A DNA stretch of 64,000 bases from Fibrobacter sp. UWP2 (GCF_900141705.1 NZ_FQYM01000001.1:1-64000); one strand, 5' to 3'; counted from the stretch's first letter, positions 1 to 64,000 are shown. Notes: generated by a model from the letters alone, not told the origin. Numbers and translations are program-made.

Positions 1-45
1 GAAAAGAGCATGAAACTACTTGACAATGAAGCGCTAATAGCCTAG
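1..45 (+). CDS. Possible C-terminal tail of a gene starting left of the window
   Basis: Reading from base 1, one plus-strand frame stays open for 14 codons and ends at a TAG at 43-45; the other two plus frames hit stops within the first seven codons. The stop lies two bases before the stop of the convergent lipoprotein gene, which fits the tight packing of this genome. Fourteen codons are far too few to recognise a family, and an open stretch this short can occur by chance. Confidence 0.25.
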   Translation, partial: EKSMKLLDNEALIA

Positions 46-47
46 AT

Positions 48-632
48 TTACACCAGTTGGAGACCTGGATTTTCAACTAAAAAAGGGACAAATTCGTCTG
101 TCGAACCGCCTTGATCGTTTTCGGTCGGGGTATCGGTAGAATCGCCGTCACCATCGGAGCCGCCTTCATCACCATCGTCATCCGTACCGGCTTCGTCATC
201 ATCATCCGAGGGCTTTGTATCCTTGCCACCCGCTGCAGGGTATTCGCAAGCCTTCGTCGCGGCGAAGGCAAAATCCTTAAATTCCTTCGCTGTCACATCA
301 TAGTGAGTTTTAACCGTAAGTACGTTATCTTTACAAGTCATTTCAGCATCTTCATCGTCAACTTCATTCGGTACAGGACCAGCACATACATCAGAAATTC
401 CAGGACCGTATTCGTAACGTGAAGTCATGGTGCCATCTTCGTTATGGGTATATGTCATCGTAACCGAGTATTCCCCCGCGTTCTGCTTGACAACGACCTT
501 GTTATCCTTAATATCGCAGGTATAGAGGTCGTTCACATTCCCAGCGCCTGAGCCGCTATCATCGTCGCCGCAGGCGGTCAGGCACACCATGGCGGTCAAA
601 GCGAGGGCGCAAGTCCAAAGCAATTTCTTCAT
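48..632 (-). CDS. Putative lipoprotein with acidic Asp/Gly/Ser-rich C-terminal region
   Basis: A 194-residue protein with a typical lipoprotein signal peptide: Lys-Lys at residues 2-3, a hydrophobic core, and the lipobox LTAC with the lipidated Cys at residue 21, followed by GDDD. The middle (about residues 35-130) has several Cys residues and is probably a small beta-rich domain. Residues about 140-185 are low-complexity Asp/Gly/Ser/Glu, probably a disordered surface linker, and the last ten residues are hydrophobic. I do not recognise the folded part. It stands alone, transcribed divergently from slyD across about 170 bases. Lipidation is well supported; function is unknown. Confidence 0.75.
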   Translation of the reverse strand: MKKLLWTCALALTAMVCLTACGDDDSGSGAGNVNDLYTCDIKDNKVVVKQNAGEYSVTMTYTHNEDGTMTSRYEYGPGISDVCAGPVPNEVDDEDAEMTCKDNVLTVKTHYDVTAKEFKDFAFAATKACEYPAAGGKDTKPSDDDDEAGTDDDGDEGGSDGDGDSTDTPTENDQGGSTDEFVPFLVENPGLQLV

Positions 633-804
633 ATTTACTCCTTGATTCTTGTGTTTAAGAAGAATATAACCAAAAAGAAAGCTTCAAGCACATTTTTATA
701 ATAACAATTGTCATTTTCGTGCAAAAACTCTTCCTCTACCACGTAGTATATCGCATTTTTCTATATTTAGCCCACTTTTAAATCCCTCCACACAAGGAAA
801 AATC

Positions 805-1410
805 ATGAAAATCGCCGAAAAGACCGTAGTCCAGATGCACTACACCCTCACCTCCGACGAAGGAGCCGTCATCGATTCCTCCGAAGGTCGCGAACCGCTC
901 CAGTACATCCAGGGCGCCCACATGATCGTGGTCGGGCTCGAAAAGGCCATGGAAGGCCACGAGGTCGGCGACAAGTTCGACGTGAAGGTCATCCCGGCCG
1001 AAGGCTACGGCATTTACGACGAGCGCATGACTCAGGAAGTCCCGCTGAACGTGTTCCAGGGAGTGGAAAAGGTCGAAGTCGGCATGCAGTTCTACGCGCA
1101 GACGCCAGCAGGCCCCATGCCCATCCGCATCAAGAGCGTCTCTGGCGACAAGGCGGTGATCGACGCCAACCACGAGCTCGCCGGCAAAAACCTGAACTTC
1201 GCCATCGAGGTGGTGAGCGTACGCGAGGCTACCGAAGAGGAACTCAACCCGCAGGGCCACTGCTGCTGTGGCGGCAAGGGCGACGGCGAATGCAAGTGTG
1301 GCGAAGAAGGCCACGAATGCGAATGCGGCGGCGAAGGCCACAAGGAAAACTGCGACGGTCAGGGTGGCTGCGGCTGCCCCAACCACGACAAGCACCACGG
1401 CAACGCCTAA
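805..1410 (+). CDS. slyD: FKBP-type peptidyl-prolyl isomerase, SlyD family, with metal-binding tail
   Basis: A 201-residue cytosolic prolyl isomerase and folding factor. The FKBP half-domains flank an IF (insert-in-flap) chaperone domain: residues about 1-70 carry the SlyD-like start (YTLTSDEGAVIDSS) and the LEKAMEGHEVGDKF strand-turn, the insert covers about 75-125, and the FKBP fold closes by about 150. The last 50 residues are a Cys/His/Gly-rich tail with ten Cys and about six His, including CCC and CXC pairs. This resembles the nickel/zinc-binding tail of E. coli SlyD, so a metallochaperone role is possible. The ATG is preceded by AAGGAA. It converges with the glycosyltransferase gene, only three bases separating the stops. 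Confidence 0.9.
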   Translation: MKIAEKTVVQMHYTLTSDEGAVIDSSEGREPLQYIQGAHMIVVGLEKAMEGHEVGDKFDVKVIPAEGYGIYDERMTQEVPLNVFQGVEKVEVGMQFYAQTPAGPMPIRIKSVSGDKAVIDANHELAGKNLNFAIEVVSVREATEEELNPQGHCCCGGKGDGECKCGEEGHECECGGEGHKENCDGQGGCGCPNHDKHHGNA

Positions 1411-1413
1411 TTG

Positions 1414-2139
1414 CTAACGAAAGAACCTGCGCACGACCTGCCGCAAGACGCGCAGGCCGTAGGTCACTACATTCAAGTTGGATTTTTCGCCGGCATAACG
1501 CGTAGGTATCGGGAGTTCGGCCAGTCGCCACCCGCGGGCGTCGGCGATGGAAATGATTTCCAGGTCGATGTCGAAACTCGGGCTCAGTTTTTCGAGGTCG
1601 AGCGTTTTTAGGAATTCCGCGTTATAGACGATGTAACCGCTGTGGCGGTCCGTCAGTTTTTGCTTGAAGGCGACATTCTCGAGCGCGGTGAGAAACGCCC
1701 CGCCCAGGCGCTTGTACAAAGGCATCCCGCCGCGGCGCGCACCGCCGGCTACCGCATGCCGAGAGCCCTGCAACAACGCAAGTCCACGGGCAGAACAATC
1801 CCTACGTTCCATCTCGGCAATGAATTCGTCCAGTTTTTCGGCAGGGTATTGCCCATCCCCGTGCAGGCACGCAATATACTTGGCACCCGCGGCAAGCCCT
1901 GCGGCAAGGCCGAACTTAACGACAGCCCCGTACCCTTGGTTGTTTTCGAACCGGTGGCATAAAATTTGCCAAGCCCCCTCACCATCAAACGGTTCCAGCG
2001 CTACCGGCTCCTTGGAGCCGTCGTCAATCACAAGCACCTGCGAACGCGCATACATCGCAGGCGACACCTTCGAAAGGACTTCATGGAGAGTTTTGCCGAC
2101 GTTATACGCCGGCACAAAAATAAAGACGTCCCTAGGCAT
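1414..2139 (-). CDS. Glycosyltransferase family 2 (dolichol-phosphate-mannose-synthase-like)
   Basis: A 241-residue GT-A fold enzyme, probably transferring a sugar from a nucleotide sugar to a polyprenyl phosphate or envelope acceptor. It starts with the GT2 strand (FIFVPAYNVGKTL), has the nucleotide-binding DDG near residue 39 and the metal-binding HGDGQYP motif near residue 95, and a Pro/Tyr-rich acceptor region (IPTRYAGEKSNLN) near residue 215. There is no C-terminal membrane segment, unlike many DPM1-type relatives. Its start overlaps the end of the upstream epimerase gene by eight bases, so the two are co-translated and probably serve one glycan pathway. The acceptor and sugar cannot be read from the sequence. 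Confidence 0.85.
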   Translation of the reverse strand: MPRDVFIFVPAYNVGKTLHEVLSKVSPAMYARSQVLVIDDGSKEPVALEPFDGEGAWQILCHRFENNQGYGAVVKFGLAAGLAAGAKYIACLHGDGQYPAEKLDEFIAEMERRDCSARGLALLQGSRHAVAGGARRGGMPLYKRLGGAFLTALENVAFKQKLTDRHSGYIVYNAEFLKTLDLEKLSPSFDIDLEIISIADARGWRLAELPIPTRYAGEKSNLNVVTYGLRVLRQVVRRFFR

Positions 2140-3205
2140 AGTGCTCCGCGAACCACGAGAGCGAATCGCGCAGGCACACGTCTATGGGCGTTTTGGCGCG
2201 GAATCCGAGCAAGCGTTCCGCCTTCGCCACGCTGGGCAAGCGGCGCAAGGAGTCGTCGTAACCTTCGCCGTAGTATTCCTCGCCCGATACGGCAACCGGT
2301 GCGGGCAGGCTTTCGACACCGACACCACGGATTTCGGCATAAATCTCACGCATCTTTTGCGCCAGTTCGGCGATGGTCAGCTCGTTGTCAGGGTTACCCA
2401 CGTTAAAAGCCTGCGAATAGACCGCAGGAACCTCGCCAAGAGCGGGCGCCTCGTCACCAGCGGAACCCGCAACCTGGAAAAGCGCGAATATAAAGTCAAT
2501 GGCATCGAACACGCTGGTAAAGCACCTGCGTGCCTTACCGCCGTTCACAAGCTTGAGAGCCTCGCCACGCACCAAAGCACTGGAGAAGTTCGCCAGCACG
2601 CGCGGGATTCCCTCGCCGTCCACACCCGGCATAAAGTCCATGTACGGTCCCACAAAATTGAACGGGCGGACAACCGTCCAGCGGAGCCCGGAAAGCCCAG
2701 CAATATAGCGCTCCGTCAAGAGTTTCGCCGTCGCATAACTCCAGCGACTCGCCGTCACAGGCCCAAACGTCACCGGGGTCGAATCCTCTTCGAGCAGTCC
2801 CGAATCAGCTGCCGTGCGGCCATACACCTCGGATGTTGAAAAATGGACAAGCCACGAACCCGACTTGGCACAGGCATCAGCAAGTGCCGCCGGATGGTCG
2901 TAATTGCTGCGGATGACCGTCGCTGACTCCGCCATGTAACGGCTCGGCGTGCAGATGGCGGCAAGGTTCACCACTACAGGGAACTGCGCTATGCGCTCCA
3001 CAACCGCCACATCGGCAAGGTCGCCGCACAAAAATTCGCAACGTTCGTCGTTCAGCTTGTCCTGGATCCTGTAAAAGTCCAGGTCTACGCCAAAAACGCG
3101 CCACTGAGTGCGGCACAAAATGGCCTGAAGCAAATGACTACCAATAAAACCACCGCAGCCGACCACGGCCACGGTGATGCTACGGTCGTCAAACCTTAGG
3201 TTCAT
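2132..3205 (-). CDS. NAD-dependent epimerase/dehydratase (UDP-glucuronate decarboxylase / ArnA dehydrogenase type)
   Basis: A 357-residue extended SDR protein. The N-terminal Rossmann motif is GCGGFIGSHL (residues about 16-25), and the catalytic Tyr-Lys pair is in SYATAK near residue 160, after a Ser/Thr region (HFSTSEVYGR). The C-terminal half is a substrate-binding domain with FNVGNPDNELTIAELA. Overall layout (FIGSHL, DLDFYR, SEVYG, RPFNFVGPYMD) resembles the ArnA dehydrogenase domain and UDP-xylose synthase, which act on UDP-glucuronic acid; that substrate is an inference. The start overlaps the stop of the upstream lipoprotein gene (TAATG) and the end overlaps the glycosyltransferase gene, forming a three-gene unit. 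Confidence 0.85.
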   Translation of the reverse strand: MNLRFDDRSITVAVVGCGGFIGSHLLQAILCRTQWRVFGVDLDFYRIQDKLNDERCEFLCGDLADVAVVERIAQFPVVVNLAAICTPSRYMAESATVIRSNYDHPAALADACAKSGSWLVHFSTSEVYGRTAADSGLLEEDSTPVTFGPVTASRWSYATAKLLTERYIAGLSGLRWTVVRPFNFVGPYMDFMPGVDGEGIPRVLANFSSALVRGEALKLVNGGKARRCFTSVFDAIDFIFALFQVAGSAGDEAPALGEVPAVYSQAFNVGNPDNELTIAELAQKMREIYAEIRGVGVESLPAPVAVSGEEYYGEGYDDSLRRLPSVAKAERLLGFRAKTPIDVCLRDSLSWFAEHYA

Positions 3206-3684
3206 TATTCCGTAACCTTGATGGTTCCGGAATTGGAGCCCTTTGCCTGCTTGCTGTAGGGGTAAACGCGAATGTAGGCGTCATCGGCGGCAATACTTGG
3301 GCATTCTTCATCCTCTTCGCATTCCACACTCAAAACGACCTTGACTTCGTTGCAGGTCTTGCCATCAGTTTCGCCATCCACAGCTTCTTCCAAAAGGCCG
3401 ATCTTCTTTTCGCCGCCGTCAAAGCGGTATTCAATGCCGAATCCGCCAAAGTCCAGACTGCTGCCGAACACCACCGCGATGGTATCGCCAACCTTGAATT
3501 CGTCACCCTTTGCCGGAGCGACGACCTTCACGCTGTCGGTCGTGCAGTCGAAGTTGGCATTATCGTTCGAGGAAGCTGGCTTGGAGGAATCCGAAGACTC
3601 CGGAACCGAGGACGAAGAGGAATCGTCGCCACAGGCGACAAAAGCAAGCATCGCGCTGAACATCAATGCATAGGCTATTTTCAT
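3205..3684 (-). CDS. Putative small lipoprotein, first gene of an epimerase/glycosyltransferase operon
   Basis: A 159-residue protein with a lipoprotein signal peptide ending in AFVAC (Cys at residue 19) followed by GDD and a Ser-rich linker to about residue 45. The remaining 115 residues look like one compact beta-sandwich: alternating hydrophobic strands, two Cys pairs, and an acidic CEEDEECP loop. This could be an Ig-like or carbohydrate-binding-like fold, but I do not recognise a family. Translation of the downstream epimerase is coupled through a TAATG overlap, so the lipoprotein is made together with cytosolic glycan enzymes. The reason for that pairing is not evident. Confidence 0.75.
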   Translation of the reverse strand: MKIAYALMFSAMLAFVACGDDSSSSSVPESSDSSKPASSNDNANFDCTTDSVKVVAPAKGDEFKVGDTIAVVFGSSLDFGGFGIEYRFDGGEKKIGLLEEAVDGETDGKTCNEVKVVLSVECEEDEECPSIAADDAYIRVYPYSKQAKGSNSGTIKVTE

Positions 3685-3747
3685 ATGTTCTCCTAGTTTA
3701 AAAACGCTATTTGGTGATTTCTTTTAAGCCCAATATACAAAAACGGA

Positions 3748-4293
3748 CTACCGGGCGACGACCTGATGCCGGATTTTCTCGGCAAGATCCCGCCCGCCCA
3801 GCTGGGCAATGCACTCGAACGCGAATTCCTCGGCAGTCCCTGCACCACGGCTCGTGACCACATTGGCGTCAACCACGACGCGGTCCTCCGAGAACTCCTT
3901 GCAAACAAGTTCACCCACGCAACCGGGGAAGCACGTAGCCCTTCGGTCGCCCAATATCCCGGCCTTGCTCAGCACGAGCGGAGCCGCACATATCGCAAAG
4001 ACCCACTTTTTTTCGCCGTAGAACTGGCGGACCACGGCCTCGACCGCATCGCTTGCCTTGAGGTTCTGCACGCCGGGGCCTCCGCCTGGGAGGCAAACCG
4101 CGTCAAAAGGCCTGATGTCGGCTCCCTTGAGGGCAAAATCGGCCTCAATCTTGAGCCCGTGAGCCCCGCACACCTGCGACGCCCCCGAGACCGAAGCCAG
4201 GGCCACTTGGATTCCCGCCCGCTGGAAGTAATCAAACGGGGTGACAAACTCCGTTTCTTCGAACCCGTCCGCCATAAGGAATAGTACTTGCAT
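3748..4293 (-). CDS. DJ-1/PfpI family protein (YajL/DJ-1 subfamily)
   Basis: A 181-residue protein with the full DJ-1 layout. The N-terminal strand is followed by GFEETEF, which carries the conserved Glu near residue 15. The nucleophile elbow AICAAP holds Cys102, and the CLPGGGPG loop sits near residue 67. Members of this family act as glyoxalases/deglycases or redox-stress proteins; which applies here is not visible. The start has a good ribosome site (AAGGAGG, eight bases upstream). It is transcribed divergently from hslO across 47 bases, and both neighbours are stress proteins, so a shared stress-control region is plausible. Confidence 0.88.
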   Translation of the reverse strand: MQVLFLMADGFEETEFVTPFDYFQRAGIQVALASVSGASQVCGAHGLKIEADFALKGADIRPFDAVCLPGGGPGVQNLKASDAVEAVVRQFYGEKKWVFAICAAPLVLSKAGILGDRRATCFPGCVGELVCKEFSEDRVVVDANVVTSRGAGTAEEFAFECIAQLGGRDLAEKIRHQVVAR

Positions 4294-4302
4294 AAAGCCT
4301 CC

Positions 4303-4333
4303 TTGTGCCTTAAATATAAATAAATGCTATATT
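4303..4333 (+). promoter_or_regulatory. Candidate hslO promoter giving a leaderless mRNA
   Basis: TATATT at 4328-4333 sits seven bases before the hslO ATG at 4341, and no purine-rich ribosome site lies between. A weak TTGTGC at 4303-4308 would be the -35 box with a 19-base spacer. Transcription starting at or next to the A of the ATG would give a leaderless message. The -10 match is convincing; the -35 is not. Confidence 0.4.
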
Positions 4334-4340
4334 TGCGCGC

Positions 4341-5219
4341 ATGAATTTCAAGGATAGAATTATTCGTGCCACGGGTAAAAAGGCGCCCTTCCGCCTGATC
4401 GTGGTCGACTTGACCGCCACCATGAACGAAATCGGCGCCATGCACAACGCCAAGGGCTACTCCCTCAAGCTGCTCGCCGAGAACACCATCGCAAGCCTCT
4501 TTTTGAGCGCCGGGCTCAAGTACGCCGGAACCGTCACGTTCACCACTAAGTTTAGCGGCGAAATCAGCTGCATCCAGTCGGACTCCACGCCGATGGGCCT
4601 CATGAGAGCAATGATCCCGCAAGAGGAACTGCAGACCGTCGGGGCGAATGAACCCGCCATTATCCCGCAGACCATCAACGTCATCAAGATTGACGAGAAC
4701 GGCAAACGCGTCCACGAGAGCATCATCGAGGCACCGGGCATCTCCATGGGGCAGAACCTCGCCACCTACTTGCTACAGTCCGAGCAGGTGCGCTCCGCCG
4801 TGGGCATCGAGGCGCAGTTCAGCAAGGCAGACCCGAGCAAGCTCGACTATGCCGCCGGTTTTTACATCGAAGCGTTCCCCGACCTCGAAGAAAAGGACAT
4901 CATGCTCCTCGAGCAAATCGTGCTGAACCTCCCCAAGTTCCACGAGCTGTACAAAGCCGAGGGTTTTGACCTCGACGAACTTTTGGACCAGCTTCGCGGC
5001 CCTTACGAAATAGACATCGTCCGCGAAATCACGCCCAAGGCCTACTGTCCCTGCAACCAAGAGCACATGGAAGCCTCCGTTGCCGCCCTCCCGCTCAACG
5101 ATCTAAAAGAACTTGAAAAGGACGGAGAGGACCTCGACGTCACATGCGATTTTTGCCGTCGCAAATACAAGATTACAATCGACGACCTAAGAGAGATAAT
5201 CAAAAGCCGCTCCAAGTAA
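4341..5219 (+). CDS. hslO: Hsp33 redox-regulated molecular chaperone
   Basis: A 292-residue cytosolic holdase that is activated by oxidative unfolding. The N-terminal core domain runs to about residue 230 and includes the conserved LTATMNEIGAMHNAKGYSLKLL and FTTKFSGEISCIQSDS regions. The zinc-binding redox switch is intact: Cys236-X-Cys238 (YCPCN) and Cys269-X2-Cys272 (CDFC). Length is normal for the family. Upstream of the ATG there is no Shine-Dalgarno sequence but a TATATT box seven bases away, so the mRNA may be leaderless. It is followed by thrH after 27 bases and lies opposite a DJ-1 gene. Confidence 0.95.
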   Translation: MNFKDRIIRATGKKAPFRLIVVDLTATMNEIGAMHNAKGYSLKLLAENTIASLFLSAGLKYAGTVTFTTKFSGEISCIQSDSTPMGLMRAMIPQEELQTVGANEPAIIPQTINVIKIDENGKRVHESIIEAPGISMGQNLATYLLQSEQVRSAVGIEAQFSKADPSKLDYAAGFYIEAFPDLEEKDIMLLEQIVLNLPKFHELYKAEGFDLDELLDQLRGPYEIDIVREITPKAYCPCNQEHMEASVAALPLNDLKELEKDGEDLDVTCDFCRRKYKITIDDLREIIKSRSK

Positions 5220-5246
5220 AACACATTCAACACCGGGAATTGAATT

Positions 5247-5864
5247 ATGTTCACTAAGCAATGCGTTGTCACACTGGACCTGGAAGGCGTTCTCGCCCCC
5301 GAAATCTGGATTGCCGTCGCCGAAAAAACGGGCATCGCGGACCTCCGCCTCACCACGCGCGACATCCCCGACTACGACGTGCTCATGAAGGGGCGCATCA
5401 AGATTCTTGACCGCGAAGGCATCAAGCTCAGCGACATCCAGAACGTCATCGCAAACCTCGGCTTGCTCGAGGGGGCTCGCGACTTTACAGACAAACTCCG
5501 CGACGAAGCGCAAGTGATCATTCTCTCGGACACGTTCCAGGAATTTGCCTACCCCATCATGAAGAACCTCGGATTCCCCACCATTTTCTGCCACAACCTG
5601 GAAGTCGAAAATGACCGCATCCGTGGTTACCACCTGCGTCTAAGCGACCAAAAGACCACCGTGGTCAAGCATTTGCAGCAGCTCAACTTCAAGGTGTTTG
5701 CCAGCGGCGATTCCTTCAACGACACGGGCATGCTCAAGCAGGCCGACAAGGGCGTCTTCTTTAGGGCCCCAGACTCCATTGTGGCGCAGTTCCCCCAGTT
5801 AGAGGCCACCCACACGTACAACGAACTTCTCGCCAAGTTCCACGAATTCCAGGAAACTCTGTAA
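5247..5864 (+). CDS. thrH: ThrH: phosphoserine phosphatase / homoserine phosphotransferase
   Basis: A 205-residue HAD-superfamily enzyme that matches Pseudomonas ThrH as I remember it over most of its length (DLEGVLAPEIWIAVAEKTGI, TTRDIPDYDVLM, GDSFNDTGML). HAD motif I is DLEG, where Asp11 is the phosphorylated nucleophile and Glu13 replaces the usual second Asp. Motif II is ILSDTF and motif IV is GDSFND. P. aeruginosa ThrH dephosphorylates phosphoserine and can transfer the phosphate to homoserine, linking serine and threonine synthesis. It follows hslO after 27 bases, possibly co-transcribed, with no clear functional link. Confidence 0.92.
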   Translation: MFTKQCVVTLDLEGVLAPEIWIAVAEKTGIADLRLTTRDIPDYDVLMKGRIKILDREGIKLSDIQNVIANLGLLEGARDFTDKLRDEAQVIILSDTFQEFAYPIMKNLGFPTIFCHNLEVENDRIRGYHLRLSDQKTTVVKHLQQLNFKVFASGDSFNDTGMLKQADKGVFFRAPDSIVAQFPQLEATHTYNELLAKFHEFQETL

Positions 5865-5921
5865 AAACAAAATAACACAAGCGTTTTCCTGCAAACTACA
5901 TCACTTTTTTTTACACAACTG

Positions 5922-5949
5922 TTACGAAGGCTCTTTTTTTACTTATACT
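5922..5949 (+). promoter_or_regulatory. Candidate promoter of the rSAM/lipoprotein cluster
   Basis: TTACGA at 5922-5927 and TATACT at 5944-5949 are separated by 16 bases, in a T-rich region about 27 bases before the first lipoprotein ATG. That gene has a strong ribosome site (AGGAGG). The -35 box matches only three of six consensus positions. This is the largest gap upstream of the five-gene cluster. Confidence 0.3.
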
Positions 5950-5975
5950 TATATGAGATATAAAAAGGAGGCCTT

Positions 5976-6665
5976 ATGCTTTACAAGCATTGGAAAAAAT
6001 TTGCACTTGCGCTGACCGCCCTGTTCTGGGCTGGTTGCGACGATTCAGCATCTTCATCGGAAGTCGTTCTTTATGGCTGTCCCGACGATATTTGTGCGCC
6101 TGCACCCGAAAGCAGCAGCGACGCAAATGATGTACAGTCCAGTTCCAGCGAAACAACCGCTTCGTCGAGTTCCGAGGCGGCCAAACCCGAAAGTTCCAGC
6201 AGCGTGTTCGAAAAAATCATGCCCGCCTACGGCGTAGAAGTAGACTTCACGTGTGTACCCATGGATTCCAGTGTATCGTATTTCCCCAACGATTACAGTG
6301 CAGACAATGCCAAATTCTGGAAAGAGGAAGCGGCCAAGCACGATGCCGTAGACAAGATAGACTCCATCGCGCCGACTTTGGCGGAAACACCCGTGTGCCT
6401 CGAACATTTGCGCATGGAACTAGACAGGTTCGTGGCCCTTTACGGCGCCCCGACCATCATCAATAACGCGGTAGAATTCTGCAGCGACGGCACCATCAGG
6501 CCCAGCGAAGAATACGCCAAGTTCCTGAAGATGCAGGAGGAATGGGAGGCGAACAAGCCCGCTCTGGACGAAGAACTCAAGAAGGTCTACGAAGACAAGA
6601 TGAAGGAAATCCAGGAACGGATTAACAAGTGTCTTTCTGGCGAGGCTGACGAGACTGACGAATAA
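5976..6665 (+). CDS. rSAM-associated putative lipoprotein A (YG-motif protein)
   Basis: A 229-residue putative lipoprotein. The signal peptide has KHWKK at residues 4-8 and the atypical lipobox FWAGC with Cys21. A Ser-rich linker occupies about 41-77. Tyr-Gly motifs occur at 33-34 (LYGCPDDIC), 85-86 (AYGVEV) and 156-157 (LYGAPT). Residues 160-229 are charged, helical and possibly coiled-coil, ending in an acidic tail. It shares its signal peptide and YG motifs with the two other small lipoproteins beside the radical SAM enzymes, so it is a likely substrate or partner. I recall NCBI families TIGR04133 (enzyme) and TIGR04134 (lipoprotein) for an 'rSAM/lipoprotein system'; membership needs an HMM check. 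AGGAGG precedes the ATG. Confidence 0.75.
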   Translation: MLYKHWKKFALALTALFWAGCDDSASSSEVVLYGCPDDICAPAPESSSDANDVQSSSSETTASSSSEAAKPESSSSVFEKIMPAYGVEVDFTCVPMDSSVSYFPNDYSADNAKFWKEEAAKHDAVDKIDSIAPTLAETPVCLEHLRMELDRFVALYGAPTIINNAVEFCSDGTIRPSEEYAKFLKMQEEWEANKPALDEELKKVYEDKMKEIQERINKCLSGEADETDE

Positions 6666-6667
6666 CT

Positions 6668-7039
6668 ATGATTAAGAAGCATTGGAAAAAAATTCTATTG
6701 AGCCTCTGCTCCATGCTCTGGAGCGGCTGCAGTGACGATTCATCTAGCGACAGCAAGGAACTGATTGCGTGCGAATTGGAACAGATATGCCCCGAATATG
6801 GTATTTTCTACGATTGCGAAAACGAGGAAGATGCGATTGCCGGGAACTTCGAGAATTGCACCATGTCGTACCCCGCGTGCACGGACACGTACTATTGTGA
6901 AGACGACGTCACCTGTTTCCAATCGACCGACGACGAAACGAAAACTTTCGACTGTCGCGATGAAAAGGACAACAAGACGGTCTACACCGAAGACGAATTC
7001 AAGTCAAAATACTACGTCGAAAGTGAGCGCATCCACTAA
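6668..7039 (+). CDS. rSAM-associated putative lipoprotein B (YG-motif protein)
   Basis: A 123-residue putative lipoprotein starting two bases after lipoprotein A stops. The signal peptide is nearly the same as in its neighbours (KHWKKILLSL, then LWSGC with Cys21). The mature part is short, acidic and Cys-rich, about ten Cys, with one Tyr-Gly motif at 44-45 (CPEYGIFYDC). The C-terminal segment (DEKDNKTVYTEDEFKSKY) resembles a segment in lipoprotein C (DDGKIYKAAEFRSKY), so the two share a module beyond the leader. No Ser-rich linker is present apart from a short SSSDS. The next gene is the first radical SAM enzyme, 34 bases on. Confidence 0.7.
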   Translation: MIKKHWKKILLSLCSMLWSGCSDDSSSDSKELIACELEQICPEYGIFYDCENEEDAIAGNFENCTMSYPACTDTYYCEDDVTCFQSTDDETKTFDCRDEKDNKTVYTEDEFKSKYYVESERIH

Positions 7040-7042
7040 ACT

Positions 7043-7070
7043 TCACATTTCACATTACGCACCTCACATT
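7043..7070 (+). repeat. Three phased TCACATT heptamers upstream of rSAM 1
   Basis: The heptamer TCACATT occurs at 7043-7049, 7050-7056 and 7064-7070, with one unrelated heptamer (ACGCACC) filling 7057-7063, so all copies share a 7-base phase. The array occupies the whole gap between lipoprotein B and the radical SAM gene, where a ribosome binding site would be expected; no purine-rich Shine-Dalgarno is visible there. Confidence 0.6.
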
Positions 7071-7073
7071 TTT

Positions 7074-8150
7074 ATGCAACTCTCTCTTAAAAAGAAACTC
7101 GCTCTCGAAGCTTACCGCCTTTACCGCCACAACGAAATCAAGGCGCATCCGCTCACGTACTTTTTCTGGGAATGCACACTCCGCTGCAACCTGCACTGCC
7201 TGCACTGCGGTAGCGACTGCGTGAAGGACGCCATCCCAGACATGCCCCGCGAAGACTTCATGGGCGTGCTGGATAAACTCGCCCCGCACATCGACCCGAA
7301 GCATTTTATCGTGGTGATTACCGGCGGCGAACCCTTGATGCGCCCGGACCTCGAGGAATGCGGCCAGGAAATCAAGAAGCGTGGTTACCCCTGGGGTATG
7401 GTCAGCAACGGCCTTGCGATGACCCCCGAACGCTACACCAAGCTGCTGAATGCCGGGCTGCGCTCGCTCACGATTAGCCTGGACGGCCTCAAGGAAAGCC
7501 ACAACCATTTCCGCGGCGCCCCCACGAGTTTCGATAACGCACTCCGCGCCATCGACATGGCCGCCCACACGCAAGGCCTCACCTTCGACGTGATGACCTG
7601 CGTGAACCGCCAGAACCTCAAGGAGCTCCCGAAGATTCTTGACATCCTCCTGAAAATCGGCGTGAAGCGTTGGCGCATCGCGACGGTATTCCCGAAGGGC
7701 CGCGCGAAGGACAATCCGCTGTTCCAGCTCACGAACCAGGAATTCCGCCAGGTGTTCGACTTCATCCGCGAAGTCAAGAAACTGAACGTCATCAACGTGA
7801 ACTACGGCTGCGAAGGCTTCCTCGGCAGCTACGAGAAGGACGCGCGCAACTACCCATTCTTCTGCCGTGCCGGCGTGAACGTCTCTTCCGTGCTTTGCGA
7901 TGGCAGCATTTCTGCCTGCCCGAGCCTGCGCGGCGACTACATCCAGGGTAACATCTACAAGGACGACCTCTGGGATGTGTGGCAGAACCGCTACCAGGTG
8001 ATGCGCGACCGCAGCTGGGCAAAAATCGGCGACTGCAAGACCTGCAAGTACTGGCGCTACTGCGAAGGCTCCAGCCTGCACCTCCGCGACGAAAAAACGA
8101 AAGAATTGGCTTATTGCCATGTAAAACGCTTGGAAGACGCTGGCGCATAA
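7074..8150 (+). CDS. Radical SAM/SPASM protein 1 of the rSAM/lipoprotein cluster
   Basis: A 358-residue cytosolic radical SAM enzyme. The 4Fe-4S/SAM motif CX3CX2C is Cys38-Cys42-Cys45 (CNLHCLHC), with extra Cys at 34 and 49, and the SAM-binding GGEPLMR follows. The C-terminal SPASM domain, which binds auxiliary Fe-S clusters, has Cys264-X12-Gly277-X4-Cys282 and CX2CX5C at 321/324/330, then Cys348. The usual fourth Cys of the CX2CX5CX3C block is Ser. SPASM enzymes typically modify peptides, so the flanking YG-motif lipoproteins are the obvious candidate substrates. The start was chosen because the paralog at 8906 aligns from here and has exactly the same length. No Shine-Dalgarno is visible. 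Confidence 0.88.
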   Translation: MQLSLKKKLALEAYRLYRHNEIKAHPLTYFFWECTLRCNLHCLHCGSDCVKDAIPDMPREDFMGVLDKLAPHIDPKHFIVVITGGEPLMRPDLEECGQEIKKRGYPWGMVSNGLAMTPERYTKLLNAGLRSLTISLDGLKESHNHFRGAPTSFDNALRAIDMAAHTQGLTFDVMTCVNRQNLKELPKILDILLKIGVKRWRIATVFPKGRAKDNPLFQLTNQEFRQVFDFIREVKKLNVINVNYGCEGFLGSYEKDARNYPFFCRAGVNVSSVLCDGSISACPSLRGDYIQGNIYKDDLWDVWQNRYQVMRDRSWAKIGDCKTCKYWRYCEGSSLHLRDEKTKELAYCHVKRLEDAGA

Positions 8151-8198
8151 AATTTTTTTTGTGTATATTAAGTTTAAACGGATCCAAAGGAGTCTAAA

Positions 8199-8903
8199 AT
8201 GCTCTACAAACACTGGAAAAAAATCCTACTTTCGCTAACCGCCTTCTTCTGGGCAAGTTGCGACGATACGGCCTCGGCAAGCAATGAGCCCGAGTCCAGT
8301 TCCTCCGTGGAAGCCCCGAAGTCCAGCGCCGTGACCGGAGGCACATCTTCCAGTTCCACCGAAACAGCCCCGGAATCTAGCGCAACCGACAATCCGGCTT
8401 CGTCCGTAGCGGCTGCAGAAAGTTCCGACACCGAGACTTCGGCGGCCAGCTCCTCCGACACCCCTAACATCGGGAGTTCCAATTCCACGGCCAGGAGTTC
8501 CAGCGCCGAAATGATTGCGCCCAAGTATGGCGTACCGATGAGCTCCAGCATGGTCGCGGCAAAGTACGGCGTCTTGATGCCGTCTGCTACCTGCGAAAAA
8601 GTCGGTTCTAAGCTGACTTGCGATGACGGCGTCACTTGCGACGAGATAGTTTCCGAAACCATGCAGTCCCCCGAATGCACCGGCGATGTCTGCGCCAAGT
8701 ACGGCGTCGTGATTGTCAAGGACACTACCTACAAGTGTGATGACGGCAAAATCTACAAAGCTGCCGAGTTCCGCTCCAAATATGACATTCTGGATGGTGC
8801 CGTCGACCTGTACGGATGCCCGAGCGACATCTGCTGGCCCGACACCCTCGTGGAAGCCCAGCCCTTATACGGTATTTCGAATATGGTAACTCGCCCCCAA
8901 TAA
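8199..8903 (+). CDS. rSAM-associated putative lipoprotein C with five YG motifs
   Basis: A 234-residue putative lipoprotein. Its signal peptide is almost that of lipoproteins A and B (LYKHWKKILLSL, then FWASC with Cys21). A Ser/Ala/Glu linker spans about 26-104. The remainder holds five Tyr-Gly motifs: 110-111 (PKYGVPM), 123-124 (AKYGVLM), 168-169 (AKYGVVI), 205-206 (LYGCPSDICWP) and 224-225 (LYGIS). The fourth matches LYGCPDDIC in lipoprotein A. Two small Cys-rich segments (CDDGVTCDE, YKCDDGKIY) lie between. The gene has a good ribosome site (AAAGGAG), and the second radical SAM gene starts two bases after its stop, so the two are translationally coupled. Confidence 0.78.
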   Translation: MLYKHWKKILLSLTAFFWASCDDTASASNEPESSSSVEAPKSSAVTGGTSSSSTETAPESSATDNPASSVAAAESSDTETSAASSSDTPNIGSSNSTARSSSAEMIAPKYGVPMSSSMVAAKYGVLMPSATCEKVGSKLTCDDGVTCDEIVSETMQSPECTGDVCAKYGVVIVKDTTYKCDDGKIYKAAEFRSKYDILDGAVDLYGCPSDICWPDTLVEAQPLYGISNMVTRPQ

Positions 8904-8905
8904 AA

Positions 8906-9982
8906 ATGAAGCTTGGCATCAAGAAGAAACTTGCGCTCGAAGCACACAGGCTGTACCGTCATAACGAAATCAAGGCGCACCCGCTCACGTACTTCTTTTG
9001 GGAGTGCACGTTGCGCTGCAATTTGCATTGCCAGCACTGCGGTAGCGACTGCGTGGCCGATGCTATCCCCGATATGCCCCGCGAGGACTTTTTCCGAGTG
9101 CTCGACGGCATTGCCCCACATATCGACCCCAAGAATTTTGCCGTGGTGATTACCGGCGGCGAGCCCCTGATGCGCGCCGACCTCGAGGAATGCGGGCAAG
9201 AAATCAAAAGGCGCGGATACGCCTGGGGCATGGTGACAAACGCACTTGCTCTTACGCCCGAACGCTTTGCCAAGCTCATGAACGCAGGGCTTCGCTCGCT
9301 CACCATCAGCCTGGACGGCCTCGAAGAGAACCACACCCTTTTCCGCGGAAACCCCCACAGCTTTGAACGCGCCGTACGCGCAATCCACATGGCGGCAAGC
9401 GTCGAGGAACTCACCTTCGACGTGATGACGTGCGTGAACAAGAAGAACTTAAGCGAACTCCCCCGCATCCACAACCTGCTCGTGAATCTCGGAGTCAGGA
9501 ACTGGAGAGTCTCGAACGTGTTCCCGAAGGGCCGCGCCAAGGACAACCCGCTGTTCATGCTCACGAACGACGAGTTCCGCCAAACTTTTGAATTTATCCG
9601 CGAAGCGAAAAAGAAGCAGATGATCAACGTGAACTACGACTGCGAAGGGTTCCTCGGAAGCTACGAAAAAATCGTCCGCAACAACCCGTTTTTCTGCTGG
9701 GCGGGAGTGAACATCGCATCGGTGCTTTGCGACGGGAGCATTTCGGCATGCCCGAGCCTCCGTGGCGATTACATACAAGGCAACATCTACAAGGACGACT
9801 TCTGGGATGTATGGCAGAACCGCTACCAGGTGATGCGCGACCGCAGCTGGGCAAAAATCGGCGAATGCAAGGATTGCAAATACTGGCGCTACTGCGAAGG
9901 CTCCAGCCTGCATTTACGTGACGAAAAGACAAAGGAACTTGCATACTGCCACGTAGCGAGACTCGAAGCCGCTGGCGTGTAA
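8906..9982 (+). CDS. Radical SAM/SPASM protein 2 of the rSAM/lipoprotein cluster
   Basis: A 358-residue paralog of the enzyme at 7074, equal in length and clearly similar along its whole length. The radical SAM cysteines (CNLHCQHC), GGEPLMR, and the SPASM layout (CDGSISACPSL, then CKDCKYWRYC and a final Cys ten residues from the end) are all conserved; here too the fourth Cys of the CX2CX5CX3C block is Ser. Differences concentrate in the middle of the barrel, around residues 130-260, as expected if the two copies handle different substrates. The ATG lies two bases after the stop of lipoprotein C. A candidate terminator for the opposite strand overlaps its stop codon. Confidence 0.88.
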   Translation: MKLGIKKKLALEAHRLYRHNEIKAHPLTYFFWECTLRCNLHCQHCGSDCVADAIPDMPREDFFRVLDGIAPHIDPKNFAVVITGGEPLMRADLEECGQEIKRRGYAWGMVTNALALTPERFAKLMNAGLRSLTISLDGLEENHTLFRGNPHSFERAVRAIHMAASVEELTFDVMTCVNKKNLSELPRIHNLLVNLGVRNWRVSNVFPKGRAKDNPLFMLTNDEFRQTFEFIREAKKKQMINVNYDCEGFLGSYEKIVRNNPFFCWAGVNIASVLCDGSISACPSLRGDYIQGNIYKDDFWDVWQNRYQVMRDRSWAKIGECKDCKYWRYCEGSSLHLRDEKTKELAYCHVARLEAAGV

Positions 9983-10011
9983 AAAAAAGGGACCGACAAA
10001 AAGTCGATCCC
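9981..10011 (-). terminator. Rho-independent terminator of the CE15 esterase gene
   Basis: On the minus strand a 9-bp stem (GGGATCGAC pairing with GTCGGTCCC, one G-U wobble) with a 5-base T loop is followed by eight T. Read on the plus strand, the same position becomes a C-A mismatch and there is no T run, so the element is oriented for the minus-strand gene. Its T run overlaps the stop codon of the second radical SAM gene. Confidence 0.8.
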
Positions 10012-10036
10012 GCTCTTCTGTACCTTCAAATAAAGC

Positions 10037-11668
10037 TTACTTCAAAGTCGGCGTATCCCAGTCAATCCACTCGCTCTTGCTGAAGTTGATGGTCTGGGTG
10101 TTCTTGCTGTAATCAATCTTACCCGTATTGGCGTCCTTGCCGAGCAGGAATTTGTTCATGAAGTCCTTGACCTCGTCGAACTGTCCGTTGGGGAGCTGGC
10201 AGTGACCGTGACCGCCTTCCTGGCTGTAGGTGTAGTTTTCCGTCACGCCGAGAGCCTTGTAGGTTTCGAGAGAAGCCTGGCCGCAGTAGTTCGACGGTAC
10301 TTCGCCAAGCCATTCCTGACCAGCGTTATCGATGATGAGGAGCGCACGCGGGGCGACCATGCTCACGAGCATGTGCTGGTCGAACGGGAGTGTATTTTCC
10401 TTGCCATCGTAGTTCTTGAAGCTAGAAATCATCCACTTGCCTTCGGTACCTGCACTAGCAAGGCCCTGCACGAACTGCTTGCCCTTCTGCTTATTGACCT
10501 GGGCACCCACGCGCCAGAGGGAAGCGCCACCGGAACCAGATTCCTGCGGAATAGTAAGGGCGATACGTTCATCGAATGCACCCACGGCAAGCGTACCCTT
10601 GCCCCAGCGAGAGCAACCTGTCATGGCGAGGTGATGCACGTCGATACCCGCTTCCGGAGTCTTTTCGAGAGCGTCGATAATGCGGCTTACGCCCCATGCC
10701 CATGCAATGATGGTGCCCTGGCCCTGGTTATAAAGCTGGAAGAACATGCCGCCACCGCTTTCGGGAGCGACGTCATCCGGGTTGAAGGTAATCTGGGCGA
10801 TGTCGAGGCCGTTCGTCGCGTTGCCGAGGCTTCCGCAACCGCCCATCATGCCACCGCCAAAACCGATCATGGCCGGCTTCGGATTGTCCTTCGTACCCGC
10901 GTTGCTGATTTTCACGGAGAACGAACCGGATTTGCCCTTGTCGGTCACCTTGATGGTGAGCTTTCCACCGGAATAGCTGCCTTCCACCTTTTCCGGGTTG
11001 CGCGGCTTTGTACCGAACATGAGCTTTTCGTACATGGCGCCGATTTCTTCACGACGGCACTTCCATTCCGCCTTCGTAGAAATCCTCTTGCCGTCGAGGC
11101 CCATGAACGGGTCCGGGAGCTTGGCGTTGTTTACGCTAGAGGGAATATTGCCAATCTGGCATTCGCTACGGTGGTCTTCCACGAAGTCGTTTGACGGAAT
11201 CGGCGTCACAATGGTGCTGCTGGAGCTCTCCGTGGGAACGGAGCTGCTCATCGGCGGCAGGACTGCGCTAGACGAGGAACGATTGGTATACGAATAGCCG
11301 TGCTCAGAAGACGAGGATACCGGAGGAAACGATATAGAGGAACCGGGAGCCGTCGCGGAAGAGCCAGGCCCCGCATCGGTCACGGAAAGTGGCGGAACTA
11401 CTGCGACAGAACTCAGCGGATCTTGAGCCGCATCGGAGCTCAACGGCAAATCCATGCCCGCAGAGCTCACCTGTGCGAACGGGTCGTTCGGATCAGTGAC
11501 CGCGGAGGACGCTGGTCCAAGCACATCGGAGGAACTGCCCGGATCGGGAGTTACCGCAGTGCATTCTGGTGTGGCACATTCATCTGCGGCGGCAGCATTA
11601 TCGTCACCGCAGGCCCAAATTCCGATAGCAACCAAAACCACCGGAAATAAGAATTTCCTTTTATTCAT
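10037..11668 (-). CDS. Glucuronoyl esterase, carbohydrate esterase family 15, lipoprotein
   Basis: A 543-residue cell-envelope enzyme predicted to cut ester bonds between lignin alcohols and 4-O-methyl-glucuronic acid on xylan. The signal peptide ends in IWAC. A long Ser/Pro linker spans about 40-165. The alpha/beta hydrolase domain then shows the CE15 Ser motif GCSRWGKG, a PQESGSGG segment with the family's conserved Glu, and the C-terminal catalytic His in GGHGHCQLP. The ATG at 11668 was chosen over a TTG six bases upstream because AAGGGG lies at a suitable distance. A GH10 xylanase and a CE1 esterase lie elsewhere in the window, consistent with glucuronoxylan breakdown. Confidence 0.92.
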   Translation of the reverse strand: MNKRKFLFPVVLVAIGIWACGDDNAAAADECATPECTAVTPDPGSSSDVLGPASSAVTDPNDPFAQVSSAGMDLPLSSDAAQDPLSSVAVVPPLSVTDAGPGSSATAPGSSISFPPVSSSSEHGYSYTNRSSSSAVLPPMSSSVPTESSSSTIVTPIPSNDFVEDHRSECQIGNIPSSVNNAKLPDPFMGLDGKRISTKAEWKCRREEIGAMYEKLMFGTKPRNPEKVEGSYSGGKLTIKVTDKGKSGSFSVKISNAGTKDNPKPAMIGFGGGMMGGCGSLGNATNGLDIAQITFNPDDVAPESGGGMFFQLYNQGQGTIIAWAWGVSRIIDALEKTPEAGIDVHHLAMTGCSRWGKGTLAVGAFDERIALTIPQESGSGGASLWRVGAQVNKQKGKQFVQGLASAGTEGKWMISSFKNYDGKENTLPFDQHMLVSMVAPRALLIIDNAGQEWLGEVPSNYCGQASLETYKALGVTENYTYSQEGGHGHCQLPNGQFDEVKDFMNKFLLGKDANTGKIDYSKNTQTINFSKSEWIDWDTPTLK

Positions 11669-11895
11669 AACCAACCCCTTTTTAACACCGTGAATTCGGT
11701 CTTAAAGGTGCTTATAAAATAGATTTGCGCATTTTAAACAAGAATACGCCCCTGCGACAAAGCGTTGTTCGACGTTACAACGTACTGGAGCCGTCGGTGT
11801 GAGCCACAAAGGGCGGATAAAGCCTAAAAAGACCTTATTTTTGGCTTATTTTTGCCAAAAAAGCTTTTTTGTCGGGAGATAATAATAAATTGTAT

Positions 11896-14043
11896 ATGAT
11901 GGATACGCTCAATTTGACAACCAATGAAGAGCACATCGTGAGTGTGCTCTTAAAAAAGAACCCCGAGCTGGACGAGGGTGTTCTCAAGAGCGCCGTTGCC
12001 TTTATCGCCGATGCCCACGACGGCCAGTACCGCAAGAGCGGCATGCCGTACACAGAACACCCCTACGAAGTCGCCAAAATCCTTGCCGACCTGAAACAAG
12101 ACCAGGCGACAGTCCTTGCCGGCCTGTTGCACGACGTGGTGGAAGACACCCCGCACACACTCAAAGAAATTTCTGAAAAATTCGGCGAAGACACCGCCTT
12201 CATGGTGGACGCCGTCACCAAGATCACCGCCGTCCAGGAGGCGAGCAAGACCGCGCAAAAAGCGGGCACCTACAAAAAGCTCATCTCGGCCATGGCCAAG
12301 GACCCGCGCGTCATCATGATCAAAATTGCAGACCGCATCCACAACATGCGCACCATGCAATACATGAAGCCCGAAAAGCGCAAGCAGATTGCCCAGGAGA
12401 CTTTGGACATTTACGTGCCGCTCACCCACCGCTTTGGCTTGTACAAACTCAAAACGGAACTCGAGGACCTGAGTTTCAAGTACGTGAACCCGGTGGAATA
12501 CCAAAAGCTGGTGGACGCCCTTATCGAGGGCAAGGACAAGCGTGAAAAGTACGTGCAATCGGTGATCGGCCCGCTCCAGATTAAGATGGCTCTCGAGGAC
12601 TTCGACTGCACCATCCAGGGGCGCACCAAGAACATTTACAGCATCTACAACAAGATGATCGCCCGCGACTGCCAGTTCGAGGACATCTTCGACATATTCG
12701 CCATCCGCATCATCGTGGAGACCATCCCCGAGTGCTACCTGGCACTGGGCTACGTACACAACCTTTGGACCCCGCTCCAGAGTCGCTTCAAGGACTACAT
12801 CGCGACGCCCAAGCCGAACCTCTACCAGAGCATCCACACGACGGTCATTGGCCCCGAGAACAAAATGGTCGAGGTGCAGATCCGCACCAAGGACATGGAC
12901 CTGACCGCCGAAAAGGGATTCGCCGCCCACTGGGCCTACAAGATGGAAACCCAGCACGAGGGCGAGGAACTTGCCTGGCTCGACCATATGGTCAAGTTGC
13001 AATCCGAAATTAGCGACAGCAAGGAGTACCTGGACTTTTTGAAGGTGGACCTCAAACCCGAGGGCATGACCGTATTCACCCCGAAGGGAACCTCCATCGA
13101 ACTCCCCGACGGAGCCATCGTGCTGGACTTCGCCTTCGCGGTGCATACCGAACTGGGGCTCCACTGCATTGGCGCAAAGATCAACGAAGAAGTGGTGAGC
13201 CTCGACAAGCCCGTACCCCACGGCGCCACCATCCAGATTTTGAAGAGTCCCGCCCAGGAGCCCAGCCCCGAATGGCTCGACATGGTCAAGACAGTCAAAG
13301 CCAAGCAGGAACTGCGCAAGTGGATGAAGACGAGTATTACCCAGCAAGCTCTGGACCTAGGCAAGGAAATTTGGACTCGCGAACTCCGCATGGCCAAAAT
13401 AGAGAAGGACAAACGCCCCCAGGAAGAGGCAATCAACAAGTACTTTGGGACGTTTAGCATGGATGACTTCTTTGAACGTATTGGGCAGGGAGAGCTCCCC
13501 CTGCAAGACGTCCACCGCTTTTTGACGGGCGAAGACATCAACAACAAGGACGCGACCGCGCTCCGGTTCTTCCCCACGTTCAACAAGGACAAAAAAAACG
13601 TTGTCCGGGACGACATGCCCCTAATGATCGGCCACGAGACGAGTCTGCTCATCCACTTTGCCACATGCTGCGGGCCCGTACCCGGCGAGCAGATTGTGGG
13701 CGTGATGCGTCCCAAAATAGGCATCGAGGTCCACAACGTGAACTGTCCAAACCTCAAGGACTTCCCCGTGGAGCAGCTTTTGCCTGTGGACTGGAGCGCC
13801 GACGTTTCACAGCCGTTCATGACGCACCTCACCATCGACACCGACAACCGCAAAAACATTACGCTCGACGTATTGCAGGCCCTCAAAAACGCAGGCTTGT
13901 TCCTGGAACGCATGAGCGTCGCGAGCACCGAACTCTCGGGCAGAATCCGCATGGAGTTCAAGGCGTTCCGCAAGGACCAGGTCGACAGCTACGTGAATCA
14001 CGTACGCAAGATCCATGGCGTTAGGGAGGTGACCAAGGCATGA
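11896..14043 (+). CDS. Bifunctional (p)ppGpp synthetase/hydrolase, RelA/SpoT family
   Basis: A protein of about 715 residues that makes and degrades the stringent-response alarmone. The N-terminal HD hydrolase domain keeps the catalytic pair in LLHDVVEDT (near residues 79-80), so hydrolysis is probably active. The synthetase domain follows, with RTKNIYSIYNKM and EVQIRTKDMD plus GFAAHWAYK. The TGS domain (VFTPKGTSIELPDGA) starts near residue 390, the zinc-finger-like domain has CCGPVPGEQIVG, and an ACT domain ends the protein. The start is uncertain: in-frame TTG codons at 11869 and 11890 are alternatives, since GGGAG lies somewhat far from the ATG pair. The downstream gene overlaps it by four bases. 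Confidence 0.93.
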   Translation: MMDTLNLTTNEEHIVSVLLKKNPELDEGVLKSAVAFIADAHDGQYRKSGMPYTEHPYEVAKILADLKQDQATVLAGLLHDVVEDTPHTLKEISEKFGEDTAFMVDAVTKITAVQEASKTAQKAGTYKKLISAMAKDPRVIMIKIADRIHNMRTMQYMKPEKRKQIAQETLDIYVPLTHRFGLYKLKTELEDLSFKYVNPVEYQKLVDALIEGKDKREKYVQSVIGPLQIKMALEDFDCTIQGRTKNIYSIYNKMIARDCQFEDIFDIFAIRIIVETIPECYLALGYVHNLWTPLQSRFKDYIATPKPNLYQSIHTTVIGPENKMVEVQIRTKDMDLTAEKGFAAHWAYKMETQHEGEELAWLDHMVKLQSEISDSKEYLDFLKVDLKPEGMTVFTPKGTSIELPDGAIVLDFAFAVHTELGLHCIGAKINEEVVSLDKPVPHGATIQILKSPAQEPSPEWLDMVKTVKAKQELRKWMKTSITQQALDLGKEIWTRELRMAKIEKDKRPQEEAINKYFGTFSMDDFFERIGQGELPLQDVHRFLTGEDINNKDATALRFFPTFNKDKKNVVRDDMPLMIGHETSLLIHFATCCGPVPGEQIVGVMRPKIGIEVHNVNCPNLKDFPVEQLLPVDWSADVSQPFMTHLTIDTDNRKNITLDVLQALKNAGLFLERMSVASTELSGRIRMEFKAFRKDQVDSYVNHVRKIHGVREVTKA

Positions 14044-14627
14044 TTACCCCCCTGCACCACAGCGACTACACGCTCAAGAACCGTGCGTTCAACTGCCGCA
14101 TGCGCAACCGCTACTACGAGGAGGTGTACTACGCCTTCCGTGCGCTGTTGCCCGCCGACTCCACGGCGGAATCCACCGGCGAAATAGACCAGGCGTGGTT
14201 GCAGAACCTCGCCAAGGAAGTACGCCGCTACGAGCGCCTGATTACCACCTGCCTTGAATACGCGCAGGCGGCCATTTTCTATGGCAAGGCGGACTACGCG
14301 ACATTGTATTCCAAGGACAAGCGCTGGGGTATTTTGCAAGAGGAAATCTTCCTCGTCCACTTTTTGCAGGAACTGCTCTCCACCATCCGCTACATCATTG
14401 CCCGCCTCGATACCGACAAGATGGTACACGACTGGGGAACCTCCATGCAAGACATGAAATCAAAGCCAGTTCGTACAGGCTTTGTCAACTCCATCCAAGA
14501 AAAGCTTACAGCTATGTCGGCAGCGACCATTGACGAGTTCCGCGACCTGCTCAAGCACCTACTGGACCGATTCCAAATTGGCAACACCCTGTTCGGCACC
14601 GTACAGGATCTACAGAACTTCTATTAG
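14040..14627 (+). CDS. Conserved-looking hypothetical protein coupled to relA/spoT
   Basis: A 195-residue, probably cytosolic and mainly helical protein with no signal peptide or membrane segment. It is rich in aromatic and charged residues (RNRYYEEVYYAF near residue 23, TIRYIIARLDTDKMVHDWG near 120). I recognise no family. Its ATG overlaps the RSH gene stop (ATGA), so its translation depends on it, and nuoA starts 15 bases after its end. It therefore links the alarmone enzyme and the complex I operon on one probable transcript. The last third (residues 140-195) looks like a helical bundle end, and the protein ends in an aromatic residue. Confidence 0.7.
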   Translation: MITPLHHSDYTLKNRAFNCRMRNRYYEEVYYAFRALLPADSTAESTGEIDQAWLQNLAKEVRRYERLITTCLEYAQAAIFYGKADYATLYSKDKRWGILQEEIFLVHFLQELLSTIRYIIARLDTDKMVHDWGTSMQDMKSKPVRTGFVNSIQEKLTAMSAATIDEFRDLLKHLLDRFQIGNTLFGTVQDLQNFY

Positions 14628-14642
14628 GCGAAAGGCAAGAGA

Positions 14643-15023
14643 ATGTCAGAATACATAATATTATCCATTTTCCTTTTCCTAGGTGCATTCATCGCCGCAG
14701 CGGCGACAGTCACCGGCCTTGTGCTCGGCTACCGCACAAAGAACACCAAGAACAAGATGGCCCCCTACGAATGCGGCATGGAGACCATCGGCAACGCGCG
14801 TATACAATTCAAGGTGGGCTACTACCTGTTCGCCTTGCTCTTCCTCGTGTTCGACATTGAAGCACTCTTTTTGTTCCCGGTCATGATGAACTTCAAAGCC
14901 ATTATGGCGGGGCAAACCCCGCTCGCGCCCGCGATTGTCGTCATTGACCTCGTGATATTTATGGCTATCCTTGTATCTGGCCTCGCCTACGCCTGGAAAA
15001 AAGGAATTCTCAAATGGGAATAA
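14643..15023 (+). CDS. nuoA: NADH-quinone oxidoreductase subunit A
   Basis: A 126-residue membrane subunit of complex I with three transmembrane helices (about 3-28, 60-82 and 92-116). The family signatures YECG (residues 40-43) and [15 protein letters not shown] (about 65-80) are present; the acidic residues in the second are part of the proton/quinone region. It is the first nuo gene and overlaps nuoBC by ten bases. Confidence 0.95.
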
Positions 15024-16273
15024 TCAATTACGCACCCAAGATCCTGGACCCGATTCCCGGCGGCAAGTACGTCGTGAACGCAATCGACTACGTGGTGAAC
15101 TGGGCCCGTGCCAACTCCATTTGGCCGCTCACCTACGGCACAAGCTGCTGCGCCATCGAAATGATGTCGAGCTCCATGGCGCGCTACGACATTGCCCGCT
15201 TTGGCAGTGAAGTGTTCCGCTCGTCCCCCAGACAAGCGGACTTGTTTATTTTAGCAGGCACCATCACCCGCCGCATGGCACCCGCCATCCAGATGCTGTG
15301 GGAACAGATTCCCGGCCCCAAATACGTAATCGCCATGGGCGCCTGCACCATTAGCGGCGGGCCGTTCATTTACGACAACTACTCTGTAGTGCGCGGCGCA
15401 CAGAACCTGATCCCGGTCGACGTTTTTGTCCCTGGATGCCCGCCAAGACCCGAGGCACTTTTCCACGGGCTACTCACCCTCCGCGACAAAATATTAAAAG
15501 AGACGTGCCGCAACCCGTGGCACGAAGGCGAGCCCCGCGACGTGAGCACCATGGACCGCTACCGCGAAGCCGCCAAGACCTGGGCCGCCCTCGAAGAGAT
15601 GAAGGACGAGCAAATGGCGGAGGTTCGCGCGAAGTTCAAGGAGGAGCATCCCGACTACAAATCGAGCTTCAAACCCGTGCGTGTGAAAAAAGAGGACTTC
15701 CCCGAAGTGGAACGCGTACCGTTCAAGCGCCTGGGGCTCACACAGGCGGAACTTTTTGCAAAGCTCCGTGCGAAGTTCCCGAACGTGACCGTACACACGC
15801 ACAGCGAAGACCCCATCGAAGACATCGTGGCGGCGATGCCTGCCGACCACCCCCTCGAAGTGATGGTCGCACCCGAAGACTACCTCCCCATGGTAGAGTT
15901 CATCAAGAACGATCCCGAATTCAAGATGGACTACCTCATTGACGTGACCGCCATTGACTACGACGACCACTTTGACATGGTGACGCAGCTCCGCAGCATG
16001 GACATTGGGCACAAACTGTTCCTATGCCTGCAACTCAAAAAGGACTTTAGCATCGAAGAAGAAAAGCGTCCCATATCCATCTTGGCGACAGCGCCCAGCA
16101 TCAGCGGCATTTACCCTGCCGCCGAATTCAAGGAACGCGAGGTTTACGACATGTTCGGCATCGGATTCGAGGGACACCCCGACCTGCGCCGCATATTCCT
16201 CGACAAGGACTTTGTAGGCTTCCCATTGAGAAAAGACTTTACGCACCCCGAAATGATCAGGAGGCCCCTATGA
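15014..16273 (+). CDS. nuoBC: Fused NADH-quinone oxidoreductase subunits B and C
   Basis: A 419-residue fusion. Residues 1-170 are NuoB with all four ligands of the terminal N2 4Fe-4S cluster: Cys45-Cys46 (TSCCAIEM), Cys111 (GACT) and Cys142 (PGCPPRPE). A charged linker runs to about 225. The NuoC part continues to the end, with the signature [20 protein letters not shown] near residue 375. The reading frame is continuous across the junction and there is no internal stop or start with a clear ribosome site, so this is a real fusion. NuoCD fusions (E. coli) are common; a B-C fusion with a separate D is less familiar to me. NuoD follows with an ATGA overlap. Confidence 0.95.
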
Positions 16274-17406
16274 GTACACTCCCTCCTGGATTCCGCATTC
16301 AACGCGAAACCAATACCGAAGAATTCTTCATCAACATGGGGCCGCAGCACCCGAGTACGCATGGTGCGCTCCGCCTTGCACTGCGCATGGAAGGCGAAAC
16401 CATCATCGAGTTGGTGCCGCACTTTGGTTACATCCACCGCGGTATGGAAAAACAGGCCGAGTCCATGACCTACCTGCAGTACATCGCGCTCTCCGACAGG
16501 CAAGACTACCTCACCGCCATCCAGAACAACCTGGGAGTGGTCATCGCGCTCGAAAAAGGCATGAACGTGGGCGTCCCCGAAAAGCAGGAGTACATTCGCG
16601 TGATGCTCCAAGAACTGGGCCGCATTGCAAGCCACATGGTCTTTTTCGCCTGCTTTGGCGGCGATCTGGGCGGCCAAACTTGCCTGCTGTACGGTTTCAA
16701 GGAACGCGAGATGGTCCACGACATCCTCGAAGAAGTCACGGGCTCCCGCCTTACCACGAACTTCTTCCGCCCCGGCGGAAGCCGCTTTGACGTGCCAGAT
16801 ACGTTCATCCCGCGCGTGAAGGCGTTCCTGGACCACATGGACGACACCATGAAGGACTACGAACGCTTCCTCTCCAAGAACATCATTGTGCTGGAGCGAA
16901 GCAAGGGCATAGGCTACCTCTCCAAAGAGGACGCCATCGCCTACGGATGTTCGGGTCCGGTGCTCCGTGCTAGCGGAGTGAACTTTGACGTGCGTCGCGC
17001 GAACCCCTATAGCATTTACGACCAGTTCGACTTTGAAGTCCCTGTGACCTACAACGGAGACTGCTACGACCGCTACACGGTACGCATCGCCGAAATCCAC
17101 GAATCCATGAAGATTTTGCGCCAATGCGTGGACAAGTTCCCCAAAGACGGGCCTTGGCGCAGCAAAGAAAAACCGGTACGCCTCCCCGTGGGCCGCTACT
17201 ACAGCGAAATCGAGACCGCCAAGGGGCTTTACGCCACCTACGTGGTCGCGGCCACGACCGGCGACAAGCCGTACCGTATCCACACACGCGGGCCAAGTTT
17301 CCCGCACATCGCGGCGCTCAACAAGATGGTGCAAGGCCACAAGATTTCGGACCTCGTGACCATCCTGGCGACGCTCGACCCCGTGATTCCAGAGATTGAC
17401 AGGTAG
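16270..17406 (+). CDS. nuoD: NADH-quinone oxidoreductase subunit D
   Basis: A 378-residue 49-kDa-type subunit that forms the quinone site with NuoB. It has the conserved start [25 protein letters not shown], the DRQDYLTAI segment, and the C-terminal DPVIPEIDR. The hydrogenase-like nickel cysteines are absent, as expected for complex I. Length and ends are normal. It is coupled to nuoBC by an ATGA overlap and followed by nuoH after three bases. Confidence 0.96.
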
Positions 17407-17409
17407 CCC

Positions 17410-18531
17410 ATGTTTGTTCCCAGCATTACAAACCCCGTCGGAGACTTTGTTCGCGACATTGTACCCAAGCTTGCGGCCTATTTGCCCGCAAGCCTACAAT
17501 CGGACACGCTCAACAGCATCACGGCATTCCTCGTAAACGCCCTCATTTGCATTGTCGCGGTGTGCATTGTGAACATTGGTTCGGCCCCCATCCTCATTTA
17601 CATGGAACGCAAAGTGTGCGCCCACGTGCAATGTCGCCTTGGTCCCATGCGTCTCGGCTGGCACGGCACCATCCAGACCATCGCCGACGTTTTGAAGATG
17701 CTCTTTAAAGAAGTCTACGCCCCAAGCGGCGCCGACAAGATCATGTTCTACCTGGCGCCCCTCATTGTGCTCATCGCTCCCTTCCTCGTTTGCGCGCTCA
17801 TCCCGTTTGGCCGCAACCTGGTCGTCGCTGACGTTCCCATGGGAATCCCGCTGATCATTGCCGTGAACGGCTTTGGCGTGCTAGCCATTTTGCTGGGCGG
17901 CTGGAGCAGCAACAACAAGTACTCGCTCCTGGGAGCCCTCCGCAGCGGCGCCCAAATGATCAGTTACGAAATCTCGTTTGCCATGATCCTCCTCTTTGTG
18001 GTGATGATTTCGGGATCCACGAACCTCATGACCATCACACTTGGGCAGGAAGGCACCCTGTTTGACTGGTGGATTTTCAAGATTCCCGTGCTCGGGGTCA
18101 TCGCCTTCATTCTGTTTTTTATTTCAAGCACCGCCGAAATGAACCGCGCCCCCTTCGACATCGCCGAAGCCGAGCAGGAACTTACTGGCGGTTACCACAC
18201 CGAATACAACGGCACACCGTTCGCCATGTTCTATTTGGCAGAATACATAGCCCTCATTACGAACTCGGCACTCGCGGTGACCTGCTTTTTGGGAGGCTTT
18301 TTGCCGCCGTGCATCGGAATCGCCTTTGTGGACCAATACCTGAACATGGTTCCGGGAGTCGTGTGGTTCTTTGCAAAAGTCTACTTTATGATTTGGTGCT
18401 ACATGATGGTCCGCTGGACGTTTGTGCGTCCTCGCGTGGACCAGCTCATGGACTTCGAATGGAAATTCCTGTTGCCTGTCAACCTTGTTTTGCTGGTGGC
18501 CGGAGCCGCCTACATCGCTTTGGTAGGGTAA
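17410..18531 (+). CDS. nuoH: NADH-quinone oxidoreductase subunit H
   Basis: A 373-residue membrane subunit with about eight transmembrane helices, connecting the quinone site to the proton pumps. Conserved elements include MERKVCAHVQCRLGPMRLG near residue 60 and AEMNRAPFDIAEAEQELTGGYHTEY near 240, whose acidic residues line the E-channel. The N-terminus is about 25 residues longer than in many homologs. Confidence 0.96.
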   Translation: MFVPSITNPVGDFVRDIVPKLAAYLPASLQSDTLNSITAFLVNALICIVAVCIVNIGSAPILIYMERKVCAHVQCRLGPMRLGWHGTIQTIADVLKMLFKEVYAPSGADKIMFYLAPLIVLIAPFLVCALIPFGRNLVVADVPMGIPLIIAVNGFGVLAILLGGWSSNNKYSLLGALRSGAQMISYEISFAMILLFVVMISGSTNLMTITLGQEGTLFDWWIFKIPVLGVIAFILFFISSTAEMNRAPFDIAEAEQELTGGYHTEYNGTPFAMFYLAEYIALITNSALAVTCFLGGFLPPCIGIAFVDQYLNMVPGVVWFFAKVYFMIWCYMMVRWTFVRPRVDQLMDFEWKFLLPVNLVLLVAGAAYIALVG

Positions 18532-18534
18532 TTT

Positions 18535-19008
18535 ATGGCAGAACCGATTACTACATCTCAATACCTTAAGCGTTACCTCAAACGTTGCATCACTGGTCCC
18601 TGGAGCCTTTTGTGCGGGCTCTCGGTCACTCTCAAATACTTCTTTAACCCCAAGCGCATTGTTACAGAACAATACCCCGAAAACAAAAAGACGCTCAAAA
18701 TGCACGAGCGCTTCCGCGGTCGACTCGAAATGATCGAGGACGAGGACGGGCAAAACCGCTGCACTGCCTGCGGCATGTGCGAACGCGCCTGTCCCAACGC
18801 GAGCATCAATGTGCTCCCCACAAAGAATATCGCCGGCAAAAAAGTTTTGGGACGTTACCTGTACCACTTTGCCAGTTGTATGCAATGCGGTCTTTGCGTT
18901 GAGGCATGTCCCTTTGGCGCCATCCGCATGAACCAGGATTTCGAGGTCGCGACAACGGACCCGACAACCCTCGAGATGATTTTGAACCACAAGGAGGGAC
19001 AGGGATAA
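18535..19008 (+). CDS. nuoI: NADH-quinone oxidoreductase subunit I
   Basis: A 157-residue ferredoxin-like subunit carrying two 4Fe-4S clusters (N6a/N6b). Cluster ligands are Cys76/79/82/86 (CTACGMCERACP) and Cys115/118/121/125 (CMQCGLCVEACP). An N-terminal helix with ITGPWSLL packs on the membrane arm. The stop overlaps the nuoJ start in a TAATG. Confidence 0.96.
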   Translation: MAEPITTSQYLKRYLKRCITGPWSLLCGLSVTLKYFFNPKRIVTEQYPENKKTLKMHERFRGRLEMIEDEDGQNRCTACGMCERACPNASINVLPTKNIAGKKVLGRYLYHFASCMQCGLCVEACPFGAIRMNQDFEVATTDPTTLEMILNHKEGQG

Positions 19009-19604
19009 TGCCAGACTTTCCGCTAAACTTCCCCCTCGGGGGCATGGACATCGCATTTTATGCTGTCTCCATTGCCATGATTATCATGGCTGTCATGACA
19101 GTCGCCGTCAAGAACATTTTGCAAAGCGCCATCTTCCTCATTTTCTCGTTTGTGGGAACCGCGATCCTCTACCTGCTTTTGCACGCTGAATTTGTCGCCC
19201 TGGCACAAATCATGGTGTACATCGGCGGCGTCGTGATTTTCGTGGTATTCACCATCCTCCTCACGAGCCACCTAGGCGAAGACGCCTTCTCTACCAAGAT
19301 TCCTCGATTCTTTGCGGCATTTACCATTTCGATTTCATTTGTATTCGTGATGATCAAGTGCATTTTACCAATCCCCGACCTCGCCAGTGGCACGTCAAAC
19401 GCCCCCGAGGGCTTTGCAGGGCTGGAACCGTTTGCCATGCGGTTGCTGGGCTACGGTCCAGACGGTTTTATCATCCCCTTTGAAATTGTGAGCATCTTGC
19501 TCTTGATGACGCTCATTTGCGCCATCACCATCGCCCGCAAGACCAAAGAGGAATCGGAAGCCGAAATCAAACCCGCTTCCCAAAACAAGGAGGCCGGCAA
19601 ATGA
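19008..19604 (+). CDS. nuoJ: NADH-quinone oxidoreductase subunit J
   Basis: A 198-residue membrane subunit with five predicted helices. The conserved third-helix region EFVALAQIMVYIGGVVIFVVF is near residue 64. A charged, Lys/Glu-rich tail follows the last helix. The ATG was placed in the TAATG overlap with nuoI, which matches the usual NuoJ N-terminus. The nuoK ATG overlaps its stop (ATGA). Confidence 0.94.
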   Translation: MPDFPLNFPLGGMDIAFYAVSIAMIIMAVMTVAVKNILQSAIFLIFSFVGTAILYLLLHAEFVALAQIMVYIGGVVIFVVFTILLTSHLGEDAFSTKIPRFFAAFTISISFVFVMIKCILPIPDLASGTSNAPEGFAGLEPFAMRLLGYGPDGFIIPFEIVSILLLMTLICAITIARKTKEESEAEIKPASQNKEAGK

Positions 19605-19906
19605 CCTTGATGAATTGCCTAATTCTCGCCTTTTTGTTGTTCGGCATTGGCGTGTGGGGTTTGATGCGCAGGCGCCACCTCATTGGCATGCTCATTTCGA
19701 TTGAGCTCATGCTCAACGCCGCGAACATCAACTTTATCAGTTTTGCCTACTTTACCGCGCACGACGCCACCGCGGGTGCGCTCTTCAGCATTTTTGTCAT
19801 CGCCGTAACGGCGTGCGAAATGGCAATCGCCCTTGCGATTATCGTGAGCATGTACCGCCGTCACAAGAGCCTTGACGCAGACCAGTTGAGGGACCTCCAT
19901 GATTAA
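19601..19906 (+). CDS. nuoK: NADH-quinone oxidoreductase subunit K
   Basis: A 101-residue subunit with three helices, the smallest antiporter-like piece of complex I. It has the signature RRRHLIGMLISIELMLNAANI, with the conserved Glu in helix 2 (near residue 34) and a second acidic residue in ACEMAIALAI. The ATG overlaps the nuoJ stop and the end overlaps nuoL by eight bases. Confidence 0.95.
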   Translation: MTLMNCLILAFLLFGIGVWGLMRRRHLIGMLISIELMLNAANINFISFAYFTAHDATAGALFSIFVIAVTACEMAIALAIIVSMYRRHKSLDADQLRDLHD

Positions 19907-21860
19907 CGACGTCACTCTAGGCTACCTGATCTTTTTACTGCCGCTGTTCTCGTTCGTGGTGAACGGGCTCTTCCTTTGCCACAACCGCAAGTTCGACAAG
20001 GCGGCAGCCGCCATCGCGGTCGCCTGCAATGGCCTTGCCGCCGCAAGCGCCATCACCATCGCGGTCCACTACTTTAGTTCGAACTTCGCTCCGCAAAAGG
20101 CGACGCTCTTCGAGTACGTCTTTATCCCGTTCGTAGGCGACCTGGTCGCCAAAATCGGCATGCTCGTGGATCCCCTCTCGGTCATGATGCTCGTGGTCGT
20201 CACCTTCATCAGTTTCATGGTGAACATCTACAGCATTGGCTACATGCGCGAAGACCGTTCCGCGGGGAGGTTCTTTAGCCTGCTCTCGCTGTTCAGCTTC
20301 AGCATGCTCGGTCTCGTCGTCGCCACCAACCTGTTCCAGATGTTCATCTTTTGGGAGCTCGTGGGCGTCTCGAGCTACCTGCTCATCGGTTTCTGGTACC
20401 ACAAGCCCTCCGCCGTGAGCGCCTCCAAGCAGGCATTTATCCTCACCCGCTTTGCCGACAGTTTCTTTTTGCTCGGCATCGTGATGGTGAGCTACGTGGT
20501 CGGCAGTTTTGACTTTGGCGTTTTGAACTCGCTCGGCCTTTCGGCATTCAAGACCGCAACCATCAACCTGGGAATCTGCGAAGTCAAGCAGTCCACCGCC
20601 CTCGTGATAGGTTCCGTGCTCATCTTTACCGGCGGCTGGGGCAAGTCCGCCATGTTCCCCATGCATATTTGGCTTCCCAACGCCATGGAAGGCCCGACGC
20701 CCGTGAGTTCCATAATCCACAGCGCCACGATGGTCGTCGCCGGCGTCTACTTGGTCGCGCGCCTGTTCCCGTTCTTCGCCATTTGCGAAAACACACTCAC
20801 GCTCATCTTGTGGGTAGGTGCCTTCACCATGGTCTTTGCCGCGGTTATCGCCTGCACACAAAAAGACATCAAGCGGATTCTCGCCTACTCCACGCTCTCG
20901 CAACTGGGCTACATGATGTTCGCCCTGGGCGCCTGTAAAATCAACCAGGTTGTCGCCGTAACCGGGTGGACGGCAAGCACCTTCCACATCTTTACGCACG
21001 CCTTCTTCAAGTGCAGCCTGTTCCTCATTGCGGGAAGCCTCATCCACCAGGTCCATACAAACGACCTCGACGCCATGGGCGGCCTCCGCAAAAAGATGCC
21101 CGTCACCTATATTTGCACGCTCATTTCAATCCTTGCCATCTCGGGCATCCCGCCGTTCTCCGGATTCTTCTCGAAGGACGAAATCATTTTGGCGGCGTTC
21201 CAGGGTCATCACCAAGTCGTGCTCGGTCTCGCCCTCCTCACAAGCGGCCTTACCACGTTCTACATGTTCCGTCTGTTCTTCCTCGCCTTCCACGGCGAGC
21301 CACGCCACGAGGGCGTCAAGGCGGGCCACGTACACGAGGATTTTGCGATGACCCTCCCGATTGTGATCCTCGCGATACCTTCTTTGCTCAGCGGCATTCT
21401 GTGCAAGGGGCTCTTCGAAAAGTTCTTTACCCCGGGCAGGCTTCATGTGCCGCAACTGTTGCGCCTTGCCGAGGGCGGCTGGATTCCCTTTGCGGCTGTC
21501 GGCATCGCCATCGTGGCTCTGCTTGTCGCCTGGTTCCTTTACGCAAGCCCCAAGGCAAAAGTGGAACGTGCGCTCGACGAATCCAATCGCAGCTCTATCT
21601 ACAAAGTCGTCTACCACAAGTTCTACTTTGACGAGATGTACTACGCGGTCGTGCGCCAGTTCATTTTTGGCGGAGTCGCCCGTGCGGCTCGCGCGTTTAA
21701 CGATTACGTAATCGAAGGGCTCCTCGCTTTTAGCGTTTGGTTCATCCACAAGCTGGGCGACCTAGTGCGCCTTGCGCAAGCGGGCTACCTTCCATTCTAC
21801 CTGGGCACCCTCATCGTGGGCGTCCTCATTTGGCGATTCTTTGGTCAACTTCCCCTGTAG
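19899..21860 (+). CDS. nuoL: NADH-quinone oxidoreductase subunit L
   Basis: A 653-residue Mrp-antiporter-like proton pump with about 15-16 transmembrane helices. Conserved features are FWELVGVSSYLLIGFW near residue 150, AMEGPTPVSSIIHSATMVVAG near 265, the lysine/histidine helix region KDIKRILAYSTLSQLGYM near 325, and the long amphipathic connecting helix followed by a last helix at the C-terminus. Slightly longer than the E. coli protein. Confidence 0.96.
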   Translation: MINDVTLGYLIFLLPLFSFVVNGLFLCHNRKFDKAAAAIAVACNGLAAASAITIAVHYFSSNFAPQKATLFEYVFIPFVGDLVAKIGMLVDPLSVMMLVVVTFISFMVNIYSIGYMREDRSAGRFFSLLSLFSFSMLGLVVATNLFQMFIFWELVGVSSYLLIGFWYHKPSAVSASKQAFILTRFADSFFLLGIVMVSYVVGSFDFGVLNSLGLSAFKTATINLGICEVKQSTALVIGSVLIFTGGWGKSAMFPMHIWLPNAMEGPTPVSSIIHSATMVVAGVYLVARLFPFFAICENTLTLILWVGAFTMVFAAVIACTQKDIKRILAYSTLSQLGYMMFALGACKINQVVAVTGWTASTFHIFTHAFFKCSLFLIAGSLIHQVHTNDLDAMGGLRKKMPVTYICTLISILAISGIPPFSGFFSKDEIILAAFQGHHQVVLGLALLTSGLTTFYMFRLFFLAFHGEPRHEGVKAGHVHEDFAMTLPIVILAIPSLLSGILCKGLFEKFFTPGRLHVPQLLRLAEGGWIPFAAVGIAIVALLVAWFLYASPKAKVERALDESNRSSIYKVVYHKFYFDEMYYAVVRQFIFGGVARAARAFNDYVIEGLLAFSVWFIHKLGDLVRLAQAGYLPFYLGTLIVGVLIWRFFGQLPL

Positions 21861-21866
21861 GCGATT

Positions 21867-23396
21867 ATGGAAACGATACTCTTCAATTCGATCTGGGTAA
21901 TTCCACTGCTGACCGTCCTTGTGTGCGCCCCCATCCCGGCGGTACATGACAAAATGCTCAAGGCGCTCCACGCCACCTCGGCGACGCTCGTCCTTGCCAT
22001 TGTCTGTTTCCTCACCTACCGCGTTTACACGCTCATGGGCACTCCCGCCAACGAGGCCGCCGCCCCGCTTTTGCTCCGCTTTTTTACCGACATCCCGTGG
22101 CTCAACGCGTTCAACGCCCACTACATTGTGGGCGCCGACGGCCTCAACATGTTGCTACTCGCGCTCACGGCCTTCATCGTTTGGGCGGGAGTCCTGGTCA
22201 GCTGGAACATCAAGGGTAACCAAAAGGTGTTCTTTGCGCTCATCCAAATTTTGGCCACGAGCGTCTACGGCGTTTACATGAGCTTTGACCTGGTACTCTT
22301 CTTTGTGTTCTACGAGATGGAAGCGCTGTGCATGTACCTGATGATCGCCTGCTACGGCTCGGGTCGCCGCGATTACGGCGGTAAAAAGCTCACCTTGACG
22401 CTCGCCTTTGGCTCCTCGATGATCTTAGCGACGCTCTTTGGCCTCTACTTTGAAGGTGGGGCGCACAGCTGGAGCCTCATGGAACTCTCGAAAGTCCCGC
22501 TCCCCATGGATTTTCAAATGTGGGCGTTTCCGCTCATGTTCATGGGCTTCGCCGTTTCGAGCAGTCTTTTCCCCTTCCACTTTTGGAGCCCCGATGGTCA
22601 CTCTGCCGCCCCCACCGCAGTCTCGATGCTTGCGGCAGGCGTCATGATGAAGATGGGCGCCTACGGCTGCCTGCGCGTGGCAATGTTCCTCATGCCCGAG
22701 GCCGCCAAAATATGGCTGCCCTATGTTGTAGCACTACTGATTTTCAACGTGGTGCTCGGTCCGTTCATCGCGATTCGCCACAAGGACCTCAAGTACATCA
22801 CCGCCTACAGCTCCATCAGCCACCTCGGTCTCATATTCCTCGGGCTCGCGGCCCTCACTCCGGTGGGTCTCCGCGGTGCATCGCTGCAAATGATTTCGCA
22901 TGGTTTCCTCACGGGGCTCTTCTTCGCGACCATCGGCATGATATACGAACGCACGCACACCCGTGACATCACCGAGATGGGCGGCATCATGCGCAAAATG
23001 CCCTTCTTGGGAGTCGGCTTTGTGCTCGCCGGTTTTGCGGGCCTCGGCCTCCCCGGCTTCTCGGGATTCATTGCCGAGAGCACCATCTTTATTGGCGCCT
23101 TCCAGCAGGATTCCACGCTCACCCGCGTGGTGACCGTGCTCGCCATCCTCTCCATTACGACCACCGCGGTCTACATTTTGCAGACTGCGAACCGCATGCT
23201 CCATGGCAACATGCCAGCCAAGTACGAGAGCCTCACCGACGGCTGCCTCCGCGAAAAACTCGTGATTGTGGTCCTTGTCGCATGCCTCTTGTTTATTGGT
23301 ATTTGCCCGGGCTGGATTTCAGAAATCCTCGACCAGAGCATCGCCCCGATTTTCGCCAAGATTTCTGCGGCAGCCATGCCCGCCGTAGGAGGTTAA
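21867..23396 (+). CDS. nuoM: NADH-quinone oxidoreductase subunit M
   Basis: A 509-residue antiporter-like proton-pumping subunit with about 14 helices. It has the family segments VFYEMEALCMYLMI with the key Glu near residue 150, HFWSPDGHSAAPTAVSML near 245, and RHKDLKYITAYSSISHLG near 310. It starts six bases after nuoL. Confidence 0.96.
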   Translation: METILFNSIWVIPLLTVLVCAPIPAVHDKMLKALHATSATLVLAIVCFLTYRVYTLMGTPANEAAAPLLLRFFTDIPWLNAFNAHYIVGADGLNMLLLALTAFIVWAGVLVSWNIKGNQKVFFALIQILATSVYGVYMSFDLVLFFVFYEMEALCMYLMIACYGSGRRDYGGKKLTLTLAFGSSMILATLFGLYFEGGAHSWSLMELSKVPLPMDFQMWAFPLMFMGFAVSSSLFPFHFWSPDGHSAAPTAVSMLAAGVMMKMGAYGCLRVAMFLMPEAAKIWLPYVVALLIFNVVLGPFIAIRHKDLKYITAYSSISHLGLIFLGLAALTPVGLRGASLQMISHGFLTGLFFATIGMIYERTHTRDITEMGGIMRKMPFLGVGFVLAGFAGLGLPGFSGFIAESTIFIGAFQQDSTLTRVVTVLAILSITTTAVYILQTANRMLHGNMPAKYESLTDGCLREKLVIVVLVACLLFIGICPGWISEILDQSIAPIFAKISAAAMPAVGG

Positions 23397-23397
23397 G

Positions 23398-24834
23398 ATG
23401 ATTTCGATGCCAAGCTTTATTATTCCCGACCTGCTGCTTTTAGCGTTCCCCTTTATTGTCATTGGGAGCAGACTCTTTTGCGACTTCAGGTCCAAGGTGC
23501 CCTGGCGCATCGCAAACATCGGACTCATCCTCATTTTTGCACTCCTCAACCTCATCCCCTTGGCAACGGGCGACGGCCAGTTCTTCATTAGCAACTGGCG
23601 CGTAGACGACTTTGGCGTGCTCATGCGCGAAGTGCTTGTGCTCTCGGCCATCTTGGGCGTGTGGCTTTCCAAGGACTACTTTGAGCACGGCGCCGACGGC
23701 AAGCCGCAAATGCACCAGATTGCCGAATTCATTGGGGCCATCGCGTTTGCGACGTTTGGCGGCATCACTGTCGTTAGCGCCTGCGATACACTCACGTTCT
23801 TCCTCGGCCTTGAAATCGCGACCATCCCCATGTACGCCCTCACCGCCTGGAACAAAAAGGACCAGATGGGTTCCGAAGCGGCGACCAAGTACATTTTGAT
23901 GGGCTCCGTAGCGACCGCTTTCGAGCTGTTCGGTTTCAGCTACCTGTTCGGTTTTGCCGGCGGGCTCCGCTTTAGCGAAATCCAGGCCGCCGTGGCCGCA
24001 GGCCCGACACCGCTCTTGTGGGTCGCCGTGCTGTTCCTGTTCTGCGGCATCGGCTTCAAGCTCACGCTGTTCCCGTTCTATACCTGGGCACCCGACGTTT
24101 ACGAAGGCGCCCCGACGCCCGTGACCGCGGTCCTCTCTGTCACCTCCAAGGCGACCGCCGTCGCGTTCCTCGCCGTTCTCGTCTATGGTCCTCTCGCTCC
24201 CATCCAAGAGCAAATCGCCCCGCTCATCGCCCTCCTCGCGGGCGTCACGCTGTTCGTAGGCAACCTGGGAGCCCTCAAGCAGAGCAGGCTCCGCCGCTTT
24301 ATGGCTTACAGTTCCATTGCGCAGGCAGGCTATATCATGGTGGCGCTCCTCGGCCCTGCCGAAATTGGCAAGACCGCCATCGTGTATTACCTCTTTGTGT
24401 ACGCGGTATCGAACTACCTCGCCTTCTTTGTGTTCGGCATCATCGGCCACCACCGCGAAGAAACGTTCGCCTCGCTCCGCGGGCTCTCCAAGCAGAACCC
24501 GTACCTTGCGATTGCCTTGGCGATTTCGATGTTCAGCCTCGCAGGCATCCCGCCGCTCGCCGGATTCTTTGGCAAGTTCCACCTGTTCTTTAGCGGTGCG
24601 ACCACAGGGCACTACACGCTCGTCACCTTCGCCGTCTTGAACAACGTACTCGCCCTGTTCTACTACATCCAGCTTATCAAAAGCGCCTGGGTCGACGAAC
24701 CCGATGGCCGCCTCTCCCCGCTACGCCTCACCAAGCGCCAGCGCGCGGTCGTGTTCCTTCTCTCCGTCAGCGTCGTGTGCATCGGCTTTTTGCCGTTCTT
24801 GAGCGACAATGTCTTTGCCGGATTTAGCCTCTAG
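23398..24834 (+). CDS. nuoN: NADH-quinone oxidoreductase subunit N
   Basis: A 478-residue antiporter-like proton-pumping subunit with 14 helices and the signatures FFLGLEIATIPMYAL near residue 140, FYTWAPDVYEGAPTPVTAVLS near 230 and RLRRFMAYSSIAQAGY near 300. It ends the nuo operon. Its TAG overlaps the stop of the opposite FISUMP gene, and no nuoE, F or G gene follows. Confidence 0.96.
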   Translation: MISMPSFIIPDLLLLAFPFIVIGSRLFCDFRSKVPWRIANIGLILIFALLNLIPLATGDGQFFISNWRVDDFGVLMREVLVLSAILGVWLSKDYFEHGADGKPQMHQIAEFIGAIAFATFGGITVVSACDTLTFFLGLEIATIPMYALTAWNKKDQMGSEAATKYILMGSVATAFELFGFSYLFGFAGGLRFSEIQAAVAAGPTPLLWVAVLFLFCGIGFKLTLFPFYTWAPDVYEGAPTPVTAVLSVTSKATAVAFLAVLVYGPLAPIQEQIAPLIALLAGVTLFVGNLGALKQSRLRRFMAYSSIAQAGYIMVALLGPAEIGKTAIVYYLFVYAVSNYLAFFVFGIIGHHREETFASLRGLSKQNPYLAIALAISMFSLAGIPPLAGFFGKFHLFFSGATTGHYTLVTFAVLNNVLALFYYIQLIKSAWVDEPDGRLSPLRLTKRQRAVVFLLSVSVVCIGFLPFLSDNVFAGFSL

Positions 24835-25691
24835 TCCTTGACGCAACGGACGGAATAAGCGTAGTTCTTCGGTTTTTCGTCCTGGTAAACGTAAGTATAG
24901 TCGCGGTAGAACACCCAAATAAAGCTATCCTTGGACGACTTCTCGGTGGAACTCCAAAAAATCGCCGATTCGCCTGCATAGGTAAACAAGCCGTCATCAT
25001 TGCGGAAACCTGCCGGGAGGACCGAAAATCCGTAGGAATCCAAACCATCATCAACGGTGGTTTTCCATCCACCCGTGGTTCTAAGGGCAGTCCCAGCCTC
25101 GATCCACTCGAAATCCACATATTTCTCCACGCCACTTCCAGCCACTCCCATAAACATGGCCGACCACTCCTCGTTGGAGGGCAAATGCCAACCCTTGGGA
25201 CACACGCTATCCATGGCGGCACTCCACAGGTACAGGCGTCCGTACTTGTCGCATGTGCCCGCACCGCCTTTTTCACACCAGTCGTCTGTCGTATCACGGT
25301 AAACCCAGCTTGAAGAATCCTGCCCCTCAGCCGCTTTTAAGTAGGCGTAGTTCAAATTTTGCGCCATCCAAACGAGATCCCCAATCTTCACCGTCTTGTA
25401 AGTCTGTCCGTCGCGGGAATCGGTCAGCGTGCCGTATTCGCAAGAATCCTTGCCGTCCACATTGCACGGCGGGATGGCCTCTGCCAAAGAGCTACTGCTT
25501 GTTGCCGAAGAACTTTCAATGGAAGTGTCCGCGGCACTGGACAAGTTCTCCCTGACCGTAGAATCCTCAGCGCTAGAAGAAGACTCATCAACGGGCTTCT
25601 CGTTGTCGCGGCTCGATACTGGCGAGCTTTCGTTGTCACACGCCGCCAAAACAAAAAACGCCATCACAAGCAAAACAACCCATTTTTTCAT
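24831..25691 (-). CDS. FISUMP-domain lipoprotein (Fibrobacter major paralogous domain)
   Basis: A 286-residue surface lipoprotein of the Fibrobacter succinogenes major paralogous family (TIGR02145). The signal peptide ends in VLAAC. A Ser/Glu linker covers about 20-75. The FISUMP domain then shows YKTVKIGDLVWMAQNLNY, CDKYGRLYLWSAAM, CPKGWHLPSNEEW, a GFRN segment, FWSST and the C-terminal YSVRCVKD. This domain is C-type-lectin-like in general plan; its role is unknown. The start was moved to the ATG at 25691, six bases after GGAG, because the upstream ATG directly abuts that site. Its stop overlaps the stop of nuoN from the other strand. Confidence 0.9.
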   Translation of the reverse strand: MKKWVVLLVMAFFVLAACDNESSPVSSRDNEKPVDESSSSAEDSTVRENLSSAADTSIESSSATSSSSLAEAIPPCNVDGKDSCEYGTLTDSRDGQTYKTVKIGDLVWMAQNLNYAYLKAAEGQDSSSWVYRDTTDDWCEKGGAGTCDKYGRLYLWSAAMDSVCPKGWHLPSNEEWSAMFMGVAGSGVEKYVDFEWIEAGTALRTTGGWKTTVDDGLDSYGFSVLPAGFRNDDGLFTYAGESAIFWSSTEKSSKDSFIWVFYRDYTYVYQDEKPKNYAYSVRCVKD

Positions 25692-25878
25692 ACACATCTC
25701 CGTTCGTTCCGTTTTTAAATATAAAATCAATCAAGACTATTTTCGTTTGCCGACCAGTGCAAACGGCCACATATATCCATATGCTACGCACACGTATTAT
25801 AAAAATTGCAAAAATTTAAAAAGTTGAAAAAATATCGTGTTTTTTATCAAAATTCATAATTTTTGTAGCACGAAACTA

Positions 25879-25907
25879 TTGATTTTACAAAATTTCGGTT
25901 TTATATT
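25879..25907 (+). promoter_or_regulatory. Promoter of the TIGR02147 regulator gene, probably leaderless
   Basis: TTGATT at 25879-25884 and TATATT at 25902-25907 are exactly 17 bases apart. The -10 box ends six bases before the ATG at 25914. The only purine-rich bases in between are AGGT, too close to act as a normal ribosome site. It lies in a very AT-rich 222-base gap between divergent genes. Confidence 0.55.
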
Positions 25908-25913
25908 ATAGGT

Positions 25914-26735
25914 ATGAAACCGATAATTGAATACAAAAGCTACCGCAAGTACATGCAGGACTTTTACGAGGATCGCAAGCACCATTCCGCGTTTTCGTGG
26001 CGTGAATTCTCGAGGCTCGCAGGATTCTCCTCGCCCAACTACATGAAGGTCGTATGCGAGGGCAAGAGTCGCCTGAGCAAGGGCGGCGCCAAGAGCTCCG
26101 CAACCGCCATGGGGCTCGAGGGCTACGAGGCCACCTATTTTGCACACCTCGTCGACTTCGAGGACGCAAAGACCGAGACGGTCCGCAAAGAAGCCTACGA
26201 CGCCATGCTGACCCTCGCCCGCGAGAACAAGGTCCGCATTGTGGAAGCCGATGCCTACCAATACTTCAATTCGTGGGTGAACCCCGTGATACGTGAACTC
26301 GCCCCGCTCATGCCCGGAGCAAAACCGCTTGAGCTCGCACGCCGCTGCTACCCCGTGGTGAGCGCCGCCGACGTGCGTTACGCCCTCGACTTCCTCACGA
26401 CAAAAGGTTTTTTGAAAAAAGAGGGCGACTCCTATACCCAGACCCAAAAATCCATCACGGGCGATGCCGAGGTGATGCCCATGGCTTTGCGCACCATGCA
26501 CCGCCAAATGTCACGGCTCGCGACATCCGCCATCGACAACTGCCCTGTGGAAGAACGGCACATCACCGGGATTACTCTCGGGATTTCGCCCAGGAATTTT
26601 GAACGCATCACCAAGGAACTCGACGCATTCAGGCAAAGGCTGGTGGCCATCGCCGCCGAAGACAACGATTACACACAAGTTTACAGACTGAACATGCAGC
26701 TGTTCCCGCTCACCAAAAAGGAGGACGAGGTATGA
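25914..26735 (+). CDS. TIGR02147-family putative transcriptional regulator
   Basis: A 273-residue cytosolic protein of the TIGR02147 family, which I know as a Fibrobacter/Bdellovibrio paralogous family. Residues 1-70 carry the family start (YKSYRKYMQDFYEDRK) and a helix-turn-helix-like region (FSWREFSRLAGFSSPNYMKVV). A second winged-helix-like segment is near 150-185 (YALDFLTTKGFLKKEGDSY). The C-terminal half is helical. Such proteins are thought to be regulators, but their ligands are unknown. Its stop overlaps the start of the next gene (ATGA), so regulator and lipoprotein are a coupled pair. No clear Shine-Dalgarno is present. Confidence 0.85.
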   Translation: MKPIIEYKSYRKYMQDFYEDRKHHSAFSWREFSRLAGFSSPNYMKVVCEGKSRLSKGGAKSSATAMGLEGYEATYFAHLVDFEDAKTETVRKEAYDAMLTLARENKVRIVEADAYQYFNSWVNPVIRELAPLMPGAKPLELARRCYPVVSAADVRYALDFLTTKGFLKKEGDSYTQTQKSITGDAEVMPMALRTMHRQMSRLATSAIDNCPVEERHITGITLGISPRNFERITKELDAFRQRLVAIAAEDNDYTQVYRLNMQLFPLTKKEDEV

Positions 26736-28213
26736 ATAATTTGAACAAACTCACCTTAGGCTGCGCCGCGGTCCTGATGTTTGCAGCCTGCGGGGACGAA
26801 GCTTCCCATGCAAACGACCCGTCTATGGCGGGCTCCACTAACGAGCCCAACGCCACCCAAACCGCCAATTTGACGGACGAGCAAATAGCCATGCTGAACA
26901 AGGCGTTCAATACGCTCGTAGACACCGTTGTCATAATACAGAACTCCGCCAACTGCTACACAATATGCACGAACTCGATTCCGTCCACTTGCGAAGAACG
27001 TTGCGACCCCGTCGACAGCGCTACGCAAATAAACCCCGCTCGTCTGAACATACCATTCGATTCTAAACCTCAAACCAAATTCGACTACAAGAGTTTGGAC
27101 GAGCGCATGACATGCCGTGTCATGTACTATGACGTAGAACCCGGCCTCACCCTCAACCGCGAGTACAACTCCGCCAAGAACTATCTCAGAAGAGAAATTT
27201 CAGAAAGCACAGAGGCCATCCAGTTCGCCGAAATCAACGGCGAAGCCATTGTCATCACCACCATCGGGGGTGCTTCGTATAACGGCGGATTCTGGGGGCC
27301 CGGAGTCACTTGCTCCGAGAAACTGGAACAGTTCAAGGACGAGTGCAACAACTCTTCCGGCTTGTTCAGGGACTTTGGGGACGGATGTCGGTCGAGACAT
27401 CTCTCAGTGGGCTGCGCACGGCTTATGCGCGAAGGGGAAACCGCCGAGAGCGTTCTCGAAAATCGGGAGCAGGATTACATAGACATTTGCAAGGCCGACT
27501 CTGCCATGTACAGCGCCACAGACTCCCCCGACAACGCGCCAGAGTCTTGCTATGGCTCGTACACCGTCATCGATGGGGAAACCGTCAAGGAAGAGAACTG
27601 CACCACTGAAGAAGACAATTCCGATTCCACAGCCAAGCTGCACCAGGAATGGCGAACTGGCGTCATAAACGACAAGAAAACCCAGAGCGACTACATCCAT
27701 CAATTCACGCCCGACATGGACTCCATTGACGGAATGCTCTACGTCCTCGACAACGTCGAATTCTATAGCGATGCCGAAGCCTACAGCGGGTTCGACCCAA
27801 GCGGCCTTGCAAGCGAATTCAGCGAAGAAGGCATTTACAAGCTCCCCGATTCACTTGTCGCGACGATATTCCCGACAAAGGGTAAAGACCCGCTGCTGTA
27901 CAGATATTCATGGGATTCCAATGCAGCAAGTGCGTACTTTGCCGTCGTCATCAAGGACAGGGGCGCAAAGGGGCACGCCCTAAGAAAAATTGACGCAGGA
28001 ACCGTCCAAGTGAACGACTTTGTGAAGGTCGGCAACTGCGCTGAAGACACATCCACCCATTACTCTGCATTCCTGATTACAGGGTCCAAGGAATGGGACC
28101 CCTCGGGTAAGACTTTCAAGCACAAAAACGTTGAAAGCCCCCTTTGGAACTGCGACAACCCCGAAAGCCTTGAAGCAGTGGACCCGTACAAGGAATGGAG
28201 CGACAGAAATTAA
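26732..28213 (+). CDS. Large Cys-rich putative lipoprotein coupled to a TIGR02147 regulator
   Basis: A 493-residue protein with a lipoprotein signal peptide ending in MFAAC (Cys near residue 20). The mature part has no Ser-rich linker and holds many Cys residues. One cluster lies at about 70-90 (CYTICTNSIPSTCEERC), with others around 195-255, suggesting disulfide-stabilised periplasmic or surface domains. I recognise no family. The only contextual clue is the ATGA overlap with the TIGR02147 regulator, which suggests the regulator controls this lipoprotein or senses its state. It converges with a possible small gene; the two stops abut. Confidence 0.75.
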   Translation: MNNLNKLTLGCAAVLMFAACGDEASHANDPSMAGSTNEPNATQTANLTDEQIAMLNKAFNTLVDTVVIIQNSANCYTICTNSIPSTCEERCDPVDSATQINPARLNIPFDSKPQTKFDYKSLDERMTCRVMYYDVEPGLTLNREYNSAKNYLRREISESTEAIQFAEINGEAIVITTIGGASYNGGFWGPGVTCSEKLEQFKDECNNSSGLFRDFGDGCRSRHLSVGCARLMREGETAESVLENREQDYIDICKADSAMYSATDSPDNAPESCYGSYTVIDGETVKEENCTTEEDNSDSTAKLHQEWRTGVINDKKTQSDYIHQFTPDMDSIDGMLYVLDNVEFYSDAEAYSGFDPSGLASEFSEEGIYKLPDSLVATIFPTKGKDPLLYRYSWDSNAASAYFAVVIKDRGAKGHALRKIDAGTVQVNDFVKVGNCAEDTSTHYSAFLITGSKEWDPSGKTFKHKNVESPLWNCDNPESLEAVDPYKEWSDRN

Positions 28214-28351
28214 TTAAGCTGTAAGCGAGACGACCAAGATCGCGATGACGGAGCCTACAAACGCCGTCATCGCGAACTTCACCGTGGGCGATGCAAAACA
28301 GCGTTTCATGGATAAGCTCGCCCTGTGGGCTTGCATACAAACTTTTTTCAT
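28214..28351 (-). CDS. Possible small single-span membrane protein, 45 residues
   Basis: An ATG at 28351 is preceded by GAGG with a six-base gap. The 45 codons give a basic start (MKKVCMQAHRASLSMKRC) and a C-terminal hydrophobic helix (about residues 25-43) that could span the membrane. The frame is also open upstream to 28420, but the ribosome site supports the shorter form. The stop directly abuts the stop of the convergent lipoprotein gene. There is no family match I know, so it could be a chance frame. Confidence 0.45.
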   Translation of the reverse strand: MKKVCMQAHRASLSMKRCFASPTVKFAMTAFVGSVIAILVVSLTA

Positions 28352-28383
28352 AACAACCTCTTTTTTTCCAGCGCGCAAATATA

Positions 28384-28422
28384 CAAAAAAAGAAAGAATG
28401 TTCCCGAAAACTGGGAACATTC
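28384..28422 (-). terminator. Rho-independent terminator of the GH127 gene
   Basis: A perfect 11-bp stem (AGAATGTTCCC at 28394-28404 with its complement at 28412-28422) with a 7-base loop. On the minus strand the stem is followed by TTTC and seven T. It lies 31 bases past the GH127 stop. In the plus direction the tail is only weakly T-rich, so a bidirectional role is possible but less likely. Confidence 0.8.
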
Positions 28423-28452
28423 TGCTTATTTAGGAGTGTTTGTTAAGAAATT

Positions 28453-31140
28453 CTACAGTCCGTTCTTCGAGAAGATCGTGTAACCGCGCACGAGCCCGCC
28501 TTCAAAGATCCGCACAATGTAATTGCCGTTCTTGAGTCCCGAAATATCCAGGTCAAAGTGGTTCATGCCCGCGACAAGCACCTGCGAGACCTTGAGACGA
28601 CCGTCCATCGAGTAAATTTTTGCCGTCATGGCATGGCCGAGTGTGGCACCCGACTCGATTTGGAGCGTTTCACGACCGACACGCACACGAAGGTTCTGTT
28701 TTACCGCGGAGGCAATCTTGATTCCCGCCGGGGGGTCCTCCGGCTTGGGCTTGTTGCGAAGCAGGCGCACGCTGTAGATGCCGCCTACCATCCCGGAACT
28801 TGCCTCAAACGAGATGCGCACAATCTTCTTGCCCTTCACCATCTTGTCGGGAATCGGGTAAGTCACATTCACAAACTCGTCCTTTTTCCAGCGGTTGGAG
28901 ATGGTCTCGGTCGTAAGCTTTTCGCCATCGATGTTGATGTCGAACACGCGAGTGCAGCCCTCGTTGCCCCAGTAGCGCACCATGAGGCTCAGGGAATCTT
29001 CGCTGTTGGTCTCGAACTCATAGCTGATGAGGCCGCCGTTACCGCCGGAGCACTGGCCCGCGTCGCGGTAGAACTCACCCTGGTGTGTGCCCGAGGTGGA
29101 GTTTTCGGTCTTCATCTTGTGGTCCACTTCGGGTTGCTGTTCGCCGGGGGCCACCTTGTCGACGGTTTTCTCGTCGAGGGCGAGCGCCTCCTTTTGCTCC
29201 TTTTCGAGGCGGTCCAAAATGCTCGGGTCGGTAAGCACCATCCAGTACATCATGTAGCGGGCGTCATGCACCTCGTAGAACGGTTGCAGCAGCAGGTTAG
29301 CGTCCTTTTGCTGAGCAAAGAGGTAAGGCGCCTTAAAATGCAGGGGTTCGCCCTTCACAGGTTCGATTTTCGATGGAATGTCCTTCTTTGCGCTGGCGAG
29401 CATGGGCGCCTGGTCCAGCGATTCAAGCGCTCCAGAGGCAATGTGGCTCCAGCGTCCGTCGTCGGCGACAAGGCCGTTCAGGTTCGCTGTGCCCGTCTTT
29501 GCCGAGAGCACAATCGGGCCGTACAAAAGCGCCACGTAATCCGACACACCGGGGAGATCCTCAGTGTGGATGTACATCGGGTAGAGAACCTCCACCACAT
29601 CGCCCGTTTTCCAGGACTTGCCTGCAGAAACGTAGCTCGAAGGCGTCGAAGTCTTCACGATGGTATCGCCGTTCACAACAACCTTGAATTCTCCTTCCTT
29701 AACCCAGTACGGGTGGCGGATCTGCATGTCGAAACTGCCGCTCCCAGTAATGGTGAACTTGGAACTCTCGCCCTTGGGGAACGCCGTTTCCTGCTTGATC
29801 TTGACGCCCTTGTCTTTCCAGTTCAGCACAGAGGCTGCAAAGAGGTTCACGTAAAGAGCATCCTTGTCCTTGGTATAAATGAACTGGTTGTACTTTGCCG
29901 GGTTCTCCATGCCCGAGCCAACGCAGCACCACATGCCCGCATTGACCTTGGAATACACGCGGTAGTGGCGCGGACGCGCCGGTGTAAAGTACACGTAACC
30001 GCCATGCGTCGGGTGGATGGTAGAGAGGATGTGGTTGAAAAGGGCTCGTTCATAAAAATCGGAATAATGCGCATCGTGCTTGATGTTGAACAGGCGCTCG
30101 GTGAGCTTGAGCATGTTGTAAGTATTGCACGATTCCGGTCCCTCGCGCTCTTCCACATACTTTTTGTGGTTGTTGAGAGCCGGGAAGTGCTCCGAGATGC
30201 TGTTGCCGCCAATGGCGATGCTGCGCTTGTTCACGACTGTCTGCCAAAAGAAGTCAGAGCCCTTCAAGAATGTTTGATCGCCCGAGAGTTCCGCAATGCG
30301 GGCGAACCCCACCACCTTGGGCACCTGCGTGTTCGCATGGACGTTCGTCAAGTTGTCGTTGCCCTGTGCCATCGGGTTCAGCAGCCACTGGTGCGACCAC
30401 TTTTTGGCGGCGGCCAGGTACTTCTCGTTGTTCGTGAGCTTGTAGGCGTCGGCATAGACTTCGGGCATGCCGCCGTGCTCGGTACCGAGCATCTGCTGCA
30501 TCTTGGAATCGTTCAAGCCGTTCGTGATGGTAATGCCCCAGTCGCAAAGCTTAAGGAACATCGTCTTGGCACTTTCGTAGCCCGCGTAAACATAGGCGTC
30601 GCGCAAGCCCGCATAGAGCTTGTGAATGTTGTACCAGGGCACCCAATAACCGTTTTGAGCGCCCGCATCGCCGTTCTTCATCTTGAGCCACATCTGCTTG
30701 CCGTTGGGCACGCCGCTGATATAGCCCACAAAGTTCGCATCCTTGGAGTTCTGGTCCTGGATGGTCTTGAGTTCGTTCAAGATATATTCCAGACGTTCCT
30801 TGACCTGAATATCGTCGTTGTCGGCGTAGTGCATGGCAAGCGCACTCAGGTAGTGCCCCAGCACATGACCGTCAAGCCCAGCCCAGTTCGGGAACTTGGA
30901 CGCCTTCGGGCGCATCCCCGCCTCTTCGTAAAAAGGCGCCAGCAGGCGGTCAACGTCGTAGCTGAGGAGTGTTTCGACATTCAAGTCCTGCCGCTCCTTT
31001 AGCACACCGTCCAGCAGTTGCACATCCGACAAGGCGAACATGTCGGGGTAAAGCAAATCTTGTGAAAAACCGAGGCTACATGAAAGCCCCATTAAGGCGA
31101 TCGCTGCGCGAACGCTTTTGCCAAACCATCCCAACTTCAT
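28453..31140 (-). CDS. GH127 beta-L-arabinofuranosidase (DUF1680) with C-terminal sorting domain
   Basis: An 895-residue secreted glycoside hydrolase that would release L-arabinofuranose from arabinan or arabinose-containing side chains. After the signal peptide, an (alpha/alpha) barrel spans about 35-620. The zinc/cysteine site of the family is visible as GPESCNTYN (Glu and Cys ligands) and GMWCCVGSGMEN, holding the Cys pair that includes the nucleophile of characterised members. A beta domain follows, then a galactose-binding-like module near 690-815. The last 75 residues (KIYSMDGRL ... NGNYIVRIFEGG) resemble a type IX secretion type A sorting domain. The ATG at 31140 has AAGGAA upstream; the longer frame lacks a ribosome site. 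Confidence 0.9.
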   Translation of the reverse strand: MKLGWFGKSVRAAIALMGLSCSLGFSQDLLYPDMFALSDVQLLDGVLKERQDLNVETLLSYDVDRLLAPFYEEAGMRPKASKFPNWAGLDGHVLGHYLSALAMHYADNDDIQVKERLEYILNELKTIQDQNSKDANFVGYISGVPNGKQMWLKMKNGDAGAQNGYWVPWYNIHKLYAGLRDAYVYAGYESAKTMFLKLCDWGITITNGLNDSKMQQMLGTEHGGMPEVYADAYKLTNNEKYLAAAKKWSHQWLLNPMAQGNDNLTNVHANTQVPKVVGFARIAELSGDQTFLKGSDFFWQTVVNKRSIAIGGNSISEHFPALNNHKKYVEEREGPESCNTYNMLKLTERLFNIKHDAHYSDFYERALFNHILSTIHPTHGGYVYFTPARPRHYRVYSKVNAGMWCCVGSGMENPAKYNQFIYTKDKDALYVNLFAASVLNWKDKGVKIKQETAFPKGESSKFTITGSGSFDMQIRHPYWVKEGEFKVVVNGDTIVKTSTPSSYVSAGKSWKTGDVVEVLYPMYIHTEDLPGVSDYVALLYGPIVLSAKTGTANLNGLVADDGRWSHIASGALESLDQAPMLASAKKDIPSKIEPVKGEPLHFKAPYLFAQQKDANLLLQPFYEVHDARYMMYWMVLTDPSILDRLEKEQKEALALDEKTVDKVAPGEQQPEVDHKMKTENSTSGTHQGEFYRDAGQCSGGNGGLISYEFETNSEDSLSLMVRYWGNEGCTRVFDINIDGEKLTTETISNRWKKDEFVNVTYPIPDKMVKGKKIVRISFEASSGMVGGIYSVRLLRNKPKPEDPPAGIKIASAVKQNLRVRVGRETLQIESGATLGHAMTAKIYSMDGRLKVSQVLVAGMNHFDLDISGLKNGNYIVRIFEGGLVRGYTIFSKNGL

Positions 31141-31256
31141 ATTTTTTTCCTTTTTGGTTGAAGTTTCTTTAAAACTACATTTTTTATCATGTATAGTACA
31201 ATTCATAGTAAACTTTTACACAAACCAGTTCCCAACAATAACAAAATAAATACGAA

Positions 31257-31280
31257 AACGGGCCCTTTTAAGGACCCGTT
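31257..31280 (-). terminator. Rho-independent terminator of the CE1 esterase gene
   Basis: A 9-bp stem (AACGGGTCC with GGGCCCGTT in minus-strand RNA, one U-G wobble) is followed by a T-rich tail. In plus-strand RNA the wobble becomes a C-A mismatch. It lies just past the stop of the esterase gene. Confidence 0.7.
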
Positions 31281-31322
31281 CCATTTAGCTTTGTTAAAAC
31301 CGCAAAGGCGTTTTTGGGAATT

Positions 31323-32840
31323 TTAGAACTGTTCAAAGAACTTGTGGACTTCTTCGGGGACCCAGGTTTGTTCCCAGTTCCAGCCGACGCCCATGTTGCC
31401 AGTGTCGTGCGCGGTCCATTGGTGGTCACCCGGCCAGGTGCACCACTTGACGGGGAAGCGTTCGTCTACGTTCTTGAAGTCGTAGCACACGTGCCCTGTA
31501 TTGCCGCTGATTTCTTGCGGCTTTTCGCTGCTCGCGTCTGTGAAGTCGCCGTTCGCGTCGGCCTTGCCGTTACGCTTGAGGATGCGCGGAAGGGCGCTGT
31601 TCTTTGCACGGTCGTAATTGCAACGGCCATCGTTTACGCCATGTACGTTCATCCAGGCGATGGGCAGGTCCTTCATGTTGCTGCCTTCGGGCAGCCAGAT
31701 GTTGTAGTCGGCCACGGCGTAGGTGGCTGCTGCGCGGACTCGGCTCTGCATGTCCTGCATCAGCGAGTAGCTGAACATGGCGCCGAAGCTGAAGCCTGTA
31801 ATGAACACGCGGCTCGTGTCGATGCAGTAGTTCTCCTCGAGGGTGGTGAGCGTCTGCGCGAAGAAGTCGTGGTCGGGCTGGCCCTTGTTCCATAGGCCGC
31901 CAACCGCATCGAGAGAGACAAAGATGTAGTCGCCGTTCTTGTCGAGCACCTGTTGGCCGTAGTAAGGCGTGGGATGGTCATAGTCGGGATTGTGGTGCAC
32001 AAAGTCTTCGCCGTTACTGCCGTAGCAGTGCAGCGCAAAGAGCACCTTGTGCGGCTTCTTGTTGTCGTAGTTCTTGGGCAGGGTAACAAAGTAGGTGCGG
32101 TTGTCGCTGCCTACCCGGATCTGGAACTGGTCGCCGTTCTCGACGCTCTTGACCTTTTGCAGCTTGGAATTGGAGCCGCAGCCCTTACTCGGGGTCGGAT
32201 CATTTTTGAGCGCGTAGCCGAACTTGAATTCCGGAGCCTTCGCCTTGAGCTTCACATTGAGAGTCGTGTCAAGCGTGCCGAGCGACACAGTGAGGGTATC
32301 GAATCCATCTGCAACAAACTGGATTGCCTCGTCCTGGGCGGCTTCCTTCATGAGCGAGCCGTTTGCAGAACCGGTGGCGGAACTGAAGTTGCCTTCGCTC
32401 GTGAACTTGAAACTCTGCCTTGCACTGCCGACGCCCACGTTTGCAAAGTAGGTGCCACATGCCTTGACGGCACGGCCCAAGTCGTACGTGCCGGAGCCCA
32501 GCAAGGTTTTGCTAAAGACCTGGTGACCAAGCGTGTTGAAAATTTTCACCTGGACCGGTTGCGTACCGCTCTGCGAGTACGAAAGCACTCCGTTACTCAC
32601 ACCGATGTAGCCAACAGCATTCCCGGCCGCACGAATCGACATTTCTTCTTCGGAAATAGTGAATTTGCCCTGGTCGTCGGTCGTCGTTGTTTTGCCCTCT
32701 TTGAGAAGGCTCACCGAGGCGCCCTTGATAGCCACGCCCTGTTCGTCGGAAACGGTTCCCGACACGCTGTATGCAAACGAAAAACCGCAAAATGCCAAAA
32801 GGCACAATACGGTCAAAAGATGGGGTGCTTTGCTGAACAT
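31323..32840 (-). CDS. CE1-type esterase (feruloyl/acetyl-xylan esterase) with N-terminal accessory domains
   Basis: A 505-residue secreted esterase. After the signal peptide, residues about 24-75 form a carboxypeptidase-regulatory-like beta domain (SVSGTVSDEQGVAIKGASVSLL). Residues about 90-160 resemble a type A sorting module (VKIFNTLGHQVFSKTL ... GTYFANVGVG). The alpha/beta hydrolase domain begins near 245: FALHCYGSNGEDF near the oxyanion region, the nucleophile elbow GFSFG, and a C-terminal His in PGDHQWTAHD. The family includes poly-hydroxybutyrate depolymerase-like feruloyl esterases, so ferulate release from arabinoxylan is likely but acetyl or other esters are possible. AGGAGG precedes the ATG. 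Confidence 0.87.
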   Translation of the reverse strand: MFSKAPHLLTVLCLLAFCGFSFAYSVSGTVSDEQGVAIKGASVSLLKEGKTTTTDDQGKFTISEEEMSIRAAGNAVGYIGVSNGVLSYSQSGTQPVQVKIFNTLGHQVFSKTLLGSGTYDLGRAVKACGTYFANVGVGSARQSFKFTSEGNFSSATGSANGSLMKEAAQDEAIQFVADGFDTLTVSLGTLDTTLNVKLKAKAPEFKFGYALKNDPTPSKGCGSNSKLQKVKSVENGDQFQIRVGSDNRTYFVTLPKNYDNKKPHKVLFALHCYGSNGEDFVHHNPDYDHPTPYYGQQVLDKNGDYIFVSLDAVGGLWNKGQPDHDFFAQTLTTLEENYCIDTSRVFITGFSFGAMFSYSLMQDMQSRVRAAATYAVADYNIWLPEGSNMKDLPIAWMNVHGVNDGRCNYDRAKNSALPRILKRNGKADANGDFTDASSEKPQEISGNTGHVCYDFKNVDERFPVKWCTWPGDHQWTAHDTGNMGVGWNWEQTWVPEEVHKFFEQF

Positions 32841-32917
32841 TGGTCCTCCTAATTAAGCCGCTTTACCGCGTACCTCACATAAGTTAATTTAAGCCGGAAA
32901 CCGCCTAAAATAACAAG

Positions 32918-32948
32918 ACAAACCACCATATTCATGGATGATTTGTCT
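32918..32948 (-). terminator. Probable terminator of the GH10 xylanase gene
   Basis: An imperfect 13-14 bp hairpin (GACAAACCACCAT against ATGGATGATTTGTC, one bulge and one wobble on the minus strand) with a 4-base loop is followed on the minus strand by TTGTTATTTTA. It lies about 40 bases past the xylanase stop. Confidence 0.55.
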
Positions 32949-32986
32949 ATGTTTGAGTTAAGAGAACTTTACGATTTTTTGAAGGT

Positions 32987-34429
32987 CTACTTCAGAATAA
33001 CATTCTTGACGTCCACCATGCCATTCTGCTCCACCCTCACCACATAGCGACCGCTGGCAAGGCCCTTGAGCTCCACGGTCCCGTTCTCGCATTTGGCGCT
33101 GAACACAGGGCGGCCCTGCATGTCGAACAGGTCTACCCTGGCGGAAGCCATCCCCGTCAGGTGCAATACACTGCCCGCGACATGGAGAGAAGCGGGTAGC
33201 CTTGCAACCGAGGGCATAATGGCATCGGTCGTATCCTTGGTCGTGGTATCTTTGACCGTGGTGTCCTTGGCGGTGGAATCATTCGCCGTCGTGTCCTGCT
33301 TGGTTGTATCGGGGATAAAGCTCTGCTTGTACGGAGAAACCACGCTTTCGACCGGGTGCTCCTTGAGGCTCGCCATAAGGCTGTCGAACGCAGGCTTGGG
33401 CCGTAAATTGTCGTCGTAGATAAGCCCCTTTTGCCTGTTAAGGCCGCCAAGCCAGCTCCACTTGTCACTCACGCCCCAAATGAGGAACGTGCCCATGTTG
33501 GGTTCTTCGAGGAACACATCCATGTATTCGCGGTAATTGCGGCCCTGGCGCGCCAGGTCGGCGCTAGAGACGTTGATGCCGCTCTTGAAGCCAATGTCGA
33601 GCTCGGTAATGTTCAGCTTGACCCCGAGTTTGGCGAGCTCCCTCGCAAAGGCGCGGAGGCTATCCGGGGAACCGATGAAGTGCTTGTCGGTGGTGGTGTC
33701 CTCGACGTGCGTCTGGGAACCCACGCAGGTGATAGGAATTCCATTGGCGACCCAGCGCTTGACCTGCTCCAGCACGAACCCGGCCTTGGCTTTGGGGCTG
33801 ATTCCCTGTTCAAGGTTGTAATCGTTGTAGCAGAGCTCCGCATCCGGGTCCACGGCGTGCGCCCACACGAAGGCGGAGTCGATGAACTCAGGGCCAATTC
33901 CCTGGTACCACACAGAATAGCTGCGCCACATGGGCTCGTTGTTGCTTACCGCTTCGTTTACCACGTCCCATTCGTCAACTTGGCCTTTCCAGTGCCCAAC
34001 GACTTTTTCGATGTGGTTCTTGAGCACGGCGAGAAGCTTTTTCTTATCGTTCTTGTAGTTGTTTACCCAGTTTGGGACCTGGCTATGCCAAGCAAGAGCG
34101 TGACCGCGGACGCGCATGCCGTTGGCTTTGGCATACTTGACCATCTTGTCGCCGTTGCCATAGTTGAAGCGGCCTTCCTGGGGTTCAGTGGCGTCGAACT
34201 TCATCTCGTTTTCGGCGACGACCACATTGAACTGGGTCTTGTGAATTTTTTCGTAATCACCGGGAAGTCCTCCGCCGAACCACTGGGAATTCAGGATGGC
34301 GCCGACGTAGCGGCCACGTTCCTCGGCAAGGGATCTGAGGGTGGGTTCCTGGGCGTAGGCGCTCACCGCACCAGCTCCAAATAGGGTCGCGGCAAGTATA
34401 GCCGCCATAGCAGAATGTGATTTATGCAT
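32987..34429 (-). CDS. GH10 endo-beta-1,4-xylanase with Thr-rich linker and sorting domain
   Basis: A 480-residue secreted xylanase. Signal peptide to about residue 26 (AVSAYAQ), then a TIM barrel of about 330 residues. The acid/base Glu159 is in WDVVNEAV and the nucleophile Glu276 is in NITELDIG. The substrate-contact segments HALAWHSQVPNW and WGVSDKWSW are intact. A linker of Asp-Thr-Thr-Lys repeats spans about 375-400. The last 75 residues (VDLFDMQGRPVFSAK ... SGRYVVRVEQNG) resemble a type A sorting domain. AAGGAG precedes the ATG. Together with GH127, CE1, CE15 and PL9 it fits a plant cell wall degrader. Confidence 0.95.
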   Translation of the reverse strand: MHKSHSAMAAILAATLFGAGAVSAYAQEPTLRSLAEERGRYVGAILNSQWFGGGLPGDYEKIHKTQFNVVVAENEMKFDATEPQEGRFNYGNGDKMVKYAKANGMRVRGHALAWHSQVPNWVNNYKNDKKKLLAVLKNHIEKVVGHWKGQVDEWDVVNEAVSNNEPMWRSYSVWYQGIGPEFIDSAFVWAHAVDPDAELCYNDYNLEQGISPKAKAGFVLEQVKRWVANGIPITCVGSQTHVEDTTTDKHFIGSPDSLRAFARELAKLGVKLNITELDIGFKSGINVSSADLARQGRNYREYMDVFLEEPNMGTFLIWGVSDKWSWLGGLNRQKGLIYDDNLRPKPAFDSLMASLKEHPVESVVSPYKQSFIPDTTKQDTTANDSTAKDTTVKDTTTKDTTDAIMPSVARLPASLHVAGSVLHLTGMASARVDLFDMQGRPVFSAKCENGTVELKGLASGRYVVRVEQNGMVDVKNVILK

Positions 34430-34602
34430 TCTTTGTACTCCTTTGTATGCCCTAACCCTAATTTAACCCTGCGTATAAAATAAACAAAAAAAAGAATGCA
34501 GGACGTAAACAAAAATATGCAATCTGGTTTTGCTAAAATTTTTAGTTTTTTAATGAAAAAAGCAAAATCACGAGCCGAACCCATGGTTCAAGGAGCAAAA
34601 AA

Positions 34603-35499
34603 ATGACCCGTCACTTGAAACTCGTTTTCGCCATGTCGGCAATGATTGCCACTGCAGCCACGTTCACCGCCTGCGAAAAGCAGAGTGCCGAACAAACTAA
34701 AACACAGTCCGCGCCCCAGACAAAGGCGGCCCCACAGCAGTCCAAGTCGGTGGTGGTCTACTACTCACAAACAGGCTCCACCAAAAAGCTCGCGCAAATT
34801 TTCAAGAACGCCCGCAATGCCGACGAATTTGAACTGACGCTAGAAAAGCCCTACCCCTCCACCTACGACAGCACCATCGCCGAGGTCCGCGCGGAGCGCG
34901 AAACCAAGCAGTGGCCCGCGCTGGCGAACGCCAAGCTCGAAGTCGCCAAGTACGACACCGTATTCTTGGGCTACCCCATCATGTTCGGTTCCTTTGCACC
35001 GCCAATTTACTCATTCCTAAGCGCAAACGACCTGGGCGGCAAGGTGGTTGTGCCGTTCTGCACCTATGGCAGCGGCGGACGCAAAGCAAGCTCCGAAGAA
35101 CTCAAGACGCTTGAACCAGGCGCAAACGTAACGCTCGCCTATGGGATTTCGAACAAGAGAATCAACGCCGAGAACGGCACCGAAGTCGCCGTGAAGGAAG
35201 TGGAAGGATTCTTCGCCGACTTGGAAACCGGCAAAACCGAGGCAATGCTTATGGGCGGGTATTCGGAGCAAAAGCCCCTTACCGTCGAGGATTCCGCCGC
35301 CTTCGCCGAAGGCACCAGGGACTACGCCTACCTGAACTTGAAGCCGCTCAGCGTCTCAAAACAGGTTGTTGCCGGCATGAACTACCTATTCGTGTGCGAA
35401 ATGAAGGCGTTTGGTGGCCCCGCGGTGCAAGCGAACGTGAAAATCTTCAAGCCGCTCCCCGGTCAGGGCGAGGCCGAACTCATTGGCGTGGAACAATAG
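34603..35499 (+). CDS. Flavodoxin-like lipoprotein with C-terminal cystatin-like domain
   Basis: A 298-residue lipoprotein (signal peptide ending FTAC). A flavodoxin domain starts near residue 48: the FMN phosphate loop is YYSQTGSTKKLA, and GYPIMFGSFAPPIYSFL and FCTYGSGGR line the flavin site. Residues about 230-298 form a separate cystatin-like domain with the QVVAG motif at 254-258 (KQVVAGMNYLFVCE). A flavodoxin outside the cytoplasm would need an unusual electron donor and FMN delivery. The cystatin-like part could inhibit cysteine proteases or just be a structural module. AAGGAG precedes the ATG. Transcribed divergently from the xylanase gene. Confidence 0.83.
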   Translation: MTRHLKLVFAMSAMIATAATFTACEKQSAEQTKTQSAPQTKAAPQQSKSVVVYYSQTGSTKKLAQIFKNARNADEFELTLEKPYPSTYDSTIAEVRAERETKQWPALANAKLEVAKYDTVFLGYPIMFGSFAPPIYSFLSANDLGGKVVVPFCTYGSGGRKASSEELKTLEPGANVTLAYGISNKRINAENGTEVAVKEVEGFFADLETGKTEAMLMGGYSEQKPLTVEDSAAFAEGTRDYAYLNLKPLSVSKQVVAGMNYLFVCEMKAFGGPAVQANVKIFKPLPGQGEAELIGVEQ

Positions 35500-35534
35500 C
35501 TTCCGCAAGATTTGAGCGGGAACCCCACAAACGC

Positions 35535-36335
35535 TTACTCGTCTTCGCCCTCATCTGCGTTCATGACGCAACGAAGGTTGTACAGGTTATCCTTTCTTGA
35601 ATTCGGGAAATCATCCACCCAAATTGACCCTCCCCAGAAAGTCACCGCACTTGCGATAGTGCAAGTAAAGGGATCGTTGTCTTCTTCAACGAGCCAGAAA
35701 CCACTTCGATCCCCAATCAAATGCATGTTGAAGCCATTGGAAAGGCCGCCAGCACCGTAAGCTTCGCAATAGTTACTACGGCTTCCGTCTTCATTTAACA
35801 TATCCTCCTGAACCACCGAAGAACAGAAATACTCGCTTTCGTATCCATGTTCCAGAAGCCTGCGCAAACTTTTTTCCAATGTCAAAGCTTCTTTTGCGGA
35901 AGGCACATGCCACCCGGGCGGACAAAGCCCCTGGAATCCTGTCGTATCTCTGATGGCCAGCCACTTGCGATCGTAGTCGTGTCCTTTACCCATCGCTTCG
36001 GACCAGGTATAAAGGCATTCATCCCCAACACCTTTTTCACAGAGGGTGTCTTCGGGCGAATACTTCATGTTCTCCGCCATCCAAATCTGATCTCCGAATT
36101 TAATGACTTTATATGTACTAGAATCGCGCGGATCGATAATGGTCGAATCCTCGTTGATTATAGTAGAGAGCACTATAGACGAACTGCTTTCTGGCACAGT
36201 CTCGCTAGACGTGATTTCTTCTGAAGAAGAACTTGGCAAAGGTTCTTCTTTTGCGCCCGATGACGAATCGTCCCCGCACGCAATCAGGGTAACGGCCAAA
36301 ATGGAGCAAGCAGCAAATAAAGGATAAAATTTCAT
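35535..36335 (-). CDS. FISUMP-domain lipoprotein (second copy in the window)
   Basis: A 266-residue lipoprotein of the Fibrobacter major paralogous family. The signal peptide ends in LIAC, followed by GDDSSSG and a Ser/Glu linker. The FISUMP domain carries YKVIKFGDQIWMAENMKY, CLYTWSEAMGKG, CPPGWHVPSAKEA and YNLRCVM. Compared with the copy at 24831, the middle part is divergent, and the FWSST motif is not obvious (FWGGSIW instead). The protein ends in an acidic tail (DEGEDE). It shares a strand with the PL9 gene upstream, 24 bases away, so the two may be co-transcribed. Confidence 0.87.
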   Translation of the reverse strand: MKFYPLFAACSILAVTLIACGDDSSSGAKEEPLPSSSSEEITSSETVPESSSSIVLSTIINEDSTIIDPRDSSTYKVIKFGDQIWMAENMKYSPEDTLCEKGVGDECLYTWSEAMGKGHDYDRKWLAIRDTTGFQGLCPPGWHVPSAKEALTLEKSLRRLLEHGYESEYFCSSVVQEDMLNEDGSRSNYCEAYGAGGLSNGFNMHLIGDRSGFWLVEEDNDPFTCTIASAVTFWGGSIWVDDFPNSRKDNLYNLRCVMNADEGEDE

Positions 36336-36359
36336 CTGTAACTCCCGATGTTAAAGTGT

Positions 36360-37985
36360 TTAGTATTTTAAATATACATTCTTGTTGGGGACAAAGTCTG
36401 CGCCATACTCAACCAGCACCTTTCCAAAGAAGCGCCCCTGCAAATCGAAAGCCTTCACCAAGCGCGACGTTTTGAGGTCACGAGAATTGCGGACAGCTTT
36501 CCTGAAAATCGGCGTCGTGCTACCCGAGCTCATCCCGTATTCGAACGCACCCAAGTCAGGTGCTTCGCCCACAAACGGGAACCCGAGATCTTCGCCCTTG
36601 TCGATGGCACGGCTCCCCTTCTTGAGTTTCAAGAAGCCCACATCGGGCAAGCTACCGTCAGCGTTACGCGGGCCCAAGATTCCCGAAATCGTCGAGAGGT
36701 CCTTGCCGGTGACGGTCATGCTCGGGTCATCGAGACTCTCAAAATCGTCTTCGGTCAGGTCGAGTTTCAGGTTCCAAGTGTTGTTTTCGCCGGCGGGGCA
36801 TTCCACGTAGTGGTCGATGCCCTGGCTCGGTATATACTCCCAGCATTCCCCGACTTGAGAATTCTTGTTCGGGAAGGCGATGTTGTTCTTGAGCACGTGC
36901 GCGTTGTCGCCGGTGAGGGGCGCCACCTCGGCAATGCGGTTCCCCTGAGAATCGAAGAGCGTCGATGCCATGGCAAATTCGCGGTCCTTGTTCATGTACG
37001 ACGTGTTGTTGAGCCACTTGCTGCCCACGCCGGTATAGTTTGCATAAAAGCCCGTCGCCTTGTTTTTCCAGGCGGCGCAGAACTTGATGGTATGCCGCCC
37101 GCCGCCGAGGGTGCTCTCACCCATCTTGATGCCGTGACCGTTGCCGTTCTTCGGGTTTCCAAGTCCGTAATCGCTGTAGCCGTTCCCCATGGCGTAGCAG
37201 TTCTCCAGCACCACGGGGAATTCCTGGTTGATGAAGTCGAAGCCATCGTCGCTGTTCCACCAGGAGCGGCACCCGATGAACTTCGTGGTATCACCCTCGC
37301 CGGGTTTCTGGTAATGCGCGCCGAAGCCGTCGGCATTTTCGCCGTCGCCCTGCCAGCCCAAGGGGTCGTAGTTGTCGTGGGCATCGCAGTTCAAGAAGAT
37401 GTGTCCGCCGCCATCTGGCGCGCCGTCGTTCGCGAAGAACCCGGGGCCTGCGTTGTGGTGGCTGTCCATATTTTCCAAGAAGATGTGCTTGCTCGCGTAA
37501 AGAAACACGCCGGAATTCGAGTTGTGCTTCATGGGCGTGTTCCGCACCTCGAAACCCTTCAAATGCAAATACTTTGCCGAAATCACGATGGGAGACGTGT
37601 ACATCGCGCCTTCGGGAGTGCCGTCGCTATGGTCCGTGCCTGCGGCCACGGGGAGGTTCGCGCCGTCAAAAATCGGGCGCTCGCCCGGGTAGGCCAGGTA
37701 ATGGATGCGGTTGTCGTCGCTCTCGCCGCTTGCCGTCAAGACTATTGCCGCAGTCATTTTGTACCGTGCAAAAAAGACGGTATCGCGCAGGTCGTAGATG
37801 CCGCCGCGAACCCACACGGTGTCGCCCGCGTGCACCACGGTATTCGCCTTGTTGAGCGAGGCGAAGGGCTTGTCCTTTGTGCCCGCGCTGGCATCGTTGC
37901 CATCGGGTGCCACGTAATACACGGCACCGAAGGATTGCAGCGCCGCGAGGGCGAGCCCTAGCGCAAAAAAGAACCTCTTTGCCAT
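36360..37985 (-). CDS. Pectate lyase family 9-like, right-handed beta-helix protein
   Basis: A 541-residue secreted protein with a clear signal peptide and a parallel beta-helix domain. It begins with the typical YYVAPDGNDASAGTKDKPF start. The PL9 signatures CDAHDNYDP, GENADGFGAH and CRSWWNSDDGFDF provide the calcium-site Asp residues, and NGHGIKMGES contains a candidate catalytic Lys in the position known from Pel9A. It would cleave polygalacturonate by beta-elimination. The C-terminal 45 residues (LVKAFDLQGRFFGKVL) resemble the start of a sorting domain but are shorter than in GH10 or GH127. GGAGG precedes the ATG. Confidence 0.88.
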   Translation of the reverse strand: MAKRFFFALGLALAALQSFGAVYYVAPDGNDASAGTKDKPFASLNKANTVVHAGDTVWVRGGIYDLRDTVFFARYKMTAAIVLTASGESDDNRIHYLAYPGERPIFDGANLPVAAGTDHSDGTPEGAMYTSPIVISAKYLHLKGFEVRNTPMKHNSNSGVFLYASKHIFLENMDSHHNAGPGFFANDGAPDGGGHIFLNCDAHDNYDPLGWQGDGENADGFGAHYQKPGEGDTTKFIGCRSWWNSDDGFDFINQEFPVVLENCYAMGNGYSDYGLGNPKNGNGHGIKMGESTLGGGRHTIKFCAAWKNKATGFYANYTGVGSKWLNNTSYMNKDREFAMASTLFDSQGNRIAEVAPLTGDNAHVLKNNIAFPNKNSQVGECWEYIPSQGIDHYVECPAGENNTWNLKLDLTEDDFESLDDPSMTVTGKDLSTISGILGPRNADGSLPDVGFLKLKKGSRAIDKGEDLGFPFVGEAPDLGAFEYGMSSGSTTPIFRKAVRNSRDLKTSRLVKAFDLQGRFFGKVLVEYGADFVPNKNVYLKY

Positions 37986-38051
37986 ACAACCTCCACAGAT
38001 GTTTATAATATAAACAAAATGTGTCGTATGCGAAACAAAAAAAAATTAGAC

Positions 38052-39767
38052 CTAGCAAGAGCCGAAGTTGAATACGTGGCGGTTGTAGCTCGATGTGAGC
38101 AGGTAAACCTTGTCCACATGCGTCGACATGAACATGTTCACAAGGTAAGCGCGAAGGTCCGTCACCGCGCGCTCCAAGTCCGTCACGTCCATGATGACAC
38201 CGTTGTCCTTCACAATAAGCGTAATTCCGCTTTTCTTTACAATGACGCTGAACTCCATGTAGATTTTGCGGCCGCGGTTGCGTTCGTAAATCGTCATGCC
38301 AAGTTCCTCAACAAGGAGCATCACCTTCGTGCGCATTGCTGTATCAAAGCCCCTCGATTCCAAAAGCGTCCCCACGTCATCGCGGAAAGCCAACAGACTC
38401 TCTGGGAAAAGCAGCACGTTTCGCATATGCCAATCACCCGAGGCCTTGAACTCGTCCAGCAAAAGCGGGAACCCCTTGCGTCCGTAAAGCAGCAGGTGCA
38501 AAACAATTGACAAAGCTAACGCCAAAAACGGCGCCACGGCAAAGCCCATCCAAAATCCGTCCGGAATAAGCGTTTGCAGCCCGAACGCACAGACGACAGG
38601 ACTCAAAAAGACGATCATAACAATCATCGATATCGAAAGCACCGGTTGCTCATGCTCATAGTAGGCGGCATATACCTTTACGATCGCCATCGGCAGCATG
38701 CCCACGGCGGCGGCACGCACAGCAAGCACCGCTGCGCCCACCAGTTCACCCGAATGGATGTGAAACAGGTGCACCACCCACGGGGCAAACAAAAAGAGGG
38801 CGACCGATACGAGAACGCCTTCCTTAAAAAGTGTGTAATTCACAAACCGCATCGCCTGCGCAACGCCGTTCCCGTTCTTCTCGCCGCGGTAAATATTGAT
38901 GAGCGGTTCCGCCGCAAGCCATACCCCGTTAAACAGCACGCCCATTTCGATGAGTTCGTACATCATCGAGAGTACGGGCAACGGCCCCGTACCGTGCACT
39001 GTGATAAAGTAATGGTTCGTTACAGCAGTAAACAACGTAAAAAAGAGGAACTCGAGCGATTCCGCCATGCTGAACCGCACTACCGAAGCGCTATCGCGGG
39101 CGGTCACGTGCCATATAAACTTGAGGGTATTCGTCTTCTTGAAAAAATGCACGGCAAGCACAAGCGTGCTCAGGACATTCGCAAGGAGCGTACCGAGCGC
39201 AATGCCCTCCATGCCCATTTGACGGCCCAGCAAAAACGAGAGCGCAGCGTTTGAGCCGAGCAGCACCGTATAAGACGCATTACAGATTTTCACGTCGCCG
39301 TCGGCATACACCATCTGCTGCAAAAAGCAATTCACCGGGATGGCAAAGGCCACCCACACAAAATAACGGTAGAACTCGTTGACATAGTTGCCTAAATCTG
39401 GGTCCACCCCCACAAAGTTCAATATGGCAACGCGGGCCATGAAGAACAAGGCAAGGAGGGCAAGGCCAATCACCGTCGAAAGGATGAGCCCCTGGCCAAA
39501 GAACCCATTGGCGCGAACCCGGCACAAGCGCCCAATTTCAATCGAATAGCACACGCGGCTTCCAACCATCACGATCGCGCTCACAAAGAACACGAACGAA
39601 AACATGGGTGTAAACATGGAAACGGCGGCAAGCGCCTTCTCGCCCAACACCTGTGCCGAGACCACTTTGTCTACGAGCACGTTCGCGATTTCTACACACG
39701 CAGAAACCGACGCCGTAAAGAGCATCGACTTGAAGCGCCTGCCGCAAAACGTGTCGTTTATTTTCAT
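38052..39767 (-). CDS. MATE-family transporter fused to a divergent GHKL ATPase domain
   Basis: A 571-residue protein. Residues about 10-445 form twelve membrane helices of the MATE/polysaccharide-flippase type. The last 115 residues are cytosolic and resemble the GHKL ATPase fold of RsbW/SpoIIAB kinases. They contain VMLLVEELGMTIYERN in the N-box position, with Thr or Met where Asn is expected, and VKDNGV as the DXG nucleotide motif; no GLGL lid motif is visible. ATP binding may therefore be altered. It is third in an operon with a PP2C phosphatase and a STAS protein, so the ATPase-like domain may bind the STAS partner and gate the transporter. That function is inference. Confidence 0.8.
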   Translation of the reverse strand: MKINDTFCGRRFKSMLFTASVSACVEIANVLVDKVVSAQVLGEKALAAVSMFTPMFSFVFFVSAIVMVGSRVCYSIEIGRLCRVRANGFFGQGLILSTVIGLALLALFFMARVAILNFVGVDPDLGNYVNEFYRYFVWVAFAIPVNCFLQQMVYADGDVKICNASYTVLLGSNAALSFLLGRQMGMEGIALGTLLANVLSTLVLAVHFFKKTNTLKFIWHVTARDSASVVRFSMAESLEFLFFTLFTAVTNHYFITVHGTGPLPVLSMMYELIEMGVLFNGVWLAAEPLINIYRGEKNGNGVAQAMRFVNYTLFKEGVLVSVALFLFAPWVVHLFHIHSGELVGAAVLAVRAAAVGMLPMAIVKVYAAYYEHEQPVLSISMIVMIVFLSPVVCAFGLQTLIPDGFWMGFAVAPFLALALSIVLHLLLYGRKGFPLLLDEFKASGDWHMRNVLLFPESLLAFRDDVGTLLESRGFDTAMRTKVMLLVEELGMTIYERNRGRKIYMEFSVIVKKSGITLIVKDNGVIMDVTDLERAVTDLRAYLVNMFMSTHVDKVYLLTSSYNRHVFNFGSC

Positions 39768-39773
39768 TTGGGA

Positions 39774-40070
39774 CTATGCGAGCGTCAAGATATCGCTGAA
39801 GCCTGTGACGTCAAAGATCTCCTTCACTTCGGGTCCGGCGTTCTTGATGACCATGGAACCCTGCTTGTTCATCACCTTCTGTGCCGAAAGCAAAATGCGG
39901 AGGCCCGCCGACGAAATGTAGGCGAGTTTCGCGAAATCGAACACAAGGTTCTTGACGCCATCGAGCTTTCCCTGGATCTCGTTGCCGAGTTCGGGCGCGG
40001 TAAGCGTATCAAGGCGACCTTCGAGGCTCACTGTCAGTGTATCGTTTTCTTGTATCTTTTCAATTTTCAT
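39774..40070 (-). CDS. STAS-domain anti-sigma-factor antagonist
   Basis: A 98-residue single STAS domain of the SpoIIAA/RsbV type. It has the expected strands and the phosphoacceptor region YISSAGLRILLSAQK; one of the two Ser near residue 54-55 is the probable phosphorylation site. Dephosphorylated STAS proteins bind GHKL kinases. The start was placed at 40070 because GAGG lies six bases upstream and the longer frame has no support. It sits between the phosphatase and the MATE-ATPase gene, 19 and 6 bases away. Confidence 0.9.
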   Translation of the reverse strand: MKIEKIQENDTLTVSLEGRLDTLTAPELGNEIQGKLDGVKNLVFDFAKLAYISSAGLRILLSAQKVMNKQGSMVIKNAGPEVKEIFDVTGFSDILTLA

Positions 40071-40089
40071 ATTGACCTCTTTTTTATTA

Positions 40090-42399
40090 TCAAACTTTTT
40101 TTGTAATGATCTTTGTGAGCGTGAGCTGGTTCTTTTCGCCATTGCGCTCATACTCAAGCGAATCCATCATCTTTTTCACAATAAAGATGCCGAGCCCGCC
40201 CACGCCGCGCTCTTCCGCAGAAAGCGTCACATCCGGATCGTCCTTTTCGAGCGGGTTATAGGGCTTGCCGTCGTCCACAAACGTCAATTTTATTGCCGAC
40301 GGGTTGTCCATAATGTAAATCGTCAGCGTCACCTCCGTGGCACCGGAGTAACTTACAATGTTGCTGAACACCTCGTCAATTGCCACGTCCATCTGCGTTA
40401 TGGTCTTCATGGGCGTATCCGTATTCCCAAGAACGCCCTCCACGAACGCGGTGAGCCTTTCCAGGTTTTCGACCTTCGGGAACACCTTCACCGAGATTGA
40501 CGTACCGCCGCAAATAAACTTCACCGCGAGCATCGTGATGTCGTCGAACTGCGGGGCCGAGCCAACAAAGGCATCCACGTCCTTCTTTACGCGAGCGCAG
40601 ACTTCTTCGGGATCGCACTCGTTGCAAGCAGCGAGTGACGAAAGCAAGCGGTCGTCACCAAAGAGTTCGTTCTGGGCGTTCGTCGCTTCCGTCACGCCGT
40701 CGGTATAAAGCAAAAGCGTATCGCCCGGATCCAGTTGCGCCGTATGTTCCGTGTAATGGACATCTCCCATCGCCGCCATGACGATTCCCGGCTTTACCTT
40801 TAAGAATTCGGTCGTCCCGTCCTTTCGCAAGATGGCGGGCGGATTATGCCCGGCCGAGGCGAAATGCAGCTGCCCCGTGCGCAAATCCAGTATGCCCGCC
40901 CATACGGTGACGAACATTTCCAGCTTGTTCTTCAAGAACATCTTCTGGTTTGCGGAGTCGAACGCGTCCGATATAGAATCCAGAGTCGCGATCATCGTCT
41001 TCACGACAATAAGCGCCGCCATCATGAACAGCGCCGCCGGCACGCCCTTGCCCGAAACGTCTGCGATAAGCACGCAAAGGCGGTTGTCGTCCAGCTTAAA
41101 GAAGTCGTAGAAGTCGCCGCCGATTTCCTTCGCCGGCAACAGGAAGGGAGCCAGTTTGTGGCGGCAATCGTCCATCTTCTCGTCCATTTCGCTCTTGGGG
41201 AGCATGCCCATCTGGATGCCCCGGGCAAACCCAAGCTCGCTCTCGATGCGTTCAAGACCCTTTTGCGTCTGGATGTATTCCTGCAACGAGGAGCGCATCT
41301 TCCCGAACGCCGCCGCAAAATGCGAAATTTCGTCATTGCCTTCGAGGTTCGGGATTTCTGCGTCAAAATCCCCCTGGCCTAACTTATCGGCAACATTGGA
41401 GAGCGTCACGAGCGGTCGCGTCACACGGAGCGAAACGAGAAGGAGAATAACGATGATTAAAATGTATCCGCAAGCACTGAGTATAATGAATGTGCGCCCA
41501 AGGGAACGCTGTTCCTCGAAGAATTTTTGCGAAGGCCACACGACCATGTAGGTCCAGCCATTAACGGTCATGCGGCGGAAATAGACGACGGCATCCGTTT
41601 CGTCTAATACGGATGCGACAAAGAGGCCCTGGTCACGACTGCGGAAGTTCTTTTCCAGTTCAAAGAACTGAGGTCTGTAATTTTTACCGGCCTCCCTGTG
41701 TCCTTCGGCCCCAATGGCAAAATTGCCAGAGGAAAGGATAAAGGCGAACCCGGAATTCGCGATGGGAATGCTTTCCAACGCCTCGTTCAAGAACTTGAGC
41801 GAAATGTCGACGCAGAGGACGCCCGCGAATTTTTTCTCGCCAGCCTTGTCGGTCTTGAAAATAGGAATTGTGTAGACCGCGATGGGTCCCGGCACAAACT
41901 GCCCAATGAACGGCTCCTGCCACAACGCCTTTTGCTTATTTTTGGTGCTTGTGTACCAAAGTTTTTCTTGGTAGCTGTGGCCGTCCTTGACCACTATGGA
42001 ATCCCCTTCGCGCATCGCGAGCCGCATATATTCATTGGCACGCGCATTGGGAGCCATTCCCTGTTCATAGGCGACAACAATCGCTTCCACCTGCGGGAGC
42101 CTGAACATGGCCTCCTCAAGGGCCTTGCGGAGGAACATTCCCTGTTCCTCGGGCGTCATCGTCTCGGTTTCAATGGTACTGACGGCGGCCTCGCCTATGG
42201 CTATCGCATCGTTAAAAATGCGTTCAAAGAGCACGATGTTCGCTTGGCTCACCTCTTCGCTGCGCTTGGTAAGCATTTCACCAAGTTTCTCATTTGACAG
42301 ATAACGCATCACGCCAAGGACACCCCCGAACACGATGGTAATGCCAACGAGTATCATCAGGGACTGTTTAAACGCCAGACCATGGATATTGAATTTCAT
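40090..42399 (-). CDS. Membrane sensor PP2C (SpoIIE/RsbU) phosphatase with its own GHKL ATPase domain
   Basis: A 769-residue sensor. A membrane helix near 10-32, an extracytoplasmic dCache-like domain (about 35-285), a second helix (about 300-325) and a HAMP domain precede a SpoIIE phosphatase domain at about 400-610. Its metal-binding motifs are all present: GGDFYDF, LIADVSGKG, LLLYTDGVTEA and FDDITML. A GHKL ATPase domain ends the protein with an intact N-box (AIDEVFSNI), DDGKPYNP and the lid GVGGLGIF. It thus combines the phosphatase and kinase of a partner-switching module. The STAS protein downstream is its probable substrate. The ATG at 42399 has AGGGG upstream. Confidence 0.92.
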   Translation of the reverse strand: MKFNIHGLAFKQSLMILVGITIVFGGVLGVMRYLSNEKLGEMLTKRSEEVSQANIVLFERIFNDAIAIGEAAVSTIETETMTPEEQGMFLRKALEEAMFRLPQVEAIVVAYEQGMAPNARANEYMRLAMREGDSIVVKDGHSYQEKLWYTSTKNKQKALWQEPFIGQFVPGPIAVYTIPIFKTDKAGEKKFAGVLCVDISLKFLNEALESIPIANSGFAFILSSGNFAIGAEGHREAGKNYRPQFFELEKNFRSRDQGLFVASVLDETDAVVYFRRMTVNGWTYMVVWPSQKFFEEQRSLGRTFIILSACGYILIIVILLLVSLRVTRPLVTLSNVADKLGQGDFDAEIPNLEGNDEISHFAAAFGKMRSSLQEYIQTQKGLERIESELGFARGIQMGMLPKSEMDEKMDDCRHKLAPFLLPAKEIGGDFYDFFKLDDNRLCVLIADVSGKGVPAALFMMAALIVVKTMIATLDSISDAFDSANQKMFLKNKLEMFVTVWAGILDLRTGQLHFASAGHNPPAILRKDGTTEFLKVKPGIVMAAMGDVHYTEHTAQLDPGDTLLLYTDGVTEATNAQNELFGDDRLLSSLAACNECDPEEVCARVKKDVDAFVGSAPQFDDITMLAVKFICGGTSISVKVFPKVENLERLTAFVEGVLGNTDTPMKTITQMDVAIDEVFSNIVSYSGATEVTLTIYIMDNPSAIKLTFVDDGKPYNPLEKDDPDVTLSAEERGVGGLGIFIVKKMMDSLEYERNGEKNQLTLTKIITKKV

Positions 42400-42589
42400 G
42401 TTCACCCCTAGTTGTGCGTACACCTAACGGCATCAAGTCCATTCGATGTACGTTAATAATTTAAAATATTCGACCGAAAAATGGGATTTCTTCGCCAAAA
42501 CAAGGCGAATTTCTAGGGTTCTAAAAAGGCCAATGACGACAACACGCGCTTGTTTTGACATCACCCTTGTAAATTTCTAAGTTTATGCC

Positions 42590-43864
42590 ATGGACAAGTC
42601 GTTCTTTCGCCCTTTTGCCCTTCTCTTGTTGGCTTCAGCCCTTGCTGCGCCGGCAGTGTTCGGCTATGCCGGCGAGGGCTGTAAGGACGGGACGCCCATC
42701 GGGACGGTATCCCTGGAGGGAATGACCCGAACAAAACCCCATGTGGTCCTTCGCGAACTTTCCATGAAGTCGGGAGTCGCCTATTCGGACTCCTTGTTTA
42801 CCGCCGACGCCCGGCGGCTTGAAAGCCTGGACCTGTTTTCTGATATCAAGCTGAGCTGCGTCCAAGAGGGCGACCAACAGAACATCGTCCTGCAACTGAC
42901 CGAAATTTTTCCGTTCATTCCCGCCCCTGCGGGCAAAAAGACCGATCAGGACGGCTGGATGCTGGGAGGCGCCCTCGCCTACCTGAACCTCTTTGGCGAA
43001 GACATCCGCAGCGAAATCCAATACAGGACTTCCCTGGACCCCCTGTTCGACAACAACGAATATGCTATTTACACATCGTCTCCCTGGCTCTTTGGACTAC
43101 CCGTAGGGTGGAACATCGAGCTCCTCCGCACCGACAGCTATGACGAACTGCGAAATTTTCACAACGCCTCCTGGCTTGCCGACTTAGATTTGGAATGGAA
43201 CTTCACACAGCGATTCGCCCTTCTTGTTTCTGGGGCATACCGCTACATGGAGAAATTCGGCCATGTTCCCGAGGGAGGGCTCGGGATTTCCTTTGACACC
43301 AGGGATTCCCCGCTGGATTCCCGACGCGGCACCTATGACGAGATAATGCTGACCCGAGTCGGGGCGCACGACTTGCCGGAAAACTTCTTTGAAATCCTGA
43401 CGGACTTCCGGGGGTACTACACAGCGGGCAGGTTTATTTCTGGATTGTCGGCTCTTTTCCGTTACCGGTTCGGCCATGCGGAATTCTTTGACCGTTTTCA
43501 CCATGGAGGCGCCAACACCTTCCGCGGGGCAGACGCGGATACTTCCAGACACGGCAAGCACGAAAGCCTCTTGAACTTCGAAGAGCGTTTTGTCCTGCTG
43601 GAACGCAGGCCTGCAAGTGTCGTCGGAATCAACTTTTTCTATGGAGTCCAGCTGGTGGCGGGTTTGGACGGATCTTTTTTGTGGGATGATTCGGACCTGG
43701 ACTGGAGCGAGTATTCTGGAGCCGTCTATGGAGGCATCCACTTGCTGATACCGGCACTGGACCGCATCCGCATAGAAGTCGGCTACGCACCGGATACTGG
43801 CGAGCCCAAAATTTTTGTCGGGCTCTTCGAAAAGAACGTCTCCCAGAGATGGCGCTCCAGGTAA
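42590..43864 (+). CDS. Omp85-superfamily outer membrane protein with one POTRA-like domain
   Basis: A 424-residue outer membrane protein. After the signal peptide, residues about 35-110 form a POTRA-like domain (GTVSLEGMTRTKPHVVLREL). Residues about 120-424 are predicted beta-barrel, with alternating amphipathic strands. A GANTFRGAD motif resembles the VRGF/Y loop of Omp85 proteins, and GISFDTRDSPLDSRRG is a characteristic strand. BamA has five POTRA domains and TamA three; this one is shorter and resembles surface-antigen (D15)-like proteins. Role could be protein or lipid export, or patatin-like autotransport without the patatin. The gene lies divergently to the PP2C operon. Confidence 0.8.
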   Translation: MDKSFFRPFALLLLASALAAPAVFGYAGEGCKDGTPIGTVSLEGMTRTKPHVVLRELSMKSGVAYSDSLFTADARRLESLDLFSDIKLSCVQEGDQQNIVLQLTEIFPFIPAPAGKKTDQDGWMLGGALAYLNLFGEDIRSEIQYRTSLDPLFDNNEYAIYTSSPWLFGLPVGWNIELLRTDSYDELRNFHNASWLADLDLEWNFTQRFALLVSGAYRYMEKFGHVPEGGLGISFDTRDSPLDSRRGTYDEIMLTRVGAHDLPENFFEILTDFRGYYTAGRFISGLSALFRYRFGHAEFFDRFHHGGANTFRGADADTSRHGKHESLLNFEERFVLLERRPASVVGINFFYGVQLVAGLDGSFLWDDSDLDWSEYSGAVYGGIHLLIPALDRIRIEVGYAPDTGEPKIFVGLFEKNVSQRWRSR

Positions 43865-44111
43865 ACCGAACTAAACACAACGGGTATACGGACAGCATCA
43901 TTTACTGCACAAAATGTCACTCGTTGTCAAAAAGTTTTGCTATATTGTTCTTAAAGGCAAATCCAGGCGGGGGTTTCCCGAAAGGACTCGCGAAAATATC
44001 TAAAATTGCACCACGAGTGCCGGTTTAATGCCGATTTTTGCATAATTTGGGCAATTTTGGACAAATCAGAAGCTTTTTTAGACTAGGAACAAGTTAAGGA
44101 TCTAGCGTTTT

Positions 44112-45962
44112 ATGGCAAGTAATTACGACGAACGGAACATCAAGACTTTGGAATGGTACGAGCATATCCGCATGCGTCCGGGTATGTACATCGGCAAGCT
44201 AGGCGACGGCCAGAGCCCCGACGACGGTATCTACGTCTTGGCGAAGGAAGTCATCGACAACTCCATTGACGAATTCGCGATGGGCGCCGGAAAAAAGATC
44301 ATCATCGAGATGGCGGACAGGAGCTGCCGCGTGCGCGACTTCGGCCGCGGCATCCCGCTGGGCAAGGTCATCGACTGCGTTTCCAAAATGAACACCGGCG
44401 GCAAGTACGACTCCGAGGCGTTCCAAAAGTCTGTGGGCATGAACGGCGTGGGTACCAAGGCGGTCAACGCGCTTTCCACCACCTTTATCGTGCAGAGTTT
44501 CCGTGACGGTCGCTGCAAAAGGGCGGAATTCAGCAAGGGCATTTTGGTGAAGGAATATCGCGAATGCGCCACCAACGAGAAAAACGGCACCGAAATCTAC
44601 TTTGAACCCGACGCGGACCTGTTCAAGAACTACCGGTTCCTCCCCGCCTACATGGAAGAGAAAATCTGGAACTACGCGTACCTGAACACGGGCCTCACGA
44701 TGGTGATGAACGACAAGCAGTACGTGAGCCCGAACGGTCTTTTGGATTTGCTCAAGAGCCGCGTGGACGAAACCATCCGCTACGACATCATCCACTGCAA
44801 ACTCAAGGATTTGGAGTTCGCCCTCACGCACTCGAACCAGGAAGGCGAACATTACTTCAGTTTTGTGAACGGCCAGCACACCACGCAGGGCGGCACCCAC
44901 CTGGCGGCATTCCGCGAGGCGGTGGTCAAGGGCGTTCGCGACCACTTCAAAAAGGAATTCGACGCCAGCGACGTGCGCAATTGCATCATCGGCGCGATCT
45001 CGGTGCGCATCCAAGAGCCTGTTTTTGAATCGCAGACCAAGACGAAGCTCGGCAGCACGACCACTGCCCCCAACGGTCCCGCGCTCCGCTCGTGGATCGT
45101 GGACAGCGTCTCGAAGGAACTCGACAACTACCTGCACAAGAACGAGGCGGTGGCGAAGGCGATCCTCGACCGCATCAACCAGAACGAAAAACTGAGGAAG
45201 GAACTTGCGGGCGTCAAAAAACTCGCGAACGAACGCGCCAAGAAGGCGAACCTCAACAACAAGAAACTCCGCGACTGTAGCGTCCACCTGAGCGACGCCA
45301 AGAACCCGCTCAAGAACGAGACCATGATATTTATCACCGAGGGTAATTCCGCCTCCGGTACCATTACTACGGCGCGTAACCCCAAGACGCAGGCAGTGTT
45401 CAGCCTCCGCGGCAAACCCAAGAACAGCTACGGTCTCTCCAAAAAAATCGTGTACGAGAACGAGGAATGGAACCTGTTGCAGGCGGCACTCAACATAGAG
45501 AACGGGCTCGACGACCTGCGCTACGACAAGGTGATTATCGCGACCGATGCCGACGTGGACGGCATGCACATCCGCCTTTTGGTGATGACGTTCTTCCTCC
45601 AGTACTTCCCGGAACTGGTGGAGCAAAAGCACCTGTACATTTTGCAGGCGCCGCTGTTCCGCGTGCGTAACCGCAAAGACAAAAAGAAGACGTTCTACTG
45701 CTACGACGAGGAGGAACGCGACAAGGCGGCAAAGGAAATCGGCAAGACTGACCTGGAAATCACCCGATTCAAAGGCCTTGGCGAAATGGACTCCGAGGAC
45801 TTCAAGCTGCTTATTGGCGAGAACATGCACCTGGAAACTGTCACCATGCCTACGGACGCCTCTCTGGGCAAGATGCTCGAGTACTACATGGGCAAAAACA
45901 CGCAGGCGCGCCAGGACTACATCGTGGAGAACCTGAGAACCGAGGCTGTAGAGGAGCTATAG
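44112..45962 (+). CDS. parE: DNA topoisomerase IV subunit B
   Basis: A 616-residue ATPase subunit of topoisomerase IV. The GHKL ATP-binding motifs are KEVIDNSIDEF (N-box), RDFGRGIP and the glycine-rich GMNGVGTKAVNAL. The transducer domain follows. The TOPRIM part has FITEGNSASG and DADVDGMHIR. It lacks the extra insert of E. coli GyrB and has the short C-terminal end typical of ParE (FKGLGEMDSEDF near the end). Together with the downstream parC it forms the decatenating enzyme. AAGGA precedes the ATG. Confidence 0.93.
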   Translation: MASNYDERNIKTLEWYEHIRMRPGMYIGKLGDGQSPDDGIYVLAKEVIDNSIDEFAMGAGKKIIIEMADRSCRVRDFGRGIPLGKVIDCVSKMNTGGKYDSEAFQKSVGMNGVGTKAVNALSTTFIVQSFRDGRCKRAEFSKGILVKEYRECATNEKNGTEIYFEPDADLFKNYRFLPAYMEEKIWNYAYLNTGLTMVMNDKQYVSPNGLLDLLKSRVDETIRYDIIHCKLKDLEFALTHSNQEGEHYFSFVNGQHTTQGGTHLAAFREAVVKGVRDHFKKEFDASDVRNCIIGAISVRIQEPVFESQTKTKLGSTTTAPNGPALRSWIVDSVSKELDNYLHKNEAVAKAILDRINQNEKLRKELAGVKKLANERAKKANLNNKKLRDCSVHLSDAKNPLKNETMIFITEGNSASGTITTARNPKTQAVFSLRGKPKNSYGLSKKIVYENEEWNLLQAALNIENGLDDLRYDKVIIATDADVDGMHIRLLVMTFFLQYFPELVEQKHLYILQAPLFRVRNRKDKKKTFYCYDEEERDKAAKEIGKTDLEITRFKGLGEMDSEDFKLLIGENMHLETVTMPTDASLGKMLEYYMGKNTQARQDYIVENLRTEAVEEL

Positions 45963-45987
45963 AGCTTAAACCGGGACCTAGGCCCCT

Positions 45988-46050
45988 CTTAGAACTTAGT
46001 TCGCTTCGCTGCAGACCTAAAATTGCAACCTCTAAGCACTAAGTTCTAAG
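45988..46050. repeat. 13-bp perfect inverted repeat between parE and parC
   Basis: CTTAGAACTTAGT at 45988-46000 and its exact reverse complement at 46038-46050 flank a 37-base spacer. AGTTCT-like half-copies extend beyond both arms. The gap separates two genes expected to be co-expressed, so an mRNA stem could act as an attenuator or processing site. It could also be a remnant of a genome-wide repeat. Confidence 0.65.
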
Positions 46051-46089
46051 TTCTGCCTACTAGATTTTTAAAACGAGCGATAAGAAACT

Positions 46090-48621
46090 ATGGACGAAGA
46101 ACAGAAAACTTTAGGACTTTCGAACGTAAACCACCTGGAAAAGCTGTACAACGGCTGGTTCCTGGACTATGCGAGCTACACCATTTTGGACCGTGCCGTT
46201 CCCTATTTTGAAGACGGCCTCAAGCCCGTGCAGCGCCGCATTCTGCACACGATGTTCGAAATGAATGATGGTAGTTTTCACAAGGTGGCGGGCATTGTTG
46301 GCGACACCATGCACTATCACCCACACGGCGACGCTTCCATCTACACCGCCCTCGTGAACATGGGCCAAAAGAACCTGCTCATCGAGCCGCAGGGCAACTG
46401 GGGCAACCCTCTCACGGGCGACGAAGCCGCTGCCCCGCGTTACATTGAAGGCAAGCTCAGCGACTTTGCACTCGATGTGATGTTCAACCCCGAGACCACG
46501 GAATGGATCCCGAACTACGACGGACGCTCCAAGGAACCGGTGACGCTCCCTGCGAAATTCCCGATTTTGCTCGCGCAAGGCGTGGACGGCATTGCGGTCG
46601 GTCTTTCGACGACGATTCTCCCCCACAACTTCAAGGAACTTTGCCAAGCTAGCATCGACTACCTGCGCGGCCGCAAGTTCACTCTGTACCCGGACTTCTA
46701 CACGGGCGGCATCATCGACGTTAGCGAATACAACGACGGCGAGCGCGGCGGACGCCTCAAAGTGCGAGCCCGCATCGAGAAGCTCGACAACAAGACGCTC
46801 GTCATCCGCGAAATTCCCTTTGGCACCACGACCGACAGCCTTATTGACTCCATCGTGGCGGCAAACGAAAAAGGCAAAATCAAGGTCAAGCAGATTGTGG
46901 ACCACACGACCGAAAACGTGGAAATCCAAGTGCTGTTGCAGCCGGGTACCGACCCGCAGGTGGCAATCGACGCCCTCTACGCCTTTACCGACTGCCAAAC
47001 GACCTTGGCCGCGAACAGCTGCGTGATTATCGACAAAAAGCCGAAGTTCAGCAACACCACGGAACTATTGAAGCTCAGCACCGACCATACGGTAAAGCTT
47101 TTGGATTGGGAACTCGACAACGAACTCGGCCACCTGCAAGACCGCTGGCACATGACAAGCCTCGAGAAGATATTCATTGAGAAGGAAGTCTACGAGGTCA
47201 TTAAGCAAGCGAAATCGCATGACGAAATGGTGGAACTCATTGCCGAGGGACTCAAGCCCCACATCAAAAAACTCCGCCGCGAAGTAACCCGCGAAGAGAT
47301 TTTGAAGCTCGCCGAAATCCCGGTACGCCGCATCAGTCGTTTTGACCGCAAAAAGGCGGACGAACTTTTGAAGGAACTGGACGCAAAGATTGACGAGGTA
47401 AAGTACAACAAGGAACACCTCACCGACTACGCCGTAAACTACTTCAAGAACATCCTCAAAAAATACGGCGAAGGCCGCGACCGCAAAACGGAAATCGGCG
47501 AATTCGGCACGGTGAGCGCCGTACACGTGGCACTTGCAAACCAAAAACTCTATGTGAACCGCAAGGAAGGATTCGTAGGTACCGGCATGAAGAAGGAGGA
47601 ATACCTCTTTGACGTGTCGGAATACGACGACCTCATTGTGTTCAAGGCCGACGGCAGTTTCAAGGTGGTGCGCGTAAGCGACAAGGATTTTGTAGGTAAA
47701 GACATCGTGCTCGTTGAAAAGTTCAACAAGGACGACGAGCGTCACATCTACAACGTGATCCACCAGGACGGCAAGGAAGGCTACGCCTACATCAAGCGCT
47801 TCAACGTGGGTGGTGTCACTCGCGACAAGGATTACTACATGGGCAAAAACAAGCCCGGCAGCAAGCTCCTGTACATGTCGAGCAACCTGAACGGCGAAGC
47901 CGAAGTTGTCGAGGTCGTGCTGAAGCCGCGCCCACGCATCAAGCTCAATTTCGAAGTGGATTTCAGTACCATTGAGGTCAAGGGCCGTGGTGCCATCGGA
48001 AACATCGTGACAAAGTACCCGGTCAAGACCGTAAAGCGCATCCGTAAGGGCGTGAGCACACTCGGCGCACGCGTCCTGTACTTTGACGCCCCCAGCGGCA
48101 TCATCAGCACGCAAAGGAAGGGTGACCGCATCGGCGAATTCGGCGAGAAGGACAAGATTCTCATCATCAAGGAGAACGGCACCGCCCGCGTGCACGACAT
48201 GGCGGACCCGATCCTCGTGGGTACCGGCATCAAGTACATCCACAAATTTGACCCCGCTCAGGTGTTCACCATCCTCTACTTTGAGGGCGGGAACTTCAAC
48301 TACATGGTCAAGCGCTTCAACCTGGAAGGCTGCCCCATGACGACGGAGTTCAACCTGATTACCGACCACAAGGATTCCCAGATGATCGAGCTCTTCGCTA
48401 CCGATGACGCCCGCCAGCTGATGGAATACCAGGTGGGTCGAGAAGTTCAGAAAGAGGAACTGGATTTGACCGAGGTGGCCGACGTCAAGAGCTACAAGGC
48501 AATGGGCAGCAAGTTCACCGCCAAGAAGGTCAAACGTACGAGCCGCGTCACCCCGCCCGACCCGTTTGACGACGGCGCCGGTGAGGAATCGACCGACGAC
48601 AGCGACCCGAGCCTGTTTTAG
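46090..48621 (+). CDS. parC: DNA topoisomerase IV subunit A
   Basis: An 843-residue subunit that cuts and rejoins DNA. The active-site Tyr is in AAAPRYIEG near residue 120; the quinolone-region positions are in HPHGDASIYTALVNMGQ. The coiled-coil and tower region run to about 480, and the C-terminal part forms a beta-pinwheel with several repeated blades. No GyrA box is visible, which supports ParC rather than GyrA. The last residues are Asp/Glu/Ser-rich. It follows parE after 127 bases containing an inverted repeat. Confidence 0.93.
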   Translation: MDEEQKTLGLSNVNHLEKLYNGWFLDYASYTILDRAVPYFEDGLKPVQRRILHTMFEMNDGSFHKVAGIVGDTMHYHPHGDASIYTALVNMGQKNLLIEPQGNWGNPLTGDEAAAPRYIEGKLSDFALDVMFNPETTEWIPNYDGRSKEPVTLPAKFPILLAQGVDGIAVGLSTTILPHNFKELCQASIDYLRGRKFTLYPDFYTGGIIDVSEYNDGERGGRLKVRARIEKLDNKTLVIREIPFGTTTDSLIDSIVAANEKGKIKVKQIVDHTTENVEIQVLLQPGTDPQVAIDALYAFTDCQTTLAANSCVIIDKKPKFSNTTELLKLSTDHTVKLLDWELDNELGHLQDRWHMTSLEKIFIEKEVYEVIKQAKSHDEMVELIAEGLKPHIKKLRREVTREEILKLAEIPVRRISRFDRKKADELLKELDAKIDEVKYNKEHLTDYAVNYFKNILKKYGEGRDRKTEIGEFGTVSAVHVALANQKLYVNRKEGFVGTGMKKEEYLFDVSEYDDLIVFKADGSFKVVRVSDKDFVGKDIVLVEKFNKDDERHIYNVIHQDGKEGYAYIKRFNVGGVTRDKDYYMGKNKPGSKLLYMSSNLNGEAEVVEVVLKPRPRIKLNFEVDFSTIEVKGRGAIGNIVTKYPVKTVKRIRKGVSTLGARVLYFDAPSGIISTQRKGDRIGEFGEKDKILIIKENGTARVHDMADPILVGTGIKYIHKFDPAQVFTILYFEGGNFNYMVKRFNLEGCPMTTEFNLITDHKDSQMIELFATDDARQLMEYQVGREVQKEELDLTEVADVKSYKAMGSKFTAKKVKRTSRVTPPDPFDDGAGEESTDDSDPSLF

Positions 48622-48652
48622 CGAGTCCTTCATCCTGAAGGGTAAAGCCAGT

Positions 48653-48692
48653 TGTCATCCCGAGGGGAAACGCCCCAAGGGATCGAACGACA
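48653..48692. repeat. REP-like palindromic element after parC
   Basis: A 40-base imperfect palindrome: TGTC and TCCC at the left pair with GGGA and GACA at the right, and an inner GGGG-AAACG-CCCC hairpin lies between. The left part (GTCATCCCGAGGGG) matches the general look of intergenic TCATCC-type repeats in many bacteria. A second, partial TCATCCTGAAGGG occurs at about 48630-48642. It lies between convergent genes, the usual place for such elements. Confidence 0.5.
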
Positions 48693-48698
48693 TGCTTT

Positions 48699-50405
48699 CT
48701 ACATGCGCTTGATTTCGGAGTGCATGGACTGCTTCATGGCGTACATACACTCATCGGCAAAGCGGTAGACCTCTTCGGCGGTAACGGTCGTCTTGGAGAG
48801 CCTTGCCATGGTCTCTTCACGTGTAGCCACGCCATAGGCGGCCTCCAGCGGTACGGGAAGTTCACCCGTGTATTCCTTTTCGAGCGTTTCCAAACGCTTT
48901 AAGCAAGAATCCAATTCGGGCATATGCTCGCTCCTCACAATCGCCACGTACTCGTCGCCACCCATGCGGATGGCAGTGCCCAATCCTTCAAACGCTTTTT
49001 TGAATACCTCGGCAAAGGCCTTGAGCAGGATGTCTCCCTCGGCATGGCCGTAGCGGTCGTTCACATATTTCAAGCCGTTCATGTCGATGCTCACGATGGC
49101 GTAATTAGACGTACCCCTGTCCAGCACCCCAAAGATTTGCTCGCACTTGGTGCGGTTGAAAAGCCCTGTCAAATTGTCCATGTAGACCATGGTCGACAAG
49201 ACCTCACGTTCCGCCTTGGCAGTAATGCCATCCAGAATATAAACAAAGTCGCAAGCGAAAAGGGCCAACACAAAGAACAGCGCCCCAAAGGGGATAAGCG
49301 AAAAATCTTGCACAAATCCACGAATGTCAAAGATTTCGCAGATGCCGTACCTAAAGAGTTCTCCAAAAACGAACAAGCCAAAAAGGCCCACTCCCCAAGT
49401 GAGGTATCGCGACGAATGGTCAAACCCATGCTGCCTGTACGGCAAAACAAGAACCGCAATAAACAGGAAAGAAATGAATATGTACAAGTGGAACACCAGG
49501 AGGAAATCGGAATAGTAGGCACAGCCAAAGGCCTGCGCCAAAGACGACACCACAAAGAGCAACGCCCCGAACACGGCAAAGCCCTTGACCGCGTTAATTT
49601 TCCACGGGGAAACCCTGCCATTTCGCATGTACACGAGCAACGAGAAAAATGCGACAGGCGCCAAATAAAGCGCCGCATACTCCAAATGCGAATTGAATGT
49701 CAGGTTCAAAGAGAACATTTGGAGTGTTTTGGTGTAGCACATGCTCCAGAAGCCCATCAAGAGCGAAACAATGCCCATCATGAGGATGCTGAAGTAGCTC
49801 GGCGTGTAAAAAGCCATGACCACACCCGCGACAATCGCAATAAGCCCGACGAACACGAGGAACATGCCAATGATAATCGTCACCAGGTTACGGGCGTTGT
49901 AATCGCTGACCGCTCCACCCGCCGGCAGCAACTCGAACTGAGGGAGCTTTGAAAAAGAAGTTGGCTCCGTCAGCACAAACTGGATGCGAACCGGGTCTTT
50001 AGTCCTCGAGATTTCAAAAAACGCATAGTGGAAGCCGCTTCCCACATACAAGTTCTTGTCGATACGTTCATGACCATATGAATAGATGAGTTCCGGTGCA
50101 AACACGTCCACCACGGCACGATAGCACTTGAACCGCAAAAACGCACGGTCAAAAGGCGCCTTGTTTATGAAACGGCTAAGCGTGAGCGTGTCGCCTGCCG
50201 CCAGTTCAAAGGGGACATTGTAATTCTTGATGGATTCAATGGTACGCGTTTCGCCCTTGTATTCAAGACTCCAGCCGTCATCGAGAATCTCGCGCGAGTG
50301 CGAAATGCCTGCATTGCGCAGTTGGACCATAACGGCGATAAAAAGAACAATGAAGGAGAGTGCAAGCAGGGGCACCACCGGTTTAATTTTTCTTTTTTCG
50401 ATCAT
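48699..50405 (-). CDS. Membrane GGDEF protein (diguanylate cyclase) with extracytoplasmic sensor
   Basis: A 568-residue inner membrane protein. After one N-terminal helix, residues about 35-180 form an extracytoplasmic domain. Seven to eight helices follow (about 178-400), as in 7TM-DISM sensors. The GGDEF domain starts near 405 (MDNLTGLFNRT), and its signature is GGDEY at 482-486, a Tyr for the usual Phe. The metal-binding Asp in VSIDMNGLKYVNDRYGH is present. The I-site (RXXD five residues before) is not obvious. It probably makes cyclic di-GMP in response to an outside signal. It follows NAD kinase after 27 bases and may belong to that operon. Confidence 0.85.
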   Translation of the reverse strand: MIEKRKIKPVVPLLALSFIVLFIAVMVQLRNAGISHSREILDDGWSLEYKGETRTIESIKNYNVPFELAAGDTLTLSRFINKAPFDRAFLRFKCYRAVVDVFAPELIYSYGHERIDKNLYVGSGFHYAFFEISRTKDPVRIQFVLTEPTSFSKLPQFELLPAGGAVSDYNARNLVTIIIGMFLVFVGLIAIVAGVVMAFYTPSYFSILMMGIVSLLMGFWSMCYTKTLQMFSLNLTFNSHLEYAALYLAPVAFFSLLVYMRNGRVSPWKINAVKGFAVFGALLFVVSSLAQAFGCAYYSDFLLVFHLYIFISFLFIAVLVLPYRQHGFDHSSRYLTWGVGLFGLFVFGELFRYGICEIFDIRGFVQDFSLIPFGALFFVLALFACDFVYILDGITAKAEREVLSTMVYMDNLTGLFNRTKCEQIFGVLDRGTSNYAIVSIDMNGLKYVNDRYGHAEGDILLKAFAEVFKKAFEGLGTAIRMGGDEYVAIVRSEHMPELDSCLKRLETLEKEYTGELPVPLEAAYGVATREETMARLSKTTVTAEEVYRFADECMYAMKQSMHSEIKRM

Positions 50406-50432
50406 ACCACAAATCTCGAAACAATCCGTTTT

Positions 50433-51311
50433 CTATGCGAGTCTTGGTTTTCCCGTCCAGCCAAGTTTTTCTTTAAGGGCGCCGACAAATCCCGTGTGGC
50501 GCATACGGATAAAGGTCGTCACGGCCTTGCTCTCGGCAAGGACCACGCTTTCGCCAGGTTTCATCACCCTCGCAATGCGGCCGTCAAACACCAGGTCCAC
50601 GGGACTCTTGATGGCCGAGGCGATTTTGAGAGTCTTGGGCGAGAGCGAGAGCACCAGCGGGCGCATCGAGAGGCTGCTCGGGGCAACGGGCGTCAGCACT
50701 ACCGCCGGAGTCGACGGGTGGATAATGGGCCCGCCCGCGGCCAAATTGTAGGCGGTGGATCCCGTAGGAGTCGAGACCAAAAGGGAATCGGCCCAGTATT
50801 CGGTCAGCGCGGAGCCGTTGTACTCCACGTTCACGTTCACCATGCGCTCGGGGGCGTGGGCACGCACGTGGACTTCGTTCAAAACAGTCTGCTTGCAAAC
50901 GCACTTTTTGCCATGGAAAACGTTCGCGTCAATCATCATACGGTCGCGAGTCGAAAAATCGCCGACGGCAAGCGCGTTCAGGGTGTTCTTCAAATCTTCT
51001 ACGCGGGTCTCGGCCAAAAAGCCAACCCGTCCCGCGTTCACTCCAAGAATCGGTATTTTGTAGCCGAGGGCGATATGCGCCGCGGTCAACACCGTGCCGT
51101 CGCCACCAATGGCCAAAAGCAAGTCGCACTTGTGGAGCCCCGCCTCCTTGACCACGCGAATGGGCTTGTTCACCAGCTCGCGCAAACTTTCGAGGGCAAA
51201 GAACGTCACCTCGCGGTGAGTCATCGCCCATACCGTAATCTGGTTCAGGGCACAAGCGAGGTCGGCACTCTTGTCTTTAAAGCCGACAATGCCAATCTTT
51301 TTGAACGTCAT
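50433..51311 (-). CDS. nadK: NAD kinase
   Basis: A 292-residue cytosolic enzyme that phosphorylates NAD to NADP. The GGDG motif (AIGGDGTVL) is near residue 60, and the conserved TPTGSTAYNLAAGGPI segment is near 175. The ATG at 51311 was chosen because it overlaps the stop of the upstream gene (ATGA) and matches the family start; the longer frame extends into that gene. It is fourth in a chorismate mutase-tyrA-EPSPS-like-nadK series. A supply of NADP for biosynthesis is one possible reason. Confidence 0.94.
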   Translation of the reverse strand: MTFKKIGIVGFKDKSADLACALNQITVWAMTHREVTFFALESLRELVNKPIRVVKEAGLHKCDLLLAIGGDGTVLTAAHIALGYKIPILGVNAGRVGFLAETRVEDLKNTLNALAVGDFSTRDRMMIDANVFHGKKCVCKQTVLNEVHVRAHAPERMVNVNVEYNGSALTEYWADSLLVSTPTGSTAYNLAAGGPIIHPSTPAVVLTPVAPSSLSMRPLVLSLSPKTLKIASAIKSPVDLVFDGRIARVMKPGESVVLAESKAVTTFIRMRHTGFVGALKEKLGWTGKPRLA

Positions 51312-52672
51312 TCTTGAGCCTCCTTCTCGGTCTCCAGCACTTGCTTGAGCTTGTCCAAGATTCCCGGGTAACTCGCTTCCACCAGTTCGCTGTGGCCCAC
51401 AGGTTCGTCGTTCTGCAAAGCGAGCGAAAGCACCGAGAGGGCAAGCCCAATGGCAGGCCATTCACCGCCGTCAAAGTCGCTGCCGTTCACAATGGTTTCC
51501 ATGCCGCGGATCACCAGGCCGTCGTCGTACACGCCCACTTCCACACCGGTCTTGCGCAGGTTCTCTGCCAAGAACTCGTTAACGGGGCGCATACGCTCGC
51601 GCACTTCCTTGGGCAAACGTAAAATGGTCTCGCCCTCGGCAAAGCAGGCCGCCACCGCCAAAAGCGCATATTCCTCGAATCCGGTCGCGATGGTGTCTTC
51701 GCCAAAGCGGCGACCCTGCAGGCGTTTGCCCGCTTCCATCGGGAACACTTCCACGTCACCGAACACGTCGCCGAACTTTTCGCGGCGGGTCACGGTCTCC
51801 ACGTTGGCGCCCATGCGCTTGAGGCAAGTGAGCGCCCCGGCGCGGGTCGAATTCAGGTCGACATTTAAAAGGCGGACCACGTTCTCCTTGGGCATGTTCC
51901 CCACCGTGGTCAAAACCGCAAGGGCCGTGGCCTCGGTCGTATCGCCCGGCACATAGTAGTCGCGGGCGGTAATCACGCGGGTTTCGCTCATCTCGGTGAA
52001 CTGCGTGCGTTCAATCTTTTTGCCCTGCGCCATCATGAGGCGACGTTCGAACTCGCTCAGCTGTTCCATGCCGCGGCCTTCGTACTTGAGGTCCACGCCA
52101 AAGTACATGAGCATCTTGGTCAGTTGGTCATGAACCGAGACCTTCTCCTCGAAACTCAGGTACTCGTTGCGGACGAGCGAACGCAACAGCAATCGGTTGC
52201 GCATGGCATAAGGGATGCCCCCCAGCGAATCCTTTTTGATGGCGACGTCCGCCTCGTCAAAACGGAACACGAACTTCGCCGGCCCATCGGTCTCGACCTT
52301 CACCTTGAAGTACTTGAGCAGCGACGCCTTGGCTGCGACCACCTTGGCGACGCCTTCCCTGTCGGGCTCGGCAGCAAGGGTGTAAAGCTGTTCGGTGTCC
52401 TTGCTCGCGAGCGTCCACAGCAAAACGTTCTCGGGTTCGTCAAAATCAAACGGGAGCATGGATGGGAGGCTGTACTGGTAGCCCATGCCGTCAAGCACCA
52501 GCTGGTGCCCGCTCTGCGCGTAGTTTAGCCCAAATTCCTTGAGGGCGCAGGCAAATCGCTCCGACCCGCTGGCCCAGGCAAAATCCTCAAGCACGGTACG
52601 CCCGTTCACCAGGAGTCCCATCACCAGCGTCAAGTTCATGCGTTCACGGTCGGGGTTCAGCAAAAAATCCAT
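51308..52672 (-). CDS. Divergent EPSP-synthase-like protein (aroA family)
   Basis: A 454-residue protein with the repeated beta-alpha-beta plan of EPSP synthase (shikimate pathway, 3-phosphoshikimate 1-carboxyvinyltransferase). Recognisable parts are VPGDTTEATALAVL, the GLVIRG strand and LPKEVRERMRPVNEFLAENL, matching LRVKESDRI in true AroA. Several active-site residues are changed: the N-terminal Lys-Ser/Arg loop (GDKSISHR in AroA) reads NPDRERMNLT, and the KESDR motif reads KEVRER. The LxGNSGT loop is not visible. It may have another substrate or be non-catalytic. It overlaps nadK by four bases and tyrA by one. Confidence 0.72.
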   Translation of the reverse strand: MDFLLNPDRERMNLTLVMGLLVNGRTVLEDFAWASGSERFACALKEFGLNYAQSGHQLVLDGMGYQYSLPSMLPFDFDEPENVLLWTLASKDTEQLYTLAAEPDREGVAKVVAAKASLLKYFKVKVETDGPAKFVFRFDEADVAIKKDSLGGIPYAMRNRLLLRSLVRNEYLSFEEKVSVHDQLTKMLMYFGVDLKYEGRGMEQLSEFERRLMMAQGKKIERTQFTEMSETRVITARDYYVPGDTTEATALAVLTTVGNMPKENVVRLLNVDLNSTRAGALTCLKRMGANVETVTRREKFGDVFGDVEVFPMEAGKRLQGRRFGEDTIATGFEEYALLAVAACFAEGETILRLPKEVRERMRPVNEFLAENLRKTGVEVGVYDDGLVIRGMETIVNGSDFDGGEWPAIGLALSVLSLALQNDEPVGHSELVEASYPGILDKLKQVLETEKEAQE

Positions 52673-53844
52673 TAACGTTCCTTTACTTCGTAGCCCAGGT
52701 AGTTAAGCAGCTTAACCGCCCTCACGGCCTCATCCTGCGTTTTGAACGCGAGCAGCAACGTGCCCGCCACGTTCTCGCGGACCTTCATCAATTCAATATC
52801 GCGAATGTTGATGCCCTCTTGCGCCAAGGGCTCCATCACGCTGAGGAGCGCCCCCGGTTTATCCTTGAGCATCACGGTAATCTCGAAGAAAGCGACCGAG
52901 GCGTTGCGGCCAGGCACAAAGAGGCTGGCGCGGCCATCGTTCCCGGCCTTGAAAATCCCCGCCAGGGCGGCGCTGTTATCGGCGGCACAGTCCTTCCCCG
53001 TAAAATCGCCGCCAGCGGGCTTGCCGTCTTCAACGACCTTGAGCGAATTCATCGCATCGATGGTCCTGTTCAAGCCGTCGCGCACACCGGTCAGGGCGCG
53101 CACCATCTCGGAGCGATTCGTCACGGCAATGTCGTGCCACATTCCCCACCCGCTCGCGGCAATGCGCGTCATGTCGCGGAAGGCGCGTCCGGCGTAGTGC
53201 TGGTAGTTGTGGCTCAGCAAAAATTCGGGCAGGCTCCCCGCCAAGGTGGAGCTCAGCATTTGCGGCATATGACTCACCCAGCCCATGGTCATGTCGTGGT
53301 GCTCCGGCGGGAATACCACGGCGCTCGCGCCCAAAAACTTGACGAGTTCAAGGAGCGGGGCGTACACACTCTCGGGAGTTCCCTCGGGAGGGCACACGAA
53401 CCAGTAGGCGTTCTCGAAAATCGCGGGGTCATTGAACTCACAAGTGCGCTTTTCGGAACCCGCCATGGGGTGGCTACCCACAAACTGGAACGGAGGAGGC
53501 AGTTTGGCACCTGCCTTGCATATTTCGACCTTCGTGCTGCCAATATCGCTCACCAGGCAAGTACGTTCAGCGCCTGCGGTGGCCCACGAAACCTTCGAGA
53601 GGGAGTCGATGGTCTTTAAAATGTGGAGGATCGGGGCGCACAGCAAAATGAGGTCGCTGTCCTTGGCCCACTGCTCAGTCTCACCGTATTCAAAGAACTC
53701 GTCGGCAAGGCCCAGCTCCCCCGCGCGCTTGAGGGTCGCAGGGGAACTCACCGCACGGATGACCGTCGGCAGTTTCGCCTGCTTTATGGCGGCGGCGATG
53801 GAACTCGCCAAAAGACCAAAACCCACCAGAGTAACGCGTTTCAT
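52672..53844 (-). CDS. tyrA: Prephenate dehydrogenase with ACT domain
   Basis: A 390-residue enzyme that oxidatively decarboxylates prephenate (or arogenate) on the way to tyrosine. The Rossmann start is TLVGFGLLASSIAAAI, the catalytic region has SDIGSTK, GSHPMAGSE and a downstream His in PEHHDMTMGWVSHMPQML. The last 75 residues are an ACT domain (ITVMLKDKPGALLSVMEPL), suggesting feedback by an aromatic amino acid. It overlaps both neighbours by one base (TAATG), so the set is tightly coupled. Confidence 0.92.
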   Translation of the reverse strand: MKRVTLVGFGLLASSIAAAIKQAKLPTVIRAVSSPATLKRAGELGLADEFFEYGETEQWAKDSDLILLCAPILHILKTIDSLSKVSWATAGAERTCLVSDIGSTKVEICKAGAKLPPPFQFVGSHPMAGSEKRTCEFNDPAIFENAYWFVCPPEGTPESVYAPLLELVKFLGASAVVFPPEHHDMTMGWVSHMPQMLSSTLAGSLPEFLLSHNYQHYAGRAFRDMTRIAASGWGMWHDIAVTNRSEMVRALTGVRDGLNRTIDAMNSLKVVEDGKPAGGDFTGKDCAADNSAALAGIFKAGNDGRASLFVPGRNASVAFFEITVMLKDKPGALLSVMEPLAQEGINIRDIELMKVRENVAGTLLLAFKTQDEAVRAVKLLNYLGYEVKER

Positions 53845-54107
53845 TATTCCTCCACCTTGCGGGTCTCTTGCATTATCGCCTTAAAAATATTCTTGATGGA
53901 CTCTTCGCCGAGCGGTCCCCCGACCTCGACGGCCTTGGCGGCGACCTCGGCGAGCACGGACTCTTCGCGGGCGGAATCGAGCACCGGCAAACCGGCGGCC
54001 TTTTTGATTTTACCGATTTCGGCAGCGAAACCCGCCCTCTTGTTCAAAAGACGGATCAGTTCTTCGTTCAGCTCGTCAATACGTTTGCGCCAGTCAGAAA
54101 TTTCCAT
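53844..54107 (-). CDS. Chorismate mutase, AroQ class
   Basis: An 87-residue all-helical chorismate mutase that converts chorismate to prephenate, the substrate of the next gene. It shows the family pattern RKRIDELNEELIRLLNKRAGFAAEIGKIK, with the Arg and Lys of the active site, and a final helix (IKNIFKAIMQETRKVE). It is the first gene of the series and a normal length for a free-standing domain. The TAATG overlap with tyrA couples them. Confidence 0.9.
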   Translation of the reverse strand: MEISDWRKRIDELNEELIRLLNKRAGFAAEIGKIKKAAGLPVLDSAREESVLAEVAAKAVEVGGPLGEESIKNIFKAIMQETRKVEE

Positions 54108-54300
54108 AGCGAGAAAGATAGAAAAGACAACCGAAGTCTATGGGACAACCCGGCGTAACTGACGGGGGGACGCCTGTATTTGGACATCCCCCAAAACAAT
54201 AAAACACATGGTACACTTAATTCATTTTGTCTTTACATAACCTTGTTGGAGAGCCTCCAGCAACCTATTTTAATTGTTGTTATTGTTAGGAGTTTTAAAA

Positions 54301-55293
54301 ATGAACATCAAATCAATCATAACCTGTGGGATGGTTATAGGGATGGCAGCACTGGCAAGCGCAAAGGATTACAGTGGAGCGGAACTCTTCACTCTCGACG
54401 AGTTCCAGTACGGCAAATTTGAAGCCCGCATGAAAATGGCAGCCATTTCCGGAACGGTCAGCTCCATGTTCCTCTACCAGAACGGCTCCGAAATCGCTGA
54501 CGGTAGGCCCTGGGTCGAAGTCGACATCGAGGTTTTGGGCAAGAACCCGAGCAGCTTCCAGTCCAACATCATTACAGGCAAGGCCGGCGCACAAAAAACA
54601 AGTGAAGAGCACCACAACGTGAACCCGGCATGCGACCAGGCGTTCCACACCTACGGCCTCGAATGGACCCCGAATTACGTCCGCTGGACCGTGGACGGCG
54701 TGGAAGTGCGCAAGACCGAAGGCGGCCAGGTTTCCGACCTCAAGGGCACGCAGGGACTCCGTTTTAACCTCTGGTCCTCCGAAGACCCGAATTGGGTCGG
54801 CCAGTTCAACCCCAACCAACTGCCCATTTTCCAGTTCATCAACTGGGTCAAGGCCTACAAGTACACCCCGGGCCAGGGCGAAAACGGCAGCGACTTCACG
54901 CTGGACTGGACCGACAACTTTGACACCTTCAACGCCTCCCGCTGGGGCAAGGGCGACTGGACATTTGACGGCAACCGCGTGGACCTCACCGACAAGAACA
55001 TTTACTCCAAAGATGGCATGCTGATTCTCGCCCTCACCCGCAAGGGCCAGGAGAGCTTCAACGGGCAGGTTCCCAAGGACAACGAGCCGCAGCCCACCGT
55101 GAGCAGCTCCAGCCAGGCTCCGGCAAGCTCCAGCAGCCAGCAGGTGTTCCCGCCCGTATCGTCGAGTTCGACCACCGCGATTCCGCAGGCATACGCACAG
55201 CCGGCCCCCGCCAAGGTGTACCACCATACGGTGAATGCCAAGGGCGCCCGCGTCAAGGGCAACGAACGCTACCGCGTCAATTTCAAATTCTAA
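54301..55293 (+). CDS. GH16 1,3-1,4-beta-glucanase (lichenase), circularly permuted
   Basis: A 330-residue secreted lichenase cutting mixed-linkage beta-glucan. The catalytic residues lie in WVEVDIEVLG: Glu73, Asp75 and Glu77. The jellyroll is circularly permuted: the strand pair DWTDNFDTFN, at the N-terminus in Bacillus lichenases, is here near residue 205, after the catalytic part. It closely resembles the crystallised F. succinogenes enzyme as I remember it. A Ser/Pro linker follows, and the protein ends in a basic tail (VNAKGARVKGNERYRVNF), the basic terminal domain of Fibrobacter enzymes. The ATG has AGGAG eight bases upstream and starts a clean signal peptide. Confidence 0.95.
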   Translation: MNIKSIITCGMVIGMAALASAKDYSGAELFTLDEFQYGKFEARMKMAAISGTVSSMFLYQNGSEIADGRPWVEVDIEVLGKNPSSFQSNIITGKAGAQKTSEEHHNVNPACDQAFHTYGLEWTPNYVRWTVDGVEVRKTEGGQVSDLKGTQGLRFNLWSSEDPNWVGQFNPNQLPIFQFINWVKAYKYTPGQGENGSDFTLDWTDNFDTFNASRWGKGDWTFDGNRVDLTDKNIYSKDGMLILALTRKGQESFNGQVPKDNEPQPTVSSSSQAPASSSSQQVFPPVSSSSTTAIPQAYAQPAPAKVYHHTVNAKGARVKGNERYRVNFKF

Positions 55294-55315
55294 TTATCAC
55301 TCCCCAAACAACAAA

Positions 55316-55350
55316 GCTCACGCGACTTTATGCCGCGTGAGTTTTTTTTT
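55316..55350 (+). terminator. Rho-independent terminator of the lichenase gene
   Basis: A perfect 8-bp stem (CTCACGCG with CGCGTGAG), a 9-base loop and nine T in a row, 23 bases past the lichenase stop. Confidence 0.9.
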
Positions 55351-55369
55351 GCGCTTCGCCCCTTTTATA

Positions 55370-55375
55370 TATATT
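55370..55375 (+). promoter_or_regulatory. Candidate -10 box of the GntR-type regulator, leaderless
   Basis: TATATT lies six bases before the ATG at 55382, with no ribosome site between, the same arrangement as at the TIGR02147 gene. A -35 box is not evident, and the region sits next to the T run of the lichenase terminator. Confidence 0.35.
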
Positions 55376-55381
55376 TAAAAC

Positions 55382-56746
55382 ATGCGCAAGGAACTCGCAA
55401 ACAAACTTTTGGAATTCCCACACAAGGACGGCGACCGCCTCCCCAGCGTCCGCGCACTCATGAAGGCCTACGGGGTCTCGTCAAGCACGGTGCAGGCGGC
55501 CCTGCGGATTCTCGAAGGGCAGTCCAAAATTTGCAGCATCCAGGGCAAAGGAACCTTCTGGGCGTCGTCGGGAATCCTGCCCGTAGAGGATTTACCGCTC
55601 CCCCGCGAATCGGCAAGCGAAAAGATTTCACGGCTGTTTCGCGAGGACTGGGAACGCGGCTTCCTAAAGACCGATGAGCCGCTCCCCCTCATGAAGGAAC
55701 TCGCCCAGCGCTACAACGTTTCCCAAGCCGTGTTGCGGCGCTTCCTCGGCAAATCGGTGCGGCAAGGGTTGCTCACCCGCTCTGGGCGGCAGTTCATGTT
55801 CACGCAAAGGAAGCATACCCCCGTCCAAAACCCGCTCAGTGAACTCCTGTTCGTGACCCGCTGCAACAGCTGGGGCGGCTTTACCGCCGAGAGCGAACGC
55901 GAAATGGACTTTTTGCGCATGGTCTACAAAAAGGCGGGTGCCGACCATTACAAGCTCACCCTGCTGGGCATCACCGAGAACGGCGGCAAACTCATTGACC
56001 GGAGCGGCAAGGCCTGCAAACTTTCCGACTTCAAGAACGCCGTGGGAGCCATACTCTCTACGCTTTTGGTGAGCACGCCCCAGCAACTGCTCCAAATTTT
56101 TGCAGGAGTCAAGTACCCCGTGGCCGTGTGGTGGGAGCTCCCCGAAGCAAGCCTTCCCCAGCGCTTTTTACACAAGCCCAACTGGACATTCTTCAATTCC
56201 ACATTCGGGCCCATTCCCGGAATCGAGATGGGCAGGCAGTTGCAGCTGGGAGGCATCACGCAGGTTGCCTACTTTTCGCCATACCACGACAGTTCATGGT
56301 CGGTGGACCGCATGGCGGGCCTCAAGGAATCGGGCCTCAGCGTTCTGGACTACACCGACAACGAGTTCGCCAGCCCCTGGGACTACAAGCAAATTGCCCG
56401 CAAGACCGTCGAAAAATTCTCGGTGGAAGCTTACGCGCGTGAACTTTTGAAAAAGAAGATTATCGTCCTCACCAGCAGGAACAAGGACTACGAGCAGTTA
56501 CCCGTGGTGTGCGTGAACGACGAGGTCGCAGGCGTGCTTTTGGAAATGGCAGACGAAGGGAGCCTCAATCTACACGGCAAGATATTCGCCTTCGACAACT
56601 CCGCCGAGAGCTACCTGCTGCGTATTCCCTCCTACGACTTCAACACGCAGGCGCTGGTGGACCACATGTTCTACAGCATCGAGAACCCCGACATCCTCGG
56701 CAAAAAAAAGGTCCAGCACATTCTGGGCCAGATTGTGGAAAAATAA
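55382..56746 (+). CDS. GntR-type transcriptional regulator with two winged-helix domains
   Basis: A 454-residue regulator. Residues 1-62 are a GntR winged helix (DRLPSVRALMKAYGVSSSTVQAALRILEGQ ... IQGKGTFWA). A second winged-helix-like domain follows at about 75-140 (PLPLMKELAQRYNVSQAVLRRFLGKSVRQGLL). The C-terminal part (about 150-454) looks like a periplasmic-binding-protein fold of the LacI type, suggesting a sugar-like ligand. GntR proteins with LacI-like sensors are known, but the doubled DNA-binding domain is unusual. It follows the lichenase gene on the same strand beyond a terminator, so control of that enzyme is possible but unproven. Confidence 0.83.
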   Translation: MRKELANKLLEFPHKDGDRLPSVRALMKAYGVSSSTVQAALRILEGQSKICSIQGKGTFWASSGILPVEDLPLPRESASEKISRLFREDWERGFLKTDEPLPLMKELAQRYNVSQAVLRRFLGKSVRQGLLTRSGRQFMFTQRKHTPVQNPLSELLFVTRCNSWGGFTAESEREMDFLRMVYKKAGADHYKLTLLGITENGGKLIDRSGKACKLSDFKNAVGAILSTLLVSTPQQLLQIFAGVKYPVAVWWELPEASLPQRFLHKPNWTFFNSTFGPIPGIEMGRQLQLGGITQVAYFSPYHDSSWSVDRMAGLKESGLSVLDYTDNEFASPWDYKQIARKTVEKFSVEAYARELLKKKIIVLTSRNKDYEQLPVVCVNDEVAGVLLEMADEGSLNLHGKIFAFDNSAESYLLRIPSYDFNTQALVDHMFYSIENPDILGKKKVQHILGQIVEK

Positions 56747-56772
56747 GCTACCCCTAGAGAATCGAGTCGCCA

Positions 56773-57477
56773 CTACCCTTTTTTCACCAGACGCATAATG
56801 CCCTGGCGGTTGAACTCGGGAGCATCCTTGGCAAAGGGGTTTTTGGCTTCGGCACGGAGCGTGAAGACGCCCGCGTCGCCGCAGTCCACCTCGGTACCCG
56901 ATTTGGGCGAAAGGCCGTCCACAAACAGGCTGTCGGCGGCAACGCCCAGAATGTCGCGCAATTCTTCATCCGACGACGCCGACTTGCCCGAAATGCAGAG
57001 GTCCGGCAGGTGGAAGGTCTCGAGGCCCAGCGTGTAGAGCACGTCTTCACCCTCCACGAAATTGATCCACGGGTCCATGGGGAACTCGGCGTCGCCCAGT
57101 TCCTCCCGGAAAGCGTCGGCAGTCCACGCCGTGCCCGAGTGCTGCATGTACACGCCCGTGGCGCCGGCGGCAAAGCACTTGAGTATGGCGAGGTTCACCA
57201 TGCGCAGGTCATCGGCGGTCTTGACCTCGCCCAGCAAGAACAACAGGGACTTGTGGGCGTCAATGGCCGCGGCCGCCTCGACCGAAATCTCCTGGTGCTC
57301 CTTGAAAATCTCCGAGAGGCCTGCAGAGGCCGGGTGGCGCACCACGCCAAACTGCACGCTGCACCCGGGTACCATCAGAGTCTTCGCCTCTGGCGTGACC
57401 GAAACCGTCTCGGTAAGCATAAAGTTCTCCGTCTCCAAGACAGGGATGGGAAAAGCTAAAACAAACTTGTTCATCAT
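56773..57477 (-). CDS. Hypothetical protein, possibly DUF4261-like
   Basis: A 234-residue cytosolic protein with no signal or membrane segment. Its plan (FPIPVLETENFMLTETVSVTPEAKTL, then IDAHKSLLFLLGE, AILKCFAAGATGVYMQ, DPWINFVEGEDVLYTLGLETF) reminds me of DUF4261 proteins, whose function is unknown. GAGG upstream fits the ATG pair at 57477/57474, the second one best. The longer open frame to 58110 runs inside the glycosyltransferase gene and is not real. It follows that gene by eight bases and is last in the cluster. Confidence 0.75.
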   Translation of the reverse strand: MMNKFVLAFPIPVLETENFMLTETVSVTPEAKTLMVPGCSVQFGVVRHPASAGLSEIFKEHQEISVEAAAAIDAHKSLLFLLGEVKTADDLRMVNLAILKCFAAGATGVYMQHSGTAWTADAFREELGDAEFPMDPWINFVEGEDVLYTLGLETFHLPDLCISGKSASSDEELRDILGVAADSLFVDGLSPKSGTEVDCGDAGVFTLRAEAKNPFAKDAPEFNRQGIMRLVKKG

Positions 57478-57485
57478 CAAACCTC

Positions 57486-58574
57486 TTATTTGCGGGCGCT
57501 CAGCACCCGGGTGACGGCGTCGCGAAGCAGGTTCTGCTGTGACGGGAGATGCAACTTCACATCCGCATTGAACGCATCTGCAAGGGAGTCGGCATTCAGC
57601 GCGTCGGCGGGAATCTGCACGGCGTAGCCCGCCTTGGAAAGCTCGCGTGCCAAAACGATTTGCTCGTACTGCCCCGGCGTGGGCACAAAAATGCACTTGG
57701 CGCCCAATACAGCCATGTCCATCACGGTGCTGTAGCCGCCTCGGCTCACCACCCAGTTGGCGCGGAGCACCGCCTGCTTGAACTCCTCGGTGGGCAGGTG
57801 GTTGTGGAATTCGATATTGCCTTCGGTCCACCTTTTTTGAGGCGCCGAGGGCTTGCCCAAAATCATCATGTGGCGGCCCGGGATGCACGCCAGGGCTTCG
57901 CGAAGCTGCCGTTCGAACTGCGTGCGTGCGGGTTCCACTCCCGAGACAATGGCGACCACGTTCAAGGGGGTTCCCGCGGGCGTGCCCACAACAGAAGTCG
58001 TCTCGGAAAAACGTGACAAAGCCCCTACAAAAGTCACCGGGCGCGGCGCTACGTCCACATGCGAAAGCGCACCCGCATAACCGGGAGCCTGCTCCAAGTC
58101 GGGCACCCACACCTCATCGAACTTCTTCATTTGCATCGCGTGCCACTTGATGCCCACGCCCTCAAAGGCGGCAAGCGCCGGCGGGAAGGCAATACGGCGC
58201 TGGTGCGTCATGTAAATGCTGTAGGCCTTGGGCGAATGGAAAGCAAAACGGTTGTCGGAGAACAGAATGTCGTAGCCGTGACGTTCCACCATCTCTTGGG
58301 CATAGCGGCGCTCGTAACGCATCACCGCGTTCAGGTGGGCGCTGTTCTTGAGCAGCCACAAACACATGTTGAACCCATGCCTGGGGTAAACCACGTTGTA
58401 GCCGGGGGCTATACGTTGGCGCAATTCCGGGAAAATTTCGCGAAACAGGCTGGCGTTCTGCTTGACCACCGCCAGTTCCACCTCGGCACCCTGCCGCAAA
58501 AACTCCCTTACCACGGGCACGCACCTGGTCGCGTGCCCCAGCCCCCAATCCAAAGGGGCTACCAGGATTTTCAC
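57486..58574 (-). CDS. MurG-like glycosyltransferase (GT-B fold)
   Basis: A 362-residue GT-B fold enzyme. The N-terminal APLDWGLGHATRCVPV loop is typical of MurG/MGDG-synthase-type proteins. The C-terminal half has the nucleotide-sugar segment VSRGGYSTVMDMAVLGAKCIFVPTPGQYEQ. Substrates cannot be read. It overlaps the upstream GT-C-type gene by four bases (ATGA), so both likely work on an envelope glycan or glycolipid. No membrane segment is visible. Confidence 0.85.
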   Translation of the reverse strand: MKILVAPLDWGLGHATRCVPVVREFLRQGAEVELAVVKQNASLFREIFPELRQRIAPGYNVVYPRHGFNMCLWLLKNSAHLNAVMRYERRYAQEMVERHGYDILFSDNRFAFHSPKAYSIYMTHQRRIAFPPALAAFEGVGIKWHAMQMKKFDEVWVPDLEQAPGYAGALSHVDVAPRPVTFVGALSRFSETTSVVGTPAGTPLNVVAIVSGVEPARTQFERQLREALACIPGRHMMILGKPSAPQKRWTEGNIEFHNHLPTEEFKQAVLRANWVVSRGGYSTVMDMAVLGAKCIFVPTPGQYEQIVLARELSKAGYAVQIPADALNADSLADAFNADVKLHLPSQQNLLRDAVTRVLSARK

Positions 58575-61129
58575 CTGGCCTCCAGCCAGGCGTTAGCCCA
58601 GTCGCCGTGGTCGCAATCCTTGTCGCCACCCATCTCAATGCGGAGTTTCAAATGAATGGCTCCGTTGAGTTCCACATCCAGCTTTTGCTTTTCGGTGGAA
58701 TAGAGTTTTTTGGAGCGGGCCAGTTCACGACCGTTCGCCTCAACAACAAAGTAGGCTCCGTCACCGCAGGCGCTCTCGTCATCGAGGCCCACAGTCGCGT
58801 GGAAAAAGTCATAGGCGCGAGGCAATTCGTATTCAATGATCGAGTTCGCATGGCTTCCAATACCGTAGCGGAACGGTTCTCCGTCCAGGGTCAGCTTGTG
58901 GTGTTCCACCGACTGGTCTACCTCGGGCGAACCCCAGTCCTGCGAGTAGCGGCCCATCTTGAGCGCCGAGAGAAGCGCCACCTTGTCGCCATCGATAAAG
59001 AAGTCCTTGTAAATGGGGAGCGTATCGCCGTCGGGCATGGAGCAGCTAAACAGCACGCGGTTCATGCCGTAACGAATGTCCGCCGAATCCAAATGGAGCG
59101 TATCGACCTCGTTGGACACGAGCATTTCGGCCTGGGAATCGCCGTTCAGCGTGTATTCGCAGGCAATGGACTCGGGGAAGCGCTTGTTCAACACAAAGCG
59201 ACCGTCCTCCTGTTCCGAGACAATGAAATTCTGCGCGTACTGCGACACGCCCCTCTTCGAGATAATCTTGTAAATCACCAGCGGGTAGCCAAAGAGTTTG
59301 GGCTCGACAAGCACACGCTCGTTCTTGTAGCCGTCCAAAATCTGGTCAATTTGGTCAGTCGTCTTAAAGCCGACTACGCGGCTGTCGCGATTCACCTTGC
59401 CGTAGCCGTCTTGACCGCGCACCAGGTAAATGTTGCCGTTCGTCTTTTGCATCCACTCGGCAAACACCTCGGTGCTCCAGCCTTCAAAAGTGCGTTCGCT
59501 AAAAGCGCTGTGCCCCTGCGCAAGCATTTGCCAAGGCCTTGAATAAATGAACACCGAGTTTTCGGGGTAAGTCGCGAGTTCGGTATTGAGGAAGTCCTCC
59601 TCGCCCAGCAACTTGTTCTTGTAATAGAGCATGTTGTTCTTGTAACTGGGGGCGTGATACAGCATGAGGCCCAAAGACAAGCCGCAGGCGACAAACATCA
59701 CAATCTTCGCCGCAGCATCGGGCTGCATCTTGGTCGCAAACTGCAGCGCGTCGTAAAGCCCCAGTGCCATGAGCATGGCAAACAGCGGGAGCGCCACCAG
59801 CACATAGCGCTGGTTGATGTCAATGGTAAAGGTCCCCGACACGTTCAGCAAAATCACAAAAATCTGGATGCAAAAGAAAATCCCCAAAATGAACCCGCGC
59901 ACATAACGGCGGGAATAGAACATGCGGAACAACAGCCACGCCGTCGCCGCAAGCAAAATCACGGTAAAGGTCGTGTAGAACGGGTTCTGCATAATGCCGC
60001 CAAACGCCGAATCCTGTTCCAGGTTCATCATGACCTCGATATTCGTCTTGAGGTTGAACCACAGGTTCTCAAACGAGTGCGCCGCATGCTCGCCGCCCTG
60101 GAAGTCGTAACCGCGGTAGGCCGCCATCGTGTTGATGGAGGGCCAGCTCACCGCCACAACCGCCGTCACAAAGGCGGGCAAACGGTAGGGTTTCTCGAGA
60201 AAATAGCGGTAATAATAGAGGGCAAACGGGATAAACGCAAACACCGTCTCTTGGCGGGTCTGGGCAAAAAAGCCGAGCAGCGGCACCGTGAGCACAAAAT
60301 GCTTCCACGTCACCTTGTTCGTGGGCACAAAGGCATACCACGCCATGAGCGCCGCCAAAAGGAATATGTAAAGGACCTCGGTTGAGGCCGATCGCGCCTG
60401 CAAAAGGTAAATGGGCATGCCGCCCAAAAACGCCACAGCTGCAAGCGCGATTTTGTCGCTCTTGAACCACCGCGTAAGCGCAAAGAAGAACGCGATGAGA
60501 CTCAATATGTAAAACGGGTAGTTCACCAGGAGGGCGGTATCGCGATTGGGTTCCATAAAATTGAACACCAGCGAATACACAAAGCCAAGCGCCTTGCCCT
60601 TGAAGTTGTTCACTTCCGTTTTGCAGTCGAGTACGCCGTCAACCCAAACGCCCTCGTTGCAAATACCACCCGTGTGTTCAAAGTACATTTGGAGGCCCAT
60701 CGACTCCCAGCTGGTCTCGTCAGAGAGCACGCGGTGGGTGTTGCCGATGTTGTCGAACATGAACACCGAAAAAACAATGAGGAGGATGGCAAGCCCGCAG
60801 AGCCCCTTGCCCCGCGGCAAATACCCGCGGAAGTTCTTCGCCACAAAAGGCATATTGATAACAACGCCTGCAATGAGCAGAACAAAGGTCAACAATATGC
60901 TGTAGTAGCCCCAGTCAATGTCCCAGCGGCGGGCATACGATACCGAGAGGTTGTTAAAGATGAGGAACGAGGCCACAAGAATCGTAAACGTGACTGCAGC
61001 CATCACCGCCTGGGGCTTGCCCAGGTGCAGCGACGCCACCCAATCTTTAACAAGTTCAACCACAGATTTCTTTGGCTGTTTCGTCTCTGCAGGCATCTCT
61101 GCCGTTTTCTTTTTATTTGAATTCTTCAT
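58571..61129 (-). CDS. Polytopic membrane glycosyltransferase-like (GT-C) protein with C-terminal NPCBM domain
   Basis: An 852-residue protein. After a basic N-terminus, about twelve membrane helices span roughly 45-510, with an extracytoplasmic loop holding SDETSWESMGLQMYFEHTGG near residue 140; its Asp/Glu pair could be the catalytic acid of a GT-C enzyme. Residues about 510-700 form a soluble part. The last 135 residues are an NPCBM-like jellyroll (YSQDWGSPEVDQS, EPFRYGIGSHANSIIEYEL, FHATVGLDDESACGDGAYF). That module normally sits on secreted glycosidases. The ATG at 61129 was chosen over a TTG six bases upstream. Confidence 0.82.
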   Translation of the reverse strand: MKNSNKKKTAEMPAETKQPKKSVVELVKDWVASLHLGKPQAVMAAVTFTILVASFLIFNNLSVSYARRWDIDWGYYSILLTFVLLIAGVVINMPFVAKNFRGYLPRGKGLCGLAILLIVFSVFMFDNIGNTHRVLSDETSWESMGLQMYFEHTGGICNEGVWVDGVLDCKTEVNNFKGKALGFVYSLVFNFMEPNRDTALLVNYPFYILSLIAFFFALTRWFKSDKIALAAVAFLGGMPIYLLQARSASTEVLYIFLLAALMAWYAFVPTNKVTWKHFVLTVPLLGFFAQTRQETVFAFIPFALYYYRYFLEKPYRLPAFVTAVVAVSWPSINTMAAYRGYDFQGGEHAAHSFENLWFNLKTNIEVMMNLEQDSAFGGIMQNPFYTTFTVILLAATAWLLFRMFYSRRYVRGFILGIFFCIQIFVILLNVSGTFTIDINQRYVLVALPLFAMLMALGLYDALQFATKMQPDAAAKIVMFVACGLSLGLMLYHAPSYKNNMLYYKNKLLGEEDFLNTELATYPENSVFIYSRPWQMLAQGHSAFSERTFEGWSTEVFAEWMQKTNGNIYLVRGQDGYGKVNRDSRVVGFKTTDQIDQILDGYKNERVLVEPKLFGYPLVIYKIISKRGVSQYAQNFIVSEQEDGRFVLNKRFPESIACEYTLNGDSQAEMLVSNEVDTLHLDSADIRYGMNRVLFSCSMPDGDTLPIYKDFFIDGDKVALLSALKMGRYSQDWGSPEVDQSVEHHKLTLDGEPFRYGIGSHANSIIEYELPRAYDFFHATVGLDDESACGDGAYFVVEANGRELARSKKLYSTEKQKLDVELNGAIHLKLRIEMGGDKDCDHGDWANAWLEAR

Positions 61130-61166
61130 ACACAAAAAAGATAGATTTTAGCCTTTTTTCAATCAA

Positions 61167-64000
61167 CTAGTTGGCGCTAATGCCAAGCCTTTCCATCGCG
61201 ATTTTTTTGCCGGTCTGTACGTCGGACTTGCCGCTCCCAAGCCTCGGGAGTTCATCGACTTTCACAACCGCACCCGGCACCATCAAAGGCGGGAGGCCAA
61301 TCTGGCGGAGCATGCCCTTGACCTCCTCCTCGCTCTGTTCGCCCGCATAAATGAGGACGATCTTTTCGCCCTTGGAACCGTCGGGAACCGACACAGCAAA
61401 ATGGTTGATCGAATCAAAGTCCGCGTTCTCCGAAATCTTGAAGTCCACGGCGCCAAGGCTAATCATTTCGCCACCGATCTTGGCAAAGCGACTGTAGCGG
61501 TCCACAATCGTAATAAAGCCGTCTTCGTCCACATGGCCCTTGTCGCCCGTCTTGTACCAGCGTTTGCCATCGATAACCGCAATCGCTTTCTCGGTGCGTT
61601 CTGGGTCATTCAGGTAACCTCGCATAATCTGCGCGCCGCCCACCAGCAAAAGGCCGTCTTCACCCAGCGGGAGTTCTTCCATGGTATCGGGGTCCACCAC
61701 GCGGAACTGGCTTCCCGGAAGCGGACGCCCTACGGTGCCCGGCTTGTTGCCCACCACGACCGTCTTGAAGTCGTCGAGCAAAAAGTCCTCGGTATTCACG
61801 GCCGAAACCGGCGTGGTTTCGGTGCAGCCAAAGCCCTCGAAAATATCGAGTTTGAACTTGGTGCGGTAAAGGTTGCGTACGTCCTCGCGAATTTTCTCGG
61901 CGCCGGCAAAAATGCTGCGCACATGCGAGAACATGAGCGGGTGAATGTAGCGGCTCGTGCCCCACATGCGAAGGAACGTGCCCGTTGCCACCATGATAGA
62001 CACCTTGAACTCGGCGCAAACACGGCCAATGAGGCGGATATCGGTCGGGTCGGGGCAGGTCGCCACCGGGATGCCCTCCACCATGCAAAGCATGGTCGTG
62101 ATGCTAAAGCCAAAGGCGTGGAACAGCGGTAAAAGTCCAAGGAACACGTCGTCGGGACGCACATGCAAAACGCTGCCGCACTGCTTGATATTGCCCATCA
62201 GGTTCATGTGCGTGAGTTCAACGCCTTTGGGACGCCCCTCGGAACCCGAGCTAAAGATGATCGTCGCCACATCGTCGAGCGAGACCTTCTTGAAGAATCT
62301 AAGTTCCAGGTACCAGGCCGGGAGAACAATGGCACGGAACAAGTTCAAAATCAGGGTCGGCTTCTTGACCGCCTTGGCCTCGTCCTCCATATAGTAGACC
62401 TGGTAGTTGTCCAAAAGCTGTTCCAGAGGCACGCCCTTCTGCTTGAGTTTGTCTACAAAGGCGTGCGCCGTGATGATCGTCTGGACTCCAGCCACCTTGC
62501 AACAGTAGTCCATGCTCTCGGGTGTGCTGGAGTAGTTCAGGTTGCAAACCGTTTTGCCCTTGATGAGGAGCGCTAGGTTCACCATGATGCCCGGGCCCGA
62601 AGGCGGGATAAGTACGCCCACGCACTTTTCGTTGCCCAAAAGCTTTGCAAAAACATGACTGAAGGTCAATGCCGCCGTCGCAAGCGAATAACCGGAGAAG
62701 TGCTTGCCGTCGGGGCTAAAAATCATCGGGGAGAACTTTTTGCGCTTGGCGGTACGAATCCAGGCCGAGGCCACCGGCTTTAGCCTGCGAATGTAGTTGG
62801 TCCAAGCCGTAATCGAGAGTTCCTGGATAGCGCGCATCACCTGCACATTGCTGGAATCCACCGGGAGCGGTTCCCCAAACGCCACGGAGACCACGCGGTT
62901 CCCGCCGCTGTGCACCATCTCGCGGTAACCGGCGTCGGCCATGGAGTAGCTACTCCCCCACAGGCCCTGCGTGTAAATCGGGACCAGCTTGAGGTTCGGC
63001 ACGTCCTTAGTCGCCGCGCTGTAGTCCATGCGGAATTTGCAAACGTTACCCGTCTGCGTGAGGCAGTTCTCGGGGAACACCACCACCGCTTCTCCGCGCA
63101 AAAGAGCCTCGCGGGCTTCTTCCATCGCCTTTTCGGGGTGTTCCAAGTCCAGGTTAATCACGTTCATTTGCGTGAGGATCAGGCGAATGTACCACTTTTC
63201 GTAAGAACGGCGACTCAGCACAAAGCGGAGCGGTCTGGGGGACGCCATCTGGATAAGCGCCCAGTCAATATAAGAGATGTGGTTACCAACCAAAAGGACG
63301 GGACCTTCCCACGGCAGGTTCTTGACTCCGTTCACCAGGAACTTGTAGTGAAGCGAAAGCGTGGTGCGGAAAATCTGACGCAACAAGGACTGCGGCATCA
63401 CACAGAGCGCCCATATGGTACCGGCCAAGCAGAGCACGCCCAAAATAAAGAACAGGTCCATCCTGTCAACGCCAAGGAAACGGATGGCTGCAATCGCCAA
63501 AATGTCGAAAGCGATAATGCAAAGGTTCTGCGTGGTGCTGTTCAACGCCAGCACGTGGCCCGCCGAACGCGGCTTGGTGTGGTACAAAAGCATCGCGAAC
63601 ATCGGGAGGGCGTAAATACCGCCGCAAAAACCGAGGAGTGTAAAGGCTATCGCGTTATACGGGCGCGGGATCAAGGGAATCAAGAAAATCAAGATGGCGG
63701 AACCCGCCGTGCCCATGGGAACAAGACCCGTCTCGATAAAGTTCTTGGACATGCGCATGGCGTAGACAAAGCCCAGAATGAGACCGATTGCCGTACCGAT
63801 GATGGCGTAGTTCACCAGGGAGTCCTGGTGGAAAAGACTACCGGAGCCGAACTGGTCCTGGATGACAAAGACCATGAGGAAGATCATCACCCAGAACATG
63901 CTGAGGCCAATAATGGACTGGCGCAGAGCATGGTTGTTCCACGCCTTGGCTACCTTACGACGGGCAAACTTGAAGTTCCAGTAGCGGTCCCACGGGAAGT
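61167..64000 (-). CDS. Fused MFS transporter, PlsC acyltransferase and acyl-ACP synthetase (Aas-like), 5' end missing
   Basis: The frame stays open to the window edge, so the N-terminus is cut; about 944 residues are visible. The first 190 or so are the last helices of an LplT-like MFS transporter. The PlsC domain follows with NHISYIDW (HX4D motif) and FPENCLTQTG. An AMP-binding acyl-activating domain makes up the rest, with SSGSEGRPKGVEL as the phosphate loop and the YKTGDKGHVDEDGFITIVDR region near the end. Such triple fusions take up lysophospholipids and re-acylate them. The FPE loop has Asn-Cys where Gly-Thr is usual. Confidence 0.9.
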   Translation of the reverse strand, partial: FPWDRYWNFKFARRKVAKAWNNHALRQSIIGLSMFWVMIFLMVFVIQDQFGSGSLFHQDSLVNYAIIGTAIGLILGFVYAMRMSKNFIETGLVPMGTAGSAILIFLIPLIPRPYNAIAFTLLGFCGGIYALPMFAMLLYHTKPRSAGHVLALNSTTQNLCIIAFDILAIAAIRFLGVDRMDLFFILGVLCLAGTIWALCVMPQSLLRQIFRTTLSLHYKFLVNGVKNLPWEGPVLLVGNHISYIDWALIQMASPRPLRFVLSRRSYEKWYIRLILTQMNVINLDLEHPEKAMEEAREALLRGEAVVVFPENCLTQTGNVCKFRMDYSAATKDVPNLKLVPIYTQGLWGSSYSMADAGYREMVHSGGNRVVSVAFGEPLPVDSSNVQVMRAIQELSITAWTNYIRRLKPVASAWIRTAKRKKFSPMIFSPDGKHFSGYSLATAALTFSHVFAKLLGNEKCVGVLIPPSGPGIMVNLALLIKGKTVCNLNYSSTPESMDYCCKVAGVQTIITAHAFVDKLKQKGVPLEQLLDNYQVYYMEDEAKAVKKPTLILNLFRAIVLPAWYLELRFFKKVSLDDVATIIFSSGSEGRPKGVELTHMNLMGNIKQCGSVLHVRPDDVFLGLLPLFHAFGFSITTMLCMVEGIPVATCPDPTDIRLIGRVCAEFKVSIMVATGTFLRMWGTSRYIHPLMFSHVRSIFAGAEKIREDVRNLYRTKFKLDIFEGFGCTETTPVSAVNTEDFLLDDFKTVVVGNKPGTVGRPLPGSQFRVVDPDTMEELPLGEDGLLLVGGAQIMRGYLNDPERTEKAIAVIDGKRWYKTGDKGHVDEDGFITIVDRYSRFAKIGGEMISLGAVDFKISENADFDSINHFAVSVPDGSKGEKIVLIYAGEQSEEEVKGMLRQIGLPPLMVPGAVVKVDELPRLGSGKSDVQTGKKIAMERLGISAN

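Follow-up and report, generated by a model that had tools for sequence, protein, structure and literature searches.

Partner switching is taught as a means of transcription control. Unphosphorylated RsbV or SpoIIAA binds to the RsbW/SpoIIAB fold and is released upon phosphorylation by that kinase. The RsbU-RsbV-RsbW and SpoIIE-SpoIIAA-SpoIIAB systems share a PP2C phosphatase, a STAS protein with a conserved phospho-Ser and an RsbW-like GHKL kinase. Several STAS proteins act outside of transcription control on targets which are unknown. An example is SypA from Vibrio fischeri, a STAS output below transcription without a known target, the phosphorylation state of which is set by the kinase-phosphatase fusion SypE (PMC10120452). 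MlaB, a stand-alone STAS protein, binds to the transporter ATPase MlaF (PMC7367683). Thus, STAS outputs other than sigma factors are known in principle (SypA, PMC10120452; MlaB, PMC7367683).

Here we analysed a window of 64,000 nucleotides from Fibrobacter sp. UWP2 (genome assembly of 3.23 Mb, 72 contigs). It contains an operon on the minus strand with the order PP2C > STAS > MATE-X, X being the C-terminal ~125 residues of the MATE protein. The genes are separated by gaps of about 20 bp (PP2C-STAS) and 6 bp (STAS-MATE; Table 1). The first-pass annotation had listed a PP2C sensor, a STAS protein and a MATE transporter with a GHKL-like domain in this order. Three same-strand genes at the positions given there, with Pfam matches to SpoIIE, STAS and MatE, agreed with this. 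The parts list held for the genes, yet not for the kinase role, because a separate, intact RsbW-like domain on the PP2C protein had been overlooked. Rfam had no match in the window, and PADLOC detected no defence system.

The operon has all three components of the Rsb and SpoII systems in common. It differs from them in that a sigma gene is absent, kinase and phosphatase reside on one polypeptide, and a second, degenerate RsbW fold is attached to the transporter. Like in SypA-SypE, the phosphorylation state of the STAS protein would be set by a kinase-phosphatase fusion; here, however, a neighbouring gene encodes a candidate target. As in MlaFEDB, a STAS protein is proposed to pair with a transporter component. 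MlaB docks on an ABC ATPase, whereas here the STAS protein would dock on the RsbW-fold tail of a secondary transporter, in a system that also has a phosphatase and a kinase attached. In the open-access literature, which leaves most subscription journals outside its scope, no description of a MATE-HATPase/RsbW-fold fusion or of a STAS-gated MATE was found.

Table 1. Features of the operon, in positions of the window.
Feature	Position	Strand	Basis
MATE transporter fused to pseudo-RsbW domain, 571 aa	38052..39767	-	Pfam, profile comparison, model
Pseudo-RsbW (GHKL-fold) domain, residues 445-569	38061..38435	-	hhalign, model fold
Degenerate N-box, EELGMT (E...N in kinases)	38292..38309	-	motif census
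MATE transport domain, residues 1-432, DinF/PfMATE-like	38472..39767	-	Pfam MatE, Foldseek
STAS protein (RsbV/SpoIIAA-like), 98 aa	39774..40070	-	Pfam STAS, NCBIfam ant_ant_sig
Predicted phospho-acceptor Ser54 in YISSAGLR	39909..39911	-	motif conservation, RsbV alignment
PP2C-type (SpoIIE/RsbU-like) phosphatase with membrane sensor and C-terminal RsbW-like kinase domain	40090..42399	-	Pfam, motifs in translation
RsbW-like kinase domain	40111..40476	-	Pfam HATPase_c_2, box census
PP2C/SpoIIE catalytic domain	40516..41091	-	Pfam PF07228
Extracellular dCache-like sensor domain	41551..41976	-	Pfam dCache_1

The PP2C protein has 769 amino acids when started from the ATG at 42399 (stop at 40090) and 777 from an upstream GTG. 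Pfam assigned the domain order dCache-like, HAMP (E 3e-9), SpoIIE phosphatase and HATPase_c_2. The sensor narrowly missed the 45-bit cut-off of dCache_1 (41.9 bits, E 1e-10). The phosphatase was unequivocally of the SpoIIE/RsbU type (PF07228, E 3.4e-52, 177.6 bits against a cut-off of 25), and the motifs DVSGKG, YTDGVTEA and DDITML are visible in the translation. The C-terminal domain is an RsbW-like kinase (PF13581, E 3.9e-19) with intact N-box, G1 and G2 (GLG) boxes. With this domain in place, the module can do without the MATE tail as a kinase. The STAS protein exceeded the cut-offs of PF01740 (E 1.5e-15) and TIGR00377 (ant_ant_sig, E 1e-18). Its Ser54 is predicted to accept the phosphate, by alignment with Ser56 of RsbV. 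All 35 linked STAS proteins had the surrounding SS[AS]G[LIM]R motif (35/35), i.e. the protein carries the conserved, phosphorylatable Ser expected of a partner-switching member.

The transport domain is a bona fide MATE by family (PF01554, E 4e-15) and by fold (Foldseek E ~1e-12 to PfMATE). Its model superimposed on PfMATE 4mlb with a TM-score of 0.82 in Foldseek, and DinF-BH (4lz6) was matched as well. The column of Asp33 in TM1 is at least 90% conserved. Thus, the Pfam family, the fold and the TM1 Asp are common to the window protein and the DinF/PfMATE-type transporters; in contrast to these, it has an additional cytoplasmic RsbW-fold domain of ~125 residues.

What is this tail? Pfam returned no match of its own at E<1. 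A direct family search was therefore too weak, and profile-profile comparison and folds were required. A profile of the tail from 26 Fibrobacter relatives aligned end to end, over 114 columns, with one from 14 RsbW-like kinases (hhalign probability 96.8%, E 2.7e-10); negative controls against STAS or PP2C profiles remained below 1% probability. PDB sequence matches were RsbW and SpoIIAB. AlphaFold modelled the MATE-X protein with a pLDDT of 84.5 (83.9 for the tail alone), and the tail was composed in the order strand-helix-helix-strand-strand-lid-helix-strand-strand. In Foldseek its best PDB matches were SpoIIAB, RsbW and UsfX, anti-sigma kinases that bind STAS proteins. In VIA-align the Z-scores were 14.2 to RsbW (6m37) and 14.0 to SpoIIAB (1th8), compared to ~7-8 for histidine kinases. 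Both the RsbW and SpoIIAB reference structures were solved with STAS partners. According to the model, then, the tail has the RsbW/SpoIIAB fold specifically and not a generic GHKL fold. The first-pass annotation had read a GHKL-like domain and had suggested a structure prediction of the C-terminal part alone. This yielded a GHKL fold with Z 14 to RsbW and SpoIIAB, and hhalign and the AlphaFold model concur on the RsbW/SpoIIAB type.

A motif census compared three classes: true kinases, either PP2C-fused or free (n = 14), fusions outside the window type (n = 66) and the Fibrobacter window type (n = 26). The true kinases had the N-box Asn and the G2 GxG without exception (14/14 each). The other fusions retained the N-box Asn in 64 of 66 cases and the G1 box; G2 was altered by loss of the first Gly. 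None of the window-type tails had the N-box Asn (0/26), and their G2 was lost; all that remained was the acidic residue of the N-box and the D-x-G of G1. Hence, as judged from the sequence and the chemistry of the family, it is very unlikely that the window tail functions as a kinase. The candidate role of the tail as the kinase of the module was rejected for the window type, as the boxes are lost and a separate kinase is present in the operon. Given this catalytic degeneracy, the tail is better described as a putative STAS reader. It was present at full length in 26 of 26 window-type homologues, with 45-55% identity among near relatives and an invariant NR pair close to its C-terminal end.

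Does this gene set recur? A fusion profile was run on 168 Fibrobacterota genomes. It separated full-length fusions from plain MATEs, which in the same genomes end at profile position ~430-440. Fusions were present in 39 of the 80 genomes of the genus Fibrobacter and in a small number of other genomes. The neighbourhoods of 33 fusion loci contained STAS, PP2C or kinase genes, singly or in combination, in varied orders, i.e. PP2C-HAT>STAS>MATE, HAT>STAS>MATE, MATE>STAS>PP2C, STAS>MATE>PP2C and MATE>PP2C. A second survey, in which one genome per species was scanned with a query from a 3-row alignment, resulted in 65 loci, nearly all MATE-HATPase fusions, 63 of them usable. Among their sources were Chitinispirillales, Treponema, Synergistaceae, Lachnospiraceae, Ruminococcus, Selenomonadaceae, Bacilli and Desulforhopalus; Clostridia, too, have MATE-HATPase fusions. 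STAS or PP2C genes were in the flanks of 18 of the 63 loci; in the other 45 neither was found within flanks of up to 6 kb, where many contigs end sooner. The orders outside of the phylum were PP2C>STAS>MATE, STAS>PP2C>MATE, MATE>STAS>PP2C-HAT, STAS>MATE>PP2C and MATE>STAS alone. Lachnospiraceae AD3010 (L119) had the exact order of the window, PP2C > STAS > MATE-HATPase, with each domain confirmed by Pfam. A search of plasmids retrieved plain MATEs and no fusion. Thus the proposed survey for MATE-GHKL fusions adjoining STAS genes did uncover them, across phyla and in many gene orders. A STAS or PP2C gene on the same strand within 150 bp was found at 21/33 Fibrobacterota and 12/63 other loci. 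The same gene set recurred around homologues in many orders, compared to a background of 4 STAS/PP2C genes in the outer flanks (314 kb); its association with the MATE fusion is thus more than chance.

Seven of the closest relatives of the window protein were unlinked. In a tree of the transport domain the Fibrobacter window type formed a single clade (support 100) in which linked and unlinked members were interleaved. Genomes with unlinked MATE-X genes had homologues of PP2C-HATPase and STAS elsewhere, mostly as an adjacent pair. Within the genus the kinase was present in 39/39 fusion genomes compared to 22/41 others (Fisher 2.7e-7), and PP2C in 38/39 compared to 25/41 (5.7e-5), both statistics ignoring phylogeny. 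None of the 19 kinase-less Fibrobacter genomes carried the fusion. The sole fusion genome without PP2C (G042) is 71% complete.

In the UWP2 genome SpoIIE PP2C occurred once, in the operon, and the only HATPase_c_2 above cut-off was that of the PP2C protein. Beyond the STAS protein of the window, two STAS matches were located in frames of 648 and 223 amino acids, the former SulP-like judged by its size. Outside of the operon the genome contained no other SpoIIE phosphatase, RsbW-like domain or free RsbV-like STAS protein. Six sigma70_r4 matches were detected. Typing covered five, all but C11:90142, and classified three as RpoD/RpoS-type and two as ECF-type. None of the five reached the SigB/F/G cut-off (TIGR02980); the best among the matches listed had 96 of 234 bits. 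Similarly, none of the STAS/PP2C-linked loci had a sigma gene in its flanks, in agreement with the earlier claim that none is nearby. A cognate SigB/F/G-type sigma encoded with the module was thus found neither at the linked loci nor among the typed factors. With one SpoIIE PP2C, one HATPase_c_2, one free RsbV-like STAS and no typed sigma at the SigB/F/G cut-off, the module looks like a closed system.

We consider it fairly probable that this is a partner-switching module with the transporter as its direct effector, through docking of the STAS protein on the pseudo-kinase tail. In such a scheme an extracellular signal would act on the dCache-HAMP sensor, which controls the PP2C domain of the same protein. 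The RsbW-like domain of the latter would phosphorylate the STAS protein at Ser54 and keep it phosphorylated. With the right signal PP2C would strip off the phosphate. The dephosphorylated STAS protein may then dock on the RsbW-shaped, catalytically dead tail like RsbV on RsbW, and docking would change MATE transport activity. STAS binding to the tail, its dependence on phosphorylation and its effect on transport we infer by analogy.

Conversely, the transporter could be the input, a transceptor that would use its RsbW-like tail to phosphorylate or titrate the STAS protein according to the transport state, with STAS acting elsewhere. The fusions outside of the window type argue for this: since N-box Asn (64/66) and G1 box are kept, their tails may bind ATP. 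In addition, no other kinase was nearby at L073, L104 and L124 (MATE>STAS), L103 and L106 (STAS>PP2C>MATE) and L119 (PP2C>STAS>MATE). However, even these fusions have lost the first Gly of G2, and the 26 window-type tails lack N-box Asn and G2 while an intact kinase is at hand. Furthermore, the operon offers no alternative effector and the genome no second HATPase_c_2 or RsbV-like STAS. All in all we regard a transceptor as unlikely; the window type lends it the least support, whereas it is still viable for fusions with an intact N-box.

A tail that is a relic or purely structural, e.g. for dimerisation or stability, with linkage as a frozen accident and no signalling, would go along with the lost catalytic residues and the seven unlinked near relatives. 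We consider it improbable, as the tail is maintained at full length with its invariant NR pair, linkage has been rebuilt in different orders, and co-occurrence with the kinase is complete. About as improbable is a classical sigma switch, with the PP2C-borne RsbW-like domain acting as anti-sigma factor on a sigma encoded elsewhere. The MATE gene would then just be co-transcribed, as a passenger or as a target. Five sigma factors of the RpoD/RpoS and ECF types are indeed encoded elsewhere, and STAS plus kinase also exist without a MATE fusion. Yet the SigB/F/G type was absent from the typed factors, no linked locus was flanked by a sigma gene, and a passenger would require neither an RsbW-fold tail nor at least six gene orders across phyla.

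Returning to STAS docking on the transporter, a switch that normally controls gene expression seems to be connected directly to a membrane pump via a broken copy of its own kinase on the tail of the pump, and many gut and rumen bacteria share this arrangement. We lean slightly towards a whole class of partner switches in which membrane transport is the direct target of the STAS phospho-switch, via a MATE-fused RsbW-fold domain. It would span Fibrobacterota, Clostridia, Bacilli, Negativicutes, Synergistota, Spirochaetota and Desulfobacterota, with the domain decayed to a pure STAS reader in Fibrobacter. If true, rumen and gut bacteria would have a means of switching MATE transporters on and off post-translationally. 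Because the candidate target is genetically attached and has a matching fold, STAS gating via pseudo-kinase docks is directly testable.

The STAS core is not dedicated to the MATE transporter; it has other jobs, since 22 Fibrobacter genomes possess the kinase without a fusion, some with a similar STAS protein. One of these (G044) has a STAS protein ~71% identical to that of the window. In two genomes (G032 and G045) the kinase-STAS genes were located near GGDEF genes.

A second MATE-HATPase lineage is present in Fibrobacter (L061 and L063, the loci of genomes G039 and G009). It is less degenerate; the N-box Asn is retained in the tail, and a STAS > PP2C > kinase operon is transcribed divergently from the MATE-HATPase gene. 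At two further loci (L163 and L169, genomes G032 and G045) genes for membrane proteins with a GGDEF domain, assigned by eye, adjoin kinase-STAS or STAS genes which are close relatives of those in the window. This neighborhood suggests that the same STAS family has other outputs.

The beta-helix protein gene shares the strand of the MATE gene and starts 66 bp downstream of it. Because the gap contains a promoter-like match, the beta-helix gene is probably a unit separate from the MATE operon. On the other side, an Omp85/BamA-like gene is oriented divergently from the PP2C-STAS-MATE operon. In the PP2C of Lachnospiraceae AD3010 the sub-threshold match is to a membrane acyltransferase domain, which is unusual as a phosphatase sensor.

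Genes flanking the operon and the PP2C gene of the AD3010 locus (L119)
Feature	Position	Strand	Remark
Secreted beta-helix (pectate-lyase-like) protein gene	36360-37985	minus	identity by eye from translation
Omp85/BamA-like outer-membrane protein gene	42590-43864	plus	by eye
PP2C of Lachnospiraceae AD3010	L119:3592-5646		N-terminal Acyl_transf_3 match, weak, below cut-off
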